Origin: Eubacteriales bacterium
Lineage (GTDB): Bacteria; Bacillota; Clostridia; Lachnospirales; Lachnospiraceae
Length of the DNA stretch: 64,000 nucleotides
Direction of reading: 5' to 3'
Assembly (NCBI GenBank): GCA_030536575.1
Contig: JAUNPS010000015.1
Location: 31,594 to 95,593, forward strand
A program made the position numbers and the translations under genes. Position 1 is the first letter of the stretch, and each line of letters begins with the position of its first letter. Below are positions 1-64,000 of this stretch, one piece after another. The notes beneath the pieces were generated by a model that made no database searches, was not told where the DNA came from, and saw only the letters and a list, made by a program, of their open reading frames with translations.

Positions 1-1050
1 GGGACGAGCCGCTACGGGAAGGAACAGCCCGATCACACGGCGAAAGACGGAATCCGGGAGCTGATCGAAATCGGCAGGAAAGCGGGCGTCCGGGTGCATA
101 TCAGCCATCTCCCGAATGATTTCCTGGGCGCGCCCGCGATCGATGCGGAAAAGAGCCGGGAATCCTCAAGGGAAATTCTGGAAATGATCGAAGCATATAA
201 GCGAATGGGCGTTTCCGTCACCTGGGATGTGATTCCGCCCAATTGCATGAGCATGCTTTCCTATCCGCAGCTTGCATCCTTTTTTGCGCCGCTTTTGACG
301 GAGGAAGGCGGCATTACCCCGTTTGTGGAGAGACTGCGCCGGGACAAAGCCTATGAGGCGTGGATCCTGGACTGCGTGGAAACAAAACAGCTTGACAAAA
401 TTGCAAATATCTTTCCGCCGTTTCGGCGATTTCTGTCGGATCCCCAGGGTGAACGCACGAGTGCGATTCAGATTATCCGTTCGGCGTGCCCGGAAATCCA
501 GGGAAAGACGCTTGGGGAGCTTTCCGAAGAGTGGCAGCTTCCGAATGTCCAGGTGATTCTGGAAATCCTGAAACGGGATCCGAAGGCTTTTTACCACAGC
601 AGCCATGCACCTTCGGTTTCCGGCGGGGAGGAGGTTTACCTTGCCAGCCCGGATGCGTCCGTGGGATTTGACAGCACGGCGGCGGATTTTTCCTATAACA
701 TTGCAGGTTATGATTTTCCGCTTGATACCTGTCCCCCGAATAATTTTAATGCCATGATAAAGTATTTGAAAGAAACAACGCTTCCGTTTGAACAGGCCGT
801 TTACAAGGCCAGCGGGCACAGCGCGGACATTCTGGGATTAAAAAACCGGGGCCGCCTGCTTGCCGGGAATTATGCGGATGTGGTAATATTAAATCCTAAG
901 ACACTGGAACCCGCCAAGGATTACGCGGAACCGACGAAAGGGCCCAAAGGCGTGGATTACGTGCTGGTAAACGGCGTTTTTGCCGTGGTGGACGGCCGGG
1001 CGACGCATGCGCGAAGCGGGAAGATTTTACGGAGAGGAGCATTGCAATGA
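1..1050 (+). CDS. N-acyl-D-amino-acid deacylase (amidohydrolase), 5' end outside window
   Basis: The reading frame is open from base 1, so only the C-terminal ~349 residues are present. The family removes the acyl group from N-acyl-D-amino acids using a metal-dependent TIM barrel. Visible signs are HISHLPNDFLGAPAID, the position of the strand carrying a metal-ligand His in D-aminoacylases, and the closing beta-sandwich region with SGHSADILGLKNRGRL, then NYADVVILNP and a final VDYVLVNG segment, all typical of dihydroorotase/D-aminoacylase-like enzymes. The stop overlaps the next start by 4 bp (ATGA), so it is translationally coupled to the dipeptidase. The pair suggests use of D-residue-containing peptides. 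The exact substrate cannot be read from sequence. Confidence 0.82.
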   Translation, partial: GTSRYGKEQPDHTAKDGIRELIEIGRKAGVRVHISHLPNDFLGAPAIDAEKSRESSREILEMIEAYKRMGVSVTWDVIPPNCMSMLSYPQLASFFAPLLTEEGGITPFVERLRRDKAYEAWILDCVETKQLDKIANIFPPFRRFLSDPQGERTSAIQIIRSACPEIQGKTLGELSEEWQLPNVQVILEILKRDPKAFYHSSHAPSVSGGEEVYLASPDASVGFDSTAADFSYNIAGYDFPLDTCPPNNFNAMIKYLKETTLPFEQAVYKASGHSADILGLKNRGRLLAGNYADVVILNPKTLEPAKDYAEPTKGPKGVDYVLVNGVFAVVDGRATHARSGKILRRGALQ

Positions 1051-2447
1051 TTGAAAAAATCCGGGAATTTATCGAGGCACACGAGGCGGAGATGCTGGAG
1101 GATGCGAAAGCATTGATCGCGATTAACAGTGAACGGATGGAGGCAAAACCGGGGATGCCCTACGGGGAAGGGACGGCAAAAGTCTTCCAGGAGGCGGAAA
1201 AAATTTTACAGAGCCACGGGTTTGCACCGAAAAACTATGAGAACTATGTTTTGGCGGCGGATTTGAACGAAAATCCGGCCAGGCTGGACATTCTGGCTCA
1301 TCTGGACGTGGTTCCGGCGGGGGAGGGCTTTACGGTGACGGAGCCGTTCTGCCCGGTGGTGCAGGATGGAAAGCTTTATGGGAGAGGCGCGGCGGACGAT
1401 AAGGGCCCGGCGGTGGCGGCGCTCTACGCGATGCGCGCGGTCAAAGAGCTGGGGATTCCGCTTAGCGGAAACTGCCGTCTGATTTTGGGAGCCGATGAGG
1501 AATGCGGCAGCAGCGACATTGCTTATTATTATCAGAAGGAAAAGGAAGCGCCCATGACGTTTTCGCCGGATGCGGATTTTCCGCTGATCAATCTGGAAAA
1601 AGGCGGGCTTCAGCTTGGCTTTACGGCGGAAGCGGGGGAGCAGGGCGAAGGGATTCGGCTGGTTTCCATTCAGGCGGGAACGAAGATCAATGTGGTGCCC
1701 GGAAAAGCGGAGGCAGTTCTGAAAAATGCCGAAAAGGAAAGCCTGGTTTCGCTGGCGCAGGAAATCACGGAAGAGACGGGCGTTTCGTTTACCTTTACGG
1801 AGGAGAAGGACGGGATTCATGTGCTGGCAGAGGGAAGTTTTGCGCATGCGGCTTCTCCGGAGGGCGGGAAGAATGCCCTGACGGCGCTGGTGTGGTTTTT
1901 GAGCCGGATTCCTTTTGGCGCGGAGGAGGTGCGCTCTTTGCTTGGAGCGCTGCATGCAATGTTCCCACATGGGGATTGTCACGGCGAAGCCCTGGGCGTG
2001 AATCATGCGGATGAGAAATCCGGGCGTCTGACGCTGAGTTTTGATATGCTGAAGTTTGACGGGAAGACGTTGGCGGGGGCTTTCGACTGCCGCGCGCCGC
2101 TGTGTGCGAATGAAGAGAATACCGGGGACGTGATCCGGAAGCGGCTTCGGGAGGCAGGCTTTATGCCGGATGACGGCAGCATGTATGAGCCGCATTATGT
2201 GCCGGAGGATTCGGCGCTGGTTCAGACGCTGCTTGCCTGCTATGAGGATGTTACCGGGAAAAAGGGGAAGCCGCTGGCGATTGGCGGCGGGACTTATGTG
2301 CACCATATTGAAAACGGTGTGGCTTTTGGATGTGCGGAGGAGGATGTGGACAATCATATGCATGGGGCGGATGAGTTTATGCTGGTGGAGCAGATGAAGA
2401 AGAGCGCGGTGATTTTTGCGCTGGCGATTCTGCGCTTGTGCGAATAA
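1047..2447 (+). CDS. M20 family dipeptidase (PepV/Sapep-like)
   Basis: 466 residues, the normal length for Zn/Mn-dependent dipeptidases of the PepV/Sapep group. The catalytic lobe shows ILAHLDVVPAG (metal-ligand His and catalytic Asp), GRGAADDKGP (bridging Asp) and GADEECGSSD (general-base Glu and metal-ligand Glu), with a long lid domain inserted in the middle and a final HGADE metal-binding segment. It hydrolyses dipeptides in the cytoplasm; some members accept D-residues, which fits the coupled upstream D-aminoacylase. The start is fixed by the ATGA overlap. A strong terminator follows. Confidence 0.88.
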   Translation: MIEKIREFIEAHEAEMLEDAKALIAINSERMEAKPGMPYGEGTAKVFQEAEKILQSHGFAPKNYENYVLAADLNENPARLDILAHLDVVPAGEGFTVTEPFCPVVQDGKLYGRGAADDKGPAVAALYAMRAVKELGIPLSGNCRLILGADEECGSSDIAYYYQKEKEAPMTFSPDADFPLINLEKGGLQLGFTAEAGEQGEGIRLVSIQAGTKINVVPGKAEAVLKNAEKESLVSLAQEITEETGVSFTFTEEKDGIHVLAEGSFAHAASPEGGKNALTALVWFLSRIPFGAEEVRSLLGALHAMFPHGDCHGEALGVNHADEKSGRLTLSFDMLKFDGKTLAGAFDCRAPLCANEENTGDVIRKRLREAGFMPDDGSMYEPHYVPEDSALVQTLLACYEDVTGKKGKPLAIGGGTYVHHIENGVAFGCAEEDVDNHMHGADEFMLVEQMKKSAVIFALAILRLCE

Positions 2448-2460
2448 CAGAAACAATACA

Positions 2461-2498
2461 AAGGCTGTGCACCTCTGCGAAAGGAGCACAGCCTTTTT
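2461..2498 (+). terminator. Rho-independent terminator between convergent genes
   Basis: Perfect 10-bp stem (AAGGCTGTGC / GCACAGCCTT) with a 15-nt loop and a T tract. It ends the deacylase-dipeptidase operon just before the convergent MATE gene. Confidence 0.85.
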
Positions 2499-2552
2499 AA
2501 AAAGAGTGAAAGGATGAGAAAGCTTGAAAAGTGCCGGGGCGTGGCAGCTTCC

Positions 2553-3911
2553 TTAGGTAAGCGACATAGCCAGCCGCTTGCGGGGATGCTGCATCCGATG
2601 CATTGTCATATAGTAAGCGGCGCACAGCGGGATGCAGGCTCCAATCCACGCCAGCGGATTTGCGAAGCATGCCCCGGTAAATCCGGCGTACTCCACCAGA
2701 ATCAGCGCGGCGAAGGCCCGCATGATCAGCTCCATGATTCCGGCTACGGTCGGCACCAGGCCTTTGCCAAGGCCCTGCAACGTAAAACGATAGATGAACA
2801 GCAGAGCCAGAACCCAGTACAGCGTGCCGGAGATGGACAGGAACGTTTTGGCAAGTTCCAGAACTTCCGTTTCGGCGGTTCCGACGAAGATGGCGGCCAG
2901 ATTGCTCCCAAAGCAGACATTTACGAGTCCCGCCACCAGGCTGAAGCTGACGGACATGAGGATGCACTGGAAAACGCCTTTGCGGATGCGGTCAATTTTA
3001 TGCGCACCGTAATTCTGTGCCGCATAAGTCGCCATAGCTGCGCCGAAGGAATTCAGCGGCATGGTGGCAATGCTGTCGATTTTCTGCGCGGCCGTGTAGG
3101 CAGCCACGGAGGTAGCCCCCAGGCCATTTAACGCAAACTGAAGAATCAGGCTTCCGATGGCGATAATGGACATTTGAAAGGCCATCGGGAAAGCGGTATT
3201 TAAATGAAGCTTCACTTCCTGGCGCGTCAGGTGGAAATGACGCCGTTCTACCCAGAAAGCGGGCTGCTTTTTCCGAATGTAAAGGGAGCAGCAGAGGCCG
3301 GAAACAAGCTGCGCGAGGATGGTAGCGGCTCCGGCGCCCAGGACGCCCAGACCGAAAACCAGGATGAAAATCAGATCCAGGACAATGTTCACGCAGCAGG
3401 CGATCACCAGGAAATACAGCGGCATCCGGCTGTCGCCCAGGGCGCGCAGCATATTGGACGTAATGTTATAAAGCACCGTGGCGGAAATGCCGCAGAAAAT
3501 GACGGTGAGGTAGCGGGTCGCATCATCGATGATTTCTTCCGGCGTCTGTAAAAGCTCCAGGGCAGGCCGCGCAACCAAAACAGCCAGAATGGTCATGCAG
3601 ACGGACAGCACCGCGCTTAACACAATACTCGCGGCAAAGCTCCGTTTTACCCCTTCCGAATCACCCGCCCCGAACCGCTGGGAAGTAATGATAGACAGGC
3701 CGGAAGTGAAGCCGTTTACGAAGCCTAAGATGAAGAAGGTCAGGCTTCCGGTGCAGCCTACGGCGGCCAGGGCATTGACGCCAATGGTCCGTCCTACGAT
3801 CACGGTGTCCGCCATGCTGTAAAATTGCTGGAAGATATTTCCAACGATCAGCGGCAGGGCAAAGAAGAAAATCAGTTTAGCGGGATTCCCCGTTGTCATA
3901 CTTTTTGTCAT
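2553..3911 (-). CDS. MATE family multidrug/cation efflux transporter
   Basis: About 452 residues with roughly 12 hydrophobic segments, the usual MATE size. It opens with TGNPAKLIFFFALPLIVGN and FYSMADTVIVGR, a classic MATE N-terminus; the second repeat contains GLGATSVAAYTAAQKID and PLNSFGAAMATYAAQNYGA, typical of the DinF/NorM-like clostridial branch. It should export cationic drugs or metabolites using Na+ or H+. An ATG at 3947 is possible, but the ATG at 3911 has a strong GGAGGG ribosome site, so I chose that. It is divergent from the AraC regulator at 4093, which could control it. Confidence 0.9.
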   Translation of the reverse strand: MTKSMTTGNPAKLIFFFALPLIVGNIFQQFYSMADTVIVGRTIGVNALAAVGCTGSLTFFILGFVNGFTSGLSIITSQRFGAGDSEGVKRSFAASIVLSAVLSVCMTILAVLVARPALELLQTPEEIIDDATRYLTVIFCGISATVLYNITSNMLRALGDSRMPLYFLVIACCVNIVLDLIFILVFGLGVLGAGAATILAQLVSGLCCSLYIRKKQPAFWVERRHFHLTRQEVKLHLNTAFPMAFQMSIIAIGSLILQFALNGLGATSVAAYTAAQKIDSIATMPLNSFGAAMATYAAQNYGAHKIDRIRKGVFQCILMSVSFSLVAGLVNVCFGSNLAAIFVGTAETEVLELAKTFLSISGTLYWVLALLFIYRFTLQGLGKGLVPTVAGIMELIMRAFAALILVEYAGFTGACFANPLAWIGACIPLCAAYYMTMHRMQHPRKRLAMSLT

Positions 3912-4092
3912 TTCGTATCCCTCCTGGATTTGTTCTTGTACCCCCATTATAAAATTTTCTTCAAAAAGAGGAATGTAATTTTCTGTACTTTAGATGTGCA
4001 ATATTGTATACTTACTGGAAAAGGATGACGGCATGCTGCCGCCGCGAAAAGGGCGGCCGCATACTTCGAATTTTATGACAGGAGGGGTTTCT

Positions 4093-4986
4093 ATGTGTAC
4101 GCCGGCTTATGATATGACTTATACGGACTTGAATCCGAAATTTTTGTTTACCTGCATGCAGTCCCGGACGGAGGAAACGACGTTCCATTGCCACGATTTT
4201 GTGGAGCTTACCTTTATCCTGAAGGGGGAATGCCGTTTCCGCATCGACGGCGGGGAGCATCTGGTGGAAGAAGGGGATCTGATCATGCTGAACCCTGGCA
4301 CGTATCATCAGAGCATTCCGGGGGAGGATTTGGAGCATCCGGCCAGGGAATGTCACATTGCGTTCTCCGATGTGGAATTCGTCAACTGCCCGAAGGGTTT
4401 TCTCCCGTTGTTCCAGGGCGGCACAAACATTGTCCGGCTTCCCGAAGGGACGAAAAAGGAGCTGGTTTCTTTGTGCAATGCGATGAATCAGGAGGCGAAT
4501 TCCCGCGAACCGGGCCGGTATTTCATGCTGAAGGCCTACCTGATCCAGGTGCTGTGTCTGATCGAGCGGTTCCGGCACCAGGAACGGGCGATTATCGACG
4601 TGCAGAAAGGAAAAGCCCCGACGGGACGAGAATTTAAATCCATTAATAAAAAATATGTAATTCAGCAGATTATGGACTATATGGAGACTCATTATCAGGA
4701 AAAAATTTCGCTGGATCAGATTGCGGAAAATATGTATCTGAGTTCTTATTACATTTCGAAACTGTTTAAGAGTGAAACTGGGGATACGCCGATCAATTTC
4801 CTGATCAGCCTGCGCATGCGGAAAGCCAGGGAGATCCTGGATGCCAGTCCGGAGTGCCCGATTCAGGAGGTGGCCGCGGCGGTAGGCTATGAGGACGCCT
4901 ATCATTTCAGCAAGCTTTTTAAGAGATATTACGGGCTGTCGCCGATGTATTATAAGGCGCGGCGTTACTATTCGGACAATACCTGA
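4093..4986 (+). CDS. AraC family transcriptional regulator with cupin sensor
   Basis: About 297 residues. The N-terminal half is a cupin-type sensor (HCHDFVELTFILKG, then a glycine-rich turn and LIMLNPGTYHQSIPG). The C-terminal ~100 residues are two AraC helix-turn-helices (SLDQIAENMYLSSYYISKLF and AAAVGYEDAYHFSKLFKRYY). Upstream in-frame ATGs exist from 3994, but the ATG at 4093 follows a GGAGGGG site at the right spacing. The ligand is unknown. The closest neighbour that it could regulate is the divergent MATE exporter; no sugar genes are adjacent. Confidence 0.88.
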   Translation: MCTPAYDMTYTDLNPKFLFTCMQSRTEETTFHCHDFVELTFILKGECRFRIDGGEHLVEEGDLIMLNPGTYHQSIPGEDLEHPARECHIAFSDVEFVNCPKGFLPLFQGGTNIVRLPEGTKKELVSLCNAMNQEANSREPGRYFMLKAYLIQVLCLIERFRHQERAIIDVQKGKAPTGREFKSINKKYVIQQIMDYMETHYQEKISLDQIAENMYLSSYYISKLFKSETGDTPINFLISLRMRKAREILDASPECPIQEVAAAVGYEDAYHFSKLFKRYYGLSPMYYKARRYYSDNT

Positions 4987-5045
4987 GCAGGTTTTTTTGC
5001 GAAGCAAAACTTAAAATGAGCCTGTGAATCGTTACTGGAACGGAA
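4985..5045 (+). repeat. Composite intergenic element, copy 1 (module B only)
   Basis: Contains TTTTTGCGAAGCAAAA, a 6-bp hairpin with GAA loop, then CCTGTGAATCGTTACTGGAA. The same block occurs at 11108-11162 with a few changes. An outer stem CAGGTTT/GAGCCTG (with G-U pairs) encloses the hairpin. It lies immediately after the AraC stop codon and may double as its terminator. Confidence 0.6.
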
Positions 5046-5060
5046 TGGGAGGAAACGGCG

Positions 5061-5633
5061 ATGGAGATCGGAAAATTTTTGGAAATTATGGATTTGGCGG
5101 AGAATCTGAAGAACAATACGCGTCATTCCTGGACGTCCGCCGGGCGGCGGGAGAGCGTGGCCGAGCATAGCTGGCGGCTGGTGCTGATGGCCTATTTTGT
5201 GAAGGATGAATTCCCGGAGGCGGACATGGACAAGGTGCTGAAAATGTGTCTGTTCCACGATATGGGGGAGGCCTTTACCGGGGACATTCCGGCGTTTCTG
5301 AAGACGGAGGGTGACGAGCAGACGGAGGAAGCGCAGATTCAGAAGTGGCTTTCGACATTGCCCGCGCCTTACCGGACGGAATTGGAAGAGCTGTTTGCGG
5401 AGATGAGTGCCCTTGCTACCACCGAGGCGAGGATTTATAAGGCTTTGGATAAGATGGAGGCGCTGATCCAGCACAATGAGGCGGACATTTCCACCTGGCT
5501 TCCGCTGGAATATGAGCTTCAGATGACCTACGGGACAAAAGAAGTCCAGTTTTCCGCATATATGCAGGCATTGAAAAAAGAAGTGAACCGCATTTCGCAG
5601 GAAAAAATCGACGCGAAGGAGAAAGAAGGATGA
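5061..5633 (+). CDS. HD-domain phosphohydrolase, YfbR/HDDC2-like 5'-deoxynucleotidase
   Basis: 190 residues. HD-domain ligands are visible in order: RESVAEHSW (His), LFHDMGEAFTGDIP (HD doublet) and ALDKMEAL (distal Asp). This pattern and length match the HDDC2/YfbR group, which dephosphorylates deoxynucleoside monophosphates. A GGGAGG ribosome site precedes the ATG. The stop overlaps the next gene by 4 bp, so it is coupled to the NUDIX hydrolase, suggesting a nucleotide-housekeeping pair. Confidence 0.85.
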   Translation: MEIGKFLEIMDLAENLKNNTRHSWTSAGRRESVAEHSWRLVLMAYFVKDEFPEADMDKVLKMCLFHDMGEAFTGDIPAFLKTEGDEQTEEAQIQKWLSTLPAPYRTELEELFAEMSALATTEARIYKALDKMEALIQHNEADISTWLPLEYELQMTYGTKEVQFSAYMQALKKEVNRISQEKIDAKEKEG

Positions 5634-6250
5634 AAGAGGAAAAATGGCTGGACTGGATCATCGAGCTGCAGAGCCTGGCCCAGAGCGGCCTGTTTTATGG
5701 AAAGGACGTTTATGACCGGGAGCGGTACGAGCGGATTCGGGAAATTTCTGCGGAAATGATGGGCAGCCTGACGGATCTGCCGCTTTCGGCGGTGCGGGGC
5801 CTGTTCTGCAATGAGGTGGGCTACCAGACGCCGAAGCTGGACACACGGGCGGCGATTTTTGACGGGCAGGGAAAGATTTTGCTGGTTCATGAGAACAATG
5901 GAACCTGGTCGATGCCGGGCGGCTGGGTGGATGTGAACGTTTCGGTAAAGGAAAATGTGGAGAAGGAAGTCCTGGAGGAGGCGGGGCTTGTCGTCCGGGC
6001 CGGAAGAGTGATTGCGGTGCAGGATCGGGAAAAGCATAATCAGCCCCGGTACGCTTATAAAGTGTGCAAGATTTTTGTCCAATGCGCGGTGGAGGGCGGA
6101 AGCTTTCAGGAAAATATTGAGACGACGGAAAGCGCTTATTTTGCGGAGGATGCGCTTCCGGTGCTGGCAGAAGAAAAATGCAATGAAGAGCAGGTGCGGA
6201 TGTGTTTTCAGGCGTACCGGGCAAAAGATTGGGAGACACTTTTGGAGTAG
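5630..6250 (+). CDS. NUDIX hydrolase with N-terminal helical domain
   Basis: 206 residues. Residues ~1-65 form the small helical domain found in one branch of ADP-sugar NUDIX enzymes. The NUDIX box begins WSMPGGWVDVNVS and ends VEKEVLEEAGL. Compared with the consensus GX5EX7REUXEEXGU, the first Glu is Val and the Arg is Lys, while the catalytic EE pair is intact. It probably hydrolyses a nucleoside diphosphate linked to another group; the substrate is not readable. The start overlaps the HD gene stop. Confidence 0.85.
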   Translation: MKEEKWLDWIIELQSLAQSGLFYGKDVYDRERYERIREISAEMMGSLTDLPLSAVRGLFCNEVGYQTPKLDTRAAIFDGQGKILLVHENNGTWSMPGGWVDVNVSVKENVEKEVLEEAGLVVRAGRVIAVQDREKHNQPRYAYKVCKIFVQCAVEGGSFQENIETTESAYFAEDALPVLAEEKCNEEQVRMCFQAYRAKDWETLLE

Positions 6251-6264
6251 GAAGGATTTGGAAA

Positions 6265-6993
6265 ATGAGAGGGTTCGGAACCATTGTGAATGTGGCGGCA
6301 GTCCTGGCAGGAGGAGGCCTGGGGCTGCTTTTGAAAAATGGATTGAAGGAGCGGTATCAGCAGATTTTGATGCAGGCGCTGGGGCTTTGTACGATTTTCA
6401 TCGGGATATCCGGGGCATTGAAAGGGATGTTCCAGGTGAACGGCGAGACTCTGGAGACGGGCGGGACAATGCTGATGATCGCTTCGTTGGTGATTGGCTC
6501 CCTTTTGGGGGAGTGGATGGACATTGAAGAAAAGATGGAACGGTTTGGCGAGTGGCTGAAGGCGCATTTCGGCGGACAGGGAGACAGCCAGTTTGTGGAG
6601 GGATTTGTGGCGACTTCGCTGGTGATCTGTGTCGGGGCGATGGCGATTGTGGGTGCATTGGAGGACGGGCTGACAGGGGATTCGTCCATGCTGCTGGCGA
6701 AGGCGGTGCTGGACGGCGTGATCGTAATGGTTTTTGCTTCAACGTATGGGAAAGGGGCGCTGTTTTCGGCGATTCCGGTGGGAATCTGGCAGGGAGGCAT
6801 TACGCTGTTTGCCGGGGTGCTGAAGCCGCTTCTGACGGAGGCGATGATCGGGGATTTGTCTTTCGTGGGGAATATGCTGATTTTCTGCGTGGGGATTAAC
6901 CTGGCGTTCGGGAAGAAGTTCCGGGTGGGGAATATGCTTCCGGCGTTGGTGATTGTGGTGCTGTATGATGTGATTCAAATAAATTTTTTCTGA
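6265..6993 (+). CDS. DUF554 family integral membrane protein
   Basis: About 242 residues, with the DUF554 hallmark start GTIVNVAAVLAGGGLGLLLK and several hydrophobic helices, including LVICVGAMAIVGALEDGL and MLIFCVGINLAFG. The start is the ATG at 6265 after GAAGGA; an upstream ATG at 6202 lies inside the NUDIX gene. The function of this widespread family (YdfK/YqgA type) is not firmly established, and a transport role is often supposed. It sits 14 bp after the NUDIX gene, so it is likely in one operon. Confidence 0.88.
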   Translation: MRGFGTIVNVAAVLAGGGLGLLLKNGLKERYQQILMQALGLCTIFIGISGALKGMFQVNGETLETGGTMLMIASLVIGSLLGEWMDIEEKMERFGEWLKAHFGGQGDSQFVEGFVATSLVICVGAMAIVGALEDGLTGDSSMLLAKAVLDGVIVMVFASTYGKGALFSAIPVGIWQGGITLFAGVLKPLLTEAMIGDLSFVGNMLIFCVGINLAFGKKFRVGNMLPALVIVVLYDVIQINFF

Positions 6994-7092
6994 AAACCGG
7001 GAACCAAACTGCGGGAAGACTCCTCTAATAAGTGTAAGGAACAAAAAACAAGATTGCTGCAGCAAAGACCTTGGGATTGGAGGCTTACAATT

Positions 7093-7578
7093 ATGAAGAA
7101 GGAGCAGTTTATCCAGGCGGCGAGAGAGCTGGAGACTCCTTTGTACTATACCGCACGCTCGATTCTGAGAAATGACGAGGACTGCGCGGACGCGGTGCAG
7201 GAAGGGCTGATGCACGCTTTTGAAAAGCTGCATACGCTGAAGGAGGATCGCTATTTCAAGACCTGGCTGACAAAGATTGTGATCAGGGAATGCTATGATA
7301 TCCTGAGAAAACAGAAAAAGCAGGTGCCCTATGAGGATTCCATGCAGGAAGACGCCGCATGGGAACCGGACAGGTATTCGGAGCTTTATCAGGCGATTCT
7401 GGAATTGCCGGAGGAGCTGCGGGTTTCGGTGACGCTCTATTATCTGGAAGGATTTTCCGTGAAGGAGACGGCGGAAATCCTCCAGGTGCGGGAGGGAACC
7501 GTAAAGAGCCGCCTGTCCAGGGCGCGTGGGAAACTGAAGGAATGTCTGGATTACAGCAGGGAGGTATCGGTATGTTAG
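7093..7578 (+). CDS. ECF-type RNA polymerase sigma factor
   Basis: 161 residues with sigma region 2 (LYYTARSILRNDEDCADAVQ, then KTWLTKIVIRECYDILR) and region 4 (LPEELRVSVTLYYLEGFSVK and VREGTVKSRLSRARGKLKE). A GGAGG ribosome site ends 10 nt before the ATG. The last codons overlap the start of the DUF4179 gene, giving the usual sigma/anti-sigma pair. It probably directs a cell-envelope stress regulon, as SigV-like ECF factors do; the signal is unknown. Confidence 0.92.
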   Translation: MKKEQFIQAARELETPLYYTARSILRNDEDCADAVQEGLMHAFEKLHTLKEDRYFKTWLTKIVIRECYDILRKQKKQVPYEDSMQEDAAWEPDRYSELYQAILELPEELRVSVTLYYLEGFSVKETAEILQVREGTVKSRLSRARGKLKECLDYSREVSVC

Positions 7579-8711
7579 AAGAAAAAAGATGGGAACAGTC
7601 CGGGCCGGAAGTGCCGGAGAATTTTCATAAGAGATTTGAGGAGACGTTGGAGCAGATTGAACGGAAGCCTACGGCGCGGAAGTGGAAAACGGCTTACCGG
7701 GTGCTGGCGGCAGCGGCGGCGGTGGCAGCCCTGGGAGGAGGAACCGTCCTGGCGGCGGGAGTTTTTGGATGGAACCCCAAGGCTGTGGAGAAATGGCAGC
7801 CGTCGGATGTGCAGCAGGAGGAGCTTGTGGAAGCGAAGGCTGCGCAGTCTTATGAGGAAGCGGGCGTTACCCAGGACGGCGTGACGGTGAAGCTTCTTCA
7901 GACTCTTCAGGATGAGCGGCAGATTTATATGATGCTGCAGGTGGATTTTCCGGAGGGGATGGCATTTTCATCAGAGTATACCTTTGACCAGTGGGAGGTT
8001 CTTGTGGACGGGAAGCCGATTACGGATCTGGCCGAGCAGGAGCAGAGCAGCCTGGCCTGCGGTGGGAACTTTGTGAGTACGCCGGAGACGGACACCGGGG
8101 AAGTCTATGAGGCGCTTTATGAAGTGAATGCGAGTTTTGCGAAAAAGGTGGATCTGGCCGGGAAGGAGATCGGCCTTGTGCTGAAGGATCTGTGCGATAC
8201 GGAGAAGGGGGATGTGACGGAGAAGCTGGCGGAAGGAAGCTGGGAGTTTTCGTGGACGGCAGAGGATGCGTCGAAGATTGTGCGGACGTTTGCGGTGGAG
8301 CAGACGTATGACTTTGGCGGGTATGAGATTCTGATTCAGAAGATTGAGCTGTCACCGCTGGGGTATACGGTTTATGCGGATTATGAGTCGGCGATGGCGG
8401 TGGAAGAGGATGAGCGGAACCGGTTTGAGTACAATGGGGATGATCCGGGGATGGAGCTGGATACGCGGCTGGCGATCCGGGGCGTGAAGATGAAGGATGG
8501 AACGGTCATGCTGGCGAGTACGGAGAATGGAGATGCGGAAGGGGAAACGGGCGAGTTCCTTGCGTATGTCCTGGGAGGCAGCGGAATGAATAAGAACCAG
8601 GAGGAGGGGACGGTTGAGGTTTATCAGAACTTCTCGAAGGTTTTGGATATGGAGAATGTGGAGAGTGTGTATTTGATGAGGGGGGATGTGGAGATTTCTT
8701 TGGAAGGATAA
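7572..8711 (+). CDS. DUF4179 membrane protein, probable anti-sigma factor
   Basis: 379 residues: a short cytoplasmic N-terminus with VPENFHKRFEETLEQI, one membrane helix (YRVLAAAAAVAALGGGTVLAAGVF, about residues 47-70), then a large extracellular beta-rich domain. This DUF4179 layout is common in Firmicutes directly behind ECF sigma genes. The start ATG overlaps the sigma stop by 7 bp, with GGAGG upstream inside the sigma gene. Inferred role: hold the upstream sigma factor inactive until an extracellular signal releases it. Confidence 0.82.
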   Translation: MLEEKRWEQSGPEVPENFHKRFEETLEQIERKPTARKWKTAYRVLAAAAAVAALGGGTVLAAGVFGWNPKAVEKWQPSDVQQEELVEAKAAQSYEEAGVTQDGVTVKLLQTLQDERQIYMMLQVDFPEGMAFSSEYTFDQWEVLVDGKPITDLAEQEQSSLACGGNFVSTPETDTGEVYEALYEVNASFAKKVDLAGKEIGLVLKDLCDTEKGDVTEKLAEGSWEFSWTAEDASKIVRTFAVEQTYDFGGYEILIQKIELSPLGYTVYADYESAMAVEEDERNRFEYNGDDPGMELDTRLAIRGVKMKDGTVMLASTENGDAEGETGEFLAYVLGGSGMNKNQEEGTVEVYQNFSKVLDMENVESVYLMRGDVEISLEG

Positions 8712-8722
8712 AAGGAGTGGGG

Positions 8723-8750
8723 AAAAGTCCGGCGGGAGCCGGGCTTTTTC
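8723..8750 (+). terminator. Rho-independent terminator of sigma/anti-sigma operon
   Basis: AAAAGTCCGGC and GCCGGGCTTTTT form an 8-bp stem with one G-U pair, followed by five T residues. Confidence 0.75.
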
Positions 8751-8854
8751 TTGTCATATTTCAGACAGAAATCCCCTTTGAATGAGGTGAAAATGCAAGA
8801 ATGTAGTTTGTTCCTGACGAAATAGAACTTGTATTTCTTACACCGCTATTGTAG

Positions 8855-9082
8855 AATGAAAAGAGAAACACATACTTGGGTGACATTGCATACCAGAATT
8901 GTGACCTCACTTTAAAACTTCTGGCAGATGCACTGAAGAGAAAAAGCCTGAGAGGTTAAAAACAAATATAGACAAAAACGGGAAAACTTGCAGCGAAAAT
9001 CGCGCAGAAATTTTCAGTATCCCAGGAAGAAGAAAGCGATTCCTACATTGCACGCTATTGGAGTGAAGAAGAACATGAATAA
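8855..9082 (+). pseudogene. Remnant of an Rpn-like (PD-(D/E)XK) gene: N-terminus joined to C-terminus
   Basis: A TTG codon at 8876 begins GDIAYQNCDLTLKLLADALK, closely matching the N-terminus of the intact gene at 62580-63515 (SDIAYQNHDITLKFVTDTLK). Its leader, AAAAGAGAAACA, also resembles that gene's leader AAAGGAGAAACA. A stop follows soon after. From 8978, in the same frame, GKLAAKIAQKFSVSQEE ... YIARYWS matches that gene's C-terminus (KFSLSQKDAKKYINRYW), ending with TAA at 9080-9082. The ~230-residue middle is deleted. The last codons overlap the start of the next gene. Confidence 0.75.
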
Positions 9083-10043
9083 AAAATTAAACGTCTATTT
9101 TGGCGCAAATTTCTGGCGAAAAAAAAGCGCCGCCCGGCCCGGCGTCGAAATCCCCATCCGGAAATCTTTCACCTGGGCCGGCCGCCAGTGGAACCTTTTG
9201 TCCCTCTATACCTTCCCGGAAGGAGTCACAGCCGATTTTTGCATCCGGATTCCCAGGGAAGAAGTCGAAGTATTTCTGGAAAAATGGAGCGAACCGCGTC
9301 GGCTCGAAGCCATCCAAAACGACGACTACGAAGCCTGTGAACGCGAAAATCCCTTCCGCATGGACTTCTGGACGGAAGCCCGTTTAAACGGCGAACCCCT
9401 GAAATCCGAAGGAATGTGCATGATCTCCTGGCACCCCTGCGAAAAAGAACGGAACTTTGTCGAACCGGAAGCCGAAGAACTGATGGAAGTTTACGCCTGC
9501 GACCGAAATTCCGGATGGTGTTTCGTGCGCGCATCCTTCCGCTATCCCTCGGAAAGTCAAAGCCAGCCGGATATCCGCACCTTGTCCATTACCCTGAAAG
9601 GCCGTCCGACACCTTTTCCCGGCGAACGCTTTCGGATAAAAGCAGGAGAAACCGAACGGGAAATCCCATTTACCCATCCGGTCACCGGTGAAGAACACCT
9701 CCTCAAAATCCTGAGCTGCGAACCCTGCCGCCTGCCGGATCGCGCATTCCCGGACGAGGACTGTGAGTACCCCAGGGAGGGACTCAGTCTGACCTACACG
9801 GTTTCCCCGCGGATTGTTCCGGAAGAACTGCACATTACTGACTGTACACGAAGCGACCCGCCCAGAAAACTGCATGCGAATGCGGTATCCAGCGCATGCA
9901 TTGCCGCTATTTTCACAAAGGGACAGCATCCGGACGCACAGAACGCCTGCTCCTCCCTGCATTTTGAACCCGTCACCGAAACGGAATGGAAAATGACTTT
10001 CTATCGAAATACAAAAGAAGAACTTGAACTGGAGGTAATCTGA
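9075..10043 (+). CDS. Unknown protein, about 322 residues
   Basis: I do not recognise this family. The start is taken at ATG 9075 (MNKKLNVYFGANFW), with GGAGTG 10 nt upstream. It appears soluble, with no signal peptide or membrane helix, and is rich in Trp, Arg, Glu and Pro with many aromatic beta-strand-like stretches (FTWAGRQWNLLSLYTFPEG, RMDFWTEARLNG). Codon use is unusual for the neighbourhood, with many CGAA/CCGAA combinations. It is 3 bp from the downstream aldo/keto reductase, so the two are co-transcribed. The start codon sits inside the tail of the eroded Rpn-like gene. Confidence 0.7.
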   Translation: MNKKLNVYFGANFWRKKSAARPGVEIPIRKSFTWAGRQWNLLSLYTFPEGVTADFCIRIPREEVEVFLEKWSEPRRLEAIQNDDYEACERENPFRMDFWTEARLNGEPLKSEGMCMISWHPCEKERNFVEPEAEELMEVYACDRNSGWCFVRASFRYPSESQSQPDIRTLSITLKGRPTPFPGERFRIKAGETEREIPFTHPVTGEEHLLKILSCEPCRLPDRAFPDEDCEYPREGLSLTYTVSPRIVPEELHITDCTRSDPPRKLHANAVSSACIAAIFTKGQHPDAQNACSSLHFEPVTETEWKMTFYRNTKEELELEVI

Positions 10044-10046
10044 CCT

Positions 10047-11033
10047 ATGAAGTACATCACATTGGAACATACGGACCTGGAACTTAGCCGTCTCTGCCTG
10101 GGCGGCGGCCAGTTCGGCGCGAAGCTGAACCGGGAACAGTCCTTCGAAATCCTGGACGCCTACGTGCGGGAAGGGGGCACCTTCATTGACACCGCGAACG
10201 TCTACTGCCGCTGGGTTCCGGGCGCGGAAAACAGCAGCGAAAAAATACTGGGAGAATGGATGAGAAGCCGGGGAGCTTCCCGGAACGTCGTCATTGCCAC
10301 AAAAGGCGGACACTACGACCTGGCCCATCCGGAGATTAATCGGGTGACGAAAGAAGACGTCGCCAAAGACCTGGACGAAAGCCTGGAAAGCCTGGGCCTT
10401 GACACCCTTGATTTTTACTGGCTGCATCGGGACGATCCCCAAAAGCCCATCGAAGAAATCCTCGATATGCTGGAAGATTTCCGGAAGAGCGGGAAAATCC
10501 GCTACTACGGGCTGTCGAACTATACGACGGACAGAATCCGCCAGGGAAAAGCTTATCTGGAGAGCAAAGGGATTTCCGGCCCCTGGGGCGTCTCGAACCA
10601 GTGGAGCCTGGCGACGTTCAATGATTGGAAAGACCCGAATCAAGATCCGACCATCGTAAAATTTACGCCGGAAGAATACGCATGGCACAAAGAAACGAAG
10701 GTTCCTATCATCCCGTTTTCGTCTACCGCTTCGGGTTTTTTCGAAAAGCTGAAGCGTGCCGGAGTTCGTGTGGAGAATGGCGTCCTGATTGATTCGGGCA
10801 GAGCCAAGCAGGAGCTGCCCGCTTCCATGAGAGCCACCTACTGGAACGAAGAAAACCTGCGGATTTATGAAAAGCTTTTGAAAGTTCAGAGCGAAACCGG
10901 ATACAGCCTTCAGGCGCTGTCGCTGGCCTATTTGCAGGAGCAGCCTTTCCAGGTCATTCCCATTGGCGGTGTGCGGAATCTGGAACAGTTAAAAGGCTTT
11001 CTGGAAGCCGGGGAAATGGACTTGAAGGAATGA
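10047..11033 (+). CDS. Aldo/keto reductase family oxidoreductase
   Basis: 328 residues, full AKR (beta/alpha)8 length. The catalytic tetrad region is visible: GTFIDTANVYC (Asp and Tyr), VVIATKGGHYD (Lys) and FYWLHRDDP (His). The C-terminal LAYLQEQPFQVIPIGGVRNLEQL binds NADP(H). It reduces a sugar or other carbonyl; the substrate cannot be told. It follows the unknown 322-residue gene by 3 bp, with AACTGGAGG as ribosome site overlapping that gene's end. Confidence 0.9.
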   Translation: MKYITLEHTDLELSRLCLGGGQFGAKLNREQSFEILDAYVREGGTFIDTANVYCRWVPGAENSSEKILGEWMRSRGASRNVVIATKGGHYDLAHPEINRVTKEDVAKDLDESLESLGLDTLDFYWLHRDDPQKPIEEILDMLEDFRKSGKIRYYGLSNYTTDRIRQGKAYLESKGISGPWGVSNQWSLATFNDWKDPNQDPTIVKFTPEEYAWHKETKVPIIPFSSTASGFFEKLKRAGVRVENGVLIDSGRAKQELPASMRATYWNEENLRIYEKLLKVQSETGYSLQALSLAYLQEQPFQVIPIGGVRNLEQLKGFLEAGEMDLKE

Positions 11034-11042
11034 GAACGTGTG

Positions 11043-11182
11043 TTACTGTTCAGACAGTACCTGAGCACTTAGCTGCTCAGGTACGTAAGAACGTGATTCA
11101 GGTGTGAGCAGGCTCTTTTGCGAAGCAAAATTTAAAATGAACCTGTGAATCGTTACTGGAACGAGGTACGAGGGAACAGTAA
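11043..11182 (+). repeat. Composite intergenic element, copy 2 (modules A and B)
   Basis: A ~140-bp block bounded by 9-bp inverted ends TTACTGTTC / GAACAGTAA. Module A is ACCTGAGCA-CTTAGC-TGCTCAGGT, a perfect 9-bp hairpin. Module B is TTTTGCGAAGCAAAA followed by CCTGTGAATCGTTACTGGAACG. Module A recurs at 59613-59670 with a compensated base pair, and module B recurs at 4985-5045. No open reading frame is evident inside. Confidence 0.65.
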
Positions 11183-11222
11183 TGAACGTGTAATTTAATG
11201 TGAATTTTCTAAAAAAATGCCT

Positions 11223-11250
11223 TTGATTTTACATGAATGTTTGCTATACT
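11223..11250 (+). promoter_or_regulatory. Promoter of the DUF4143 ATPase gene
   Basis: TTGATT, 16-bp spacer, TATACT, placed 26 bp before the start codon in an AT-rich stretch. Confidence 0.55.
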
Positions 11251-11276
11251 ATATTCAGTACCTTGGAGGAGGGCGA

Positions 11277-12575
11277 ATGATGTATAGAAAGATTATGGAC
11301 TTTTTAGAAGCATGGAAGAGAAACGAACACCGCAAGCCTCTCATATTGCAGGGGGCAAGACAGGTGGGGAAAACTTACTCGATTCTGGAGTTCGGACGTA
11401 CCCATTATGAGAATGTGGCATATTTTAATTTTGAGACGAACCCGAAATTAAATAAAACCTTTGAGGAAAATATTAGCCCCAGCTATCTGATCCCGATTTT
11501 GTCCCATATCGCAGGCCAGACGATCATAAAAGAAAAAACGCTGATTGTATTTGACGAGGTGCAGCTATGTGAACGGGCTTTGACTTCCTTGAAATATTTT
11601 TGTGAGGATGCTCCAGATTATCATGTGATCGTGGCAGGCAGCTTGCTCGGTGTGGCTGTTAATCGGGCGAAATTTTCTTTCCCTGTCGGTAAGGTAGATA
11701 TGAAAACTTTATATCCTATGGATATGGAGGAATTTCTGATTGCGATGGGCGAAGATGCTTTAGTAGAACAGATTAAAAAGTGTTTTGAAACAGATACGCC
11801 AATGCCGTCTGCGCTCCACGATGCGGCAATGCAGCTTTATCGCCAATACCTCGTTGTAGGCGGTATGCCGGAATGTGTTACACAGTTTGTTCAGACAAAG
11901 GACTATATTCTGGTACGCCATACGCAGGATACGATTCTTGTAAGTTACCTCAATGATATGAGCAAATACAATAATCTGAATGAAATTAAGAAAACCAGAC
12001 TTGCCTACGACAATATTACCGTTCAGCTGTCAAAAAAGAATACCCGTTTTCAATATAAGCTGATTAAGAAAGGCGGACGGGCTTCCGAATTTGAAAACGC
12101 GATTGAATGGCTTTGCTTGTCTGGTATCGTGTCGCAGGTTTACAAGGTGGAGCAAATCAAAAAGCCATTGGAAAACTACCGGGATATTGATGCTTTCAAG
12201 ATTTATGTGTCGGATGTAGGCTTGCTTTCCGCCAAGAAAGATTTAGCTGCAAACGATATCCTCTATATGGTTGAGGAATTGAATGATTTTAAGGGCGGTA
12301 TGGCTGAAAATTATGTTAATGTACAGCTTACCATTAATGGATACAACACTTACTATTGGGAGTCCGTGCGAGGGGCTGAAATTGATTTCGTCATTCAGCG
12401 TGACAGGAAGCTCATCCCGATTGAGGTTAAATCTGCTGACAATACCAGAGCCAAGAGCTTAAAGGTTTATATGGACACCTATAAACCTGCTTATGCGATC
12501 AAGCTCTCTGCGAAAAACTTTGCCGTTGAGGATAATAAAAAAATTGTTCCTCTTTATGCGGCATTTTGTATCTGA
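11277..12575 (+). CDS. AAA ATPase with DUF4143 domain
   Basis: About 432 residues. Walker A is LQGARQVGKTYSI and Walker B is TLIVFDEVQLCERAL near the N-terminus; the C-terminal third carries the DUF4143 nuclease-like fold (GGMAENYVNVQL ... VRGAEIDFVIQRDRKLIPIEVKS). These predicted ATPases are common in accessory regions of anaerobes, and their role is unclear. A GGAGGAGGG ribosome site precedes two adjacent ATGs (11277, 11280). Codons are clearly more AT-rich than the flanking genes, and composite repeat copy 2 lies directly upstream, so horizontal acquisition is likely. Confidence 0.88.
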   Translation: MMYRKIMDFLEAWKRNEHRKPLILQGARQVGKTYSILEFGRTHYENVAYFNFETNPKLNKTFEENISPSYLIPILSHIAGQTIIKEKTLIVFDEVQLCERALTSLKYFCEDAPDYHVIVAGSLLGVAVNRAKFSFPVGKVDMKTLYPMDMEEFLIAMGEDALVEQIKKCFETDTPMPSALHDAAMQLYRQYLVVGGMPECVTQFVQTKDYILVRHTQDTILVSYLNDMSKYNNLNEIKKTRLAYDNITVQLSKKNTRFQYKLIKKGGRASEFENAIEWLCLSGIVSQVYKVEQIKKPLENYRDIDAFKIYVSDVGLLSAKKDLAANDILYMVEELNDFKGGMAENYVNVQLTINGYNTYYWESVRGAEIDFVIQRDRKLIPIEVKSADNTRAKSLKVYMDTYKPAYAIKLSAKNFAVEDNKKIVPLYAAFCI

Positions 12576-12625
12576 ATTTTAGACTGGAAGAGAAGATATC
12601 GGTGTCTCATTCATCGTGTTCCGCA

Positions 12626-12664
12626 ATGGATTTCGCGGCAAGCGGTAGTCCACCGGCGAAATCC
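12626..12664. other. Hairpin downstream of ATPase gene
   Basis: TGGATTTCGC and GCGAAATCCA form a perfect 10-bp stem around a GC-rich loop. There is no T tract, so it is a weak terminator or an mRNA-stabilising structure. Confidence 0.4.
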
Positions 12665-12721
12665 ACTCATAATTCCAGGCATCTCCGCTTATAAATGTAA
12701 CAAACCTTCGGAGTATGCAGA

Positions 12722-13423
12722 ATGATGAGCCGAAAACTGCCGGAAATTCTTGTGACCGTGCTCCTGCTTTTCGGGGCGTTCTTTGTGGGGCGTGCGGGGG
12801 GCCGCCTGGCGGCGGCTACTGCCGGGAGCGAAAGCGTGAGCGGGGGAGCAGTAATTGTCGTGGACGCGGGGCACGGCGGCGATGACCCCGGAAAAGTCAG
12901 CGTCACCGGAACAAACGAAAAAGACCTGAACCTCTCCATCGCAAAGAAAGTAAAAGCCTGCCTGGAAGCCTATGGCTGTACTGTAACCATGACCCGCACC
13001 ACCGACGCCGCCCTCTGCGACGACAGCACCACAAACAAAAAGCAGCAGGACATGAAAAACCGCTGCCGCATCATCGATGAAACCGCCCCAGCCCTGACTG
13101 TCAGCATCCACCAGAACAGCTACACGGACAGCGCGGTGAAAGGCCCGCAGGTCTTTTATTATGAAAATTCCGAGGAAGGGAAGAAGGCGGCCGCGTGTAT
13201 TCAGGAAGCGATGAATACGGGGCTGGCCATCGAGCGGCCAAGGGCAATCAAGGCGAATGATACATACTATCTGCTGAAGCGGACGAAAGCGGCTGTCCTG
13301 ATTGTTGAATGTGGATTTTTGAGTAATCCGGAGGAAGCGGCGAAGCTGGAGACGGAAGAGTACCAGCAGCAGGTGGCGGAGTCGATCTGCGAGGGAGTTG
13401 CGGCGTATTTGAAGGGTCTGTAG
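12722..13423 (+). CDS. cwlD: N-acetylmuramoyl-L-alanine amidase, CwlD-like
   Basis: 233 residues, the length of CwlD, with an N-terminal membrane anchor (ILVTVLLLFGAFFVGRAGG) and an Amidase_3 domain. Zinc ligands and catalytic Glu are visible: VVDAGHGG (His), TNEKDLNL (Glu), SIHQNS (His) and IVECGFLSNPEEA (Glu). CwlD cleaves the stem peptide from muramic acid so that muramic delta-lactam can form in spore cortex, which would imply a spore-former. A general cell-wall amidase of the same fold is the alternative. Confidence 0.83.
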   Translation: MMSRKLPEILVTVLLLFGAFFVGRAGGRLAAATAGSESVSGGAVIVVDAGHGGDDPGKVSVTGTNEKDLNLSIAKKVKACLEAYGCTVTMTRTTDAALCDDSTTNKKQQDMKNRCRIIDETAPALTVSIHQNSYTDSAVKGPQVFYYENSEEGKKAAACIQEAMNTGLAIERPRAIKANDTYYLLKRTKAAVLIVECGFLSNPEEAAKLETEEYQQQVAESICEGVAAYLKGL

Positions 13424-13504
13424 AAGTCGGAAGCACAGGGTTGAGAATGATTCTGAAGTGCCGGAAGGCTCCAAACGCGCGCCGCCTGACTGCGTACACG
13501 CCGA

Positions 13505-13524
13505 GAGGGCGCCGAAGCGCCCTC
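13505..13524. other. Hairpin between convergent genes
   Basis: GAGGGCGC-CGAA-GCGCCCTC, a perfect 8-bp stem with a tetraloop. No T tract on either strand. Confidence 0.5.
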
Positions 13525-13547
13525 CCGAAAACCCATAAAGCATCTGT

Positions 13548-14591
13548 TTAGAACTTAATTACAGATTTAATAACTTCATCCTTGTGCTTCAGGCTATAAT
13601 CCACCCCTTCAATCACATCCTTAAAGTCATAAACATGCGAAACAATCTTCTTCAGCGGAATCAATCCCCCGCTCACCGCCTGAATCGCCGTCGGATACAG
13701 GTTCCGATACCGATACACCGAATAAATCGTCCCCTCCATCGCATTCAGCGTCGCAATATCCAGCTCCAAAACCGGCTCCGGCGACACGCCAACCAGCGTA
13801 ATCTTCCCAGCCCGCTTAATCAGCCTCGCCGTCTGCAGCGTCGAATGCCGGTTCCCGGCGCATTCATACACCAGATCCGCCCCGCCTCCGGGCAGCGTTT
13901 TCGCGAACTCTTCAATACTCTCGTATTTGCCGTTAAAGGTACGCGTCGCACCGATTTCCTTCGCCTTTTCCAGACGTTTGTCCAGCATATCCACCGCGTA
14001 AATTTCGGTGATTCCTCTGGCCCGCAGGGACATAATCGTGACAAGCCCGATGCATCCGCACCCCAGGACAATGGCCGTCTGCCCGATCTTCGCATTGGAA
14101 AGCTCACAGGCATGCATCCCGACAGCCAGCGGCTCCATCAGTGCACCTTCCATGGTGGAAACATTGTCCGGAAGCTTAAAGGTCATGCTTGCCGCATGGG
14201 TGCAGTATTCGGAGAAAACGCCATCCTTTTCGCCGGGGATTGCCATAAATTTCACGTGGGAGCACAGGTTATAGTGGCCTTTCAGGCAGTCCTCACAGTG
14301 GCCGCAGGGAACGCCCGGTTCCAGCGCAACCCGGTCGCCCGGCGCAAAGCCTTCCACATCAGGCCCAACTTCCACAACCACGCCGCCCGGCTCATGTCCC
14401 AGCACCAGCGGCCCGTCCGGAACCCAGTTCGCCAGACGTCCATCCGAATAAAAGTGAAGGTCTGACCCGCAGACGCCCACATATTCCAGCTTGATCAGCA
14501 GTTCACCGGGGCCGGGAACGGGAATTTCGCGTTCGTCCCATTCCATTTTCATCGGCCCGGTCATCACAGCAACTTTCATTTTACCTTCCAT
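13548..14591 (-). CDS. Zinc-dependent medium-chain dehydrogenase (sorbitol/L-iditol dehydrogenase-like)
   Basis: 347 residues. GroES-like domain: GVCGSDLHFYSDG (catalytic zinc Cys), LGHEPGGVVVEVG, and a structural-zinc loop GHCEDCLKGHYNLC. The Rossmann fold holds GCGCIGLVTIMSLRARG. It oxidises a polyol or sugar alcohol with NAD(P)+. It is the last gene of a minus-strand sugar operon, 4 bp behind the glycosidase, so it probably processes the released sugar or aglycone. A GAGGTGA ribosome site precedes ATG 14591. Confidence 0.88.
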   Translation of the reverse strand: MEGKMKVAVMTGPMKMEWDEREIPVPGPGELLIKLEYVGVCGSDLHFYSDGRLANWVPDGPLVLGHEPGGVVVEVGPDVEGFAPGDRVALEPGVPCGHCEDCLKGHYNLCSHVKFMAIPGEKDGVFSEYCTHAASMTFKLPDNVSTMEGALMEPLAVGMHACELSNAKIGQTAIVLGCGCIGLVTIMSLRARGITEIYAVDMLDKRLEKAKEIGATRTFNGKYESIEEFAKTLPGGGADLVYECAGNRHSTLQTARLIKRAGKITLVGVSPEPVLELDIATLNAMEGTIYSVYRYRNLYPTAIQAVSGGLIPLKKIVSHVYDFKDVIEGVDYSLKHKDEVIKSVIKF

Positions 14592-14595
14592 GGTT

Positions 14596-15867
14596 TCACC
14601 TCGTGTTCTTTCGCAGATTCGCTTGTGCCAGCTCTTTTTCCATATTCAGAGCCAGAATGTTCCAGTTAATAAACCCGCCGTTCATGATCGGGCTGCCGTC
14701 AAAGGGGTTATAGTATTCGTGCAGGCAGCCGGTTTTCGCCAGATCCTCCCCCAGAAGCCGGAGGGTACGGCGGCACATTTCCTCGGCTTCTTCCAGATAC
14801 CCGTAGTCCAGAAAACCCTTGAAGACCACATAATTGGCCACCAGCCAGACAGGGCCCAGCCAGTTGGAGGGGTTATTCGTGACAGACAGGTCAAACATTT
14901 TTTCATCCTTCGCCAGGGTCGTAATGCCGTAAGGCGTATGGAAGGTCGTTTCATCCTTCCAGTGATTTACCAGGCTCGCCGCCTGCTTTGGCGTGGCGAA
15001 TCCCGCCCACATAGGGATAAAGCCGGACCATACCCGGATTTTGATCGGGAGGGTCTTCCAGAAGACGCCCAGGCCCTCATGGAACCAGTCGAACTTCCGG
15101 GTTTTGATATCCACGTCCACCGAGTAGAAAAACTGGTCGCGTTTGTCCCAGCATTCGGACTGGATGGCCTGAACCAGGGCATCCGCTTTCGCGCGGTAAA
15201 CGCCGGCCCGTTCCGTCTGGCCGAACTGTTCCAGGATCTGTGCCATGCAGCCAAGTTCTTTCACCATGAAGCTGTTCAGGAAAATGTTCGCGGTGGAGAA
15301 CTTCGGGCGGCCAAAGGAGGCGGGGTCGTTATCCATGCCGATCATGATATCGTCGCACCAGACATAAAGGCCGCAGTTCTCGAAGTAATAGTTTTTGTCA
15401 TAGCATTCAAAGTATTTCTCAAGCTTCGAAAGACTGTCCTGAACCCAGGAATAGTCGCCGGTGTAGTCCGAAATCAGGCAGATCTGGCCGCATAAGAAGG
15501 GTTTGTGCATGTTCATTAAGACGCCTTCTTTATGCTTCATGTTTAAGTAGGGCTCCGGCCAGTCCTTCACCTCGATCATCATCGGGATGTAGCCGTCCGC
15601 AAGCTGATGATCCAGGAAATTCTGAACATTGCCCCTGGCGTGGGTTAAGATTTTCTCCTGAAGCTCCTCGTCGAAGGAATCCATCATGCCAAGGAGGCCG
15701 TAGACCGACCAGTACGTGTCCCAGTCCCAGACGTTTCCGTCATAGACGGAGCCGGGATCGATGAAGGGATAGCGGATAAAGCTTCGGGGTTCTTTTAAGA
15801 GGGAGCGGACGTTTTCCTTTATGTAGGTTCTTAAGTCCGCTGCATAATCGTGGTAAATCGCTTCCAT
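14596..15867 (-). CDS. Trehalase-clan glycoside hydrolase (GH63/GH37-like)
   Basis: About 423 residues with the aromatic signature of an (alpha/alpha)6 barrel: WDWDTYW at residues 47-53, YIPMMIEVKDWPEPYLNMKH, WLGPVWLVANYVVFKG and EYYNPFDGSPIMNGGFINW near the end. This resembles GH63/mannosylglycerate-hydrolase and trehalase-like enzymes. It has no signal peptide, so it acts on imported oligosaccharide in the cytoplasm. It is flanked by ABC permeases and a polyol-type dehydrogenase in one operon. The substrate is undetermined; alpha-glucosides or mannosylated osmolytes are candidates. Confidence 0.72.
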   Translation of the reverse strand: MEAIYHDYAADLRTYIKENVRSLLKEPRSFIRYPFIDPGSVYDGNVWDWDTYWSVYGLLGMMDSFDEELQEKILTHARGNVQNFLDHQLADGYIPMMIEVKDWPEPYLNMKHKEGVLMNMHKPFLCGQICLISDYTGDYSWVQDSLSKLEKYFECYDKNYYFENCGLYVWCDDIMIGMDNDPASFGRPKFSTANIFLNSFMVKELGCMAQILEQFGQTERAGVYRAKADALVQAIQSECWDKRDQFFYSVDVDIKTRKFDWFHEGLGVFWKTLPIKIRVWSGFIPMWAGFATPKQAASLVNHWKDETTFHTPYGITTLAKDEKMFDLSVTNNPSNWLGPVWLVANYVVFKGFLDYGYLEEAEEMCRRTLRLLGEDLAKTGCLHEYYNPFDGSPIMNGGFINWNILALNMEKELAQANLRKNTR

Positions 15868-15963
15868 TGAAAAATGCTCCTTTCTATCGCTGTTTGCTTC
15901 GCTGCTGCGTGTGGAAAGCCGGGAGATCCTTCTCAGGGCACGGCTTTTGGAAGGGCAGCCGCA

Positions 15964-16806
15964 TTATCCTTTGACTGCGCCGGAGGTCATTCCTTCGATC
16001 ACCTTTTTATTCAGGAACAGGTACATGATCAGCATCGGAACCACACAGATGGAAACCGAAGCAAAGATTGCGCCCCAGTCCTTGGTGCCGAATTCATCCT
16101 CGAAAAACAGAAGTCCGGTCTGAATGGTCTTCAGCTTTGTACTGCTGACGAAGGTCATGGAGTACAGCAGGTCATTCCATTTAAAGAAAAACTGGATAAC
16201 CAGCACGGTAATGATCGCATTTTTCGTCAGAGGCAGCACAATCCGGCAAAGCATAGAATAAATTCCGCAGCCGTCGATCACCGACGCTTCCAGAATCTCA
16301 TCCGGCAGGGATTTCATGTAGCTCTGCAGCAGGTAAATCGAAAAGGAAATCCCGGAAGCCGCATAGACCAGGATCAGACAGGTTCTGGTATTGATCAGAT
16401 GCATTTTCTGGAAAATCTGAAACAGCGGGATCAGGCAGGTGGCTACTGGTATCATTATACCAAAGGCAAAATATTTGTCAAACAGCCCTCTGCCTTTCCA
16501 GCGCATTTTCGTCAGGGCAAAGGAACTGGTCACAGTCAGGATAATAATCAGCACCAGGGAGGCCACGGTACAGATCAGGCTGTTCTTAAAAAACAGGGCC
16601 ATTTTCCCGCGCGTCCAGGCTTCAATATAGTTCTGAATGTAAAAGCCGCTGTTCAGGGCATAGGCGGGCTTGGTTACAAATTCGCCGGGCTCCTTAAAGG
16701 AAGCGGTCAGCATCCAGAAAAGGGGGTAGACATCGATCAGCACAATCAGGGCTACGATCAGCTTCATCAGAAAGGATTTGATTTTTCTTTTTGTCTTATA
16801 AGTCAT
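15964..16806 (-). CDS. Sugar ABC transporter permease (MalG/LacG type)
   Basis: 280 residues with six predicted membrane helices and the EAA loop ILEASVIDGCGIYSMLCRIVLPL that contacts the ATPase. The C-terminus VIEGMTSGAVKG is the standard ending of CUT1 MalG-type permeases. An AAGGAGG ribosome site precedes the start. The partner permease is the next upstream gene (start 17703). No ATPase is encoded in the operon, so a shared MsmX-type ATPase elsewhere is expected. Confidence 0.92.
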   Translation of the reverse strand: MTYKTKRKIKSFLMKLIVALIVLIDVYPLFWMLTASFKEPGEFVTKPAYALNSGFYIQNYIEAWTRGKMALFFKNSLICTVASLVLIIILTVTSSFALTKMRWKGRGLFDKYFAFGIMIPVATCLIPLFQIFQKMHLINTRTCLILVYAASGISFSIYLLQSYMKSLPDEILEASVIDGCGIYSMLCRIVLPLTKNAIITVLVIQFFFKWNDLLYSMTFVSSTKLKTIQTGLLFFEDEFGTKDWGAIFASVSICVVPMLIMYLFLNKKVIEGMTSGAVKG

Positions 16807-16821
16807 GGCGCATCCTCCTTG

Positions 16822-17703
16822 TCAGTCGATGGGTTTTTCAAATTTTCGTATGATGGCGGAGCCGACCACGCAGATCAGGAAAATGATCAGGGCAATGACG
16901 CTTCCGTATCCGGTCTTACTGTAAGTAAAGGCCGTATCATACATGTACATGGAAAGGGATTTCGTCGCGCCGCCGGGGCCGCCGCCGGTGAGAGCCGTCG
17001 CGGATTCAAACATTTTCACGGTTCCGGTAAAACTGAAGATCAAACAGGTGATGATCATAGGGCGGAGCAGAGGCGCCAGCACCAGCCGGAAAAGCGGAAA
17101 GGCTTTACAGCCGTCGATCCGGGCAGCTTCGATCACATCGTCGGAAATATCCAGAAGCGCCCCGTAAAAAATAATGGCATAGAAGCCAGTGGCAGTCCAG
17201 ATATCCATGACGCTCAATGCGCCAAGGGCAGTTGAGGCCTGGCCGATCCAGGGCTGAACCAGATTCTCAAGGCCCACCGCGTCCAGAAGGCTGTTTAACA
17301 GGCCGTAATGCGGCTGAATTTCATAAATTTTTGCAAAAAGCTGCGCCACCGCAACGGTCGGAAGCACAACCGGGAAAAAGACGATTGTCCGGATCAGGTT
17401 GGCGAAACGTTTCAGCCAGAACTTGAAGATCAGGGCCATGCAGAGCCCCAGGCAGACCTGACCGGTGGTAACGATTAAAATATACTTGACATTGACAATC
17501 AGGGCTTTCGTAAAATTTTTGTCTTTAAAAATCCGAAGGTAGTTGTCAATGCCGCAGAATTCCCATTTGATACCTGGCATCCCATTATAAAAGGTATAAT
17601 AGACAGACCAGAGAACAGGTAAGATGACAAAAATGCTGTACAGGACGGCCGTAGGGGCAATGAACCAGAAGACCGCTTTTTTATTTCCTAAAACTTTATT
17701 CAT
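16822..17703 (-). CDS. Sugar ABC transporter permease (MalF/LacF type)
   Basis: 293 residues, with six helices and the EAA motif DVIEAARIDGCKAFPLFRLVLAPLL. It starts with VFWFIAPTAVLYSIFVILPV, typical of CUT1 MalF-type permeases, and has GGPGGATKSLSMYMYDTAF near the end. It pairs with the permease at 15964-16806. It is separated from the binding-protein gene by a terminator-like hairpin that would lower its expression relative to the binding protein. Confidence 0.92.
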   Translation of the reverse strand: MNKVLGNKKAVFWFIAPTAVLYSIFVILPVLWSVYYTFYNGMPGIKWEFCGIDNYLRIFKDKNFTKALIVNVKYILIVTTGQVCLGLCMALIFKFWLKRFANLIRTIVFFPVVLPTVAVAQLFAKIYEIQPHYGLLNSLLDAVGLENLVQPWIGQASTALGALSVMDIWTATGFYAIIFYGALLDISDDVIEAARIDGCKAFPLFRLVLAPLLRPMIITCLIFSFTGTVKMFESATALTGGGPGGATKSLSMYMYDTAFTYSKTGYGSVIALIIFLICVVGSAIIRKFEKPID

Positions 17704-17800
17704 GAGTCGGCTCCTTTCTGTCGATGAGAGAAAACGCGCATGGCGAAATTTTCCTCGTTATCGCGACAGCCGCCAAAGATCCTTGGCACGTTGTTCGCGT

Positions 17801-17843
17801 AAAAAAGCGTGTCCGCTCTTTTTGGTAAGTTCGGACACGCTTT
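17801..17843 (-). terminator. Intra-operon terminator/attenuator after the binding-protein gene
   Basis: AAAGCGTGTCCG and CGGACACGCTTT form a perfect 12-bp stem, followed on the minus strand by a T run. It lies between the solute-binding gene and the first permease, the usual place for partial termination in sugar ABC operons. Confidence 0.8.
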
Positions 17844-17857
17844 GGGATTCCTGTGCG

Positions 17858-19147
17858 TTAGTGAGCTGCGTCGTAGATATCCTGCAGGGACTGTGCGTAT
17901 TCTTCCGGTGTCATATCGCCGTTCATCAGGGTCTGTACGTTTTCCTGAGCGATCTGGGAGAGTTCACTGTCCATAGCGGCTTCGAACCAGGCGCTGCTTC
18001 CGGTTACTTTGTCAAGCTCGTCCGAAACAAGCTGGGTGTAGGTGCCAACGGTTTCCGGCATCTCGGAAATGGTGTAGCCTCTAAAGGAACCCTGCTCGTT
18101 CATGGCGTAATTGCCGACATGGGTTACGAAATATTCCAGCCAGCCATCGGTGATTTCGTCGTATTTGCCGCTGCTGAGTGCAAGGATGGTGCCGCAGTTC
18201 ATGGAGTATTCGGTGATGGTTCCAACGCCGCCTTCCACTTCCGGAATGTTGAAGAAACCGATTCCGTCTTCACCGGCTGCATTTGCATCGGAATTTAAGG
18301 AGGATACGTACCAGCTTCCGTTATAGATCATGGCGGCTTCGCCGTTCATAACCATATTTGCGGCGGTGTTCATATCTACGGTGGTAGCGCCTACGCCGAA
18401 GTAGCCTTTGTCAACCATATCCTGGAGCATAGCGGCTGCTTCTACGAGGGGTTCGTCCGTGTATTTCTTTTCGCCTGCATAGGCAAGATCCATGAAGTCA
18501 ACGCCGCCTTTCCGCATAACATATGCGTTCAGGATACGGGTTGCGGGCCACAGGTCTGCGCCGCCTACCGCGAAGGGCTGAATACCTGCGTCGAGAAGCT
18601 TCTGTGCATCTTCCAGCATTTCGTCCCAGGTGGTGGGAGCTGCTTCGATGCCTGCCTGCTCGAACAGGGCTTTGTTATACCAGAAACCTTCGATGTTCTG
18701 GCCAAGCGGAAGGGCATACAGGTCTTCAGTGAGGGAAAGGTTCGTCAGGAATCCGGCTGCTCCGGAATCGATCTGGTCAGCTACGCCAAGGGCTTCCAGT
18801 TTTTCGCTGACATCCACGACCAGGCCTGCATCGATCAGTTCAATCAGGGGCGTACCGGCATCATAGGCGAATACGTCCGGAAGGTCGTTCGAAGCGGCGA
18901 GGGTGGCGATTTTCTGTTTGAGGTTATCGGAGGAAACGACTTCAATTTCGTAGTCGAAATCCGGGTTTTCCTGCTTATAGGCTTCGGTGACGTCTTTTAA
19001 GATGGAACCGCTGTCGTTGTCGTCCTCGGCCCACATGGAGAGGATCTTAAAGGTGCGGTTTTCTTCTGCGGAAACGGACAGGCCTGTGGCCATAAGCCCC
19101 ATTACCATTGTCCCGGCCAATAAAGCTGCGGTAAATTTTCTTTTCAT
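17858..19147 (-). CDS. Sugar ABC transporter solute-binding protein (CUT1)
   Basis: About 429 residues. Signal peptide KFTAALLAGTMVMGLMATGLSVSA followed by mature EENRTFKILSMWAEDD. Notably there is no lipobox Cys. Family 1 binding-protein features include YALPLGQNIEGFWYNKALFEQAG and GEAAMIYNGSWYVSSL. I start at ATG 19147 behind GGGGG; a TTG at 19162 is possible but less likely. It is the first structural gene after the YesMN system and is probably switched on by it. Confidence 0.9.
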   Translation of the reverse strand: MKRKFTAALLAGTMVMGLMATGLSVSAEENRTFKILSMWAEDDNDSGSILKDVTEAYKQENPDFDYEIEVVSSDNLKQKIATLAASNDLPDVFAYDAGTPLIELIDAGLVVDVSEKLEALGVADQIDSGAAGFLTNLSLTEDLYALPLGQNIEGFWYNKALFEQAGIEAAPTTWDEMLEDAQKLLDAGIQPFAVGGADLWPATRILNAYVMRKGGVDFMDLAYAGEKKYTDEPLVEAAAMLQDMVDKGYFGVGATTVDMNTAANMVMNGEAAMIYNGSWYVSSLNSDANAAGEDGIGFFNIPEVEGGVGTITEYSMNCGTILALSSGKYDEITDGWLEYFVTHVGNYAMNEQGSFRGYTISEMPETVGTYTQLVSDELDKVTGSSAWFEAAMDSELSQIAQENVQTLMNGDMTPEEYAQSLQDIYDAAH

Positions 19148-19186
19148 AAATAATACCCCCAAATTCGTTGATGGACTGTGTCTGCT

Positions 19187-19202
19187 GCATTTCCGGAAAT
19201 GC
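19187..19202. promoter_or_regulatory. 16-bp perfect palindrome upstream of the binding-protein gene
   Basis: GCATTTCCGGAAATGC is its own reverse complement and lies 40 bp before the start codon at 19147. Next to it is the inverted pair TGATAG/CTATCA. It may be an operator or an mRNA leader hairpin. The YesN-type regulator immediately upstream is the obvious candidate binder, but YesN sites are not well defined. Confidence 0.45.
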
Positions 19203-19284
19203 TTGATAGCATTATCCTATCACAAGAACCGGGGGCTTTCCAGTGGTAATATTTTTACAACTTGTTTAAATTTTTAAAGAAAAA

Positions 19285-20376
19285 TCAAATTTTTTGTGCA
19301 CTATCACGGCACTTGTCCCGGTATTCCGTGGGAGTCATATGTTCAAGTTTCTTAAAAACCTGACTGAAATAGCGGTAATCATTGTAACCCACCATTTCGC
19401 CGATCTCGGAGGCGCGCTCACCGCTTCGCAGCAGTTCCTTTGCCCGGTCAATGCGGATTTTTGTCAGATATTTGATGTAGCTCATGCCGACCTGTTCTTT
19501 GAAAAAAATGCTTAAATTCGCCGGGCTCATGTTGACCAGACCAGCCAGCTCGGTCAGGCCGATATCCTGCGTGTAATGGGCATGGATATAGTCCAGAAGC
19601 ACGCGGATATCCCGGCTTTTGGAAGATTTTTCCGGTGTCTGCAAAGAAGAGGTAAATTCCCGGACGGCTTCCAGCGTGTAAAGGCGGACTTCTTCGAAGG
19701 AGCGAAGCTGTTTCATTTCGGCATAAGGGACGACATTCCGGGAAATGTTTGGGGAAGGGATGCGTTCCTGTAAGATTTCCATTGCCACATAAATATTTTT
19801 GACACACTCGTCCTTAAATTTTTCCAGGGAAATGCCGGTGGCACAGATTTCCTCCAGGGCGCTTTCCAGAAAGCGGAGGATCGAATCCGCGGATTCTTTT
19901 TCCAGAACAGCAGAAAATTCCTCCGAAATTTTCCGGCAGATGTGGGCGCTTTCCTGCTCGCGGAAGCCGGGATTGTCCCGCAGGGAATGGTACTCCTTTT
20001 TCCGGGCAATGTATGCGGCGGCCCGATCCAGGGCGGCAAATAATTTTTCCTGGTTCAGCGGCTTGTCGATGTAGTCCAGAACCTGAAGGGTCAGCGCGCG
20101 TTTCGCATATTCAAATTCCTGGTAGCCGCTGATGACGAGAAAGGCCGTAAAGGGAAGCTCCTCCATGGTCTGTTCGATCAGGGAGAGGCCGTCCAGGCCC
20201 GGAATCCGGATGTCCGTGATCACAATGTCCGGCTTTTTCTGGCGGACGACGGCCAGGCCCCGGATGCCGTTTCCGGCGCTGCCGATGACCCGGAAGTCCC
20301 GCCCGGCCCGCTCGATGACGGTGGTCACCCATTCTACAACGATTTTTTCATCATCAATCACAACAAGATTCAGCAT
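19285..20376 (-). CDS. Response regulator, YesN type (receiver + AraC helix-turn-helix)
   Basis: 363 residues. Receiver with acidic pair IDDE (residues 8-10) and phospho-acceptor D55 in IVITDIRIPG; a middle linker; then AraC-type DNA binding, including LVNMSPANLSIFFKEQVGMS and GYNDYRYFSQVFKKLEHMTP. It overlaps the upstream kinase stop by 7 bp, so it is coupled to its partner. It probably activates the sugar ABC/glycosidase operon 120 bp downstream. Confidence 0.93.
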   Translation of the reverse strand: MLNLVVIDDEKIVVEWVTTVIERAGRDFRVIGSAGNGIRGLAVVRQKKPDIVITDIRIPGLDGLSLIEQTMEELPFTAFLVISGYQEFEYAKRALTLQVLDYIDKPLNQEKLFAALDRAAAYIARKKEYHSLRDNPGFREQESAHICRKISEEFSAVLEKESADSILRFLESALEEICATGISLEKFKDECVKNIYVAMEILQERIPSPNISRNVVPYAEMKQLRSFEEVRLYTLEAVREFTSSLQTPEKSSKSRDIRVLLDYIHAHYTQDIGLTELAGLVNMSPANLSIFFKEQVGMSYIKYLTKIRIDRAKELLRSGERASEIGEMVGYNDYRYFSQVFKKLEHMTPTEYRDKCRDSAQKI

Positions 20377-22109
20377 TTATCGAGCACCTCCCTTTCCATA
20401 ACCGGAATGCGTATTTCAATTTTTGTTCCAACGTGCGCTTCACTTGAGACGGTTATCCCGTATTCCTCCCCGTAAAACAGGTGAATCCGGTCAATGACAT
20501 TTTTGACGCCGAAGCCGGAATAGAGCACCGAAGGGTCTTCCATGCCGATCCCGTCGTCCGTGATGGTAAAGTAGATTTCATCGCCGATCCGCTCGCCCTT
20601 CAGTTCGATGAAGCCTTTCCCGATTTTGGCTTCGAGTCCGTGGTACATGGCATTTTCCACAAAAGGCTGAAGGATCAGCTTAATAATATGAAGTTCCAGG
20701 ATGTCCTCATCCACTTCCAGAATGAGTTCAAAACGATTCTCATAGCGGATATTCTGAATCTGCATGTATTTCTTAATGTAGGCAAGCTCCTCGCTGATCT
20801 TAATTTCGCTGTTTCCGCGGCTCAGGGAAATTTTGAAGATATCGGAGAGGGCTCCTACCATGCAGGCGATTTCGGTTTGATTTTCGATTTCGGCTTTACA
20901 GTAGATGGAATCCAGCGTGTTGTAGAGGAAATGCGGATTGATCTGGGCCTGCAGAAGCAGAAGCTCGGACTCCCGTTCTTTTAAGCGAAGGGAGAGGAGA
21001 CGTTCTTTCAGCTCAATGTTGTGGTTGACGGTTTCTTTCAGGGCGTTGCCGATCTCACCGATCTCGCTGTCGTCGAATTCTTCGGTGATATTGCGGCTGC
21101 CTTCCCGGACTTCTTCCAGAACCCGCTTCAGCTTGCCGAGGGGGCGGTAGATGGTATGGCTTAACAGGTTCGAAAGAAGCAGACAGGCGATCAGTATTGG
21201 AAATACCATGGCGAAGACCATGGTTCGCAGGTAGACGCTTTCTTTGCTGAGTTCGTTTTTATCAATGCCGTTGATGATCTTCCAGCCGGTGGCGTAGTTC
21301 GTGTATTCAGTGAACAGGAAGCGGGAGGTTTCCTGGGATTCGGCGTAGTCCTGATACATTTCTTCAGCGTAGTCCTGGGTGTTCGTGTAATAGATGAGGG
21401 GGCTGGCGGATTTGCCGTCCACGACCATCAGGGTATCGCTGTCGAAGTCGGTTCCGCTGCCGACCAGAGTGGTGCTTAAAAAGGAATTGGAGAGCAGGAC
21501 GACGACCATTCCCAGCTTTTCGCGGGTCTGGAGATCCTTGATCTCTTTGACCAGGGAAACGGTGTTTGTATCGGAGGAGACGGAGAGGACGTTTTCGCCG
21601 AAGTAGACTTCTTTTCCCTCATAGGCGTCGGCGGTCTGATACCAGAGTTCTTCGGTGCAGTCTTTTTCCGTATAATAGTCCAGATAGTCGGCGGCGAAGG
21701 TGTTGCTTTTGTTCCAGAAGGAGAAGCGGCCCTGTTCGTCGAAGATGGCGATGCCTTTTACCAGGTCGCTCTGGTTTTCCATCTGGCGGCAGAAGCGGGC
21801 CAGGGCGAGTTCGTCGCTGCTGGTGTAGTAGGGGCTTTGGCGGTCGTTGGCGGTTTTCAGGATGTCGAGGAAGTCGGTGCTTAGGAAGACAGCGCGGACG
21901 AGGTCGTTCAGGACCTGGAGGCGGTCGTCGATGATGCCGTTGAAGGTCGAAAGGTTGGTTTTGTAGACGGCGCGGTAGTTTTCCTCGATTTTGTTTTTGC
22001 AGATGTGCCAGGCGGTGAAGGAGACGGTGAGGGTGGCAAACAGGGTGAGGACGAGGAGGGAGGATAATATTTGGGTGCGGAGGGTGAGTTTTGGGAATTT
22101 TTGTTTCAT
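20370..22109 (-). CDS. Sensor histidine kinase, YesM type
   Basis: About 579 residues. N-terminal membrane helix ILSSLLVLTLFATLTVSFTAW, an extracellular sensor of about 250 residues, a second helix MVFAMVFPILIACLLLSNLL, a HAMP-like linker, then His_kinase with QINPHFLYNTLDSIYCKAE and an HATPase domain (LQPFVENAMYHGLE, DDGIGM, GFGVKNV). I start at ATG 22109 with AAAGGAG upstream; a longer open frame to 22520 has no ribosome site. It senses an extracellular sugar cue, perhaps with the binding protein, and phosphorylates the coupled YesN. Confidence 0.92.
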   Translation of the reverse strand: MKQKFPKLTLRTQILSSLLVLTLFATLTVSFTAWHICKNKIEENYRAVYKTNLSTFNGIIDDRLQVLNDLVRAVFLSTDFLDILKTANDRQSPYYTSSDELALARFCRQMENQSDLVKGIAIFDEQGRFSFWNKSNTFAADYLDYYTEKDCTEELWYQTADAYEGKEVYFGENVLSVSSDTNTVSLVKEIKDLQTREKLGMVVVLLSNSFLSTTLVGSGTDFDSDTLMVVDGKSASPLIYYTNTQDYAEEMYQDYAESQETSRFLFTEYTNYATGWKIINGIDKNELSKESVYLRTMVFAMVFPILIACLLLSNLLSHTIYRPLGKLKRVLEEVREGSRNITEEFDDSEIGEIGNALKETVNHNIELKERLLSLRLKERESELLLLQAQINPHFLYNTLDSIYCKAEIENQTEIACMVGALSDIFKISLSRGNSEIKISEELAYIKKYMQIQNIRYENRFELILEVDEDILELHIIKLILQPFVENAMYHGLEAKIGKGFIELKGERIGDEIYFTITDDGIGMEDPSVLYSGFGVKNVIDRIHLFYGEEYGITVSSEAHVGTKIEIRIPVMEREVLDKC

Positions 22110-22256
22110 GGGAAGGCTCCTTTGGGGTGTGATGAAGTTATTATAACGTATTTTGGGAAGAAAAGCACGGGGAAAGTTACTGTTCACGTAATACTGGATT
22201 TTCCAGGAGTCTGAGAGTATAATGAAGGGGAAGGAAAAAGGAAAGAAGGTATCTGC

Positions 22257-23120
22257 ATGTCTGTACGGAAGCTGTCTGCTATGCTGTTTCTGGTCAATGG
22301 AATGCAGTTTCTGCTGGGTGCGGGTATGCTGATCGGTTTGCAGAGCAATGCGATCGGCTATTCGGAAATGGTCGTGGATCTGGCAATGGGGCTGGTGCTG
22401 CTCTCCAGCATTTTGTCCATTGCAGGGCTGTTTTCTGTGACCCGCTACCAGAAACTGAGCTACCAGAAAAGCATGGAAAATCTGGAAAATCTGAACACCA
22501 AGCTTCGGGAACAGCGCCATGATTATATAAATCAGCTCCAGGTCGTCTATGGCCTTCTGGAGCTGGAAGAATATACGGATGCGTTAGAGTATCTGCGGCC
22601 GGTGTACCGGGACATTTTAAAGGTAAACCGGGCGCTGAAGACCGCCCAGCCCGCCGTCAATGCGCTTTTGCAGGCGAAGATGGACGAGGCGGAGCAGCAC
22701 GGGATTATCTTTTCGCTGGACATTGCGACCCAACTGAAAGGGTTGAAAACAGAGCCATGGGAACTGTGTAAAATCCTGGCAAACCTGATCGACAATGCCA
22801 TCACCGCCGTCAAGCCTCTGGAGGGCGAGCGGAAAATCACCCTCCGCATGGCCGAACAGGACGGCCGCTACCAGTTCGCCGTGAGCAACAACGGCCCGGA
22901 AATCCCCAAACAGCAGCAAAAGCTGATCTTCCGCAAAGGCTACACCACCAAAAAAGAAGAGGGCCACGGGATGGGCCTTTCCATCGTATCGTCGGTACTG
23001 AAAGAGGCGGGCGGCGAAATCCATCTGGGGAGCACGCCGGAGGAAACCGTGTTTTCCTTTTCGCTTCCTGTCAGTTCATCCTCAAAAACTGACAAGTTGC
23101 GGGAAAAATTGTATAAATAA
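22257..23120 (+). CDS. GHKL sensor histidine kinase with Spo0B-like phosphoacceptor helix
   Basis: 287 residues. Two N-terminal membrane helices (about residues 5-29 and 38-61), almost no extracellular domain, then LREQRHDYINQLQVVYGLLEL with phospho-acceptor His88, as in Spo0B/CitS-type kinases, and an HATPase domain (ILANLIDNAITAV, GHGMGLSIVSSVLKEAGG). No response regulator follows directly; the LytTR regulator 2.3 kb downstream on the same strand is the likely partner. nfeD and floA come next. TATAAT at 22218-22223 is a probable -10 box. Confidence 0.88.
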   Translation: MSVRKLSAMLFLVNGMQFLLGAGMLIGLQSNAIGYSEMVVDLAMGLVLLSSILSIAGLFSVTRYQKLSYQKSMENLENLNTKLREQRHDYINQLQVVYGLLELEEYTDALEYLRPVYRDILKVNRALKTAQPAVNALLQAKMDEAEQHGIIFSLDIATQLKGLKTEPWELCKILANLIDNAITAVKPLEGERKITLRMAEQDGRYQFAVSNNGPEIPKQQQKLIFRKGYTTKKEEGHGMGLSIVSSVLKEAGGEIHLGSTPEETVFSFSLPVSSSSKTDKLREKLYK

Positions 23121-23263
23121 TGGATTTTGTCTTTTATCTTTCTCCTGTTTTCTGTAAAATGTAGACTATAAAGATATTCGTTTCATCAGGGAATGCCGTT
23201 CTGCAAGGGGCGCGCATTACCGTGCAGCGAAATGTATGATTTTACTGGAAAGGGGGAAAGCTT

Positions 23264-23749
23264 ATGGATACGATGACATTGATCGGGATTCTTTTGCTGG
23301 TGGCCGGTTTTATTCTGGTAGGGATCGAGATCGTGCTTCCGGGATTTTCGGTTCCGGGAGTCAGCGGGATCATCTGTCTGGTAGTCGGGGTATTTCTTCT
23401 GGCGGATACCGTGACGGAAGGCGTTTTCATCACGATCGCCGTGCTTGCGCTTCTGGGAATCCTTATGGCCGTGCTCCTGTGGCTCCTGTCGAAAGGGAAG
23501 CTTCGGACGCCGCTGATTCTCAAGGAGGAGCAGAACCGGGAGGAAGGCTATTTAAGCTCCAGCGATCTGAATTACCTGCTGAACAAAAAAGGCTACGCGG
23601 TGACGGATTTGCGGCCCGCCGGAGTCGGAAACATCGACGAGATCAAGTTTGACGTTATGTCGGAAGGAAATTACATATCCAAAGGAGCAGAGATTCAGAT
23701 CATAAAAGTAGAGGGATCGAAACTGGTCGTTCGGGAAATCAGAAAGTGA
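23264..23749 (+). CDS. NfeD-like membrane protein
   Basis: 161 residues: three or so N-terminal hydrophobic segments ([57 protein letters not shown]), then a C-terminal OB-fold-like domain ([32 protein letters not shown]). This is the short NfeD form that goes with flotillins. It is 10 bp before floA and surely co-transcribed. Ribosome site GGAAAGGGGG. Confidence 0.9.
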
Positions 23750-23759
23750 GGAGAAGAGA

Positions 23760-24719
23760 ATGGGTAATATTTGGTGGATTGTACTGTTATGTATTATTGG
23801 ATTACTGGTTATTTTATTTTTCACGTTTGTTCCGGTGGGGCTTTGGGTATCCTCGCTGGCGGCGAACGTAAAAGTCAGCATCTTTAACATGATCGGTATG
23901 CGTTTAAGACGCGTAAAACCGGCGAAGATCGTGATGCCGCTGATCAAGGCGAGAAAAGCCGGGCTGGATATGGCTGTGAATCAGCTGGAAGCCCATTATC
24001 TGGCTGGCGGAAATGTTGACAATGTCGTGAACGCATTGATCGCGTCCGAAAGAGCAGGCATTGAGCTGAAATTCGAGAAAGCCGCCGCCATCGACCTGGC
24101 CGGACGAAACGTCCTGGAAGCCGTAAAAATGAGCGTAAACCCGAAAGTCATCGAGACGCCGAACGTTTCCGCGGTCGCGAAAGACGGTATCGAGCTTCTG
24201 GTAAAAGCCCGTGTAACCGTGCGCGCAGACCTGGAACGCCTGGTCGGCGGCGCGGGCGAAGCGACGATTCTTGCGCGAATCGGCGAAGGCATCGTCACCA
24301 CCGTGGGTTCCGCGAACTCGCATAAAGAAGTCCTGGAAAACCCGGACGATATTTCGAAACGCGTCCTCAGCAAAGGGTTGGATTCCGGAACTGCTTTCGA
24401 GATTCTTTCCATTGACATTGCGGATATCGACGTTGGACGGAATATCGGTGCACAGCTTCAGAGCCTTCAGGCGGAAGCGGATAAGAACATTGCGCAGGCA
24501 AAGGCAGAGGAGCGCCGCGCCATGGCCGTTGCGAAAGAACAGGAAATGCGCGCCTACGTGGTGGAAGCGGAAGCCGAAGTGCCAAAAGCCATGGCTTATG
24601 CCCTGCGTGAAGGAAAGATTGGCGTGATGGACTATTATGAATTGCAGAACCTGAAAGCCGATACCGAGATGCGCGAGACCATCGGCGGAAAAGGCGGGGA
24701 GAAAGAGACCCTGGATTAA
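23760..24719 (+). CDS. floA: Flotillin-like protein FloA
   Basis: 319 residues, close to B. subtilis FloA (YqfA). A single N-terminal membrane hairpin segment ([20 protein letters not shown]) is followed by the conserved [20 protein letters not shown], a PHB/SPFH domain, and an Ala/Glu-rich coiled region ([20 protein letters not shown]). It scaffolds functional membrane microdomains. Ribosome site GAGGAGAAG. It follows nfeD as in other Firmicutes. The nearby GHKL kinase could be a microdomain client; that is inference. Confidence 0.95.
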
Positions 24720-24740
24720 GCGGACAGAGGGGGCGAAGGC

Positions 24741-25166
24741 ATGAAGAAAAACAGCGTATGGGATTCCATTGCCATGATGAGCGGCGGGCGGGTGACCGGC
24801 TTAGGCAGCCATCAGGTGGATCTGGATAAAATATACCAGTCCCTGTCCAAGGCCGGGCGGGAACTGAGCGGCGCGAAAAAGAAAGAGAAGGCAAAGGACT
24901 GGGCGGAAGAAGCGGTTTTGGAAGCAGAAGAAGCGGAAGAAATGTACGTGCAGGAAGAGCTCAACTTCGATTTCGAAGAAAAGAAACGCCCCCGAATGGA
25001 AGCTGTCCCAGCCAGGCCAAAGCCGGAGCGGATGGCGTATGTTCAGACGCGAAGCTGCTTCGGGCAGGAGGAATTGTCCCCGGAGATGCTGCAGAAAGCT
25101 ATGGTGTGGGCGGAGATTCTGGGGGAGCCTGTGGCGAAGAAGCGGCGCAGAAGAAGGAGTTACTAA
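24741..25166 (+). CDS. Unknown small charged protein
   Basis: 141 residues, not recognised. Very rich in Glu, Lys and Ala, with no membrane helix. The middle (AGRELSGAKKKEKAKDWAEE and onward) looks helical, then a Pro/Arg segment, then a conserved-looking helix (GQEELSPEMLQKAMVWAEIL), ending in KKRRRRRSY. It is 21 bp after floA with a GAGGGGGCG ribosome site, so it is probably in the same operon. Its stop codon lies inside the 5' arm of the structured RNA that follows. Confidence 0.75.
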   Translation: MKKNSVWDSIAMMSGGRVTGLGSHQVDLDKIYQSLSKAGRELSGAKKKEKAKDWAEEAVLEAEEAEEMYVQEELNFDFEEKKRPRMEAVPARPKPERMAYVQTRSCFGQEELSPEMLQKAMVWAEILGEPVAKKRRRRRSY

Positions 25167-25448
25167 TCACACTTACGCCAGCTGTCCAATAGGAACCAGT
25201 TCTTTTGCTACAGTCGCCGGGAAGGCGGAAACCTTGCGGGGACGTGTTTCGAGGGGCGTTTTTAGGAAGAGTCGAAATCGCCCCTTATCTAAGACTTAGG
25301 CGCGAAGGCGTTCCTGAGCGTCTTAGTCGCAGTTAGGGGAAGTTTGACGATGACGTTGCCCCGTTCCCCGAAAGGTTTTCGACGGCACGGTGGCGTCCGG
25401 TACGATTATGTAGTAAGAAATGATAAAGCTGGCGTTGTGTGATGTAAC
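25159..25448 (+). ncRNA. Large structured RNA, copy 1
   Basis: The gap between the unknown gene and the LytTR regulator is filled by a folded RNA. Its ends pair: GTTAC, TCACAC and CGCCAGC (25159-25182) with GCTGGCG, GTGTGA and GTAAC (25428-25448), 18 bp with two small internal loops. Inside is a core shared almost base for base with 28078-28360: GCCGGGAAGGCGGAAA, GGGGACGTGTTTCGAGGGGC, GTCGAAATCGCCC, CTTAGTCGCAGTTAGGGGAA and GTTTTCGACGGCACGG. Helices GGGGCG/CGCCCC and CTAAGAC/GTCTTAG are evident. The core resembles my memory of the raiA-motif RNA, but I cannot confirm the class. No terminator T run follows. Confidence 0.75.
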
Positions 25449-25465
25449 AAAAAGGATGAGGTAAA

Positions 25466-26206
25466 ATGGCAATAAAAGTAATGCTCGTAGAAGATGAAGC
25501 CGGTATCCGGCTTCTTCTTCGTAAAATGATCGAAAAGCAGGAAGGGTTCGAGGTGGTGGCGGAGTGCGACACCCTCTCCGAATCCGTGATCCAGTTCCAT
25601 CGGAAACAGCCCGAAGTGGTCTTCCTTGACATTGAAATCAAAGGTGAGAATGGAATTGAATGCGCGCGCGTCCTGACAGACTTAAACCCAAAAGTGAAGC
25701 TCATCTTCGCCACAGCCCACGCGGAGTACATGCGGGAGGCCTTTGAACTCTATGCCTTCGACTATCTGGTGAAGCCCTTCGACCTGGAGCGGGTGAACCG
25801 CACCCTGGAACGCATCGCTGCCCTGGAACGCCCGGCAGCCTGCGAACAGGAAGAAAAAGTCGTCCGCCTGGACTGTCTCCAGGAAAAGCTCCTGGTAAAA
25901 GGAAAAGAAAGCATGAGCTTTATCAATATTCCGGATATCGTGCTGATCCAGCGGGAAAATAACGCGACCGTGATCTACACAGAAACGGACAGCTACGTAA
26001 CCTCGGCGAGCCTGGCCGACCTGGAAAAAAAGCTGAACCCTATGCAGTTCCTGCGCAGCCATAAATCCTACATCATTAACCTGTCGCGCATTCGAAAAAT
26101 CGAGCCATACGGAAGATGGACGCACGTAGTACATTTCCAGGGGAGAAAAGAAGACGCGCTTCTGACAGCAGAGAAATTCGAAGAGCTGAAAAAGCGGTTC
26201 CAGTAG
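25466..26206 (+). CDS. LytTR family response regulator
   Basis: 246 residues. Receiver with VEDE at residues 8-11 and phospho-acceptor D55 (VVFLDIEIKGENG), then a LytTR DNA-binding domain (FINIPDIVLIQRENNATVIY, FLRSHKSYIINLSRIRKIEP). Ribosome site AAGGATGAGG. The usual partner of LytTR regulators is a GHKL kinase, here 2.3 kb upstream beyond nfeD, floA, the charged unknown and RNA copy 1. A large hairpin follows. Confidence 0.93.
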   Translation: MAIKVMLVEDEAGIRLLLRKMIEKQEGFEVVAECDTLSESVIQFHRKQPEVVFLDIEIKGENGIECARVLTDLNPKVKLIFATAHAEYMREAFELYAFDYLVKPFDLERVNRTLERIAALERPAACEQEEKVVRLDCLQEKLLVKGKESMSFINIPDIVLIQRENNATVIYTETDSYVTSASLADLEKKLNPMQFLRSHKSYIINLSRIRKIEPYGRWTHVVHFQGRKEDALLTAEKFEELKKRFQ

Positions 26207-26236
26207 AGAAAAAGAAATCCGATTAAAAAATTTACA

Positions 26237-26285
26237 GAATGCCCCCGATGGGTTATAATAACAAAAGAACCCACCAGGGGCATTC
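26237..26285 (+). terminator. Hairpin between LytTR regulator and mtnN
   Basis: GAATGCCCC pairs with GGGGCATTC, and GGGTT with AACCC inside, around an AT-rich loop. The trailing T run is poor, so it may be a terminator or a leader structure for mtnN. Confidence 0.55.
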
Positions 26286-26317
26286 TTGTATTTATAATAG
26301 AAAGCAGAGGAAACCAT

Positions 26318-27019
26318 ATGAGCACAATCGGAATCATCGGGGCAATGGAAATCGAAGTCGAAGCCCTCAAAAAACACATGAAAGTCCGCCGCACCGTCCA
26401 GAAAGCCGGCATGGAATTCTGCGAAGGCGTCCTCTCCGGCCACGAAGCCGTCGTAGTCCGCAGCGGCATCGGAAAAGTAAACGCCGCCATCTGCGCCCAC
26501 ATCCTGATCAACGACTTCCACGCAGACGCCGTCCTGAACACCGGCGTCGCAGGCTCCTTAAAAAACGAAATCAACATCGGCGACATCGTCATCTCCACCG
26601 ACCTTCTCTACCACGACATGGACGCGACCGGCTTCGGCTACGCGCCCGGCAAGATCCCTCAGATGGACGTAGACACCTTCCAGGCAGATGAACGTCTTTG
26701 TGAACTTGCTGAGAAAGCCTGTAAAGAGGCGAATCCGGACATTCAGGTCTTTCACGGCCGGATCGTCAGCGGCGACCAGTTCGTCTCCAGCCGGGAAGTC
26801 AAGGATCGGATCTCAAAACTGTTCGACGCATTTTGCACGGAAATGGAGGGTGCAGCCATCGCCCATGCGGCCTGGCTGAACAAGACGTCTTTTGTCGTTT
26901 TAAGGGCAATCTCCGACAAGGCGGATGACAGCGCTTCCATGGATTACGACGTTTTTGAACGCCAGGCCGCGGAGAACTCCGTCCGCCTGGTTGAGAAATT
27001 ACTGGAACTTGACCTTTAA
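26318..27019 (+). CDS. mtnN: 5'-methylthioadenosine/S-adenosylhomocysteine nucleosidase
   Basis: 233 residues, standard length. Family motifs are GIIGAMEIEVEALKKHM at the N-terminus, VVVRSGIGKVNAA, NTGVAGSL and the active-site region EMEGAAIAHAAW ... VLRAISDKADD, with the catalytic Asp near the end. It cleaves MTA and SAH to adenine plus the thioribose, feeding methionine salvage and AI-2 precursor formation. The first half uses mostly C-ending codons. A terminator follows. Confidence 0.95.
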   Translation: MSTIGIIGAMEIEVEALKKHMKVRRTVQKAGMEFCEGVLSGHEAVVVRSGIGKVNAAICAHILINDFHADAVLNTGVAGSLKNEINIGDIVISTDLLYHDMDATGFGYAPGKIPQMDVDTFQADERLCELAEKACKEANPDIQVFHGRIVSGDQFVSSREVKDRISKLFDAFCTEMEGAAIAHAAWLNKTSFVVLRAISDKADDSASMDYDVFERQAAENSVRLVEKLLELDL

Positions 27020-27031
27020 AAACTTCATCTG

Positions 27032-27069
27032 CAAAAAGTCCGGAAATCCGCGGGTTCCGGGCTTTTTTT
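27032..27069 (+). terminator. Rho-independent terminator of mtnN
   Basis: AAGTCCGGAA / TTCCGGGCTT stem with one wobble, followed by seven T residues. Confidence 0.8.
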
Positions 27070-27186
27070 GTCGAACAAAACTGCTTGCAAAATCCGAAAA
27101 ATCAGGTAATAATGGCTGGGACAGGCGGCCGGCGCCCGACAAACCACACCACATGCTGGTGGACAACCAAAAAGGGGGATTCATTT

Positions 27187-27981
27187 ATGTTACAGTTTTT
27201 GATGGAAACGAACACATTGCTCTACGCGATGGCTGCGGTATGCGTCCTGGGTGTGATCAGCCAGATCTTCTTAGGCAGAGTTTACGCCAGGTTGGAAAAG
27301 GATACGGCCAGGGGCGGACAGGCCCAGGGAAAACTGATGAAGCGGATACGGCAGAGGCTGTCGGCCAGCCGGAATCATGCGATACTGATCGAGAACAGCC
27401 TGATGGAATACCACGTACTGGGGCGCAGCCTGCACAGTTGGCAGCGTACCGGGTTTCTGGCCATGGCGGTCGGACTGGTTCTTGGAACCATTGGCTGGTA
27501 TTTTGCCGGAAGCAGAAATATGGGAAATGCCCTGCAGCAGCGGTATTTATGGGCGATGGCCGCCACCGTGGCCATAACCGTACTGGCCTACCTGTTCGCA
27601 GATAACGGATATAAGAAAAGAAACCTGGAAACCTGCCTGCTGGACTATCTGGAAAACACCCTCGGAGAAGGGAGCTATGAGCACGCCGAGGCCGCTGCCT
27701 CCGCAGAGCCCGCAAAGACCCAGCCGATAAAAACCGCGCCGGAAAAATCCCAGCCCGCCTCCTTCACCCCGGCTCCCAGAGACCGCCAGCTCAAAATAAA
27801 AGAGACGAAAGCCCAGCGCGACAAACGCGAACTCAAAGAAAACCTCTCGCGCCTCAAAGAGGGCCTAAGCGAATCCGCCGCCGCCCAGGAAAAAGAGCGC
27901 AACACCGAAATCCTGAAGCAAATGGACCCCAAAGAGCAGGAACGCGTCATACGGGAGGTACTGAAAGAATTTCTGTCATGA
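27187..27981 (+). CDS. Unknown membrane protein with charged C-terminal tail
   Basis: 264 residues, not recognised. Three predicted membrane segments (LLYAMAAVCVLGVISQIFLG, TGFLAMAVGLVLGTIGWYFA, YLWAMAATVAITVLAYLFA), then ~110 residues of Ala/Pro/Lys-rich linker and a coiled-coil-like tail (KETKAQRDKRELKENLSRLK). The start is ATG 27187 behind AAGGGGG. It is followed directly by RNA copy 2, as the other unknown gene is followed by RNA copy 1. Confidence 0.75.
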   Translation: MLQFLMETNTLLYAMAAVCVLGVISQIFLGRVYARLEKDTARGGQAQGKLMKRIRQRLSASRNHAILIENSLMEYHVLGRSLHSWQRTGFLAMAVGLVLGTIGWYFAGSRNMGNALQQRYLWAMAATVAITVLAYLFADNGYKKRNLETCLLDYLENTLGEGSYEHAEAAASAEPAKTQPIKTAPEKSQPASFTPAPRDRQLKIKETKAQRDKRELKENLSRLKEGLSESAAAQEKERNTEILKQMDPKEQERVIREVLKEFLS

Positions 27982-28024
27982 CGGGCCGCCCGCCGGGTGA
28001 CTCCTGATTCGGCCGGGCCGTCGG

Positions 28025-28408
28025 GTTACAGTTCACAGCCATGCCAGCCTTCTTACATTTCCCAGTCATCTATATACAGTTGCCGGGAAGGCGGAAAGCT
28101 TACGGGGACGTGTTTCGAGGGGCGCACTTCACCGGAATCTCCGTTTCAGGCGGAGATGTAGGCGTGCCGTATACGGCAAGGAAGGATGTCGAAATCGCCC
28201 TTTCTAAGACTTTCCGGTGAATCGGATACCATGCTCGCATGGCAAGGCGTATGAAATAAGAAGGCTCTCCTGAGCGGCTTAGTCGCAGTTAGGGGAAGTT
28301 TGACGATGACGTTGCCCCGTTCCCCGGAAGGTTTTCGACGGCACGGTGACGTTCGATTATCCCACAGTGGTTAAAAACTAGAAAGGCTGGCGATGTGTGA
28401 ACTGTAAT
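28025..28408 (+). ncRNA. Large structured RNA, copy 2
   Basis: Paralogue of the RNA at 25159-25448. The closing helix is even longer: TTACAGTTCACA (28026-28037) pairs with TGTGAACTGTAA (28396-28407), and GCCAGCCTT (28043-28051) with AAGGCTGGC (28383-28391). The conserved core spans about 28078-28360. Compared with copy 1 it carries extra hairpins in the variable arm (ATCTCCG/CGGAGAT; GCCGTATACGGC; CCATG-CTCG-CATGG). Closing-helix bases differ between copies but pairing is kept, which is strong evidence for a functional RNA. The class is not certain. Confidence 0.78.
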
Positions 28409-28446
28409 GCCTCCCGGATCGATCGCACGAATTCACACGATTAGAC

Positions 28447-28475
28447 TTGCGAACTGAAAAGGAGTCTGCTACAAT
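28447..28475 (+). promoter_or_regulatory. Promoter of pgi
   Basis: TTGCGA, 17-bp spacer, TACAAT, 63 bp before the pgi start codon. Confidence 0.7.
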
Positions 28476-28538
28476 GAAACTGGAAAAGAAAATAAACCTT
28501 CCGTACCGAAATTACCATTACGATTAAGGAGCGAGATT

Positions 28539-29888
28539 ATGGAAAACAGAGTAACGTTCGACTATTCCAGAGCCAAAACATTCATCCGTGACAATGAAAT
28601 GGAGTCCATGAAAAAACTGGTCGCAGACGCCAAAGAAGTCCTGGTAGGGAAATCCGGCGCCGGCAATGACTTCCTGGGCTGGATCGACCTTCCCGTCGAC
28701 TACGACAAAGAAGAGTTCGCCCGCATTCAGGCAGCCGCCAAAAAAATTCAGGAAGACAGCGAAGTCCTCCTCGTGATCGGCATCGGCGGTTCCTACTTGG
28801 GAGCCAGAGCCGCCATCGAGTTCCTGCGCCACAGCTTCTACAACGTCGTTTCCAAAGAAATCCGCAAAACCCCGGAAATCTACTACGTTGGAAACAGCAT
28901 CAGCAGCACCTATTTATCCGAGCTGATCGACGTCATCGGCGACCGTGACTTCTCCGTAAACATCATCTCCAAGTCCGGCACCACCACCGAGCCGGCCATC
29001 GCATTCCGCATTTTCAAAGAAATGCTGGAGAAAAAATACGGCAAAGAAGGCGCAGCCAAGAGGATCTACGCCACCACGGACAAAGCCAGAGGCGCTCTGA
29101 AGAACCTCTCCACCGAAGAAGGCTATGAGACCTTCGTTGTTCCGGATGATGTCGGCGGACGTTTCTCTGTACTGACCGCAGTCGGCCTGCTTCCCATCGC
29201 CGCCAGCGGCGCAGACATCGAAGCGCTGATGCAGGGCGCAGCAGACGGAAGAAAACGTGCACTGGAAAATGAATTCGAGGAAAATGACGCGCTGCTCTAC
29301 GCCGCAGTCCGCAACATCCTCCTGCGCAAAGGCAAATCCATCGAAATCCTGTGCAACTACGAACCGAACCTGCACTACGTCAGCGAATGGTGGAAGCAGC
29401 TCTACGGCGAATCCGAAGGAAAAGACCAGAAAGGCCTCTTCCCCGCATCCGTAGACCTGACCACAGACCTGCATTCCATGGGCCAGTTCATCCAGGACGG
29501 CGCCAGAATCATGTTTGAAACCGTTCTGAAAGTCGAGAAACCCAGAAGACAGATCGTCATCGGCGAAGAACCGGTAGACCTGGACGGCCTGAACTACCTG
29601 GCCGGAAAAGATATGGATTTCGTAAATAAAAATGCGATGAACGGGACCATCCTGGCCCACACCGACGGAAACGTGCCGAACCTGATGGTAACCATCCCGG
29701 CCATGGACGAGCACTCCCTTGGCGAACTGTTCTACTTCTTCGAGTTCGCATGCGGCATCAGCGGCTATCTGCTGGGCGTGAACCCGTTCAACCAGCCAGG
29801 CGTGGAAAGCTATAAGAAAAACATGTTTGCGCTCCTTGGCAAGCCCGGCTACGAAAAAGAGAGAGAAGAGCTCTTAAAGAGACTGTAA
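28539..29888 (+). CDS. pgi: Glucose-6-phosphate isomerase
   Basis: 449 residues, the short Firmicutes form. Signature stretches are [38 protein letters not shown] (phosphate binding), [16 protein letters not shown] and, near the end, [19 protein letters not shown] with the conserved Lys. It interconverts glucose-6-P and fructose-6-P in glycolysis. Ribosome site AAGGAG; own promoter upstream. The C-rich codon choice fits high expression. The 2-hydroxyacid dehydrogenase gene follows 9 bp later. Confidence 0.97.
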
Positions 29889-29897
29889 AAGGCAGCC

Positions 29898-30857
29898 ATG
29901 CAAAACATTGTATTTCTGGAAGCGGGCACCCTGGGATCGGATATGGACTTTTCGCCCTTTGAAAAGCTCGGCAGGGTCACCCGCTACGAAAAGAGCACGG
30001 CAGCCGAGACGCCCGGCCGGGTCGCGGACGCCGATATCGTAATCGTAAACAAAATTAATATGAACGCCAAAACCCTGGCGGGGGCGGATCACCTGAAAAT
30101 GATTGCCATCACCGCCACGGGTTACAACATGATCGATCTGGACTATACCAGAAAAAAGGGAATCGCCGTAGCGAATGTCGCCGGGTACTCCACAGACGCA
30201 GTCGCCCAGCACACCTTTGCGCTGCTGTTTTATGTGATGCATAAGCTTGCCTATTATGACGCCTATGTAAAAGAAGGGAATTACTGTCACTGTGATACCT
30301 TCACCCATATTGAAGAGCGGTTTCATGAGCTTGCCGGAAAGAACTGGGGCATTATCGGAATGGGAGCCATTGGGCATAAAGTTGCCCGGATTGCCGAAGC
30401 ATTTGGCTGCAATGTCATCTATCATTCCATGTCCGGATGCCTCAGAGAAGAGCCCTATGAGCATGTGGAGCTGGATACCTTGTTCGCGGAATCGGACATT
30501 TTATCCATCCACGCGCCGCTGACCCCGGCGACGGAAGGCCTGATGAACCGGGACGCCTTCCGGAAAATGAAAAACTCGGCGATTTTCCTGAACCTGGCCA
30601 GAGGCCCCATTGTGAATGAGGCCGACCTGGTATGGGCTCTTGAGACCGGCGAGATCGCGGCTGCCGGGCTGGACGTATTAAGCGCGGAACCCATGCGGGA
30701 GGACAATCCGCTGCTCGCGTACAAAGACAGCCGGAAGCTGATCATTACGCCCCATGTGGCCTGGGCCCCGGTGGAAACCAGAGCCAGGCTTCTGGAAGAA
30801 GTCTATCGGAATATTGAAGCCTTTTTAAAAGGCGAAGAGCGGAATCGTATTCATTAA
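29898..30857 (+). CDS. D-2-hydroxyacid dehydrogenase (NAD-dependent)
   Basis: 319 residues. NAD-binding motif WGIIGMGAIGHKVARIAEAFG, then the catalytic domain with SIHAPLTPATEGLMN, FLNLARGPIVNEADLVWAL (Arg), GLDVLSAEPM (Glu region) and ITPHVAWAP (catalytic His). It is closest in feel to glycerate/hydroxypyruvate or D-lactate-type reductases; the exact acid is not determinable. It probably shares the pgi transcript. Confidence 0.9.
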   Translation: MQNIVFLEAGTLGSDMDFSPFEKLGRVTRYEKSTAAETPGRVADADIVIVNKINMNAKTLAGADHLKMIAITATGYNMIDLDYTRKKGIAVANVAGYSTDAVAQHTFALLFYVMHKLAYYDAYVKEGNYCHCDTFTHIEERFHELAGKNWGIIGMGAIGHKVARIAEAFGCNVIYHSMSGCLREEPYEHVELDTLFAESDILSIHAPLTPATEGLMNRDAFRKMKNSAIFLNLARGPIVNEADLVWALETGEIAAAGLDVLSAEPMREDNPLLAYKDSRKLIITPHVAWAPVETRARLLEEVYRNIEAFLKGEERNRIH

Positions 30858-30938
30858 AATACGCGGGATGCGACCTGAGACTGCAGCCAGGAAGCATCCT
30901 GTTCGTTTCGGAAAAATTGACACACCGGAGGAAATAGC

Positions 30939-32183
30939 ATGAAAGACACCAAACAGAAATGGTTTAAAGAAGCGAAATTCGGCCTGTTCATTCACTGGGG
31001 CCTGTATGCGCTGCTGGCAGGAGAATATAAAGGAGTCAAGACGAACCAGATTGCAGAGTGGATCATGAACTATCTGGATATTCCTGTGGAAGAATATGAA
31101 AAACTGGCCGGGCAGTTCGACCCGGTGAATTTCGACGCGGAAGCGATCGTGAAGCTGGCGAAAGACTGTGGGATGCGCTATATTGTTTTCACATCCAAAC
31201 ACCACGAAGGGTTTGCGATGTACCATTCCGCCTGCAGCCCCTATAACGTGGTAGACGCCACGCCCTGTAAGCGGGATATTCTGAAAGAACTCCAGCTTGC
31301 CTGTGAAAAATATGATATGAAATTGGGGCTTTACTATTCCCAGGCCCAGGACTGGCACGATCCGGACGGCTACATGGCGAAAAAGGATAATTCCGGCAAG
31401 AATTACCGGGCCTACCTGGATCGGAAATGCATGCCGCAGTTACGGGAACTGCTGACCAATTACGGGGAAATTGCCCTGATCTGGTTCGATACCCCCATGG
31501 GAACGACCCCGGAGGAAAGCATGGAGATGGCGAAGCTTGTCAAAGAGCTGCAGCCAAACTGCATTGTCAGCGGCAGAATCGGGAACGGCCTTGGGGAATA
31601 CATGACCACCGGGGATAATTTCATCCCGCGGCTGCCTTTCGAAGGCGACTGGGAAGTCCCGGCGACCTTAAACGATACCTGGGGCTTTAATAAAGACGAC
31701 CACAACTGGAAATCCGCGGAGGAAATCATCCAGCTCCTGGTGAAAATCAACAGCAGAGGCGGAAACTACCTCCTGAACATCGGCCCGGACGGCACCGGAA
31801 ACGTGCCGGAAGAATCCGTGCAGATCCTGAAAAAGGTCGGCGCTTATGTGCGCGCGAACGAGGAAGCCATTTTCGCGACAAAGCGGATGCCGGTGTACCC
31901 CTACGACCTGACCTGGGGCGACCTGACCTGTAAAGAACACCATCTTTACGCCCACGTTTTCCGGAAAATCCCGCGGGTGGAAATTTTGAATATTAATAAC
32001 CAGGTGAAACGCGCTTATCTGGTGGAAACCGGCGAAGAGCTGGCCTGGAAGGTCGGAAAGAGCTGCGAAGGGGACGGCTATATTGTCGTCGAGCTTCCAA
32101 AGGAATATCTGAAGAAAGAATATTTCTGCATTGGCATCGAATTGGAAGAAGAAATGCCGAATTTCGAACCGATCAAAGAATAA
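30939..32183 (+). CDS. Alpha-L-fucosidase (GH29)
   Basis: 414 residues. GH29 N-terminus KWFKEAKFGLFIHWGLYA, then MRYIVFTSKHHEGFAMYHS, KLGLYYSQAQDWHDPDG and IALIWFDTPMG, whose Asp is at the position of the GH29 nucleophile. There is no signal peptide, so it acts inside the cell on imported fuco-oligosaccharides. GH29 members normally have a C-terminal beta-sandwich; only a short one (about 70 residues) is present. Ribosome site CGGAGG. It neighbours a LacI regulator and a CUT1 transporter that may import the substrate. Confidence 0.9.
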   Translation: MKDTKQKWFKEAKFGLFIHWGLYALLAGEYKGVKTNQIAEWIMNYLDIPVEEYEKLAGQFDPVNFDAEAIVKLAKDCGMRYIVFTSKHHEGFAMYHSACSPYNVVDATPCKRDILKELQLACEKYDMKLGLYYSQAQDWHDPDGYMAKKDNSGKNYRAYLDRKCMPQLRELLTNYGEIALIWFDTPMGTTPEESMEMAKLVKELQPNCIVSGRIGNGLGEYMTTGDNFIPRLPFEGDWEVPATLNDTWGFNKDDHNWKSAEEIIQLLVKINSRGGNYLLNIGPDGTGNVPEESVQILKKVGAYVRANEEAIFATKRMPVYPYDLTWGDLTCKEHHLYAHVFRKIPRVEILNINNQVKRAYLVETGEELAWKVGKSCEGDGYIVVELPKEYLKKEYFCIGIELEEEMPNFEPIKE

Positions 32184-32203
32184 ATGTCCTGTTTCACAAA
32201 AAT

Positions 32204-32238
32204 GCTGGGCGCCCCAAGTTTGAGCGTCCAGCTTTTTT
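32204..32238 (+). terminator. Terminator after fucosidase gene
   Basis: GCTGGGCGC / GCGTCCAGC stem with one wobble and six T residues. The T run touches the stop codon of the convergent LacI gene. Confidence 0.8.
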
Positions 32239-33241
32239 ACGCGAGCATCCGAACCGAATCCCCTTCTAAAAACGTCGTCTTCACCAGCCGCATCTCCGGC
32301 GTTCCCTCCTCATCCTCCGAAAGCCGTTTCAGCAGAAGCGCTGCGGCCTCCTGTCCAATTGCAGCAAAATCCTGGGAAATCACCGTCATCCTCGGCGTCA
32401 GCGTATCAAAAATCGCGTCATTTTCAAAACTGATCACCGATAAATCCTCCGGAATCCGGATATTCTGGCTCATAATCTCCATAAATCCCCCCAAAAAAGA
32501 AGTGTAACTGCAAAAGAAGAGCGCGGTGGGCGGCTCCGGAAGCGCCATCAGCTCCCGGAACTGCCGCTGGGCGGATGCGGAGGTGGAATCTCCGTAAGAA
32601 TGGTATTCCGGGCGGGGAGAAATCCCGGCCGCGCGCAGGGCATCCAGAAATCCGGTGGTTCGCTGAACGGTCGTATAGGACGCCCGCTGTCCGGCCAGGA
32701 AAGCAATGCGTGTATGGTTATGGCGGACAAAATAGGAACCTGCCAGATAGGCGCTGCGGTAGTTGTCCGAGCTTACGAGATCTGTGGAAGCAGGCTCCGG
32801 CGTGTCGTCGATGCAGACCACCGGGATCCGCCGCTTCCGGAACAGGGCCAGGGCCTCCTGGTTTAATGTGCCGCCGATGGCCACCGCCCCGTCGATTTGG
32901 TTATTCAGAAGAAAAAGGGCGAGGGGCTTTACTTTCTCCGGTTCCGGCGAGCTGGTGCAGATGATGGAAGTATAGCCGTTTTGGCGAAGAAACGATTCCA
33001 GCGGGTAAATAAAATTGCCCCACAGGCAGTCTTCGAGAGGCGGAATCAGGATCGCGATGGTGCTTGTCCGCCTGGAGCGCAGGCTCTGGGCGATCCGGTT
33101 TGGCGTATAGTTCAGCCGCCGGATGGATTCCTCGATGAGCTTCTGGTTTTCGGGCAGTACAGGCCGGTGATTCAGATATTTGGAAATCGTGGCCAGGGAC
33201 AGGCCGGTGTCTCTGGCAATATCGGTGATGGTTGTCTTCAT
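32237..33241 (-). CDS. LacI family transcriptional regulator
   Basis: 334 residues. N-terminal helix-turn-helix TITDIARDTGLSLATISKYL and hinge TPNRIAQSLRSRRTSTIAIL, then a periplasmic-binding-protein-like effector domain. It is convergent with the fucosidase gene and divergent from the sugar ABC operon starting at 33529; it probably represses that operon and itself. Candidate operators lie in the 33301-33446 gap. Confidence 0.93.
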   Translation of the reverse strand: MKTTITDIARDTGLSLATISKYLNHRPVLPENQKLIEESIRRLNYTPNRIAQSLRSRRTSTIAILIPPLEDCLWGNFIYPLESFLRQNGYTSIICTSSPEPEKVKPLALFLLNNQIDGAVAIGGTLNQEALALFRKRRIPVVCIDDTPEPASTDLVSSDNYRSAYLAGSYFVRHNHTRIAFLAGQRASYTTVQRTTGFLDALRAAGISPRPEYHSYGDSTSASAQRQFRELMALPEPPTALFFCSYTSFLGGFMEIMSQNIRIPEDLSVISFENDAIFDTLTPRMTVISQDFAAIGQEAAALLLKRLSEDEEGTPEMRLVKTTFLEGDSVRMLA

Positions 33242-33273
33242 GAAACAGCCCTCCCTTTTTGAATTCTGCTCTC

Positions 33274-33303
33274 AGTATATCATAAAGAATGTCTTTCCTA
33301 CAA
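33274..33303 (-). promoter_or_regulatory. Promoter of the minus-strand LacI gene
   Basis: On the minus strand TTGTAG, 18-bp spacer, TATACT, about 30 bp before the start codon. Confidence 0.55.
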
Positions 33304-33328
33304 GGACATTTCGCAACTTTTATTGAAC

Positions 33329-33345
33329 AAAACGATACGCGTTTT
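33329..33345. promoter_or_regulatory. Candidate LacI-family operator
   Basis: AAAACG-ATACG-CGTTTT, 6-bp inverted arms around 5 bp, in the divergent gap between the regulator and the binding-protein gene. Confidence 0.45.
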
Positions 33346-33432
33346 TGAAAATGCACTATAGTAAAATAACACAAATAAACGAACAAAATCCGGAAGAAAC
33401 AAAAAGAAATACACAGTTTTTGACAAAAAAGG

Positions 33433-33461
33433 TTGACTAAACGTTTCGTTTTTGATAGTAT
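33433..33461 (+). promoter_or_regulatory. Promoter of the ABC operon with embedded operator
   Basis: TTGACT, 17-bp spacer, TAGTAT. The palindrome AAACGTTT (33439-33446), the core of many LacI-family operators, lies directly behind the -35 box, where a bound repressor would block polymerase. Confidence 0.6.
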
Positions 33462-33528
33462 GAGTATACAGAAACATGCGGTACGACAACACATCCGGAA
33501 AACGTACCGAAGTGAAAGGAGAACGATT

Positions 33529-34842
33529 ATGAAAAGACGTATCATGAGCTGCCTGATGACCGCCGCGATGGTGGCAGGCGTACTGGCCACATCCGTATCC
33601 GCTGAGGACTATGCATTGACCGACGTAACCTTCGACAATGTACAGTTAAAACTGTACGCCAGCCTGAGCAATGCATCCCAGAAATACTACGAAGAAAAAC
33701 TCCAGGAATTCAACGACATGGACAACGGCATCACCGTCGAACTGACCAACATCAACACCGAAGCCGACTACCTGGACAAACTGAGCACCGACTTCGCATC
33801 CGGCGACACCCCGAACGTCTTCATGGAATACGGCGGAGCACGCTGCCTGGACTACATTGAGGCGGACGCCCTCCTGAACCTGCAGCCCTACCTGGAAGCA
33901 GACGAAGAATGGTACGGAAATTTCATGGAATCCTGCTGGGAACCGGCCCATTTTGAAGATTACGGCTACGAAGGACTCTACTGCGTACCTTACACGAACT
34001 ATCAGGTAGTCCTTTTCTATAACAAAGACATTCTCGCAGAAAATAACCTGGAAGTTCCCACCACCTGGGACGAGCTGCTTTCCGCCTGCGAAACCCTGAA
34101 AGCGAACGGCGTACAGCCCTTCATCGTAGGCGAAAAAGATAACTACCGTTTCGGCCACCTGCACACCATCCTTTCCCTGAAGACCTACGGAGAAGAGATC
34201 GGCAAACAGCTTGGCAGCCGCGAAGTGACCTACGACGGCGCCGAAATGCAGACCATTTACAGCATGATCCAGGAACTGGTTGACAAAGGCTACCTGGGCG
34301 ATAACCTTTTAAGCACCGACGCGACACAGGAAGCCAGCTACTTCGCAGAAGGAAAAGCCGCATTCCAGTATAACGGTTCCTGGGGCGCCAGCAGCATCCA
34401 GAACTCCGGCAGCGAACTCTACACGAACCAGACCATCGGCGTAGCCCGTTTCCCGGCAGTCACCGAAGAGTACGCGAAAGTTGACATGGGCGGCGGAAAT
34501 GATTCCTATTTCGTATCCCAGCTTGGCAAGAGCGAAGAAGAGATCGCCGCATCCGTTGTTCTTCTGAAATACATCACCAGCGCAGACTTCTGTGCAGGCC
34601 TGATGGAAGTAAACCCGAACACCATGGCCATCAAGACCGGTGTAGAGAGCGAAAACTATCTGCTGAACGAGATTTCCGCGATCATGGCTGACACGGAAGT
34701 GACCAGATCCGACCTGCAGAACTATGATTCCCAGGCTCATATGATCAACACCGTCCGCACCGCCCTGCAGGGAATCGCTATGGGAAATACTCCGGAAGAA
34801 GTCGGAGCAGAAATCGTTGATACCATGGCACAGTATGAATAA
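33529..34842 (+). CDS. Sugar ABC transporter solute-binding protein (CUT1)
   Basis: About 437 residues. Signal peptide RIMSCLMTAAMVAGVLATSVSA, then EDYALTDVTFDNV; no lipobox Cys at the cleavage site. Family 1 features include YCVPYTNYQVVLFYNKDILAENN and GKAAFQYNGSWGASSI. The start is ATG 33529 with AAAGGAG; an in-frame start at 33433 overlaps the promoter and is rejected. It opens an operon with two permeases and a LacI regulator. C-rich codons fit high expression. Confidence 0.9.
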   Translation: MKRRIMSCLMTAAMVAGVLATSVSAEDYALTDVTFDNVQLKLYASLSNASQKYYEEKLQEFNDMDNGITVELTNINTEADYLDKLSTDFASGDTPNVFMEYGGARCLDYIEADALLNLQPYLEADEEWYGNFMESCWEPAHFEDYGYEGLYCVPYTNYQVVLFYNKDILAENNLEVPTTWDELLSACETLKANGVQPFIVGEKDNYRFGHLHTILSLKTYGEEIGKQLGSREVTYDGAEMQTIYSMIQELVDKGYLGDNLLSTDATQEASYFAEGKAAFQYNGSWGASSIQNSGSELYTNQTIGVARFPAVTEEYAKVDMGGGNDSYFVSQLGKSEEEIAASVVLLKYITSADFCAGLMEVNPNTMAIKTGVESENYLLNEISAIMADTEVTRSDLQNYDSQAHMINTVRTALQGIAMGNTPEEVGAEIVDTMAQYE

Positions 34843-34864
34843 GTAAAAGAATGTGCTGAGAAAG

Positions 34865-34892
34865 AAGGGGCTGTCAGAGCACAGTCCCTTTT
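34865..34892 (+). terminator. Intra-operon hairpin after binding-protein gene
   Basis: AAGGGGCTGT / ACAGTCCCTT stem with a G-U pair followed by TTTTC. It sits between the binding-protein and permease genes, likely giving partial termination. Confidence 0.7.
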
Positions 34893-35002
34893 CATTTTCT
34901 GGAAAACAAAAATCCTCCGGGCGAGTGCCGAATTCCAGACAGCCGTGCTGGCAGGGAGCTTTGGCGGACGCTGCGGGCTTTGTTTTACATGGAGGAGAGA
35001 CT

Positions 35003-35893
35003 ATGAAGATAAGACGCAAAGATTATGTGGTTGCCATCTGCTGCCTGCTTCCGGCATTGCTGCTGATCTGCTTTTTTATCATTTATCCGGTACTGGATGC
35101 ACTCTACCTGTCCTTCCATTCCTGGAAAGGCATTTATGGGACGCCGAAAATCTGGGTGGGACTGGAAAATTATAAAAGCGCATTGACCAGTGAGCTGTTC
35201 TGGAAAGCAATGCTGAATTCCTTCTGGTTCATTGTAGGAGGCTTCCTGGTGCTGATGCCGCTGTCCTTCGGGCTGGCGCTCCTGATCACCTCAAAATTAA
35301 AAGGAACCAGATTCATGAAAACGGCCTATTTTATGCCGGTTATCTTAGGAACCACCACGGTGGCGCTGATGTGGACGTACATCCTGAACCCGGAATGGGG
35401 CGCATTCGCGCAGATCTTCCGCTGGCTGGGCCTGGACAATCTGGTCTTTGACTGGCTTTCCACGCCGACCCTGAACGTGTGGTGCGTGGTGCTGGTCAAT
35501 GAATGGATGTATGCGGGCTATAATATGCTGATTTTCGCAGCCGGTCTTGTCGCCATCCCCAGCGACCTCTACGAAGCTGCCCTGATCGACGGCTGCGGCG
35601 GCTGGCAGAAGCTTCGCTACATCACCCTTCCCTTATGTAAAAATTCCTTCAAAATTTTCTCCGTCCTCTGTGTGACCGGATGTTTGAAGGTCTTCGATAT
35701 CGTATGGGCGATGACCAGGGGCGGCCCCGGAAATACCAGCTCCACGCCGGCCATTATCCTGTACACCCAGGCGTTCCAGTACAAGCTGTTCGGCCGAAGC
35801 AGCGCTTACAGCATCATCCTGCTGGTATGCGGCGTGCTGCTGAGCCTTGTGATGAACCGGGTCTTCCGTCAGGAAGACGATCTCTATTCTTAA
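35003..35893 (+). CDS. Sugar ABC transporter permease (MalF type)
   Basis: About 296 residues with six membrane helices; starts VVAICCLLPALLLICFFIIYPV. EAA loop: DLYEAALIDGCGGWQKLRYI. A GGPGNTSSTPAIILYTQAF stretch is typical of the CUT1 MalF/UgpA group. The ATG at 35003 has GGAGGAG upstream; an earlier in-frame start at 34853 lies inside the terminator region. Confidence 0.92.
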   Translation: MKIRRKDYVVAICCLLPALLLICFFIIYPVLDALYLSFHSWKGIYGTPKIWVGLENYKSALTSELFWKAMLNSFWFIVGGFLVLMPLSFGLALLITSKLKGTRFMKTAYFMPVILGTTTVALMWTYILNPEWGAFAQIFRWLGLDNLVFDWLSTPTLNVWCVVLVNEWMYAGYNMLIFAAGLVAIPSDLYEAALIDGCGGWQKLRYITLPLCKNSFKIFSVLCVTGCLKVFDIVWAMTRGGPGNTSSTPAIILYTQAFQYKLFGRSSAYSIILLVCGVLLSLVMNRVFRQEDDLYS

Positions 35894-35908
35894 AAGGAGG
35901 CAGGAGCG

Positions 35909-36736
35909 ATGAAGCGAAAAATAATCAATGGCATTCTCTATGTCGTGGCATTTTTATGGGGCGCGATCACCATTCTGCCGCTTCTGATCACTATACTTTC
36001 GTCTTTTAAGAATAATGATGAGATTTATCTTGGCATGTTCCAATTCCCGGAAGTCTGGCGGTTTGAAAACTATAAGGCGGCTGCGGAGATGGCGGACGCC
36101 CTGGTTTCCATGCGGAATTCCCTGTTCCTGGCGCTGGCGACGACGGTGCTGGTGACGGTGGTGGGAATGCTGGCGGCTTATGCCCTTTCCAGAAAAAACA
36201 GGCTGTTTTTCATGAAGCCGCTGAACATCTTTTTCATGATCGGCGTGATGGTTCCGGTGCATTGTACGATTGTGCCGATTTCGAACATTGCGAGCGCGGT
36301 GCATGCGAAAGACCAGTATTGGTTTTTGCTGCTGGTCTATACGACCTTTAACCTGGCGCAGGCCATTTTCCTCTACTCCGGCTATCTGAACGGCATTGAC
36401 CGGGGGCTGGATGAGGCGGCGATTATTGACGGATGCAGCGATATGAAGCTGCTGACGAAGATTCTGCTGCCGATCTGTAAGCCGATCATTGCTACCGAAG
36501 CGATTTTCGTGTTCATTTATGGCTACAGCGAGCTGATTTTCTCGCTGACCCTCATTTCGAAACAGAATATGTATACGGTTTCGCGGGCAATGCTGAGCTT
36601 TGCCGGAAATCATTCGGTAGAAATGGGGCCGCAGTTTGCCTTTGTCGTGATGTCAATGATTCCGACCGTGATCATTTATCTGTTCTTCCACGAGCAGGTG
36701 GAAGCCGGAATGCTGTCCGGTGCAGTGAAAGGTTAA
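35909..36736 (+). CDS. Sugar ABC transporter permease (MalG type)
   Basis: 275 residues, with six helices, EAA loop GLDEAAIIDGCSDMKLLTKI, and the standard ending QVEAGMLSGAVKG. Ribosome site AAAAGGAGG. It forms the pore with the preceding permease; no ATPase is encoded nearby, so a shared MsmX-like ATPase is expected. Confidence 0.92.
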   Translation: MKRKIINGILYVVAFLWGAITILPLLITILSSFKNNDEIYLGMFQFPEVWRFENYKAAAEMADALVSMRNSLFLALATTVLVTVVGMLAAYALSRKNRLFFMKPLNIFFMIGVMVPVHCTIVPISNIASAVHAKDQYWFLLLVYTTFNLAQAIFLYSGYLNGIDRGLDEAAIIDGCSDMKLLTKILLPICKPIIATEAIFVFIYGYSELIFSLTLISKQNMYTVSRAMLSFAGNHSVEMGPQFAFVVMSMIPTVIIYLFFHEQVEAGMLSGAVKG

Positions 36737-36746
36737 GGAAAACGCC

Positions 36747-37751
36747 ATGGCGGTAACGATCAAGGATGTGGCCAGAGAGACGAACCTGGCAGTCTCGACC
36801 ATTTCCAAATATATGAACGGCGGAAAGGTCCGGGCGCAGAATCAGAAGCTGATCGAAGAGGCTGTAGAGCGGCTGGGCTATCAGCCGAATAACCTGGCGC
36901 GGGGCCTTCGGAATTCCAGAACTTATACCATCGGCTTCCTGATGCAGAAGCTGGAAGGCTCTCACAGTGCAAAACTGGTGGAATGTCTGGAGAAAAAAGT
37001 ACAGGAAATGGGATGTTTCCTGACAATTTACTGCCATCGGGAGTCAGCGGAGCTGGCGAGAGGATATGTGGAGTTCCTGACGGAAAAGATGGTGGACGGC
37101 ATTATCGTAAGCCCGGTGTGCACCACCGAAGATTATCTGAAACCGGCCAGGGATGCCGGGATTCCGTACATCATCCTGGAAGATACGAATGGCGTGACGG
37201 ATGCGGATGTGGTGCAGGTGGACTGCGCGTCGGCGTCCTACCAGATCGTAGAGCATCTGATCGAGCAGGGACACCGCAGGATTGCCATTATCCAGGGAAT
37301 GGAGGGAACGACCACTTCCAGGGAGCGTCTAAACGGCTACCTGCGCGTGATGGAGGACTATGAGCTTCCGGTGAATCCGGAGTATTTGGTGAAAGGAATG
37401 TACGACTACCAGTCGGGATACGAAGGGATTCAGAAGCTGTGGGGGCTGAAGCAGCGGCCCACGGCGGTGTTTGTGACGAATTATCATATGAGTATCGGGG
37501 CGCTGGTGGCCATTAATCGGCTGGGAATCCGGGTTCCACAGGAGCTTTCGGTGGCGGCCTTTGATGATCTGGAGCTGTCTTCGCTGGTGCAGCCGCATAT
37601 GACGGCGGTGCGCCAGCCCCTGGAGGGGATGATGGAGGAGGCGTGCAGGCTGCTTGCGAAGCGGATGGATGGGGATTTTGAGGGATTCCCGGAGAAGAAG
37701 AGGCTGAAGGCGGAGGTGATCTGCCGGGATTCGGTGGCGAGGATACGATAA
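36747..37751 (+). CDS. LacI family transcriptional regulator
   Basis: 334 residues. Helix-turn-helix TIKDVARETNLAVSTISKYM and hinge QPNNLARGLRNSRTYTIGFL, then the effector domain (FVTNYHMSIGALVAINRLGI, SVAAFDDLELSS). It is 10 bp behind the permease, so it is the last gene of the ABC operon. Two LacI proteins flank this transporter, suggesting two-signal control or division of labour between the fucosidase genes and the transporter. Confidence 0.93.
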   Translation: MAVTIKDVARETNLAVSTISKYMNGGKVRAQNQKLIEEAVERLGYQPNNLARGLRNSRTYTIGFLMQKLEGSHSAKLVECLEKKVQEMGCFLTIYCHRESAELARGYVEFLTEKMVDGIIVSPVCTTEDYLKPARDAGIPYIILEDTNGVTDADVVQVDCASASYQIVEHLIEQGHRRIAIIQGMEGTTTSRERLNGYLRVMEDYELPVNPEYLVKGMYDYQSGYEGIQKLWGLKQRPTAVFVTNYHMSIGALVAINRLGIRVPQELSVAAFDDLELSSLVQPHMTAVRQPLEGMMEEACRLLAKRMDGDFEGFPEKKRLKAEVICRDSVARIR

Positions 37752-37776
37752 AAAGGCTGCGGGGGCAGCCTTTTTT
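37751..37776 (+). terminator. Terminator of the ABC/LacI operon
   Basis: AAGGCTGC-GGGG-GCAGCC stem followed by six T residues. Confidence 0.85.
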
Positions 37777-37835
37777 GTGTCTGTTTTTCGCGGAAAATGA
37801 GCCTGGAAGCCATGCGGGCGTAGAATTCGGCGGGT

Positions 37836-37937
37836 GAGCCAGGGGGCGCGTCCGTGCGGCTCGGAATGTCGATGCCGAGATTCGGGCGCATTTTCTTATA
37901 GGAGCCGGGGCGCACGTCCGCGCGGCTCGGAATCTCG
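37836..37937. repeat. GC-rich direct repeat, two copies
   Basis: A 36-bp unit (GAGCCNGGGGCGC... GCGGCTCGGAAT.TCG) at 37836-37871 and 37902-37937, period 66 bp, about 80-90 % identical. The remainder of the 37777-37997 gap shows no gene. Confidence 0.65.
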
Positions 37938-37997
37938 CACGGATGACAGGATAACGGGTAGGGTTCGCGGTATGCGTTTCGCCCTGCCAACGCGGCA

Positions 37998-38261
37998 TTA
38001 GTCCTCTTCAATAACCTGGATTTCCAGGTAGTCGAAATCGACGGCGTCGATGAAGCTGTCCTGGGTGAACCGGGTTTTGCTGTGGCGCTTGAAGTCGGCG
38101 ATGTTTGTATCGAGCCAGATGGGCTTGCTCAGGTCAAATTGATAACAGAATTCGTCGATGGCGTGGAAGACTTTGTGGGTGCGGGTGTCGTCGCTTAGGT
38201 CTTCCACGACGGAATCTTTTAACAGGTGGTTGGATTTCCAGATTTTTCCCCAGATTTTCAT
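37998..38261 (-). CDS. Small conserved-looking protein of unknown function
   Basis: 87 residues, not recognised by function. Starts MKIWGKIWKSNHLLKDSVVE with AAGGAG upstream; contains FDLSKPIWLDTNIADFKRHS and ends in an acidic tail. No signal or membrane helix. Its start overlaps the stop of the serine hydrolase gene by 4 bp, so the two are translationally coupled. Confidence 0.72.
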   Translation of the reverse strand: MKIWGKIWKSNHLLKDSVVEDLSDDTRTHKVFHAIDEFCYQFDLSKPIWLDTNIADFKRHSKTRFTQDSFIDAVDFDYLEIQVIEED

Positions 38262-39730
38262 TCTTCTGCTCCTTCCTGGGCCTGGTAGATGGCCGGAGAA
38301 CCGCTCTGGTATTCGACGAGGGTGTAGCCGTCTATGAGCATGTAGCGGTCGGACAGGGCGGAGTCTTCGTCGGTTTCAGGCGGATTAAAATATAGGTAAA
38401 TGGTTTCCGACAAGGCGCGGATCTGGCTTGTGGCAGGCTCGTTTGCCTCGTCGTTTTCGGTCGGCTCCAGGTCTGTGGACAGGATGCAGAGAATGTAGTC
38501 TCCACCGTTGGTGCAGACGATGGCCGCATCGTTTTCAGTGTCGTTGGTTTCACCGGATTTGCTGGCGGTGACGGCCTCTGCGGGGAGACCGTCACGAATC
38601 TTGTAGGTGATGGTCTGATCCATCAGCAGGGATTCCAGGAAGCGGGAAGCCAGGTGGGAGACCATGGTGCCGTCGTAGACTTGCTCCAGGAAGGAAACGC
38701 AGTCTTTGGCGGAGGTTTGGTTTAAGGTGCTGGTATCGTACCAGTAGTCCGGGTCGCCCAGGCCGTTGTATTGGATCGTGTCGGTAAAGCCGTGGCGGCG
38801 GATGAAGTCGTTGACGAGGGCCATGCCTTCCTGGTGGCGGCGCTCCGGGTCCAGGTAGCAGGTCAGGACGTTGGAGGCGTCGTTGCTGCTGATGATGATC
38901 ATTTGGCCCAGGAGGTCGCGTAAGTCTTCCACGTCGGAGACGGCGAGCTGGTCGGAGAAGAGGAGCGGGAGCTGGCCGTCTTCGTTCATTTTTTCCAGGA
39001 CTGCGCCGGCGATGTAGAGCTTGATCAGGCTGGCGGAGGCCTGGGGGTGGTCGTTGATGAGGATGGTCCGGCCGGTGGAGAGGTCTTTCAGGCAGAGGGA
39101 CCAGGTTCCGTCGTAGCTGGCAATCATGTCTTCCAGGGTGGCCTGGAGCTCAGACCAGGTCTCCTGGGCGGCGAGGCCGGGGAGGGGCTGGAAGAGGGTG
39201 GGGCACTGGAAGAAGGTGAAGGTTTCTTCGAGGGTGGGGACGGTGCCTTCCGGGAAGGAGGGGAGCGCCGCGGGGGTGGCCTCGGTTTCCGTTTCGAACT
39301 CGGATTCGGTTTCCGGGGTGAGGTAGAAATCGAAGGAGGCGTTTAAGGCGAGCGGGGCTTCGGATTCGGACTCGGGCGCGACTGTAGTTTCGGCCTCGGA
39401 TTCGGCCACAGCCACAGTTTCGGATTCGGATTTGAGCGCGACCGCAGTTTCAGACTCGGATTCGGGCGCGGCCACAGCTTCGGACTCAGATTCGGGCACA
39501 GCCACAGTTTCGGATTCGGATTCGAGTGCAGCCGCAGTCTCAGACTCCGAAACGGATTCCGCGGTATATTCGGTTTCGTCTATATGGGCGGTCTGACTGA
39601 AGGCCGGAAGAGCGGGTTCGGTCAGGCCGGGGGTGGCCAGGTCGAGGTAGAGCAGGCCGGTGAGACCGGCGAGGGCGCCGGTTTGGAGCAATTTGGAAAG
39701 AAAGTGGTCGGGTTTTCTGGATTTTGGCAT
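38258..39730 (-). CDS. Penicillin-recognising serine hydrolase with Ser/Glu repeat stalk
   Basis: 490 residues. N-terminal membrane anchor/signal region around LLQTGALAGLTGLLYLDL; residues 61-130 are seven exact-length 10-residue units of SESETxAxxE type; then a class A beta-lactamase-like domain with S234-L-I-K237 (SxxK), S281-S-N283 (SxN) and K391-S-G393 (KTG equivalent). The acidic stalk probably carries the enzyme through the cell wall. It may be a D,D-peptidase or a beta-lactamase; the sequence does not decide. Start ATG 39730 with AAAGGAG. Confidence 0.85.
   Translation of the reverse strand: MPKSRKPDHFLSKLLQTGALAGLTGLLYLDLATPGLTEPALPAFSQTAHIDETEYTAESVSESETAAALESESETVAVPESESEAVAAPESESETAVALKSESETVAVAESEAETTVAPESESEAPLALNASFDFYLTPETESEFETETEATPAALPSFPEGTVPTLEETFTFFQCPTLFQPLPGLAAQETWSELQATLEDMIASYDGTWSLCLKDLSTGRTILINDHPQASASLIKLYIAGAVLEKMNEDGQLPLLFSDQLAVSDVEDLRDLLGQMIIISSNDASNVLTCYLDPERRHQEGMALVNDFIRRHGFTDTIQYNGLGDPDYWYDTSTLNQTSAKDCVSFLEQVYDGTMVSHLASRFLESLLMDQTITYKIRDGLPAEAVTASKSGETNDTENDAAIVCTNGGDYILCILSTDLEPTENDEANEPATSQIRALSETIYLYFNPPETDEDSALSDRYMLIDGYTLVEYQSGSPAIYQAQEGAEE
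39341..39550 (-). repeat. 30-bp coding tandem repeat, 7 units
   Basis: Encodes residues 61-130 of the serine hydrolase as seven 10-residue units beginning SESE or SEAE. The regular 30-bp DNA period suggests the copy number can vary by slippage. Confidence 0.8.
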
Positions 39731-39829
39731 AGCAGGCTCCTTTCGTATGACTAAAATGATACAATAAGAGCGGAGAAAAGTAAATCTTTTTCTGCGGCGG
39801 GCTCGTCCGCACAACGTCGTGACGCAAGA

Positions 39830-39958
39830 CATGCCGCTGTACCGGGAGCCGGGGGCCTTCCCTGTGCGCGGGCATGCCGTTATACCGGGAGCCGAGGCCC
39901 CACCCACGTGCCGGGCATGCCGCTGTATCGGGAGCCGGGGCCCCACCCACGTGCCGGA
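39830..39958. repeat. 43-bp tandem repeat, 3 units
   Basis: Three contiguous 43-bp units beginning CATGCCG at 39830, 39873 and 39916 (CATGCCGYTRTAYCGGGAGC ...). They are GC-rich and noncoding, in the divergent gap between the serine hydrolase and the PTS IIC gene. A related GGCATGCCGCTGT motif recurs at about 41177. Confidence 0.85.
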
Positions 39959-40059
39959 TGCGCCGCCCGCCCCAAAACCCTTGCGCTCTCCCTGAAAATG
40001 TGATAGACTTTTCATCTGACAAGACAGCAACGGGACTTCGGTCCGGGAAGGGGAATACC

Positions 40060-41124
40060 ATGAAATGGATTAAAAAGTGGCTGAACAGGGTGTTTATCGA
40101 CGGGTTGAGCGGAATGGCGTTGGGCCTGTTCGCAACGCTGATCGTCGGGACGATCCTCCAGCAGATTGGGACGCTGGTGGGCGACGAGATCGGAGACATG
40201 CTTTATCTGGCGGGAAAGATAGCGGCGGCGATGACCAGCGCCGGAATCGGTGTCGGGGTGGCTTACAAATATAAGGAAAGCCCCCTGGTGGTGCTTTCGG
40301 CGGCTACGGCGGGCACGGTGGGCGGCTATGCCAGCAAGATCCTGGCAGGGACGGTTCTGGTGGACGGCGTAGTGCAGCTTTCCGGACCGGGCGAGCCCCT
40401 GGGCGCTTTCGTGGCGGCCTATGTGGCCATCGAAGCGGGTCATCTGGTTTCCGGGAAGACGAAGATCGATATTCTGGTGACGCCGATCGTGAGCATCGTG
40501 GCCGGGGCTGTGGTGGGCCTGCTCGTGGGGCCGCCGATTTCCCAGTTTATGACGAGCCTGGGTGCGGTCATTAACTGGGGAACCGAGCAGCAGCCGTTCC
40601 TTATGGGGATTGTGGTTTCGGTGCTGATGGGAATGATCCTGACTCTGCCGATCAGCTCCGCGGCCCTGGGCGTGATCCTGAACCTTTCCGGCCTGGCCGC
40701 CGGGGCAGCCACCGTAGGCTGCTGCTGCAACATGGTCGGCTTTGCCGTCGCCAGCTACCGGGAAAACAAAATGGCCGGACTCCTGGCCCAGGGCATCGGG
40801 ACTTCCATGCTCCAGGTGCCAAACATCCTGAAAAAGCCGATCATCTGGCTTCCGGCCATCCTCTCCAGCGCGATCTTAGGCCCGGTGAGTACGCTGGTCT
40901 TCAAGATGACGAACAATGCGACCGGCTCCGGTATGGGAACGGCAGGCTTGGTCGGCCAGATCATGACGTATCAGACCATGGTTCCGGCGGAAGGGCAGAC
41001 GACGGTTTTGATCAAAATTGCACTGATGCATTTTATTCTGCCGGGTGTGCTGGCGCTTCTCATTTCGGAATACATGAGAAAAAAGAAATGGATCCGTCAG
41101 GGGGATATGAAGCTGGATTTATAA
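40060..41124 (+). CDS. PTS-type sugar transporter subunit IIC (PTS_EIIC_2 family)
   Basis: About 354 residues and very hydrophobic, with roughly 8-10 membrane segments. It begins IKKWLNRVFIDGLSGMALGL and contains GPGEPLGAFVAAYVAIEAG and GTSMLQVPNILKKPIIWLP, as in stand-alone IIC-like proteins of Firmicutes. No IIA or IIB gene is adjacent, so whether it phosphorylates its substrate or simply transports is unknown. Ribosome site GGAAGGGG before ATG 40060; the longer frame from 39874 runs through tandem repeats and is rejected. Confidence 0.8.
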   Translation: MKWIKKWLNRVFIDGLSGMALGLFATLIVGTILQQIGTLVGDEIGDMLYLAGKIAAAMTSAGIGVGVAYKYKESPLVVLSAATAGTVGGYASKILAGTVLVDGVVQLSGPGEPLGAFVAAYVAIEAGHLVSGKTKIDILVTPIVSIVAGAVVGLLVGPPISQFMTSLGAVINWGTEQQPFLMGIVVSVLMGMILTLPISSAALGVILNLSGLAAGAATVGCCCNMVGFAVASYRENKMAGLLAQGIGTSMLQVPNILKKPIIWLPAILSSAILGPVSTLVFKMTNNATGSGMGTAGLVGQIMTYQTMVPAEGQTTVLIKIALMHFILPGVLALLISEYMRKKKWIRQGDMKLDL

Positions 41125-41532
41125 GAAATGCCATGCCCCGCATTCCGAGGGCCGCCGGGGCAGGAAATGCCAAGGGCATGCCGCTGTCCCCAAATTTCTG
41201 TTTTCCGCGCTGCGGAAAAAGGTATTTTCAAAAATAAAAGATAGAAAGATGTTCGCAGAGAAAAAGCCTGCGGGCATCTTTTTTATAAAAATTTTAGGTA
41301 CGCGTACATGGAAATAAAAATTAAATAAAAAATATTTACATACAATTTTATGTTGAAAACGGGAGATAAAAGCAAAAAAGGACAAAAATATAGTAAAACT
41401 ATACAAAAAAAGGAGGCTAAAATTGCATATATAGACGAAATAACGAAGATTAACTAAAAAATACTTGAAAAAATCTAAAAAATATCGTATTTTAAATTTA
41501 CAAAAATAAATAAATTTTATGGAGGGTACGAC
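41125..41532 (+). promoter_or_regulatory. Leader/promoter region of the Rbs-type ABC operon
   Basis: A 408-bp gap without a gene. It holds GC-rich hairpins and a CATGCCGCTGT repeat motif (41128-41215), a terminator (41245-41285), the palindrome GTACGCGTAC near 41299 as a possible operator, then AT-rich DNA with a promoter TTGAAA (41465-41470), 17-bp spacer, TATTTT (41488-41493), and the ribosome site GGAGGG before ATG 41533. Confidence 0.55.
41245..41285 (+). terminator. Rho-independent terminator downstream of PTS IIC
   Basis: AAAGATGTTCGCAG / CTGCGGGCATCTTT pair over 14 bp with two wobbles, followed by a T tract. Confidence 0.8.
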
Positions 41533-42561
41533 ATGAAACAGAAAGTAATGGTAAGCGCGATCCTGGTTATGGCAGCGGCGGCAGCGATGGGAGCTACGGT
41601 CTGTGCGGAAGAAGGCAGTAAGAAAATTGCAGTCATGCGGAACATGACCAGTTCCGACCACACGACCCAGTTCTTCGCAGGCTGTGTGGAAGAGGGCGAA
41701 GCCCTGGGCTATACGGTAGACACCTTCATGGCCGACGGCGACGACGTGAAAATGCAGAATATCATGGAACAGAACCTGAATCAGGACTATGACATCTGGA
41801 TCCTGTCCCATGCGAACGAAGGTTATCAGTACGACCTCGTGACCAAAGCCGTAGAAAAAGGCATCCAGGTTGTCGGCTTCGACTGCGGCGGCGACCATGT
41901 GGAAGGCGTCACCTACACCAGCCAGAGCGACGGCGACCTGACCGAAATCTCCCTGGACGCCCTGATCGAAAAGGCAGAGGAGCAGGGAAAGACCCAGCCG
42001 ATCAAGATCGTTGAAGTCAACACCCTGGGCGCCATCGTCCCGTTCGACACCCGTCACGCAAAGATCGAAGAATACGTAGCAGACGGCAAGCTGGAAGTCG
42101 TCCGGATGATCTCCCCGAACCTGGCAGGCGGCGACGCTTACGCAGAAGTAAACACCGGCGTTTCCACCGCGATCCAGAGCGGCCTGGAATTTGACGGCGT
42201 ATGGGCTGCTTCTACCGGATTCCTGGACGGCGTTATGGATGCGGTCAATGCTTCCGGAAACGAATACGTTGTAACCGGCATCGACATTTCCGATACCGAG
42301 CTGCAGCGTCTGGCAAATGAGCCGATGTATTACTGCTGCGCAGCGGTCGATCCCTATGTGATCGGCGCGGTGGATGTCCGGATCGCCGTTTCCAAGGTAC
42401 TTGGCCTGGAAACCCCGGAAACCTACCAGTTCGCGGCCGTTGGCATCAAGAACGGCGAAGTGGAAGAGGGCGCAACCATGGCTTCCCTGAAAGGCGTCAT
42501 CGAAGGCTTCGGCGAATCCGAAGAATTTCTGTCTGACGAACTGAAGGCTCTTTATCAGTAA
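41533..42561 (+). CDS. Sugar ABC transporter substrate-binding protein (RbsB-like)
   Basis: 342 residues. Signal peptide VMVSAILVMAAAAAMGATVCA, then a type I periplasmic-binding fold (KKIAVMRNMTSSDHTTQFFA; FDGVWAASTGFLDGVMDAV; VVTGIDISDTELQRL). One Cys is near the cleavage site (ATVCAEE), but it does not fit a lipobox. It is first in an RbsB-RbsA-RbsC order followed by a LacI gene. The substrate is a small sugar or polyol, not definable here. C-rich codons suggest high expression. Confidence 0.9.
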   Translation: MKQKVMVSAILVMAAAAAMGATVCAEEGSKKIAVMRNMTSSDHTTQFFAGCVEEGEALGYTVDTFMADGDDVKMQNIMEQNLNQDYDIWILSHANEGYQYDLVTKAVEKGIQVVGFDCGGDHVEGVTYTSQSDGDLTEISLDALIEKAEEQGKTQPIKIVEVNTLGAIVPFDTRHAKIEEYVADGKLEVVRMISPNLAGGDAYAEVNTGVSTAIQSGLEFDGVWAASTGFLDGVMDAVNASGNEYVVTGIDISDTELQRLANEPMYYCCAAVDPYVIGAVDVRIAVSKVLGLETPETYQFAAVGIKNGEVEEGATMASLKGVIEGFGESEEFLSDELKALYQ

Positions 42562-42570
42562 CAGGAAAGG

Positions 42571-42607
42571 CTTTTGCACCTCCGGAGATTCTTCGGAGGT
42601 GTAAAAG
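42571..42607 (+). other. Hairpin between binding-protein and ATPase genes
   Basis: CTTTTGCACCTCCG / CGGAGGTGTAAAAG, 14-bp stem with one wobble and a 9-nt loop, without a T run. It probably stabilises the upstream mRNA or dampens downstream expression. Confidence 0.7.
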
Positions 42608-42623
42608 AATACGGGGAAAACTT

Positions 42624-44153
42624 ATGGAGAACGCAAAGAAAAATGTCATCGAAGTAAAGAACGTGTCGATTGAGTTCCCAGGGGTAAAGGCGCTGCAGGA
42701 CGTAAGCTGCCGCTTCGAAAGCGGGATGGCCAAAGCGCTGATCGGCGCAAACGGGGCCGGAAAATCCACGCTGATGAAGGTTCTGGCAGGCGCGAACCCC
42801 ACCTACACCGGCGAAGTCTGTTTCAACGGCACGAAAGTGGAATTGCGGAACCCGACAGCCGCGAAAAACCAGGGCGTCGGCATTGTTTACCAGGAAGTGG
42901 ACAGCATTTTGACGCCGAATCTGTCCGTGGCCGAGAATATTATGACGGATTACCTGGTCTATGGGCTGAAGGGGCTGGGGATTGTCAATTGGAAGAAAAT
43001 AAACCGGGAAGCCCGGAAAGTTCTGGAGGAACTTGGCATTGACCTGGATGTGAAAACGCTGGTATCGAACCTGACGCTGGCCCAGAAACAGATGGTGGTC
43101 ATTGCCCGGACGATGGTGCAGAACTGTAAGTTTTTGATTCTGGACGAGCCGACTGCCCCATTGTCCCAGAAAGAAACGGAGACGCTTTTCGACCTGGTAC
43201 GCAGGCTGAAAAAGAAAAACTGCGGCATCATTTTTATTTCCCACCGGCTGAATGAGCTGTTTGAAATCTGCGAGGAAATCGCCGTGATGAAGGACGGGAA
43301 AATGGTCGGGGAACGCCAGGTGGACGGGAAACTGAAAATCGACGACATTGTCCAGATGATGCTGGGCGGCGCCAGACAGCTGCACCTGGATAAATCCGGC
43401 CGGAAGATCGGCGAGGTGATCCTGAAGACAGCGAACTTAAGCGATAAAACCGGGAAAGTCCACGACATTAACCTGGAGATCCGCCGCGGCGAGATCGTCG
43501 GCATTTCCGGCCTGGTGGGCGCGGGAAAGACGGAGCTGTGCAAGACATTGTTCGGAGAATTCGGGAAAGTCCAGGGCGATTACCAGGTGAACGGGAAGCG
43601 CATCAATCCGGCAAGCCCGGCGGACGCCATCAAGAGCGGCCTGGCCCTGATCCCGGAGGAGCGCAGAAAAGAGGGGATTTTTATCGAAGAATCGGTGAAC
43701 TATAATCTTTCTGTCGTCACTCTTGGAAAATATGCGAAAATGCTGACCTTTGTAAACCGTAGGCAGGAGACCCGCGCAGCGGAGGGCAAGATTGCCAGCC
43801 TGACCATCAAAACGCCCACGCCAAACCAGAAAGTGGGGCTTCTCTCCGGCGGAAACCAGCAGAAGGTGACCATCGGCAAATGGCTGGATTCCAATGCGGA
43901 GATTTACATTTTCGACGAACCCACCAAAGGCATCGACGTGGGCGCGAAAAATGAGATTTATAAACTGATTGTGGAGCTGGCCAGACAGGGAAAGGCCGTG
44001 ATCTACACGTCCAGCGAACAGTCGGAGATTCTGCTGGTTTCGGATCGGACGTATGTGATGTATGACGGCCGTATTCAGAAGGAGCTTCAGACGGATCAGA
44101 CCACGGAAGAGGAAATTTTATTCTACTCGACAGGAGGGACGAAGGAATCATGA
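42624..44153 (+). CDS. Sugar ABC transporter ATP-binding protein (RbsA/MglA type)
   Basis: 509 residues with two tandem ATPase domains. Domain 1: Walker A LIGANGAGKSTLMKVLAG, a signature region degenerate at SNLTLAQKQM, and Walker B FLILDEPTAPL. Domain 2: atypical Walker A GLVGAGKTELCKTLFGE, signature LLSGGNQQKVTIGKWL, and YIFDEPTKGIDVGAK. This is the standard RbsA/MglA architecture. It overlaps the permease start by 4 bp (ATGA). Confidence 0.95.
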   Translation: MENAKKNVIEVKNVSIEFPGVKALQDVSCRFESGMAKALIGANGAGKSTLMKVLAGANPTYTGEVCFNGTKVELRNPTAAKNQGVGIVYQEVDSILTPNLSVAENIMTDYLVYGLKGLGIVNWKKINREARKVLEELGIDLDVKTLVSNLTLAQKQMVVIARTMVQNCKFLILDEPTAPLSQKETETLFDLVRRLKKKNCGIIFISHRLNELFEICEEIAVMKDGKMVGERQVDGKLKIDDIVQMMLGGARQLHLDKSGRKIGEVILKTANLSDKTGKVHDINLEIRRGEIVGISGLVGAGKTELCKTLFGEFGKVQGDYQVNGKRINPASPADAIKSGLALIPEERRKEGIFIEESVNYNLSVVTLGKYAKMLTFVNRRQETRAAEGKIASLTIKTPTPNQKVGLLSGGNQQKVTIGKWLDSNAEIYIFDEPTKGIDVGAKNEIYKLIVELARQGKAVIYTSSEQSEILLVSDRTYVMYDGRIQKELQTDQTTEEEILFYSTGGTKES

Positions 44154-45127
44154 ACGGGAAGAAATCCTTAAAAATGCTGATTTCCAAGGGCGGTATTGTA
44201 TTTGCGATCCTGATTGCGTTTGTAATCTTTTCGATTGGGGCGCCCAAGGCATTTTTAAATGTAAGCAATATGATCACCATTTTAAAATCCATTTCGATCA
44301 CAACGGTAATCGCGATGGGCGCGACGATCGGATTCGCGACAGGCGTGTTTGACCTGAGCTTTGCAACGCTGGCGACGCTGGGCGGGGCATTGAGCGTGAC
44401 GTTCATTGCCTGGTATGGAATGCCGATGCCTGTGGCTATGCTGGCGGCTACGGCGGTCTGTGTACTGGTGGGTCTGATCAATGCGGTTGTGGTTGTGAAG
44501 TTTCATGTGACGGCTTTCCTGGCGACGCTGGCTATGCAGTTCGTGTTGGATGGCGTAATCATGACCTATTCCGGCGGGGCAATGATTAACCCGCGGGTGG
44601 CCAGCGCGTCAGGGCAGCAGGTAGTGCGCGAGGTTCCGGAAGCATTTTGGAATATGGGCGCGTCTCCCTATATTATCCTGATCATGTTTGCATGCGTGAT
44701 CCTGGTGGAGCTGTTCCTGACTTATACGAAGCATGGGCGGATTCTTTACATGGTTGGTTCGAATACCAGCGCGGCCAGACTGTCCGGAATTAAGGTTGGC
44801 GCTTACATTGCAGTCGCGTTTGGACTGACGGCAGTGTTCTCTTCGCTGGGCGGAATGCTGATCGCGGCGCGTTCCGGGACCATTGCCTCGACGGCAGGCG
44901 CAACGTTCCTGATGCCGTCCATTGCGGCAGCGAATATCGGATTTTCCTTTGGAGGCCGCGGAAAGGCGAATGCGGTCGGGACTTTCGTGGGTGCGGCGCT
45001 GATCGGAATCGTGGAAAATGGCCTTTATGCCATGGCGTTCCCGTATTATTCGATCAATATTATTAAGGGATTGATCCTGCTGCTGGCGCTGATCATGAGC
45101 GCGGCTACCGCACGGGCGCAGGAGTAA
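44150..45127 (+). CDS. Sugar ABC transporter permease (RbsC-like)
   Basis: 325 residues with about 8-10 helices. RbsC-family stretches include ITTVIAMGATIGFATGVFDLS, VVKFHVTAFLATLAMQFVLD, YMVGSNTSAARLSGIKVGAY and FSFGGRGKANAVGTFVGAAL. It forms the pore for the RbsB/RbsA-like partners. It starts inside the ATPase stop, so translation is coupled. Confidence 0.94.
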   Translation: MNGKKSLKMLISKGGIVFAILIAFVIFSIGAPKAFLNVSNMITILKSISITTVIAMGATIGFATGVFDLSFATLATLGGALSVTFIAWYGMPMPVAMLAATAVCVLVGLINAVVVVKFHVTAFLATLAMQFVLDGVIMTYSGGAMINPRVASASGQQVVREVPEAFWNMGASPYIILIMFACVILVELFLTYTKHGRILYMVGSNTSAARLSGIKVGAYIAVAFGLTAVFSSLGGMLIAARSGTIASTAGATFLMPSIAAANIGFSFGGRGKANAVGTFVGAALIGIVENGLYAMAFPYYSINIIKGLILLLALIMSAATARAQE

Positions 45128-45219
45128 GGGGCGAGAGCGTTCCCACGCCTTGAATTTCCAGGAAAAATACGGTAAAATTTAGAACAGGAATACGAAATTT
45201 TACAGGCGCGGAGGAAAGT

Positions 45220-46230
45220 ATGAAGGTAAATATCAAACAAATCAGCGAGGCAACAGGTTTTTCACAGGCAACGGTCTCAAACGCATTGAACGCGAAACGC
45301 GGGGTAAACGCCGAAACGGCTACCCTGATCCTGCGTACCGCCAAACAGATGGGTTATTTTGGCGAGGAGATGACGGAAAAGATCCGGTTTGTGATATTTA
45401 CCAGAAATGGAATTGTGGAGACGAATACTTATTTCCCGACGGTGATCGCGGGCGTGGAGCGCGCGTGCAGGGAATGTAATATGGAAGTCGTCCTGACCAA
45501 CCTGGATCGGAGAAGCCGGGATTATGAAGAGAAAGTTCGGCAGCTCCACAGTGATCCGGGGGCGGCGGTGATCATTCTGGGGACGGAAATGCAGGATGAG
45601 GATTTGGGCCTGATCCAGGGATTTCATGTGCCGGTGGTCGTGGTGGATTACTGGAACCGGAAGATGCTGTTTAATGCGGTTGTGATTAATAATGAAGATT
45701 CCGTCCGCTGGGCGGTGGAATATCTGCTGGAAATGGGGCACCGGAAGATCGGCTACCTGAAAGGCAACCAGCGGCTGGTGCCTTTCCAGGAGCGGGAACG
45801 GGGATTTCGCGCTGCAATGCAGGAGTACGGCCTGGAATTGCAGGAAAAATGGGTAGTCCCTCTTCGAATGGAGGAAGGTGCGGAAAGCGCAGACGGGATT
45901 TATCGGGATATGAAGCGGTATCTGGAAAATACGACGGAGCTTCCTACGGTCTTTTTTGCGGAGGATGACACGATTGCGCTGGCGGCGTTAAAGGCGCTGC
46001 TGGAGCATGGAGTGAAGGTTCCGGAGGAGGTATCATTGCTTGGATTTGACGACATTGCCTTTTCTTCCCTGGCGACACCGGCCCTGACGACCTTCCATGT
46101 GCCGAAACAGGAGATCGGAGGGGCGGCGGTATACCGGGCCCTTGAGATGATGAAGGGGAAAAGCGATGCCGCGTATAAGATTCAGGTCTGCACCCATCTG
46201 GTGGAGCGGGAGAGCGTGCGCCGCCTGTGA
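45220..46230 (+). CDS. LacI family transcriptional regulator
   Basis: 336 residues. Helix-turn-helix NIKQISEATGFSQATVSNAL and hinge TLILRTAKQMGYF, then the effector domain (VPVVVVDYWNRKMLFNAVVI; VSLLGFDDIAFSSLATPALT). The hinge differs from the usual LacI sequence. GCGGAGG ribosome site. It is 92 bp behind the permease and ahead of the metallo-hydrolase; probably the local repressor of the Rbs-type operon. Confidence 0.92.
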   Translation: MKVNIKQISEATGFSQATVSNALNAKRGVNAETATLILRTAKQMGYFGEEMTEKIRFVIFTRNGIVETNTYFPTVIAGVERACRECNMEVVLTNLDRRSRDYEEKVRQLHSDPGAAVIILGTEMQDEDLGLIQGFHVPVVVVDYWNRKMLFNAVVINNEDSVRWAVEYLLEMGHRKIGYLKGNQRLVPFQERERGFRAAMQEYGLELQEKWVVPLRMEEGAESADGIYRDMKRYLENTTELPTVFFAEDDTIALAALKALLEHGVKVPEEVSLLGFDDIAFSSLATPALTTFHVPKQEIGGAAVYRALEMMKGKSDAAYKIQVCTHLVERESVRRL

Positions 46231-46260
46231 GCGGGCCTGGGAAAAATGGAGGATAAAGCT

Positions 46261-47283
46261 GTGAGATGGAAGAAGAATATGGAGCCGATTGATTTTTCGG
46301 CTTTGCATGAATATTTGCTGGAAGATGAGGAAGGAAAGATTCTTCCGATGGATGTGCCTTATTTTAAGGAGAAACAGATTGCGCCGGGTACGTGGCAGAT
46401 TTTGAGCCATGGGGATTACAGTTATCTGATCGAAGGAGAGGATGAGGCGATTGTCATTGACAGCGGCATTGGAGCGGGGAGTATCCGCGCATTCTGCCAG
46501 ACCCTGACGGAGAAGCCCATTTACCGGATGCTGCTTACGCATAACCACTATGACCATACGGTGAATAATTATTTGTTCGATGTGGTTTATATGTCGGAAA
46601 AATGCTATGAGAAGCGGTGGGATCCGATGGGGAGCATGATGCAGGTGCTGGATGTGCCCTCGGATTATCCGGTGGTCTTTTTAAAGCACGGCGATGTGGT
46701 GAATTTAAAGGGACGGGAGCTGGAGGTGCTGAATATTGAGGAACATTGCACGGGTTCCCTGCAATTTTTGGACAGAAAAGAGCGAATTTTGTTCTGCGGG
46801 GATGAACTGAACGGGAATTTCTTTGACAGCCGGATCTCGGTGGAGCATTCATTCCGGAATGTTGTAGAGTGGAAGAAGCTGCGCGGGGCCTATGATACGC
46901 TGTGCGCGGGAAATGGGATTCATGATGCGGTGTATGTGGACCGGTATTATGAGACGCTGAAATACATCCTGGAAGGCCATGCGGAAGAGGGGAAGGAGTA
47001 TTATGTGCCCCATGAGGATGCCAGGTCGAAGGTGCGTGAGCTGGATGGGAAGCCGGTGCATCTGCGGCGGAGCCCGGATATGGATTTTGTTCCGGAGGCG
47101 ATGCGGCAGGCGGGAATGGAGCGGTTTTTGGAGCTGACGGATGGGAGAGGGTGTTTTTGTTTCCTGCGGAAGCTGACGGCGGATGGGATGTTTGACAGGC
47201 AGTTGGAGAAGAATGACTGTAAGGTGTGCTACTATCTGAACCGGATTTGGGATCAGAAGGAGGAGCGGGGGAGCGTGATCTGA
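46261..47283 (+). CDS. MBL-fold metallo-hydrolase
   Basis: About 340 residues. The MBL zinc motif is RMLLTHNHYDHTVNNY (HxHxDH), preceded by IVIDSGIGAGS and followed by EEHCTGSLQFLDRKERILFCGDEL, which holds further metal ligands. It probably hydrolyses a small ester, lactone or thioester. Start: GTG 46261 has GGAGG at 46248; an ATG at 46246 lacks a good site, so the exact start is uncertain. It lies 30 bp after the LacI gene, suggesting a role in the same sugar pathway. Confidence 0.85.
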   Translation: MRWKKNMEPIDFSALHEYLLEDEEGKILPMDVPYFKEKQIAPGTWQILSHGDYSYLIEGEDEAIVIDSGIGAGSIRAFCQTLTEKPIYRMLLTHNHYDHTVNNYLFDVVYMSEKCYEKRWDPMGSMMQVLDVPSDYPVVFLKHGDVVNLKGRELEVLNIEEHCTGSLQFLDRKERILFCGDELNGNFFDSRISVEHSFRNVVEWKKLRGAYDTLCAGNGIHDAVYVDRYYETLKYILEGHAEEGKEYYVPHEDARSKVRELDGKPVHLRRSPDMDFVPEAMRQAGMERFLELTDGRGCFCFLRKLTADGMFDRQLEKNDCKVCYYLNRIWDQKEERGSVI

Positions 47284-47339
47284 CGCCTGAGAGTTTGCGC
47301 GGAAAGACGCTGGATTTATAATTGGAAATTTGGTATACT

Positions 47340-47376
47340 AGCCACTGTAGAGAGATGCTCTGCGGTGGCTGTTTTT
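47340..47376 (+). terminator. Terminator upstream of cobO
   Basis: AGCCACTGTAGAG / CTCTGCGGTGGCT, 13-bp stem with two wobbles, followed by GTTTTT. It ends the operon that includes the metallo-hydrolase. TATACT at 47334-47339 lies just before it and may be a -10 box for cobO, which would make this a leader attenuator. Confidence 0.65.
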
Positions 47377-47400
47377 GTGAAGGGCGGAAAGGAGATTAAA

Positions 47401-47934
47401 ATGCAGAAAGAAACAGGTTTGGTTCATATTTATTATGGAGATGGAAAAGGCAAGACGACGACGGGCATGGGGCTGGTGACGAGAGCGGCCGGCTATGGCT
47501 ATCGTGTCCTCCTGTACCAGTTTATGAAAAACAATAAGACCAGTGAGCGCAAGATCTTGGAGCAGGTTCCGAACATTACGATTGTCGATGGGCTGGAGCA
47601 GGAAAAGTTCAGCTTTCAGATGACGGAGGAGGAAAAGGCCGAGAGAAGGAATTTTTACAACGGGCAGTTTCAGAAAGTTACGAAGAAGGCGGTAGAGGAA
47701 GAGTACGACGTGCTGTTCCTGGACGAGACGATTTACACGATCACGGCGGGGCTTTTGGACGAGCAGCCGGTGCTGGATTTCCTGGCGCAGAAGCCGGAGA
47801 AATTGGAAGTGATCCTGACCGGGAATACGCCCAGTGAAAAGATGCTGGAAGCGGCGGACTATGTGTCGGAGATCCGGAAGATCAAGCATCCGTTTGATAA
47901 GGGGCAGAGGGCCAGAAACGGCATCGAGCGGTAA
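47401..47934 (+). CDS. cobO: Cob(I)yrinic acid a,c-diamide adenosyltransferase
   Basis: 177 residues. P-loop YYGDGKGKTTTGMGLVTRAAGYG at the N-terminus, then LYQFMKNNKTSERKIL, VLFLDETIYTI (Walker B-like) and VILTGNTPSEKMLEAADYVSEI, all CobO/BtuR features. It transfers the adenosyl group from ATP to cob(I)alamin. It is isolated from other cobalamin genes, suggesting salvage. The start is ATG 47401 with AAAGGAG; no cobalamin riboswitch was seen upstream. Confidence 0.92.
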   Translation: MQKETGLVHIYYGDGKGKTTTGMGLVTRAAGYGYRVLLYQFMKNNKTSERKILEQVPNITIVDGLEQEKFSFQMTEEEKAERRNFYNGQFQKVTKKAVEEEYDVLFLDETIYTITAGLLDEQPVLDFLAQKPEKLEVILTGNTPSEKMLEAADYVSEIRKIKHPFDKGQRARNGIER

Positions 47935-47979
47935 AGAGCGGGGGCGGTTTTTTCGAAAAGTCCCCTGAAAATGAGGAGT

Positions 47980-48004
47980 GCCCCGGCGTCTGGTACACCG
48001 GGGC
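47980..48004. other. GC hairpin downstream of cobO
   Basis: GCCCCGG / CCGGGGC, a perfect 7-bp stem with an 11-nt loop, about 45 bp after cobO. No T run. Confidence 0.5.
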
Positions 48005-48143
48005 TATTATGAAAAAATTTATCTATGTGTAATGAAAACATTACGCCATAAGCTTGTCTAAGCTCTCTTTCGAGATATTTGAAGTATAGCAATTCTTTAT
48101 GAACAAATCATGAACATTAAATGAAATTAATGTAAAAATAACG

Positions 48144-48174
48144 AAAAACAGGCCTGATCAAGGCCTGTTTTTGT
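48144..48174. terminator. Bidirectional terminator between cobO and the S1 gene
   Basis: AAAAACAGGCC-TGATCAA-GGCCTGTTTTT gives an 11-bp stem with T runs on both strands, serving the convergent cobO and S1 genes. Confidence 0.88.
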
Positions 48175-48201
48175 AAATTTCTACTGAAAATCGTTACCGC
48201 A

Positions 48202-49122
48202 TTACAATTTTAACTTGGCAAAGAGAGAGCCAAGATTGGTGGAAAGGCCGTCGGACTGGGGAAGATCGTAGGTTTCTTCCTGGATTTCCTCTGCGGCTAC
48301 GTCCTGGAGGGCTTTCATGCTGAGGCTTAATTTGCCGTCTTTGACTGCGATGACTTTTACTTTTACGGTGTCGCCGACTTTCAGGACGGAAGCGGGGTTT
48401 TTCACGCGCTTGTCGCTGATCTGGGAAACGTGTACCAGGCCGCTTAAGCCATTTCCGAGGTTAATAAATGCGCCGTAATCTTTGACGGATTCAACGGTTC
48501 CTTCGGTGACGAGGCCGACTTCCACGTTCGAGATGCGGGCTTTGCGCTCTTCGGCTTCTTTTTCGCGCAGGATTTCTTTCGCGGAGAGGACGAGCTTTTT
48601 GCCTTCTTCTTCGGCGGTGATGACCTGTACCTGGATTTCACGGCCGAGCCATTCGTCCAGATTTTCCACGTAGTTCAGGGAAAGCTTGGAAGCCGGGATG
48701 AAGCCGCGGATGCCTTCCACGTAGGCGACAACGCCGGATTTTACGATGCCGCCGACTTTTACGGTCAGGACGGTTTTTTCTTCCATGTACTGTTTTAATT
48801 TGTCCCAGGCGAGGACGTCGTTTGCTTCCTTGGAGGAGAGCAGGATGTGGCCTTCGCCGTCGTCTCTGCGGATGACGGTGGCGGAGATTTCGTCGCCCAG
48901 GTGAACGTCTTCTTTCAGGTTAAAGTTCGGGTCGCTGGTGAAATCTTCGAGTTTGATGATGCCGTCGGTGTAGTATTTCAGATCCAGGATGATCTCGGTT
49001 TCGGTGACGCCGATGACGGTTCCGGTGAGAATGTCGCCTTCGTGGATCTGTTTGAAGGACGCTTCCAGTTCGGCGGCGTAGTCTTCCATGGTTTCGGTGG
49101 TTTTTTCGAGTTCTTCTGACAT
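48202..49122 (-). CDS. S1 RNA-binding domain protein (30S ribosomal protein S1 homologue)
   Basis: 306 residues with about three S1 motifs: GDILTGTVIGVTETEIILDL (from ~residue 29), a second at VLTVKVGGIVKSGVVAYVEG and a third at GLVTEGTVESVKDYGAFINL. This is the shorter Firmicutes S1-like form. The start is ATG 49122 (MSEELEKTTETMEDY) with an AAGGAGG site; the longer frame to 49740 overlaps the ppaC gene and is rejected. It probably helps mRNA binding or RNA turnover. Confidence 0.9.
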   Translation of the reverse strand: MSEELEKTTETMEDYAAELEASFKQIHEGDILTGTVIGVTETEIILDLKYYTDGIIKLEDFTSDPNFNLKEDVHLGDEISATVIRRDDGEGHILLSSKEANDVLAWDKLKQYMEEKTVLTVKVGGIVKSGVVAYVEGIRGFIPASKLSLNYVENLDEWLGREIQVQVITAEEEGKKLVLSAKEILREKEAEERKARISNVEVGLVTEGTVESVKDYGAFINLGNGLSGLVHVSQISDKRVKNPASVLKVGDTVKVKVIAVKDGKLSLSMKALQDVAAEEIQEETYDLPQSDGLSTNLGSLFAKLKL

Positions 49123-49220
49123 AGGTTCCTCCTTGATTGCTAAAGATAGTCTGTTAAAACTATACCATTTTCCGGGAGTAAATTCAACCGATTCTGGTTT
49201 AAAAAATTGGAAAGACGTGA

Positions 49221-49226
49221 TATAAT
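49221..49226 (+). promoter_or_regulatory. -10 box of the ppaC promoter
   Basis: TATAAT 32 bp before the ppaC start; the -35 region (TTTAAA near 49198) is weak. Confidence 0.5.
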
Positions 49227-49257
49227 CAGAAAAAAATGAACAGGAAAGAGGTTCCCC

Positions 49258-50910
49258 ATGCAGGAGACTATGAAACAACGAACATACATTATTGGCCACA
49301 AGAACCCCGACACCGACTCCATCTGTTCTGCCATCGCTTATGCTGACATTAAAAACCGCACCGATGAAGGGGAATTTGTCCCGAAACGCGCCGGGCAGAT
49401 CAGTCAGGAAACCCAGTACGTCCTGGATCGTTTCCAGATGGACCCGCCCGGTTATGTCCCGAATGTGGGAACGCGCGTGAAGGATATGGATATCCGTTTT
49501 GTTCCTGGGGTTGCGAACAGCCTTTCCCTGAAGAAGGCGTGGAATATGATGCGGACGCAGAATGTGAATACGCTTCCGATTGTGAAAGATGAGAATTACC
49601 TGGAAGGACTGATCACGATCAGCGACATTGCGCAGTCCTATATGGACGTGTATGACAATGCGATCCTGTCCACCGCACGCACACAGTACAAAAATATCCT
49701 GGAAACGCTGGACGGCAGCATGGTCGTGGGAAATCAGCACGCGTATTTTACGACCGGAAAAGTCGTGATCGCGGCCGCGAATCCGGATTTGATGGAAAAT
49801 TATATTGAAGAAAATGATCTGGTCATTTTAGGAAACCGCTACGAATCCCAGCTCTGCGCCATCGAAATGAATGCGAGCTGCATCATTGTCTGCGAAGGGG
49901 CTCCGGTTTCCCGGACGATCCAGCGTCTGGCCGAGGAGCGCACCTGTGTGGTGATCAGCACCCCGCACGATACCTATACGGTTGCGCGCCTGATTAATCA
50001 GAGCATGCCCGTGAAGCATTTCATGAGAAAAGAACACCTGACCACTTTCAGCCTGGATGATTATACGGAAAACATTCGGGATATCATGACGAAAAAGCGC
50101 TACCGGGATTTCCCGGTGCTGGATAAGCACGGCTGCTACGTGGGGATGGTATCCAGACGGAACTTGCTGGGGATTAAGCGCCGCCGGGTGATTCTGGTGG
50201 ATCATAATGAAGTTTCTCAGGCAGTAGACAATATTCAGGATGCCGAAATCCTGGAAATCATCGATCATCATCGCCTTGGCTCCCTGGAAACCATGGCGCC
50301 GGTCTACTTCCGGAACCAGCCTGTGGGCTGTACGGCCACGATCCTCTACCAGATCTACCAGGAAAAGGAGCTGGAAATCCCGGCAAATATCGCCGGACTT
50401 CTGTGCGCGGCCATCATTTCGGATACGCTGATGTTCCGTTCGCCCACCTGCACGTTTCTCGATCGGGCGGCGGCGGACAATCTGGCAAAAATTGCGGGCA
50501 TCGACTGCGAAAGCTTTGCGTCGGAAATGTTTGCGGCGGGAAGCAATCTGCGCGGGAAGTCCCCGGAGGAGATTTTCTATCAGGATTTCAAAAAATTCGA
50601 GCTGAACAAGGCCAATTTCGGCGTAGGCCAGATCAATTCCATGAATCCGGATGAATTGGTCGAAATCAAGAAACGCCTGATTCCGTATATGGAAAAGAAC
50701 CTGGGTTCCCACGGCGAGACGATGCTGTTCTTTATGCTGACGGATATCATCCATGAATCCACGGAGCTTTTGTGTTACGGCGGCGACAGCAAGGAGCTGG
50801 TGGCGGAGGCCTTCCACCTGGAAAATGTCGGGAATTCCGTGATTCTTCCGGGGGTAGTTTCCAGAAAGAAGCAGCTCATCCCGGCATTTATGAATGCCCT
50901 GCAGCAGTAG
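49258..50910 (+). CDS. ppaC: Mn-dependent inorganic pyrophosphatase with CBS and DRTGG domains
   Basis: 550 residues, the long regulated form of family II PPase. DHH-family N-terminus YIIGHKNPDTDSICSAIAYA, first CBS near NTLPIVKDENYLEGLITISD, a DRTGG region in the middle, second CBS near YRDFPVLDKHGCYVGMVSRR, then EIIDHHRLGSLETM (DHH motif) and a DHHA2 domain. It hydrolyses pyrophosphate; the CBS pair senses adenine nucleotides or Ap4A. Ribosome site AAAGAGG. Confidence 0.95.
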   Translation: MQETMKQRTYIIGHKNPDTDSICSAIAYADIKNRTDEGEFVPKRAGQISQETQYVLDRFQMDPPGYVPNVGTRVKDMDIRFVPGVANSLSLKKAWNMMRTQNVNTLPIVKDENYLEGLITISDIAQSYMDVYDNAILSTARTQYKNILETLDGSMVVGNQHAYFTTGKVVIAAANPDLMENYIEENDLVILGNRYESQLCAIEMNASCIIVCEGAPVSRTIQRLAEERTCVVISTPHDTYTVARLINQSMPVKHFMRKEHLTTFSLDDYTENIRDIMTKKRYRDFPVLDKHGCYVGMVSRRNLLGIKRRRVILVDHNEVSQAVDNIQDAEILEIIDHHRLGSLETMAPVYFRNQPVGCTATILYQIYQEKELEIPANIAGLLCAAIISDTLMFRSPTCTFLDRAAADNLAKIAGIDCESFASEMFAAGSNLRGKSPEEIFYQDFKKFELNKANFGVGQINSMNPDELVEIKKRLIPYMEKNLGSHGETMLFFMLTDIIHESTELLCYGGDSKELVAEAFHLENVGNSVILPGVVSRKKQLIPAFMNALQQ

Positions 50911-50918
50911 GAGGCGTT

Positions 50919-51509
50919 ATGGGAAAACAGGAATGGAAACCGGGCAATATGCTCTATCCGCTTCCGGCGGTGATGGTGAGCTGCCAGCGTCCCGGTGAAA
51001 AGCCGAATATTCTCACCGTCGCATGGACGGGGACTGTCTGCACGAATCCGCCTATGGCGTACATTTCCGTGCGGCCGGAGCGGTATTCTTATGGAATCAT
51101 CCGGGAAACGGGGGAATTTGTCATCAATCTGACCACGGAGGCGCTGGCTGCGGCCACGGATTACTGCGGCGTGCGCTCCGGAAGGGATACGGATAAATTC
51201 CAGGATACGCATCTGACGCCGGTTCCAGCTTCGAAGGTTCAGGCTCCGATGATTGCGGAGAGTCCGGTGAATCTGGAATGCCGGGTGGTGAAGGTGGAGG
51301 AGCTTGGATCGCACCATATGTTTCTGGCGAGCATTGAGGCCGTCCATGTGGATGATGCGCTTCTGGACGAGAATGGAAAATTTCATCTGAACCGGGCCGG
51401 GCTGCTGGCTTATTCCCACGGGGAATATGCGGGGCTTGGGAAGAAGATTGGGACGTTTGGGTACTCGGTGAAGAAGCCGGGGAAGCGAAAAAAACAAAAA
51501 AGAACTTGA
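50919..51509 (+). CDS. Flavin reductase-like FMN-binding protein
   Basis: 196 residues. Contains the flavin-reductase-like domain: AVMVSCQRPGEKPNILTVAW, PPMAYISVRPERYSYGII, GEFVINLTT and CGVRSGRDTDKF. It binds FMN and may reduce flavin or act as a flavoredoxin in anaerobes. It starts 8 bp after ppaC with TAGGAGG, so it is in the same operon. A longer in-frame start inside ppaC (50772) is rejected. Confidence 0.9.
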   Translation: MGKQEWKPGNMLYPLPAVMVSCQRPGEKPNILTVAWTGTVCTNPPMAYISVRPERYSYGIIRETGEFVINLTTEALAAATDYCGVRSGRDTDKFQDTHLTPVPASKVQAPMIAESPVNLECRVVKVEELGSHHMFLASIEAVHVDDALLDENGKFHLNRAGLLAYSHGEYAGLGKKIGTFGYSVKKPGKRKKQKRT

Positions 51510-51755
51510 CGGATGGGAAAGAAACGTTTAAGATAGATGCATCAGAAAAGGACACTCAAAGGAGAGATTGTGAAAACAGTCTCTTCTTTTTTTGTTGGTG
51601 GCCAGGGAGGGGCGGCGCGGTCGGGCATTTTTCTGTGCGGCGGGCCGCGAATGCGGGCATGGCCGGGTATTTTCGTGGGAAGCGGTGCTGGAATGCCGGG
51701 TGTGAAAAGTTATTTGCCAGGGCTGTCTCTGGAGTTGGAAAAGGATGTGGAAAAT

Positions 51756-52322
51756 ATGAGTGCGTTGGACAAAAACATTGCAGTAAATCTGAAACGAATC
51801 CGCAAGGCGAAAAATATGAGCCTGGATATGCTGGCCGAGCAGACCGGCGTCAGCAAGAGCATGCTGGGGCAGATCGAGAGAGGGGAGTCGAACCCGACGG
51901 TGACGACCATTGGGAAGATCATCGATGGGATTAAGGTGCCGTTTGAGGAGCTGATCCAGGAGCCAAAGCCGACGGTTTCGGTGATTTCGAAGGATTTGGC
52001 GACGGCGAAGGAGAAAGATAAGGACTGCCGGATTTATGCTTATTTTCCATATGAAAAGAACCGGAATTTTGAGGCTTATGCGATGGAGATCCGGCCGGGG
52101 GGACGCTATCATATTGCGCCGAAGGGGGAACATACGGAGGAGTATATCATGGTGTCCAGGGGGACGCTGACGCTGCGGATCGAGGAGACTTGCTATGAGA
52201 TTAAGCAGGGGGATGCGGTGCGGCTTTTGGCGGAGCAGGAGCATTTTTATTTGAATCAGGGGAAGGAGCCGCTGGTGCTGAATATTACGTTTGCGTGGGA
52301 TATAGGGGCTTGGAGAGCGTAG
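51756..52322 (+). CDS. XRE helix-turn-helix regulator with C-terminal cupin
   Basis: 188 residues. HTH NMSLDMLAEQTGVSKSMLGQ at residues ~20-40 and a cupin from ~115 (EIRPGGRYHIAPKGEHTEEY; YEIKQGDAVRLLAEQEHFYL). The class includes PuuR-like regulators of amine/amino-acid metabolism, but the target is unknown. I chose ATG 51756 with AAGGA upstream because domain homology begins there. The frame is open back to 51537 through GC-rich repeat-like DNA that looks inserted rather than conserved. Confidence 0.87.
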   Translation: MSALDKNIAVNLKRIRKAKNMSLDMLAEQTGVSKSMLGQIERGESNPTVTTIGKIIDGIKVPFEELIQEPKPTVSVISKDLATAKEKDKDCRIYAYFPYEKNRNFEAYAMEIRPGGRYHIAPKGEHTEEYIMVSRGTLTLRIEETCYEIKQGDAVRLLAEQEHFYLNQGKEPLVLNITFAWDIGAWRA

Positions 52323-52602
52323 GGAGCGGCGGCTGGATTAGGAATGCGGCTGCTGTCCAGCGCCGGGCATGGCGGCCGGATTAGGAATGTGGCTGCTGTT
52401 CAGCGCCGGGCATGGCGGTGCTCTGGCGGGACAGTGACGGCCGGACTAGGAAGGCGGCTGTTGTTTAGTTTCGGGCATGGCGGCGTTCTGGCGGGGGCGC
52501 GGCGGCCGGACTAGGAAGGCGGCTGTTGTTTAGCTTCGGGCATGGTGGCGCTCTGGCGGGGGCGCGGCGGCCGGATTAGGAAGGCGGCTTCAGCTCATCT
52601 CC
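52323..52602. repeat. GC-rich tandem repeat, 65-bp period
   Basis: Units beginning CGGCYGGAYTAGGAA occur at about 52328, 52371, 52436, 52501 and 52566. Units 2-4 are 65 bp; the first is a shorter 43-bp form and the last is cut by dinB. Each contains GCGGCTGYTGT and CGGGCATGG. The final partial unit forms the last codons and stop of dinB. No gene is present in 52323-52575. Confidence 0.85.
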
Positions 52603-53775
52603 ACGCACGACGGCGCTTTGGCCATAGCGCGCGCGGATGGAATCCAGGGCAATGTCCAGCTTTTTCTGCTTTTCGGACTTTTCCGGGGCGAGGTCGAACA
52701 GGCTGAGCTGTACGGGTTCTTCGGCCGTGACCAAGCGGGAAGCGCGGATACCTAAAAGGCGGATGGGTTCCTGGTTCCAGAGCTGGTCGAAGAGGACGCA
52801 GGCCACCTGGTAGATGCCGTCGGTGGTGTCACAGGGGGTAGAAAGCTGGGTCTGGCGGGAGGTGGAGACGAAGTCCGCATATTTGATTTCCACGCAGACA
52901 TTTCCGGCGAGGACTTCGGCTTTCCGCAGGCGGCGGGAAACGCTTTCGGCCAGACTTTTTAGGACTTTTTTGGCCTCCGGGGCTGTGCGCGCGTCCTGGG
53001 AGAGGGTGGTGGAATTCCCGATTCCTTTGGCGGCGGCCGGTTCGGGACAAACCGGGGAATCGTCGATGCCGTTGGCATATTCCCAGAGCGTCCGTCCGTG
53101 GCTTTTTAAATGAAGGGCGATTAAGTCCGGGTCGGAAGCGGCCAGTTCGCCGATGGTGCGGATGCCGAGTTTCTGCAAGGTGGCGACGGAGGAATGCCCG
53201 GCCATGTAGAGGCTGGAGACCGGAAGCGGCCACATTTTCCGGGAAATTTCCTGGGGAAAAAGGGTGTGAACCTTGTCCGGCTTTTCGAAATCCGAGGCCA
53301 TTTTCGCAAGGAGCTTATTTGAAGAAATCCCAATATTCACAGTAAATCCAAACATCTGAGAAATCGTGTCTTTGATCTCGCAGGCTGCCTGGACAGGAGA
53401 GGGGTAGCGGTGAGAAATCCCAGTAAAATCCAGAAAACATTCATCGATACTGAGCTGCTCCAGATCCGGGGTCAGGGTTTTTAAATAGTCCATCAGGGCG
53501 TGGCTGCAGCGGCGGTAAAGGGCGTGATCCGGCGGGGCGATGACAAGGTCGGCGCACAGGCGGAGGGCCTGGGCCACGGGCTGGCTGGTGTAGATGCCGT
53601 AGGCCTTGGCCGGGATGGATTTGGCGAGGACAATGCCGTGGCGGGAGGCGCGGTCGCCGCCGATGATGGCGGGGATGGTGCGCAGATCCGGGCCGGAGCC
53701 GGTGCGGAGGTTTTCGACGGAGGTCCAGCTTAAGAAGGCGGAGTTGACGTCGATGTGGAAGATGGTGCGGTTCAT
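52576..53775 (-). CDS. dinB: DNA polymerase IV (Y family)
   Basis: 399 residues. Catalytic palm IFHIDVNSAFLSWTSVENLR (first Asp) and QLSIDECFLDFTGI (DE pair); fingers LAKSIPAKAYGIYTSQPV; thumb HhH region LGIRTIGELAASDPDLIALH; a little-finger domain and ending LSLFDLAPEKSEKQKKLD, a possible beta-clamp-binding motif (LSLFDL). It performs translesion synthesis. The start is ATG 53775 with AAGGAGG. The last three residues (PPS) and stop derive from the adjoining tandem repeat. Confidence 0.94.
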   Translation of the reverse strand: MNRTIFHIDVNSAFLSWTSVENLRTGSGPDLRTIPAIIGGDRASRHGIVLAKSIPAKAYGIYTSQPVAQALRLCADLVIAPPDHALYRRCSHALMDYLKTLTPDLEQLSIDECFLDFTGISHRYPSPVQAACEIKDTISQMFGFTVNIGISSNKLLAKMASDFEKPDKVHTLFPQEISRKMWPLPVSSLYMAGHSSVATLQKLGIRTIGELAASDPDLIALHLKSHGRTLWEYANGIDDSPVCPEPAAAKGIGNSTTLSQDARTAPEAKKVLKSLAESVSRRLRKAEVLAGNVCVEIKYADFVSTSRQTQLSTPCDTTDGIYQVACVLFDQLWNQEPIRLLGIRASRLVTAEEPVQLSLFDLAPEKSEKQKKLDIALDSIRARYGQSAVVRGDELKPPS

Positions 53776-53813
53776 GGGGGCCTCCTTTCTGTGGCGGGCT
53801 ACCGCTCCGCGGA

Positions 53814-53980
53814 CAGTATCGTTTTGAGCGAGCAGCGAAATGTGGGAACGGGCCAGCGCGGGCGAGAACAATCCGCAGATCGTATCGTTTTGGTCGGGCG
53901 GCGAAATGTGGGAACGAGCCAGCGCCAGGCAGTATCATTTTGATTGAACAGTGAAACGTGGGAACGGCCAGCGCAGGCGT
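53814..53980. repeat. Imperfect tandem repeat, 3 units
   Basis: Three units of ~50-60 bp sharing GTATCRTTTTG ... GCGAAATGTGGGAACG and GCCAGCGC. They occupy the gap upstream of dinB; an AT-rich stretch with the lipoprotein promoter follows. Confidence 0.75.
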
Positions 53981-54040
53981 GAACGCTCTTTTTTTATTTT
54001 AGCGCAAAGTAAGAACCTTGTCCACATCTGGAAGTCCCTA

Positions 54041-54069
54041 TGTACATTTCGAAAAAATTCTGTTATACT
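54041..54069 (+). promoter_or_regulatory. Promoter of the TPR lipoprotein gene
   Basis: TGTACA, 17-bp spacer, TATACT, 43 bp before the start codon. Confidence 0.6.
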
Positions 54070-54111
54070 AACATCATCGCGCCAAAAACGTACCCACAGA
54101 GGAGGAATCCT

Positions 54112-55155
54112 ATGAAAAAAGCATTGGTTCTGTTTCTGGCCCTTGCCGCCGCCCTCCTGACCGGATGCGGCGTCAGCCAGGAAGCCCAGGAACAGCTCGA
54201 AAACGGCATGACCGCCATCGAAAATTCCAGCTACGAAGAAGCTCTGGCCGCGTTTTCGCAGGTTATTTCCAAGGGCGAACTGCTGGTGGAAGCCTGGCGG
54301 GGAACCGGAATCGCCTACATGGGGCAGGGCGAGCTGGCAAAAGCCGTAGACGCTTTCGACCAGGCCCTGGCCAATACGGACGACAAAATGAATAATACCA
54401 GAAAAGATATCCTATACTATAAAGCAACCGCCCTGTACAAGCAGGGCGACTACGCCGAGACCGCGAACGTCTGCGACGAAATCCTAAAGCTCGCCAACGA
54501 AGGCGACGCCCACTACCTGAAAGGCGCCAGCGCCCTGGCCCAGGATCAGAAAGACCTGGCCACTACAGAATTTCAGGCAGCGGCAAAGCTCTGTTCCGAC
54601 GACTACGACATGCTTCTGAACATCTACGAGTGTTATAATCAGAAAAATCTTTCCGCAGAAGGCGACGTTTACCTTCAGCAGGCCCTGAACATCCAGGGTT
54701 CCGGTTCCGACACCGCCTATCAGAAAGCCAGAATCTATTACTATCTGGAAGATTATGACAAGGCGAAAGCAATGCTCGCTTCCGGCGTGGAAGAGGGCGA
54801 CGCAAAATCCCTTCTATTAATGGGAAAGGTCTATCTGAAACTTTCGGACACCGCCCATTCCAGAGTCATGTACCAGCGCTACATCGAAGCGAATGGGGAA
54901 ACGGCGGAGAGCTTAAACGGCATTGTCCTGTGCGATATCGAGGAAGGAAATTACGAATCCGCCCTGGCGAACATTGAAAAAGGCCTGGCGCTGGAGGGGG
55001 ATGAGGGTAAGCAGGAGCTGGCCTTCAACGCCATCGTTGCCTGGGAAAAACAGGGGAATTTCGATGCCGCGAAGGAAAAAGCGGCCCAGTACGCAGAACA
55101 GTATCCGGCGGATGAAAAAGGCCAGAAGGAATACGCCTTCCTTTTGAGCCGCTGA
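54112..55155 (+). CDS. Tetratricopeptide-repeat lipoprotein
   Basis: 347 residues. Lipoprotein signal KKALVLFLALAAALLTGCG with a clear lipobox (LTGC), then about eight TPR-type helical repeats (SYEEALAAFSQVISKGELLV; GELAKAVDAFDQALANTDD; DYAETANVCDEILKLANEGD; NYESALANIEKGLALEGDEG). It is anchored outside the membrane and probably scaffolds a complex; partners unknown. GAGGAGG ribosome site. It is 3-15 bp ahead of hflX and co-transcribed. Confidence 0.9.
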   Translation: MKKALVLFLALAAALLTGCGVSQEAQEQLENGMTAIENSSYEEALAAFSQVISKGELLVEAWRGTGIAYMGQGELAKAVDAFDQALANTDDKMNNTRKDILYYKATALYKQGDYAETANVCDEILKLANEGDAHYLKGASALAQDQKDLATTEFQAAAKLCSDDYDMLLNIYECYNQKNLSAEGDVYLQQALNIQGSGSDTAYQKARIYYYLEDYDKAKAMLASGVEEGDAKSLLLMGKVYLKLSDTAHSRVMYQRYIEANGETAESLNGIVLCDIEEGNYESALANIEKGLALEGDEGKQELAFNAIVAWEKQGNFDAAKEKAAQYAEQYPADEKGQKEYAFLLSR

Positions 55156-55158
55156 CAG

Positions 55159-56436
55159 GTGAAAAGACAGATGTATGATTTAAGTAAAGAAGAAGAAAGC
55201 TATATTCTGGCCGCAGTCAAGACCAGCGATGGCGACCAGACCGAAGAATCCGTTCTGGAACTTGAAGATCTGGCCCGCACCGCCGGAGCAAAAGTCCTTG
55301 GCAGCCTGATCCAGACGCGGGAATCCGTTCACCCAGGCACCTACCTTGGGAAAGGGAAGCTGCTGGAGCTGGAAGAAATGCTGTATGAAACCGGGGCGAC
55401 GGGCGTTATCTGTGACGACGAGCTGTCTCCGGCCCAGTTAAATAATCTGGAACAGGAGCTTCAGTGCAAGGTCATCGACCGCACCCTTCTGATCCTGGAC
55501 ATTTTTGCCGGACGTGCCGTCAGCAGCGAAGGAAAGATCCAGGTAGAGCTTGCGCAGTTAAAATACCGGGCGGCCCGGCTGGTTGGCCTGCGGAATTCTT
55601 TGTCCAGGCTGGGCGGCGGCATTGGAACCAGAGGCCCAGGTGAAAAGAAGCTGGAGATGGACCGCCGGCTTGTGCATGGGCGCATTGGCCAGCTCAAGGC
55701 AGAGTTAAAAGAGGTGGAGCGGCACCGGGAGCTGATCCGTTCCAACCGCCAGAAAAACCATATGAAGGTTGCGGCATTGGTAGGCTATTCCTGCGCAGGA
55801 AAGAGCTCACTGGAGAATGCGCTGACCCAGTCGGAGATCCCGGAGGATGAGATGCTGTTTTCGACCCTGGATACGACTACCCGGCTCCTGACATTGCCCG
55901 GAAATCAGGAAATCCTTTTGACGGACACGGTCGGCTTTATCCGGAAGCTTCCGCATCATCTGATCGAGGCTTTTAAGAGTACCCTGGAAGAGGCGAAATA
56001 TGCCGATATCATTCTGCACGTGGTGGACGCTTCGAATCCGCAGATGGAGATGCAGATGTATGTGGTTTATGAGACGCTCCGGCAGCTTGGTGTGGAAAAT
56101 AAGACAGTTGTTACGGTTTTTAATAAGCAGGATAAATTGGAAGCGCCCTCGAAAACCAGGGATTTTCAGGCGGACTACAGTGTGTGCGTTTCCGCGAAGA
56201 CCGGAGAGGGCCTGGACGAATTGAAAGAGATCCTGGCGGAGATTTTAAGAAAAGACCAGATTTATATTGAACGGATTTTTCCCTATGAACTGGCTGGGAA
56301 GATCCAATTGATCCGCAGCAAAGGACAGCTTTTGTCGGAAGAATATCTTGCGGAGGGAATCGCCGTAAAGGCGTATGTTCCGCTGGAAATTTATGAGCAC
56401 CTGGCGGGAAGCAGGCCGGCAGCAGGCGGGAAATGA
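55159..56436 (+). CDS. hflX: GTPase HflX
   Basis: 425 residues. The HflX N-terminal domain contains HPGTYLGKGKLLELEEML and GGIGTRGPGEKKLEMDRRL; the G domain has G1 VGYSCAGKSSLENAL, G3 LTDTVGFIRKLPHHLIEAF and G4 NKQDKL. It binds ribosomes and rescues or splits stalled ones. Start: GTG 55159 is possible, but ATG 55171 has AGGTGA at better spacing (then 421 residues). Confidence 0.95.
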   Translation: MKRQMYDLSKEEESYILAAVKTSDGDQTEESVLELEDLARTAGAKVLGSLIQTRESVHPGTYLGKGKLLELEEMLYETGATGVICDDELSPAQLNNLEQELQCKVIDRTLLILDIFAGRAVSSEGKIQVELAQLKYRAARLVGLRNSLSRLGGGIGTRGPGEKKLEMDRRLVHGRIGQLKAELKEVERHRELIRSNRQKNHMKVAALVGYSCAGKSSLENALTQSEIPEDEMLFSTLDTTTRLLTLPGNQEILLTDTVGFIRKLPHHLIEAFKSTLEEAKYADIILHVVDASNPQMEMQMYVVYETLRQLGVENKTVVTVFNKQDKLEAPSKTRDFQADYSVCVSAKTGEGLDELKEILAEILRKDQIYIERIFPYELAGKIQLIRSKGQLLSEEYLAEGIAVKAYVPLEIYEHLAGSRPAAGGK

Positions 56437-56493
56437 TCCGGGGGAACGCTGTTTGCCGCTGCTCAGAAAAGGGTACTTTCATTGTAAAAAAAT

Positions 56494-56540
56494 ACACTAT
56501 ATCTTGTGAACTATTGAGATTGGGTTCCTAGATATGGTGT
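56494..56540 (+). promoter_or_regulatory. Pair of NrdR boxes upstream of nrdD
   Basis: ACACTATATCTTGTGA (56494-56509) and TTCCTAGATATGGTGT (56525-56540) match the NrdR consensus ACACTATATATAGTGT at 13 and 11 of 16 positions. Their starts are 31 bp apart, three helical turns, the known NrdR arrangement. They lie just upstream of the promoter -35. Confidence 0.82.
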
Positions 56541-56550
56541 TTTTTCACAA

Positions 56551-56579
56551 TTGACTCCATTGCCCGAATCTGCTACAAT
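56551..56579 (+). promoter_or_regulatory. Promoter of nrdD
   Basis: TTGACT, 17-bp spacer, TACAAT; strong match, 57 bp before the start codon. Confidence 0.8.
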
Positions 56580-56635
56580 AGATGCAGTCGCCTGTTTGGG
56601 GAGCGGGCGCACGTTACCAGGGAGGAGATTCTTAA

Positions 56636-59035
56636 ATGTTTAACGTAGTAAAACGTGACGGCAGCGTGGCGGGGTTTGATCTGAACAAGATCAACGGCGC
56701 CATTGAAAAAGCCTTTGATGCGACACAAAAAGATTTTAACAGCGATATGATTGAGCTGCTTGGCCTGCGGGTGACCTCAGACTTCCAGCCGAAGATCAAA
56801 GATCATCTCATTGACGTGGAAAGCATTCAGGACAGCGTAGAAAACACGTTGGTTCAGGCAGGATACGGCGATGTGGCGAAAGCCTACATCCTTTACCGGA
56901 AACAGCGCGAAAAAATGCGCAACATGAAATCCACGATTCTGGACTATAAAGAAATCGTAAACAGCTACGTAAAAGTCGAAGACTGGCGCGTAAAGGAGAA
57001 TTCCACCGTGACCTATTCCGTCGGCGGCCTGATCCTGTCGAACTCCGGCGCTGTGACGGCCAATTACTGGCTGTCGGAAATCTACGACGACGAGATTGCG
57101 GAAGCCCACCGGAACGCGGATATCCACATTCACGACCTGTCGATGCTCACCGGCTACTGCGCAGGATGGTCGTTAAAACAGCTCATCCAGGAGGGCCTGG
57201 GCGGGATTGAGGGGAAGATCACCTCGGCTCCGGCGAAACATTTGTCCGTCCTGTGTAACCAGATGGTGAATTTCCTGGGAATTATGCAGAATGAGTGGGC
57301 AGGCGCGCAGGCGTTTTCCTCTTTTGACACCTACCTTGCGCCCTTTGTGAAGGTAGATCATTTGTCCTATCCGGAAGTGAAGAAATGCATTGAAACCTTT
57401 ATTTTCGGCGTGAATACGCCCAGCCGCTGGGGAACCCAGGCGCCGTTTTCGAATATTACGCTGGACTGGACGGTTCCGGCGGATTTAGCGGAGCTTCCGG
57501 CGATCGTCGGCGGAAAAGAAATGGATTTCTGCTACAAAGACTGTAAAAAAGAAATGGACATGGTGAACAAGGCCTTCATTGAAACCATGATCGAAGGGGA
57601 CTCGAACGGCAGAGGCTTCCAGTATCCGATTCCGACCTATTCCATTACGCGGGATTTCGACTGGTCGGATACGGAAAATAACCGTCTCCTGTTCGAGATG
57701 ACCGCCAAATACGGGACGCCTTATTTTTCCAATTACATAAACAGCGATATGGAGCCCAGCGACGTGCGCAGTATGTGCTGCCGTCTGCGGCTGGATCTGC
57801 GGGAACTGCGTAAGAAGACCGGCGGATTCTTCGGCTCCGGGGAGAGCACCGGAAGCGTGGGCGTTGTGACGATCAATATGCCGCGGATCGCGTACCTTTC
57901 GAAGAATGAAGAGGAATTTTATAAGCGCCTGGATCATTTGATGGATATTTCCGCGCGTTCGCTGAAGATTAAGCGGGACGTGATCAGCAAATTGCTGGAG
58001 GAAGGCCTGTATCCGTACACGAAGCGGTATCTGGGAAGTTTTGACAATCATTTTTCGACCATCGGCCTGATCGGCATGAATGAAGTGGGCCTGAATGCGG
58101 CCTGGCTGGGCGAAGACCTGTCCCATGAGAAGACCCAGAAGTTCACGAAGGACGTCCTGAACCATATGCGGGATCGTCTGGTGCAGTATCAGGAGCAGTA
58201 CGGCGACTTGTATAATCTGGAGGCCACCCCGGCAGAGTCTACGACGTACCGTCTGGCGAAGCATGACCGGAAGCGGTATCCGGATATTAAGACGGCCGGA
58301 AAAGAGGGCGATACGCCATATTACACGAACAGTTCGCACCTTCCGGTGGACTTTACGTCGGACATTTTTGACGCGCTGGACATCCAGGATGAATTGCAGA
58401 CGCTGTATACGTCGGGAACGGTGTTCCACGCGTTTCTGGGCGAGAAGCTTCCGGACTGGAAGGCGGCGGCGAACCTGGTGCGGAAGATTGCGGAGAATTA
58501 CCGTCTGCCTTATTATACGCTTTCGCCGACTTATTCGGTGTGCAGGACCCACGGATACATTGCAGGGGAACACTTTACCTGTCCGGTCTGCGGCAAGAAG
58601 GCGGAGGTGTACAGTCGGATTACCGGTTATTACCGGCCGGTGCAGAACTGGAATGACGGAAAGAGCCAGGAGTATAAGAACCGGACGTTGTATGATGTGG
58701 AGCATTCCTGCCTGAAAAAGGTGCGGAGCAGCATTGTGACGGTAAGCAAAGATAAAGTGTACATTAAACCTGCGAAGGGGATTAAGTATCTGTTTACCAC
58801 GAAGACCTGTCCGAACTGCCGGATTGCGAAGGAAATCCTGGCGGATGAGAAGTATAAGCTGATCGATGCGGAGGAGAATCCGGAATTGGTTCGGAAGTAT
58901 GGGATTTTGCAGGCGCCGACGCTGGTAATCGTGGATGAACATAAGGTGCAGAAGTATGCGAATGCTTCAGAGATTAAACGGTATGTGGATACGAAGAAGA
59001 AGGCTGTGGGACAGCCGGTATTCGCGGGAAAATGA
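56636..59035 (+). CDS. nrdD: Anaerobic ribonucleoside-triphosphate reductase fused to a redoxin domain
   Basis: 799 residues. ATP-cone at residues 1-~90 (VVKRDGSVAGFDLNKINGAI), the NrdD barrel, a zinc site (SVCRTHGYIAG ... FTCPVCGKK), and the glycyl-radical loop SRITGYYRPVQNWNDGKSQE with Gly at ~664. Unlike E. coli NrdD, which ends just after this loop, ~135 residues follow, including a glutaredoxin-like domain with the CxxC motif TTKTCPNCRIAKEI (~725-728) and cis-Pro ILQAPTLVIVD. It makes dNTPs without oxygen. nrdG, the activase, is not adjacent. GGGAGGAG ribosome site. Confidence 0.93.
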   Translation: MFNVVKRDGSVAGFDLNKINGAIEKAFDATQKDFNSDMIELLGLRVTSDFQPKIKDHLIDVESIQDSVENTLVQAGYGDVAKAYILYRKQREKMRNMKSTILDYKEIVNSYVKVEDWRVKENSTVTYSVGGLILSNSGAVTANYWLSEIYDDEIAEAHRNADIHIHDLSMLTGYCAGWSLKQLIQEGLGGIEGKITSAPAKHLSVLCNQMVNFLGIMQNEWAGAQAFSSFDTYLAPFVKVDHLSYPEVKKCIETFIFGVNTPSRWGTQAPFSNITLDWTVPADLAELPAIVGGKEMDFCYKDCKKEMDMVNKAFIETMIEGDSNGRGFQYPIPTYSITRDFDWSDTENNRLLFEMTAKYGTPYFSNYINSDMEPSDVRSMCCRLRLDLRELRKKTGGFFGSGESTGSVGVVTINMPRIAYLSKNEEEFYKRLDHLMDISARSLKIKRDVISKLLEEGLYPYTKRYLGSFDNHFSTIGLIGMNEVGLNAAWLGEDLSHEKTQKFTKDVLNHMRDRLVQYQEQYGDLYNLEATPAESTTYRLAKHDRKRYPDIKTAGKEGDTPYYTNSSHLPVDFTSDIFDALDIQDELQTLYTSGTVFHAFLGEKLPDWKAAANLVRKIAENYRLPYYTLSPTYSVCRTHGYIAGEHFTCPVCGKKAEVYSRITGYYRPVQNWNDGKSQEYKNRTLYDVEHSCLKKVRSSIVTVSKDKVYIKPAKGIKYLFTTKTCPNCRIAKEILADEKYKLIDAEENPELVRKYGILQAPTLVIVDEHKVQKYANASEIKRYVDTKKKAVGQPVFAGK

Positions 59036-59039
59036 GATT

Positions 59040-59073
59040 GGAAAGGCATGGGAGAGTTCCTGTGCCTTTTCTT
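59040..59073 (+). terminator. Terminator-like hairpin after nrdD
   Basis: GAAAGGCATGGG / CTGTGCCTTTTC imperfect stem ending in T residues. Confidence 0.55.
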
Positions 59074-59088
59074 TTCGGTGTACAGGGA

Positions 59089-59126
59089 AGAAAAAAGAGC
59101 CTCGCGCGCGCAAGACTCTTTTTTGG
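59089..59126 (-). terminator. Terminator of the cold-shock gene
   Basis: AAAAGAGTCTTGCGC / GCGAGGCTCTTTT-type stem with T runs on both strands, just beyond the csp stop. Confidence 0.75.
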
Positions 59127-59141
59127 TTCGAGAATTTATTC

Positions 59142-59342
59142 TTACAGCTTTACAACGTTAGCAGCCTGCATGCCGCGAGCGCCTTCGGTTAAGTCATAAG
59201 TAACGGCCTGGCCTTCTTCAAGGGACTTGAAGCCTTCGCCCTGGATAGCGGAGAAGTGTACGAATACGTCTGCGCCATCTTCGCCGGTGATGAAACCATA
59301 ACCTTTTTCTGCATTGAACCATTTTACTGTACCCTTATTCAT
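59142..59342 (-). CDS. Cold-shock protein (CspA family)
   Basis: 66 residues, a complete cold-shock domain: [20 protein letters not shown] (RNP1, KGYGFI) and DVFVHFSAI (RNP2), ending MQAANVVKL. It binds single-stranded RNA/DNA and melts mRNA structure. The start is ATG 59342 with GGAGG; the longer frame to 59405 crosses the leader. The leader is long and contains a large inverted repeat. Confidence 0.96.
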
Positions 59343-59398
59343 TTTGGTACCTCCATAAAAAATAAAAAATAGATGAGTGGGACATGTATGGGAGAAAA

Positions 59399-59455
59399 AA
59401 TTCACCAGTTATTACAGACTATATAGAAAGCATAATCTCTAATAACTAGTGAATT
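59399..59455. promoter_or_regulatory. 16-bp inverted repeat upstream of csp
   Basis: AATTCACCAGTTATTA (59399-59414) and TAATAACTAGTGAATT (59440-59455) pair with one mismatch around a 25-nt AT-rich loop. On the minus strand the outer arm overlaps a TATAAT-like box (59453-59458). It could be an operator or a temperature-sensitive leader hairpin of the csp gene. The rest of 59456-59612 is AT-rich with no gene seen. Confidence 0.55.
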
Positions 59456-59612
59456 ATAACATCCAACATATCCCTGATACACGTCAAATTATAGACTCTT
59501 TTCCAGGAAAAGTCAAGTTTTTTTAGCATACTTCCGAAACTTTATTTACGGACTGATAGAAAGCAAAATTCAGCCATAAAATAGCAAATTACGACTCTGA
59601 TGCGTTAAAACG

Positions 59613-59671
59613 GTACCTGAACACTTAGCTGTTCAGGTGCGTAAGAACGTGATTCCGATGCGGGCAGGCTG
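59613..59671 (+). repeat. Composite intergenic element, copy 3 (module A only)
   Basis: ACCTGAACA-CTTAGC-TGTTCAGGT then GCGTAAGAACGTGATTC and GCAGGCT, matching 11059-11110. The hairpin pair G-C in copy 2 is A-T here, so pairing is kept. Confidence 0.65.
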
Positions 59672-59753
59672 CGTTTCCGGGAAGGGGGTTGCTTTTCGGG
59701 AAAAAGGATGTTACACTTGTGATACTGAAATTAGAACGGCGGGTGAGAAAGGT

Positions 59754-61178
59754 ATGAAGAGTGTGGGGTTTCCGGCGGAAATTTTATTGCTGTTTACGAT
59801 GTTGATCTGGGTTATGTATTTTCTGGTTTATCTCTCCAGCCCGAAAAACAGAGTAAATCAATGGTGCTGTATCTGCGGATTTCTGTTAAGCATCGGTGTC
59901 CTGAAGGAATACGTTGTCATGAGCGGCTGGTTCGCAGGGATGACGGTTCACATTTTTGAAAAGGCATATGAACTGGATGATTTTCTGAATTCGGTTCTGA
60001 CGGCGGTGCTGTATTATTTGGCTATGCCTTGCGTGTTGGTGTTCAGTATGTACTTCTGCCATCTGGATAAGCGGTATCCCAGGGCGTTCCGGGTGCTCCG
60101 CATGTTGGTTTTTCTTCCGGTGCTGTGTTTTGGGGCGGTATATCCCTGGAGCCAGACAAGGGAGATCCCAAAGACGAATCCTTATGCGTTTTACATTGTG
60201 GCGGTTTATAACCTGCTTTATGGAGTCCTGGCGACTGTGCCGATTTTGTATACGCTTTGGAAGGAGCGGAACCATTATCAGTTCCGGCAGCGAAGGCTGG
60301 TGTCCGTGATCGGGCTTCTTCCGCTCTGGTATTGGCTGATCACGGTGTTCCTGTTTCATATTTTAAAGCTGGAAAAGCTGTATAAGCTGTGGCAGGGGAA
60401 TGTATTCATTGTATTGTTTCTGTTTGTTTATTACATAAGTCAGCTCTTCAGGGAAGGCATCTGGGGAATGCGGCTGAACCGGGAGTATTTTAACTGGTCG
60501 GAAGAGAATGCGGATCTGCCGAAAAATGTTTCCTACCTGATCCATATGCTGAAGGGGGAGATCGCGAAGATTTCCTGGTGCGCGAATTCCATTCGGGAAC
60601 TGGAGATTCCGGAGGCGGAAAAAGAGCTGGAGATTATCGGCCGTTCGGTGAGCCATATCGAGGAATTTGTCCGGCAGAGCAGCCAGTATTCCGGGGAAAT
60701 CCATCTGCATTACGAAAAGGTGGACATGCGCGGCCTGTTTGAAGAGGTACGGCAGGAGTGGCTGGAAAAATGGGATGGAAAAGTCGAGATCCGGATTGAG
60801 GAGGAGCCTGCGGTGCTGTTCTGTGATTATCATCAGATGAAAGAGGTTCTGTTTAACCTTGCGTCGAATGCGATTGAAGCAATGGGCAGGGAAGGGACGC
60901 TTACGCTGTCCTATCAGAAAACAGGGAAGAACCTTGCGCTGATCCGGGTGGCGGATACGGGAGCCGGAATTCCGAAAGAAGAGATTTCCAGGATTTTCGA
61001 GCCTTATTATACGGGAAGGCCGAACGCGTCCCATTTGGGTTTGGGGCTTTCGTACTGCCAGAAGGTGGTTGGAAAACACAAAGGCTATATGCAGGTGAAG
61101 TCTCCGGCGGATGGTTCCGGAAAGGGGACGGTTTTTACGGTTTGCCTGCCGGATGGCGGAGGAAAAAGGAGAAGGTAG
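59754..61178 (+). CDS. Membrane sensor histidine kinase
   Basis: About 474 residues. An N-terminal half with around seven membrane helices (ILLLFTMLIWVMYFLVYLSS onward) and no obvious extracellular domain, then a dimerisation helix YLIHMLKGEIAKISW with phospho-acceptor His264 and an HATPase domain (LFNLASNAIEAMG, VADTGAGIPKEEI, LGLGLSYCQKVVGKHKG). It is followed with no gap by its response regulator. Start ATG 59754; the frame is open back to 59637 through repeat copy 3, which is not coding. The stimulus is unknown. Confidence 0.9.
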   Translation: MKSVGFPAEILLLFTMLIWVMYFLVYLSSPKNRVNQWCCICGFLLSIGVLKEYVVMSGWFAGMTVHIFEKAYELDDFLNSVLTAVLYYLAMPCVLVFSMYFCHLDKRYPRAFRVLRMLVFLPVLCFGAVYPWSQTREIPKTNPYAFYIVAVYNLLYGVLATVPILYTLWKERNHYQFRQRRLVSVIGLLPLWYWLITVFLFHILKLEKLYKLWQGNVFIVLFLFVYYISQLFREGIWGMRLNREYFNWSEENADLPKNVSYLIHMLKGEIAKISWCANSIRELEIPEAEKELEIIGRSVSHIEEFVRQSSQYSGEIHLHYEKVDMRGLFEEVRQEWLEKWDGKVEIRIEEEPAVLFCDYHQMKEVLFNLASNAIEAMGREGTLTLSYQKTGKNLALIRVADTGAGIPKEEISRIFEPYYTGRPNASHLGLGLSYCQKVVGKHKGYMQVKSPADGSGKGTVFTVCLPDGGGKRRR

Positions 61179-61772
61179 ATGCAGGATTCGGTAAAAATAG
61201 TAGTGGTGGACGACGACCCGGATTTTTTATATTTGATCCAGAAGACGCTTGGGAAGTATGAGGAGTTTGAGGTGATCGGGTGCTGTGCGGATAAAAAGGA
61301 AGCCGTGGCACTGGCGGTGAATGGGAAGCCGGATATTGTTCTGGTGGATCTGAATCTGGGGGAGTCTGCGGAGGATGGAATTCAGGTTTCCAGGGAGATC
61401 CGGATTTTGACGGATGCGAAGGTGCTGATTTTGACGGCGATCGATACGCAGGAGGTTATTTTGAAGGCATCGAGGGAGGCGTTTGCGTCGGGGTATGTTT
61501 TTAAGGGGCAGCCGGCGCTTTTGGCGGAGACGATCTTGGCGTTGGCGAAGGGGCATACGGCGCAGGAGTATTTGATTGCGTCGTCGGCGATTGCGTGTCT
61601 GTCGGAGGCGGAGATGGCGGTCTTTTGGAATTTGATGGGGAGAGGGGTGAAGCTGCAGTCGTCGCCGAAGACGATTGCGAATCAGACGACGAGGATTTTG
61701 AAGAAGCTGGGGTTGGAGAGTAAGAGGGATTTGGTGCATGTGTTTGGAATTTTGGCGGAGGGAGGGGAGTAG
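61179..61772 (+). CDS. Response regulator with divergent C-terminal helix-turn-helix
   Basis: 197 residues. Receiver with VVDDDPDF at residues 9-16, phospho-acceptor D57 (IVLVDLNLGE) and the conserved Lys in YVFKGQPA. The C-terminal ~60 residues (LSEAEMAVFWNLMGRGVKLQ; SPKTIANQTTRILKKLGLES) look like a LuxR/NarL-type DNA-binding domain, though diverged. It starts right after the kinase stop codon, a clear cognate pair. Late codons are G-rich and repetitive. Confidence 0.88.
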   Translation: MQDSVKIVVVDDDPDFLYLIQKTLGKYEEFEVIGCCADKKEAVALAVNGKPDIVLVDLNLGESAEDGIQVSREIRILTDAKVLILTAIDTQEVILKASREAFASGYVFKGQPALLAETILALAKGHTAQEYLIASSAIACLSEAEMAVFWNLMGRGVKLQSSPKTIANQTTRILKKLGLESKRDLVHVFGILAEGGE

Positions 61773-61790
61773 GGCGGCCTGGGGCCGCCC
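61772..61790. other. GC-rich hairpin between convergent genes
   Basis: GGGCGGCC-TGG-GGCCGCCC, a perfect 8-bp stem. No T run; it marks the boundary between the two-component genes and the AT-richer Rpn-like array. Confidence 0.55.
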
Positions 61791-61795
61791 GGAGG

Positions 61796-62068
61796 TTAGG
61801 AGGGGGAGTGCCAGTAGCGGTTTATGTATTTTTGGGCTTCTTTTTGGGATAGGGAGAATTTGGTCATGAGTTTGGCGGTGGATTCTTCTTTTGAGTAGCC
61901 GAGTTCTTGTAAGGTTTCAACCAATACTTTTATGCTTTTGGTGATTCCGCGCAGGAAACCTTTTTTAATACCCAGTTCCTCGCCCAGTTTTATGCCTTCT
62001 TCTTTACCCAGCGTCATGCCTTCTTTTATGCCGTCGTCATAAATAGATTGAATAATTTTAAGTGCCAT
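61796..62068 (-). CDS. Orphan C-terminal cassette A of an Rpn-like gene
   Basis: 90 residues beginning MALKIIQSIYDDGIKEG and ending KFSLSQKEAQKYINRYWHSP. It is homologous to the last ~86 residues of the intact gene at 62580-63515 and nearly identical to cassette D (63687-63983). The ATG has an ideal AAGGAGG site (62074-62080) five bases upstream. A Gly/Glu/Lys repeat (TLGKEEGIKLGEELG) is followed by a compact helical end. Inferred: a free-standing antitoxin-like protein; not proven. Confidence 0.6.
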   Translation of the reverse strand: MALKIIQSIYDDGIKEGMTLGKEEGIKLGEELGIKKGFLRGITKSIKVLVETLQELGYSKEESTAKLMTKFSLSQKEAQKYINRYWHSPS

Positions 62069-62245
62069 AATTTCCTCCTTAATTCTTTTTGAAAATTTGT
62101 TATCCAGGATTTTGTCAGTGAAGGTTAAAATTCCGGCGAGAGCGGAAATCTGCTGCTTTTCGTCGGTTAGAGCTTTGGCCAGGCGGATGGCTTTCTTGGC
62201 CATTTCCTGTTTGGGCTGGGAGCCTTTTTCGGTGAGAGTAGGAGG
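62069..62245 (-). pseudogene. Truncated middle segment of an Rpn-like gene upstream of cassette A
   Basis: Reads in frame with cassette A as GSQPKQEMAKKAIRLAKALT ... ILDNKFSKRIKEEI, matching residues ~169-225 of the intact gene. Homology stops near 62245 and the N-terminal nuclease half is missing; the frame then runs into the tail of cassette B. Confidence 0.65.
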
Positions 62246-62303
62246 CTCAAAAGTTATGAAGGATGTGACGTCTTGGAGGTAAGATCGGGATTCCAGTAAC
62301 AGT

Positions 62304-62489
62304 TTATATATTTTTTGCCTCTTTCCGGGAAAAAGAGAATTTGAACATGAGTTTGGCAGTGGATTCTTCTTTTGAGTAGCCGGATTCCTGTAAAGTTTCA
62401 ACCAACACTTTTATGCATTGGGTGATTCCTTGCAGTATGCCTTCTTCTTTACCGTCGTCATAAATAGATTGAATAATTTTGAGCGTCAT
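62304..62489 (-). CDS. Orphan C-terminal cassette B of an Rpn-like gene (frameshifted end)
   Basis: 61 residues starting MTLKIIQSIYDDGKEEGILQ with the same AAGGAGG site as the other cassettes. The variable Gly/Glu repeat is short. A one-base deletion near 62320 changes the usual KKYINRYW ending to a stop after KEAKNI. Upstream homology ends within ~30 bp of the start codon, so the cassette kept its ribosome site but lost the rest of the gene. Confidence 0.5.
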   Translation of the reverse strand: MTLKIIQSIYDDGKEEGILQGITQCIKVLVETLQESGYSKEESTAKLMFKFSFSRKEAKNI

Positions 62490-62579
62490 AATTTCCTCCT
62501 TAATTTTTTCATAGCCTCTCGGAATTTCTAAGTCTTATAGAAGAGCGGCCTCAGAGCAAGGATGAAACCGCCTGGAAGA

Positions 62580-62840
62580 TTAAGAAAGATGAGTTGTCTT
62601 AGAGTTTGTAGTTGAGTCCCAATAACGGTTTATATATTTTTTAGCATCTTTTTGAGATAAGGAAAATTTGCTCATGACTTTCAGAGTGGATTCTTCTTTT
62701 GAGTAGCCGGATTCTTGTAAAGTTTCGATGAGGGCTTTTGTGCCCTGTGCGATTCCTTGCAAAAGACCCTGCTTCCGACCAAATTTCATGCCTTCTTCTT
62801 TACCGTCGTCATAAATAGATTGAATAATTTTGAGTGTCAT
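62580..62840 (-). CDS. Internal in-frame ORF: C-terminal product of the Rpn-like gene
   Basis: Codon 226 is ATG, preceded inside the frame by the codons for IKEEI, whose DNA is ATTAAGGAGGAAATT, a perfect Shine-Dalgarno with 5-nt spacing. The product would be 86 residues: MTLKIIQSIYDDGKEEGMKF ... YINRYWDS. Known Rpn genes of E. coli make a short C-terminal antitoxin from an internal start; the same is inferred here. Confidence 0.55.
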   Translation of the reverse strand: MTLKIIQSIYDDGKEEGMKFGRKQGLLQGIAQGTKALIETLQESGYSKEESTLKVMSKFSLSQKDAKKYINRYWDSTTNSKTTHLS

Positions 62841-63515
62841 AATTTCCTCCTTAATTCTTCTTGAAAATTTGTTGTCCAGGATCTTGTCAGTGAAGGTTAA
62901 AATTCCGGCGAGAGCGGAAATCTGCTGCTTTTCGTCGGTTAGAGCTTTGGCCAGGCGGATGGCTTTCTTGGCCATTTCCTGTTTGGGCTCGGAGCCTTTT
63001 ACGGTGAGGGGGAGGATGATCAGTTCCAGCATTTCTGAATTTGTCAATAATTCTCCCTTATGAACTTTTGATGCAATGCGGCCATAAATTTCCTGTGTAG
63101 AAAGATTGCGCAGGAAGGCGGACTCAATGAACAGTTTCATGCATCCGAAATCGAAAACGGCGGAGCGGGTCTGGGATATGTCAGCCGAATAAATAACAAT
63201 AAGGTGGAGCTTTGGCATGTCACCGGAGTGTTCAGCGACGTATTTTTTCAGGATGCGCGCAATGTAGTTTATGTATTTGATAATGTCGTGTTTTGAAAAG
63301 GTGCTTTCGTAGTCGATGATCGCGAGGGAGTCGTCTTCGAGCAGGAATAAGTGGTCGAGGCGGAGCTCATTGGCCTCGATCGCTGGCAGGTTCGTAGGGA
63401 GTGCGTCGCAAATCCGGATGTGCGGGAGGCCAAAAGGAGCGAGGGTTTGGTTTTTCAGGGTATCGGTCACGAACTTCAGGGTAATATCGTGGTTTTGGTA
63501 AGCAATGTCGCTCAA
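62580..63515 (-). CDS. Rpn-like PD-(D/E)XK nuclease-family protein, intact copy
   Basis: 311 residues. N-terminal domain with LRLDHLFLLEDDSLAIIDYE (candidate active site D54 and D68-x-E70) and KYINYIARILKKYVAEH, as in PD-(D/E)XK transposase-like/Rpn proteins. The C-terminal third has AKKAIRLAKALTDEKQQISA and a Gly-rich repeat. It starts with TTG at 63515, with AAAGGAG upstream and promoter TTGTTT-17-TATAAT (63533-63561). An internal AAGGAGG plus ATG at codon 226 could yield an 86-residue C-terminal product. The family is inferred from motifs. Confidence 0.65.
   Translation of the reverse strand: MSDIAYQNHDITLKFVTDTLKNQTLAPFGLPHIRICDALPTNLPAIEANELRLDHLFLLEDDSLAIIDYESTFSKHDIIKYINYIARILKKYVAEHSGDMPKLHLIVIYSADISQTRSAVFDFGCMKLFIESAFLRNLSTQEIYGRIASKVHKGELLTNSEMLELIILPLTVKGSEPKQEMAKKAIRLAKALTDEKQQISALAGILTFTDKILDNKFSRRIKEEIMTLKIIQSIYDDGKEEGMKFGRKQGLLQGIAQGTKALIETLQESGYSKEESTLKVMSKFSLSQKDAKKYINRYWDSTTNSKTTHLS
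62846..62852 (-). promoter_or_regulatory. Intragenic Shine-Dalgarno of the Rpn-like gene
   Basis: AAGGAGG on the minus strand, 5 nt before internal ATG 62840. Identical sites precede the ATGs at 62068, 62489 and 63983. Confidence 0.7.
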
Positions 63516-63686
63516 GTGATGTTTCTCCTTTCATTATATAACAAAAAGATTGTAAAAACAATATAAAAATAAGCAAAAATAAATAAAACGAATAACAGGC
63601 GATACGCCAAAGATTATAATGAAATAGATTTGAATAAAAAGATATAGAAGAGCGGCCTCAGAGCAAGGATGAAGCCGCTTGGAAGG

Positions 63687-64000
63687 TCAAGAAAAATGAG
63701 ATGTCTTAGAGTTTGGAGTTGAGTCCCAATAACGGTTAATATATTTTTGAGCTTCTTTCTGGGATAAAGAAAATTTGGACATGAGTTTGGTAGTGGATTC
63801 TTCTTTTGAGCAGCCGAGTTCTTGTAAGGTTTCAACCAATACTTTTATGCTTTTGGTGATTCCGCGCAGGAAACCTTTTTTAATACCCAGTTCCTCGCCC
63901 AGTTTTATGCCTTCTTCTTTACCCAGCGTCATGCCTTCTTTTATGCCGTCGTCATAAATAGATTGAATAATTTTAAGTGCCATAATTTCCTCCTTAATTC
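63687..64000 (-). CDS. C-terminal part of another Rpn-like gene (cassette D), 5' end beyond window
   Basis: The frame is open to the window edge. The internal ATG at 63983 with AAGGAGG gives a 98-residue product MALKIIQSIYDDGIKEG ... YINRYWDSTPNSKTSHFS, almost identical to cassette A. Its downstream flank (from 63643) repeats the flank of the intact copy (from 62536), showing a ~1.1-kb tandem duplication. Whether the N-terminal nuclease half is present lies outside the window. Confidence 0.6.
   Translation of the reverse strand, partial: IKEEIMALKIIQSIYDDGIKEGMTLGKEEGIKLGEELGIKKGFLRGITKSIKVLVETLQELGCSKEESTTKLMSKFSLSQKEAQKYINRYWDSTPNSKTSHFS

Follow-up and report, generated by a model that had tools for sequence, protein, structure and literature searches.

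The window, by which we mean the whole stretch of 64,000 nucleotides analysed, carries on its minus strand what we read, with a probability of roughly 0.7, as a divergent Rpn-like toxin/internal-antitoxin gene. According to PMC10327210, the RpnL/RpnS pairs of the Rpn (YhgA-like) proteins (TIGR01784, COG5464) in E. coli and C. difficile are toxins with intragenic antitoxins. The anatomy of the window gene matches this published L/S arrangement, as the initial annotation had proposed with reference to the E. coli proteins.

Organization of the array

Four homologous copies of the C-terminal segment lie on the minus strand, and in each of them an exact ATTAAGGAGGAAATT (62069-62083, 62490-62504, 62841-62855 and 63984-63998) directly precedes an in-frame ATG (62068, 62489, 62840 and 63983, respectively), precisely as first annotated. 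Two further ATTAAGGAGGAAATT-like sites occur in the window, each with three mismatches. Because the copies sit in homologous repeats, the four exact sites represent one inherited feature and not four independent observations. The features of the array are:

62580..63515, minus strand: intact long form (L), 311 aa, TTG start; putative PD-(D/E)XK-like nuclease half (residues 1-225) and C-terminal S domain
62580..62840, minus strand: S, the predicted internal product of the intact gene, starting at ATG 62840; 86 aa with five 4-residue repeats
62841..62855, minus strand: internal ribosome site ATTAAGGAGGAAATT within the codons IKEEI; Shine-Dalgarno sequence (SD) TAAGGAGG at 62846-62853, 5 nt before the ATG
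63306..63356, minus strand: putative active-site stretch D54-x13-D68-x-E70, from residue conservation in relatives and modelled strands
63525..63538, minus strand: -10-like TATAAT (63533-63538) with the AAGGAG of L, a weaker SD, immediately after it; the leader is short and the start codon is TTG
62304..62489, minus strand: orphan 2, SD, ATG and S with three repeats; a one-base deletion leaves 61 aa
61796..62068, minus strand: orphan 1, a 90-aa S carrying eight repeats and sharing its first 57 codons exactly with the contig-end copy
62069..62236, minus strand: nuclease-half remnant 5' of orphan 1, 56 codons (residues 170-225), including the SD of orphan 1
63687..63998, minus strand: contig-end copy, the last 5 codons before internal ATG 63983 and S (98 aa, eight repeats)
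63651..63679, minus strand: terminator-like hairpin after the contig-end copy; a 61-nt segment folds at -15.9 kcal/mol, with a T-run a few bases further on

The intact gene is as originally described, with 311 residues and its SD buried in the IKEEI codons. The description of four tandem copies stands in number and strand and needs two corrections. The fourth copy had been considered cut by the window end; contig C6 also ends at base 64000, which makes the truncation an assembly break, and the nuclease half of this copy, if any, would fall beyond the contig end. Orphan 1, listed as a piece without a nuclease half, keeps 56 codons of one. A full-length copy, 95% identical, is found at the edge of contig C68. 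The part which varies between the cassettes was rightly recognized as the repeat, the 4-residue units numbering 5 (intact gene), 8 (orphan 1), 3 (orphan 2) and 8 (contig-end copy) in the window and 7 in the C68 copy.

The hairpin at 63651-63679 was absent from the output of a simple terminator scan; the same hairpin is found 3' of the intact gene (62544-62572), there without the later T-run. The TATAAT at 63533-63538 has a poor -35 and was not reported by the promoter scan, and in the promoter and terminator scans of the DNA the sites were not clearly in excess of those in shuffles. The host is a gut-type bacterium, and two other searched genomes of its genus hold no copy. As judged from their translations the neighbouring genes presumably encode a two-component pair, a cold-shock type protein and an anaerobic ribonucleotide reductase, and do not resemble defence genes.

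The orphans had been said to keep exactly the ribosome site and the small ORF, which is not supported in that form. The homology of orphan 1 to the intact gene starts at 62236 (residue 170), 168 nt upstream of its internal ATG, while orphan 2 is frameshifted, ends without the last part of the domain and is probably decaying. One explanation is that both are functionless debris of tandem duplication and deletion, and that only the intragenic S matters; the nuclease remnant, the frameshift and repeat numbers which differ from that of the intact gene are all consistent with this, as are the orphans of relatives which lack an SD (L137 and L032) or are short remnants (L092 and L122). The SD and ATG are nevertheless perfect in both window orphans, and orphan 1 is an open frame sharing its first codons with the contig-end copy. 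Likewise the downstream S frames of L058 and L038 are open and possess an SD, that of the first L038 frame being a weak GGAG, and in E. coli the downstream S gene RpnE is expressed (PMC10327210). We rate the chances of the debris explanation as about even. The S self-search also matched in L109, L110, L146, L105, L043 and L115, but these matches were incomplete, on the opposite strand, upstream or at a greater distance and were not counted as orphans.

The internal start in relatives

An internal start selected at the DNA level across a large family is supported by the sequences of the relatives, of which 120 rows were reduced to 93 by dropping those at least 90% identical. At the internal site an SD of at least 6 nt is present in 88 of the 93 (five are without one) and in 40 of 41 full-length proteins, although these sequences share ancestry and the counts are hence not independent. 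Synonymous-codon shuffles of the 93 retained such an SD in a mean of 19.8 and a maximum of 32 sequences, and among other in-frame ATGs of the same genes it precedes 20 of 652. All 93 have a start codon inside the examined ten-codon window (ATG 92, TTG 1); AGGAG lies 6-13 nt before it in 84, with a spacing of 9-10 nt in 79 of those 84. The ATG of the window gene is one codon upstream of its position in C26 and most relatives, the spacing being still workable.

In 47 relatives the reading frame turns the GGAG core into Arg-Arg (in one of them Arg-Ser); 41 have it in the Lys/Arg/Glu-Glu phase, one has another reading and four lack the core. A quick tree, based on the nuclease half alone, requires at least six changes between the two main readings. 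One of the 41 relatives in the Lys/Arg/Glu-Glu phase, probably L043, is without an SD of 6 nt. Two Paraclostridium plasmid relatives (23-26% identity) have replaced Met by Val, the codon being GTG, and kept AAGGAGG. The selection on the internal SD suggested by the initial annotation is borne out by these relatives, which keep it far beyond what the protein sequence requires; the test it had named, conservation of the site while the protein drifts, gave a persisting SD under changed residues (Arg-Arg versus Lys-Glu). Selection on a nested gene is commonly deduced from ribosome profiling of a single organism. In the present case it is visible across the sequences of an entire family, since the SD bases have persisted as the residues they encode changed.

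A first scan of genome contigs with a single protein as query found nothing. No relatives were detected in viral contigs or in phage records at the sensitivities used, and a viral or phage origin was rejected on these grounds. Plasmid mobility was also rejected, with 11 of 72,556 plasmid records matching, all at less than 60% identity.

It might be that S is made, but as a partner or assembly subunit of L and not as its inhibitor. S would have the same self-pairing domain as L, and internal products can help, an example being Cas11d, which assists Cas10d (cited in PMC10327210). Yet in the nearest system that has been studied this anatomy is inhibitory (PMC10327210). We regard such a helping role as improbable. 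Less probable still is that the buried AAGGAGG does not serve initiation and is, for example, a ribosome pause at the domain boundary or the relic of a fused two-gene operon. SD-like sites inside genes can slow ribosomes, and the site does lie at the domain boundary. Neither a pause nor a relic needs a start codon, yet all 93 relatives have one in the stretch examined, 84 of them with AGGAG at a distance of 6-13 nt, TTG and GTG versions included, and the SD outlasts changes of the encoded residues.

The nuclease half

Under the toxin/internal-antitoxin reading L would be a nuclease, and residues 1-225 likely have a nuclease fold. The AlphaFold2 model (pLDDT 84.7) has its elements in the order alpha-beta-beta-beta-alpha-beta, as expected for a PD-(D/E)XK domain, with strands at 55-59 and 64-70. 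In a structure search of the PDB with the N-terminal half, 12 of the first 14 matches were chains of Card1, N.BspD6I, EcoO109I and BstEII, all of which we take to have the PD-(D/E)XK fold. The comparison with PD-(D/E)XK nucleases put forward in the initial annotation is in part favourable, in that nucleases head the matches, with none individually significant (best E 0.014, none reaching 0.001; query-normalised TM-scores of at most 0.28 among the matches listed).

D54, D68 and E70 are invariant in the 60 rows of alignment A4. In the more diverse alignment A1 (38 sequences without gap) position 68 is D in 32 and E in 6, and position 70 is E in 36 and Q in 2. The motif of the relatives is D-x13-(D/E)-x-(E/Q), and the distant relatives examined have E-x-Q (4/5) or E-x-E (1/5). 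We infer that the D54/D68/E70 stretch is the PD-(D/E)XK motif.

The window protein scores 13.4 bits with TIGR01784, against a cut-off of 52.1, and is for this reason called Rpn-like and not a member of Rpn; the same model is matched at E <= 0.01 by 21 of 39 relatives (best 1.3e-9). No Pfam model reached its cut-off for the window protein (DUF2887, E 0.06), PHROGs gave nothing below 0.05 for it, and profile comparison of the nuclease half alone with Rpn profiles gave no significant match. PADLOC returned one weak model, C3a178 “putative invertase” (E 0.0025, residues 218-272).

The C-terminal domain and its repeats

Using hhalign, the C-terminal profile matched ordinary Lachnospiraceae Rpn with a probability of 93% and E. 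coli RpnA-C with 79%, both matches spanning the repetitive helix and possibly reflecting composition in part. This helix also draws FliH models and the repeat chain 8vd6 (E 1.8e-5), while the solved RpnA S chain 7th0 gave E 0.6 only. Of 34 gaps in comparisons of similar S proteins, 24 have a length that is a multiple of 4 residues. Tandem arrays with varying numbers of 4-residue repeats occur in L102 and in L195/L197/L200; in Schaedlerella L102 and the three-copy array of G478 the nucleases are near-identical or identical, and differ mainly in this number.

The orphans had been proposed to form a bank of spare or cross-reacting antitoxins. This is only partly plausible, because a single additional 4-residue repeat was enough to abolish inhibition in E. 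coli RpnC (PMC10327210) and neither orphan, with eight and three repeats, shares the five of the intact gene; orphan 1 does agree with the contig-end copy (8 and 8).

Tail replacement

Only rarely has a relative had its C-terminal tail replaced immediately downstream of the internal start. In one case, L058, a gene with a new tail is followed downstream by an orphan of the old tail type. Frequent swapping was rejected: of 83 pairs whose nuclease halves are 75-99.5% identical, only 19 had unrelated tails, defined as z below 3 in a shuffle test, and all 19 involve L134, L083, L112/L127 or L114. L137 was likewise rejected as a tail swap; its tail looked unrelated to those of L153, L085 and L093 by global identity, and none of these pairs fell below z 3. 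A tentative and rather doubtful joint reading is that the segment of SD, ATG and head is a recombination seam, downstream of which the tail would be replaced while nuclease halves stay constant, the old tail with its ribosome site becoming an orphan antitoxin against the earlier specificity, and arrays diversifying by repeat number. If this were true, one genome could hold several mutually orthogonal L/S pairs. The words “swap” and “exchange” are absent from the main text of PMC10327210.

Proposed mechanism and significance

Within the toxin/internal-antitoxin reading, full-length L would combine a PD-(D/E)XK-type nuclease with a helical domain at its C-terminus, and the strong SD in the last codons of the nuclease half would start a second protein, S, which has the C-terminal domain only. 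More S than L is probably produced, since the ATG of S, preceded by TAAGGAGG at 5 nt, seems a better start than the TTG of L. Through its helix of 4-residue repeats S would pair with the C-terminal domain of L, to which it is identical, and the nuclease would stay inactive until released by some trigger, plausibly a phage infection. It is from the Rpn precedent that we infer nuclease activity, inhibition by S and phage defence. The downstream orphans would have arisen by tandem duplication and partial deletion of such genes, and orphan 1 could still yield an S fitting the eight-repeat copy at the contig end. The internal start with its selection, the repeat variation and the duplications are legible in the DNA itself.

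If this is correct, Rpn-type internal antitoxins also occur in a divergent clade, the window member of which lies below every Pfam cut-off. How L/S specificity diversifies, a question raised in PMC10327210, becomes testable with natural arrays and the old-tail orphan of L058.

Comparison with known systems

A literature search on the internal-antitoxin mechanism found no precedent besides Rpn L/S as described in PMC10327210. The window gene and its relatives resemble that system in the nuclease-type N-terminal half and small C-terminal domain, in the SD and start (often MT) at their boundary, in the variable number of 4-residue repeats close to where S begins, and in the tandem arrays and separate downstream S genes. 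The motif D-x13-(D/E)-x-(E/Q) found here meets the D-x13-E-x-Q of ordinary Rpn; the clade of the window protein differs in having D-x-E where Rpn has E-x-Q, and the nuclease half of the window protein itself is too divergent for the TIGR01784 or any Pfam cut-off. Three things would go beyond the Rpn precedent: the divergent Rpn-like clade, the arrays of near-identical nucleases differing in repeat number, and the rare replacement of tails after the internal start.

Polymorphic toxin systems (CDI, Rhs) have a constant N-terminal part and an exchangeable C-terminal part, and keep displaced older C-terminal parts downstream. The present genes are similar in all three respects, but the part exchanged here is a probable antitoxin/pairing domain with its own internal start and not the toxic domain. 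In the type I restriction enzymes EcoR124I/II the number of 4-residue TAEL repeats changes specificity (cited in PMC10327210), and repeat number would bear on specificity here also; whereas there the repeats set the spacing in DNA recognition, here they would set the pairing of L with S.

The array in the window

Window base 64000 coincides with the end of contig C6, of which the window comprises bases 31594-95593 in an assembly of 4.8 Mb and 100 contigs. Next to this end lie four copies of a C-terminal segment, given here in order of transcription:

63687-63998, minus strand, contig-end copy, cut by the contig end
62580-63515, minus strand, intact gene of 311 codons with a TTG start
62304-62489, minus strand, orphan 2
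61796-62068, minus strand, orphan 1

A search of the window returned four exact copies of the 15-mer ATTAAGGAGGAAATT, each followed by an ATG, and two further similar sites with three mismatches each, which bears out the initial annotation of four segments that each carry a ribosome site before ATG. Since they are parts of longer repeats, the four segments constitute one inherited feature in four copies. The orphans had also been described as exactly a ribosome site plus a small ORF, and this description has to be dropped: orphan 1 retains, in frame, a 168-nt piece of the nuclease half that differs from the intact gene in 2 synonymous and 3 non-synonymous codons, and in orphan 2 a one-base deletion shifts the frame, which closes after 61 residues.

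The predicted C-terminal product of the internal start (S) is the same in the contig-end copy and orphan 1 over its first 57 codons, and 14 of the next 30 codons differ (10 synonymous, 4 non-synonymous), a mosaic pattern that suggests gene conversion. Elsewhere in the genome a further full-length copy, 95% identical, is found at the edge of contig C68, and contig C26 carries a 54% relative. Because C6 and C68 both break inside repeats, the array is possibly longer than assembled, or joined otherwise.

An 8-codon frame, ATGAAAAAATTAAGGAGGAAATTATGA, precedes orphan 2 (window 62486-62512), covers the Shine-Dalgarno (SD) sequence and ends on the S start through an ATGA overlap; it could reflect translational coupling, or chance. 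On contig C82 another C-terminal fragment (L014, 4855-5085) shares 42% identity with the window tail (the part of S after its first residues) and contains GxxxG repeats; the contig end cuts it. An inverted repeat at window 59091-59124 (two 17-nt arms, 88% complementary, no spacer) separates a 799-aa gene from a convergent cold-shock-type gene and is likely an ordinary terminator.

Conservation of the internal start

A protein search of 397 genomes of the family, including that of the window, gave matches in 40 at E ≤ 1e-10; no match was found in two other genomes of the genus. In a first set of 41 full-length proteins, in which the window and own-genome copies are counted, 40 possess an internal start with an SD of at least 6 nt. 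When the eight codons before the start were shuffled synonymously, on average 8.6 and at most 17 of the 41 had such a site (1000 runs); among the remaining in-frame ATGs of the genes, 8 of 310 do. Addition of named loci (the best 80 of 183 relatives) yielded 120 full-length proteins, or 93 once those at least 90% identical were removed. SD sites of at least 6 nt precede the internal start in 88 of the 93 (on average 19.8 and at most 32 in 500 shuffle runs; 20/652 for other in-frame ATGs), and sites of at least 8 nt in 58 (mean 5.8, maximum 13; other ATGs, 1/652). The five that lack the shorter site are L108, L110, L090, L116 and L043.

The GGAG core encodes Arg-Arg (once Arg-Ser) in 47 of the 93 and is read in the Lys/Arg/Glu-Glu phase in 41 and in the third phase in one; it is absent from four. 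A quick tree built from the nuclease half only implies at least six changes of reading phase. The SD is thus kept in relatives beyond what the protein requires, as had been proposed, the core surviving changes of phase. The start codon itself varies: two Paraclostridium plasmids (23-26% identity) have GTG (Val) with AAGGAGG retained, and relative L029 has TTG preceded by TAAGGAG. As residues change while the SD is kept, the conserved thing is the start and not the residue, and the comparative evidence for an internal start, drawn from sequence, is strong. Among the three other plasmid relatives examined, that of Brevibacillus has GGAGGT ahead of Met, that of Aneurinibacillus a weak site only, and one on a record labelled Streptomyces (L204) TAAGGAG. 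The distance from Met to SD in the window is one codon shorter than in the C26 gene and most relatives.

The Aneurinibacillus gene (L201, NZ_CP116888.1, 1489-2328), at 32% identity, carries the annotation "transcriptional regulator", which is probably wrong. L204 (NZ_CP128848.1, 1594-2190, labelled Streptomyces flavofungini) is a truncated relative with its site before MT; the gene is similar to clostridial genes, and the label may therefore be questionable. In many of the 33 ordinary Lachnospiraceae Rpn loci examined (L155-L191) a WRREY-like or KEEFE-like stretch leads into an internal Met, with GGAGG or AAGGAGG immediately 5' of it; this site is often less strong than its counterpart in the window clade.

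Protein identity and fold

The window protein matched no Pfam model at its cut-off (DUF2887, E 0.06) and scored 13.4 bits against the Rpn model TIGR01784, below the cut-off of 52.1; 21 of 39 relatives match this model at E ≤ 0.01. Profile alignment of the C-terminal domain gave a probability of 93% with ordinary Lachnospiraceae Rpn and 79% with E. coli RpnA-C, values to which the repetitive helix contributes; alignment of the nuclease half with Rpn was not significant.

AlphaFold2 modelled the full-length protein (L) confidently, with pLDDT 84.7 and pTM 0.70, and the N half alone with 84.8 and 0.82, in the order helix 2-20, strands 30-40, 55-59 and 64-70, helix 75-95 and strand 103-109. D54, D68 and E70 do not vary across an alignment of 60 sequences. 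A more diverse alignment shows D at position 54 in 38/38, D (32) or E (6) at position 68, and E (36) or Q (2) at position 70. Five distant relatives have E-x-Q (four) or E-x-E (one) with the 14-residue spacing unchanged. As this E-x-Q occurs there, and D64, E78 and Q80 are retained in ordinary Lachnospiraceae Rpn, the window-clade motif grades into the ordinary Rpn motif.

Structure comparison went part of the way towards the nuclease assignment of the initial annotation. Chains of four nucleases make up 12 of the first 14 PDB matches of the N half, at low TM-scores, with Card1 first (E 0.014), then N.BspD6I, EcoO109I and BstEII; none of the PDB matches is significant. The full-model list is more mixed (Card1 third), and the viral structure library held nothing significant. 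A nuclease fold of the N half is likely.

The same genome has four other genes over the TIGR01784 cut-off (L155-L158, contigs C8, C13, C64 and C47), and several L/S-type systems may exist in it side by side.

Tails, repeats and orphans in relatives

At L134 and L052 the nuclease halves are 92-93% identical and the first 14 S residues identical, and the tail is unrelated; the best foreign matches of the L134 tail (L084, L095, L024) reach 33%. The nuclease halves nearest that of L058 (68-72%; five entries, one incomplete at a contig end and two apparently the same gene) bear tails unlike its own. The orphan at L058 shares 62% identity with the S of L054, which lies in the same genome, and it seems that the old tail was displaced. 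Ungapped DNA identity in six pairs is 0.75-1.0 from -20 to +40 nt around the internal ATG and at background by +60 to +100, likewise after the stop; repeat-number differences also lower this measure, and two pairs include the later dropped L137. A shuffle test of the last 38 residues found unrelated tails in 19 of 83 close pairs. Since all of these trace to L134, L083, L112/L127 or L114, tail exchange, as read from these comparisons, is real but rare.

Tandem copies occur in Schaedlerella arabinosiphila (L102), where three full-length genes with 98-100% identical nuclease halves have repeat stretches of 5, 21 and 9 residues, and in a genome of another family of the class (G478), with two identical 307-aa proteins and one of 311 aa that equals them after removal of one GIEK unit. 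Among 34 gaps between similar S proteins, counted over pairs that overlap, 24 are multiples of 4 residues; the remaining lengths are 1, 11, 15, 21, 22 and 37.

Sequence of 200 nt or more was available 3' of 104 of the 109 distinct main genes, and ten of these have an S-like segment, some weak, within 1.5 kb downstream. A self-search with 112 S proteins placed parent-adjacent orphans at five loci.

Orphans and remnants in relatives
L038: two orphans with open frames, the first overlapping the parent stop (ATGA)
L058: orphan with SD retained, tail unrelated to the parent tail
L137, L032: orphans with SD lost
L092: orphan, a 9-residue remnant
L122: additional remnant, SD retained

At L152 (3343-4500) the nuclease frame stops just short of S and an S-like frame goes on in another phase; it reads as a split or frameshifted relative.

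Comparison with Rpn systems

The E. coli Rpn results described in PMC10327210 include production of S from an internal start, its counteraction of toxicity or SOS induction by its own L and, for RpnA, binding of S to its own L with a block of DNA cleavage. In RpnC the 4-residue repeat count sets L/S specificity (PMC10327210). Under this rule orphans 1 (8 repeats) and 2 (3) would not inhibit the product of the intact gene (5), and orphan 1 would suit the contig-end copy, which also has 8. In this window the suggested bank of spare antitoxins is only half supported: orphan 1 is a plausible spare S for the neighbouring copy, and orphan 2 is probably a decaying fragment. A separate downstream S gene that is expressed is described for RpnE, and protection against some phages for one plasmid-borne Rpn (PMC10327210).

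L in the window starts at TTG with AAGGAG at 9 nt, and S would start at ATG with TAAGGAGG at 5 nt; because of this difference an excess of S over L is expected. The sequence hallmarks of the E. coli Rpn genes are present in the window gene, which on this evidence is probably a new and divergent form of the Rpn-type toxin/antitoxin systems, in which one gene lies inside another.
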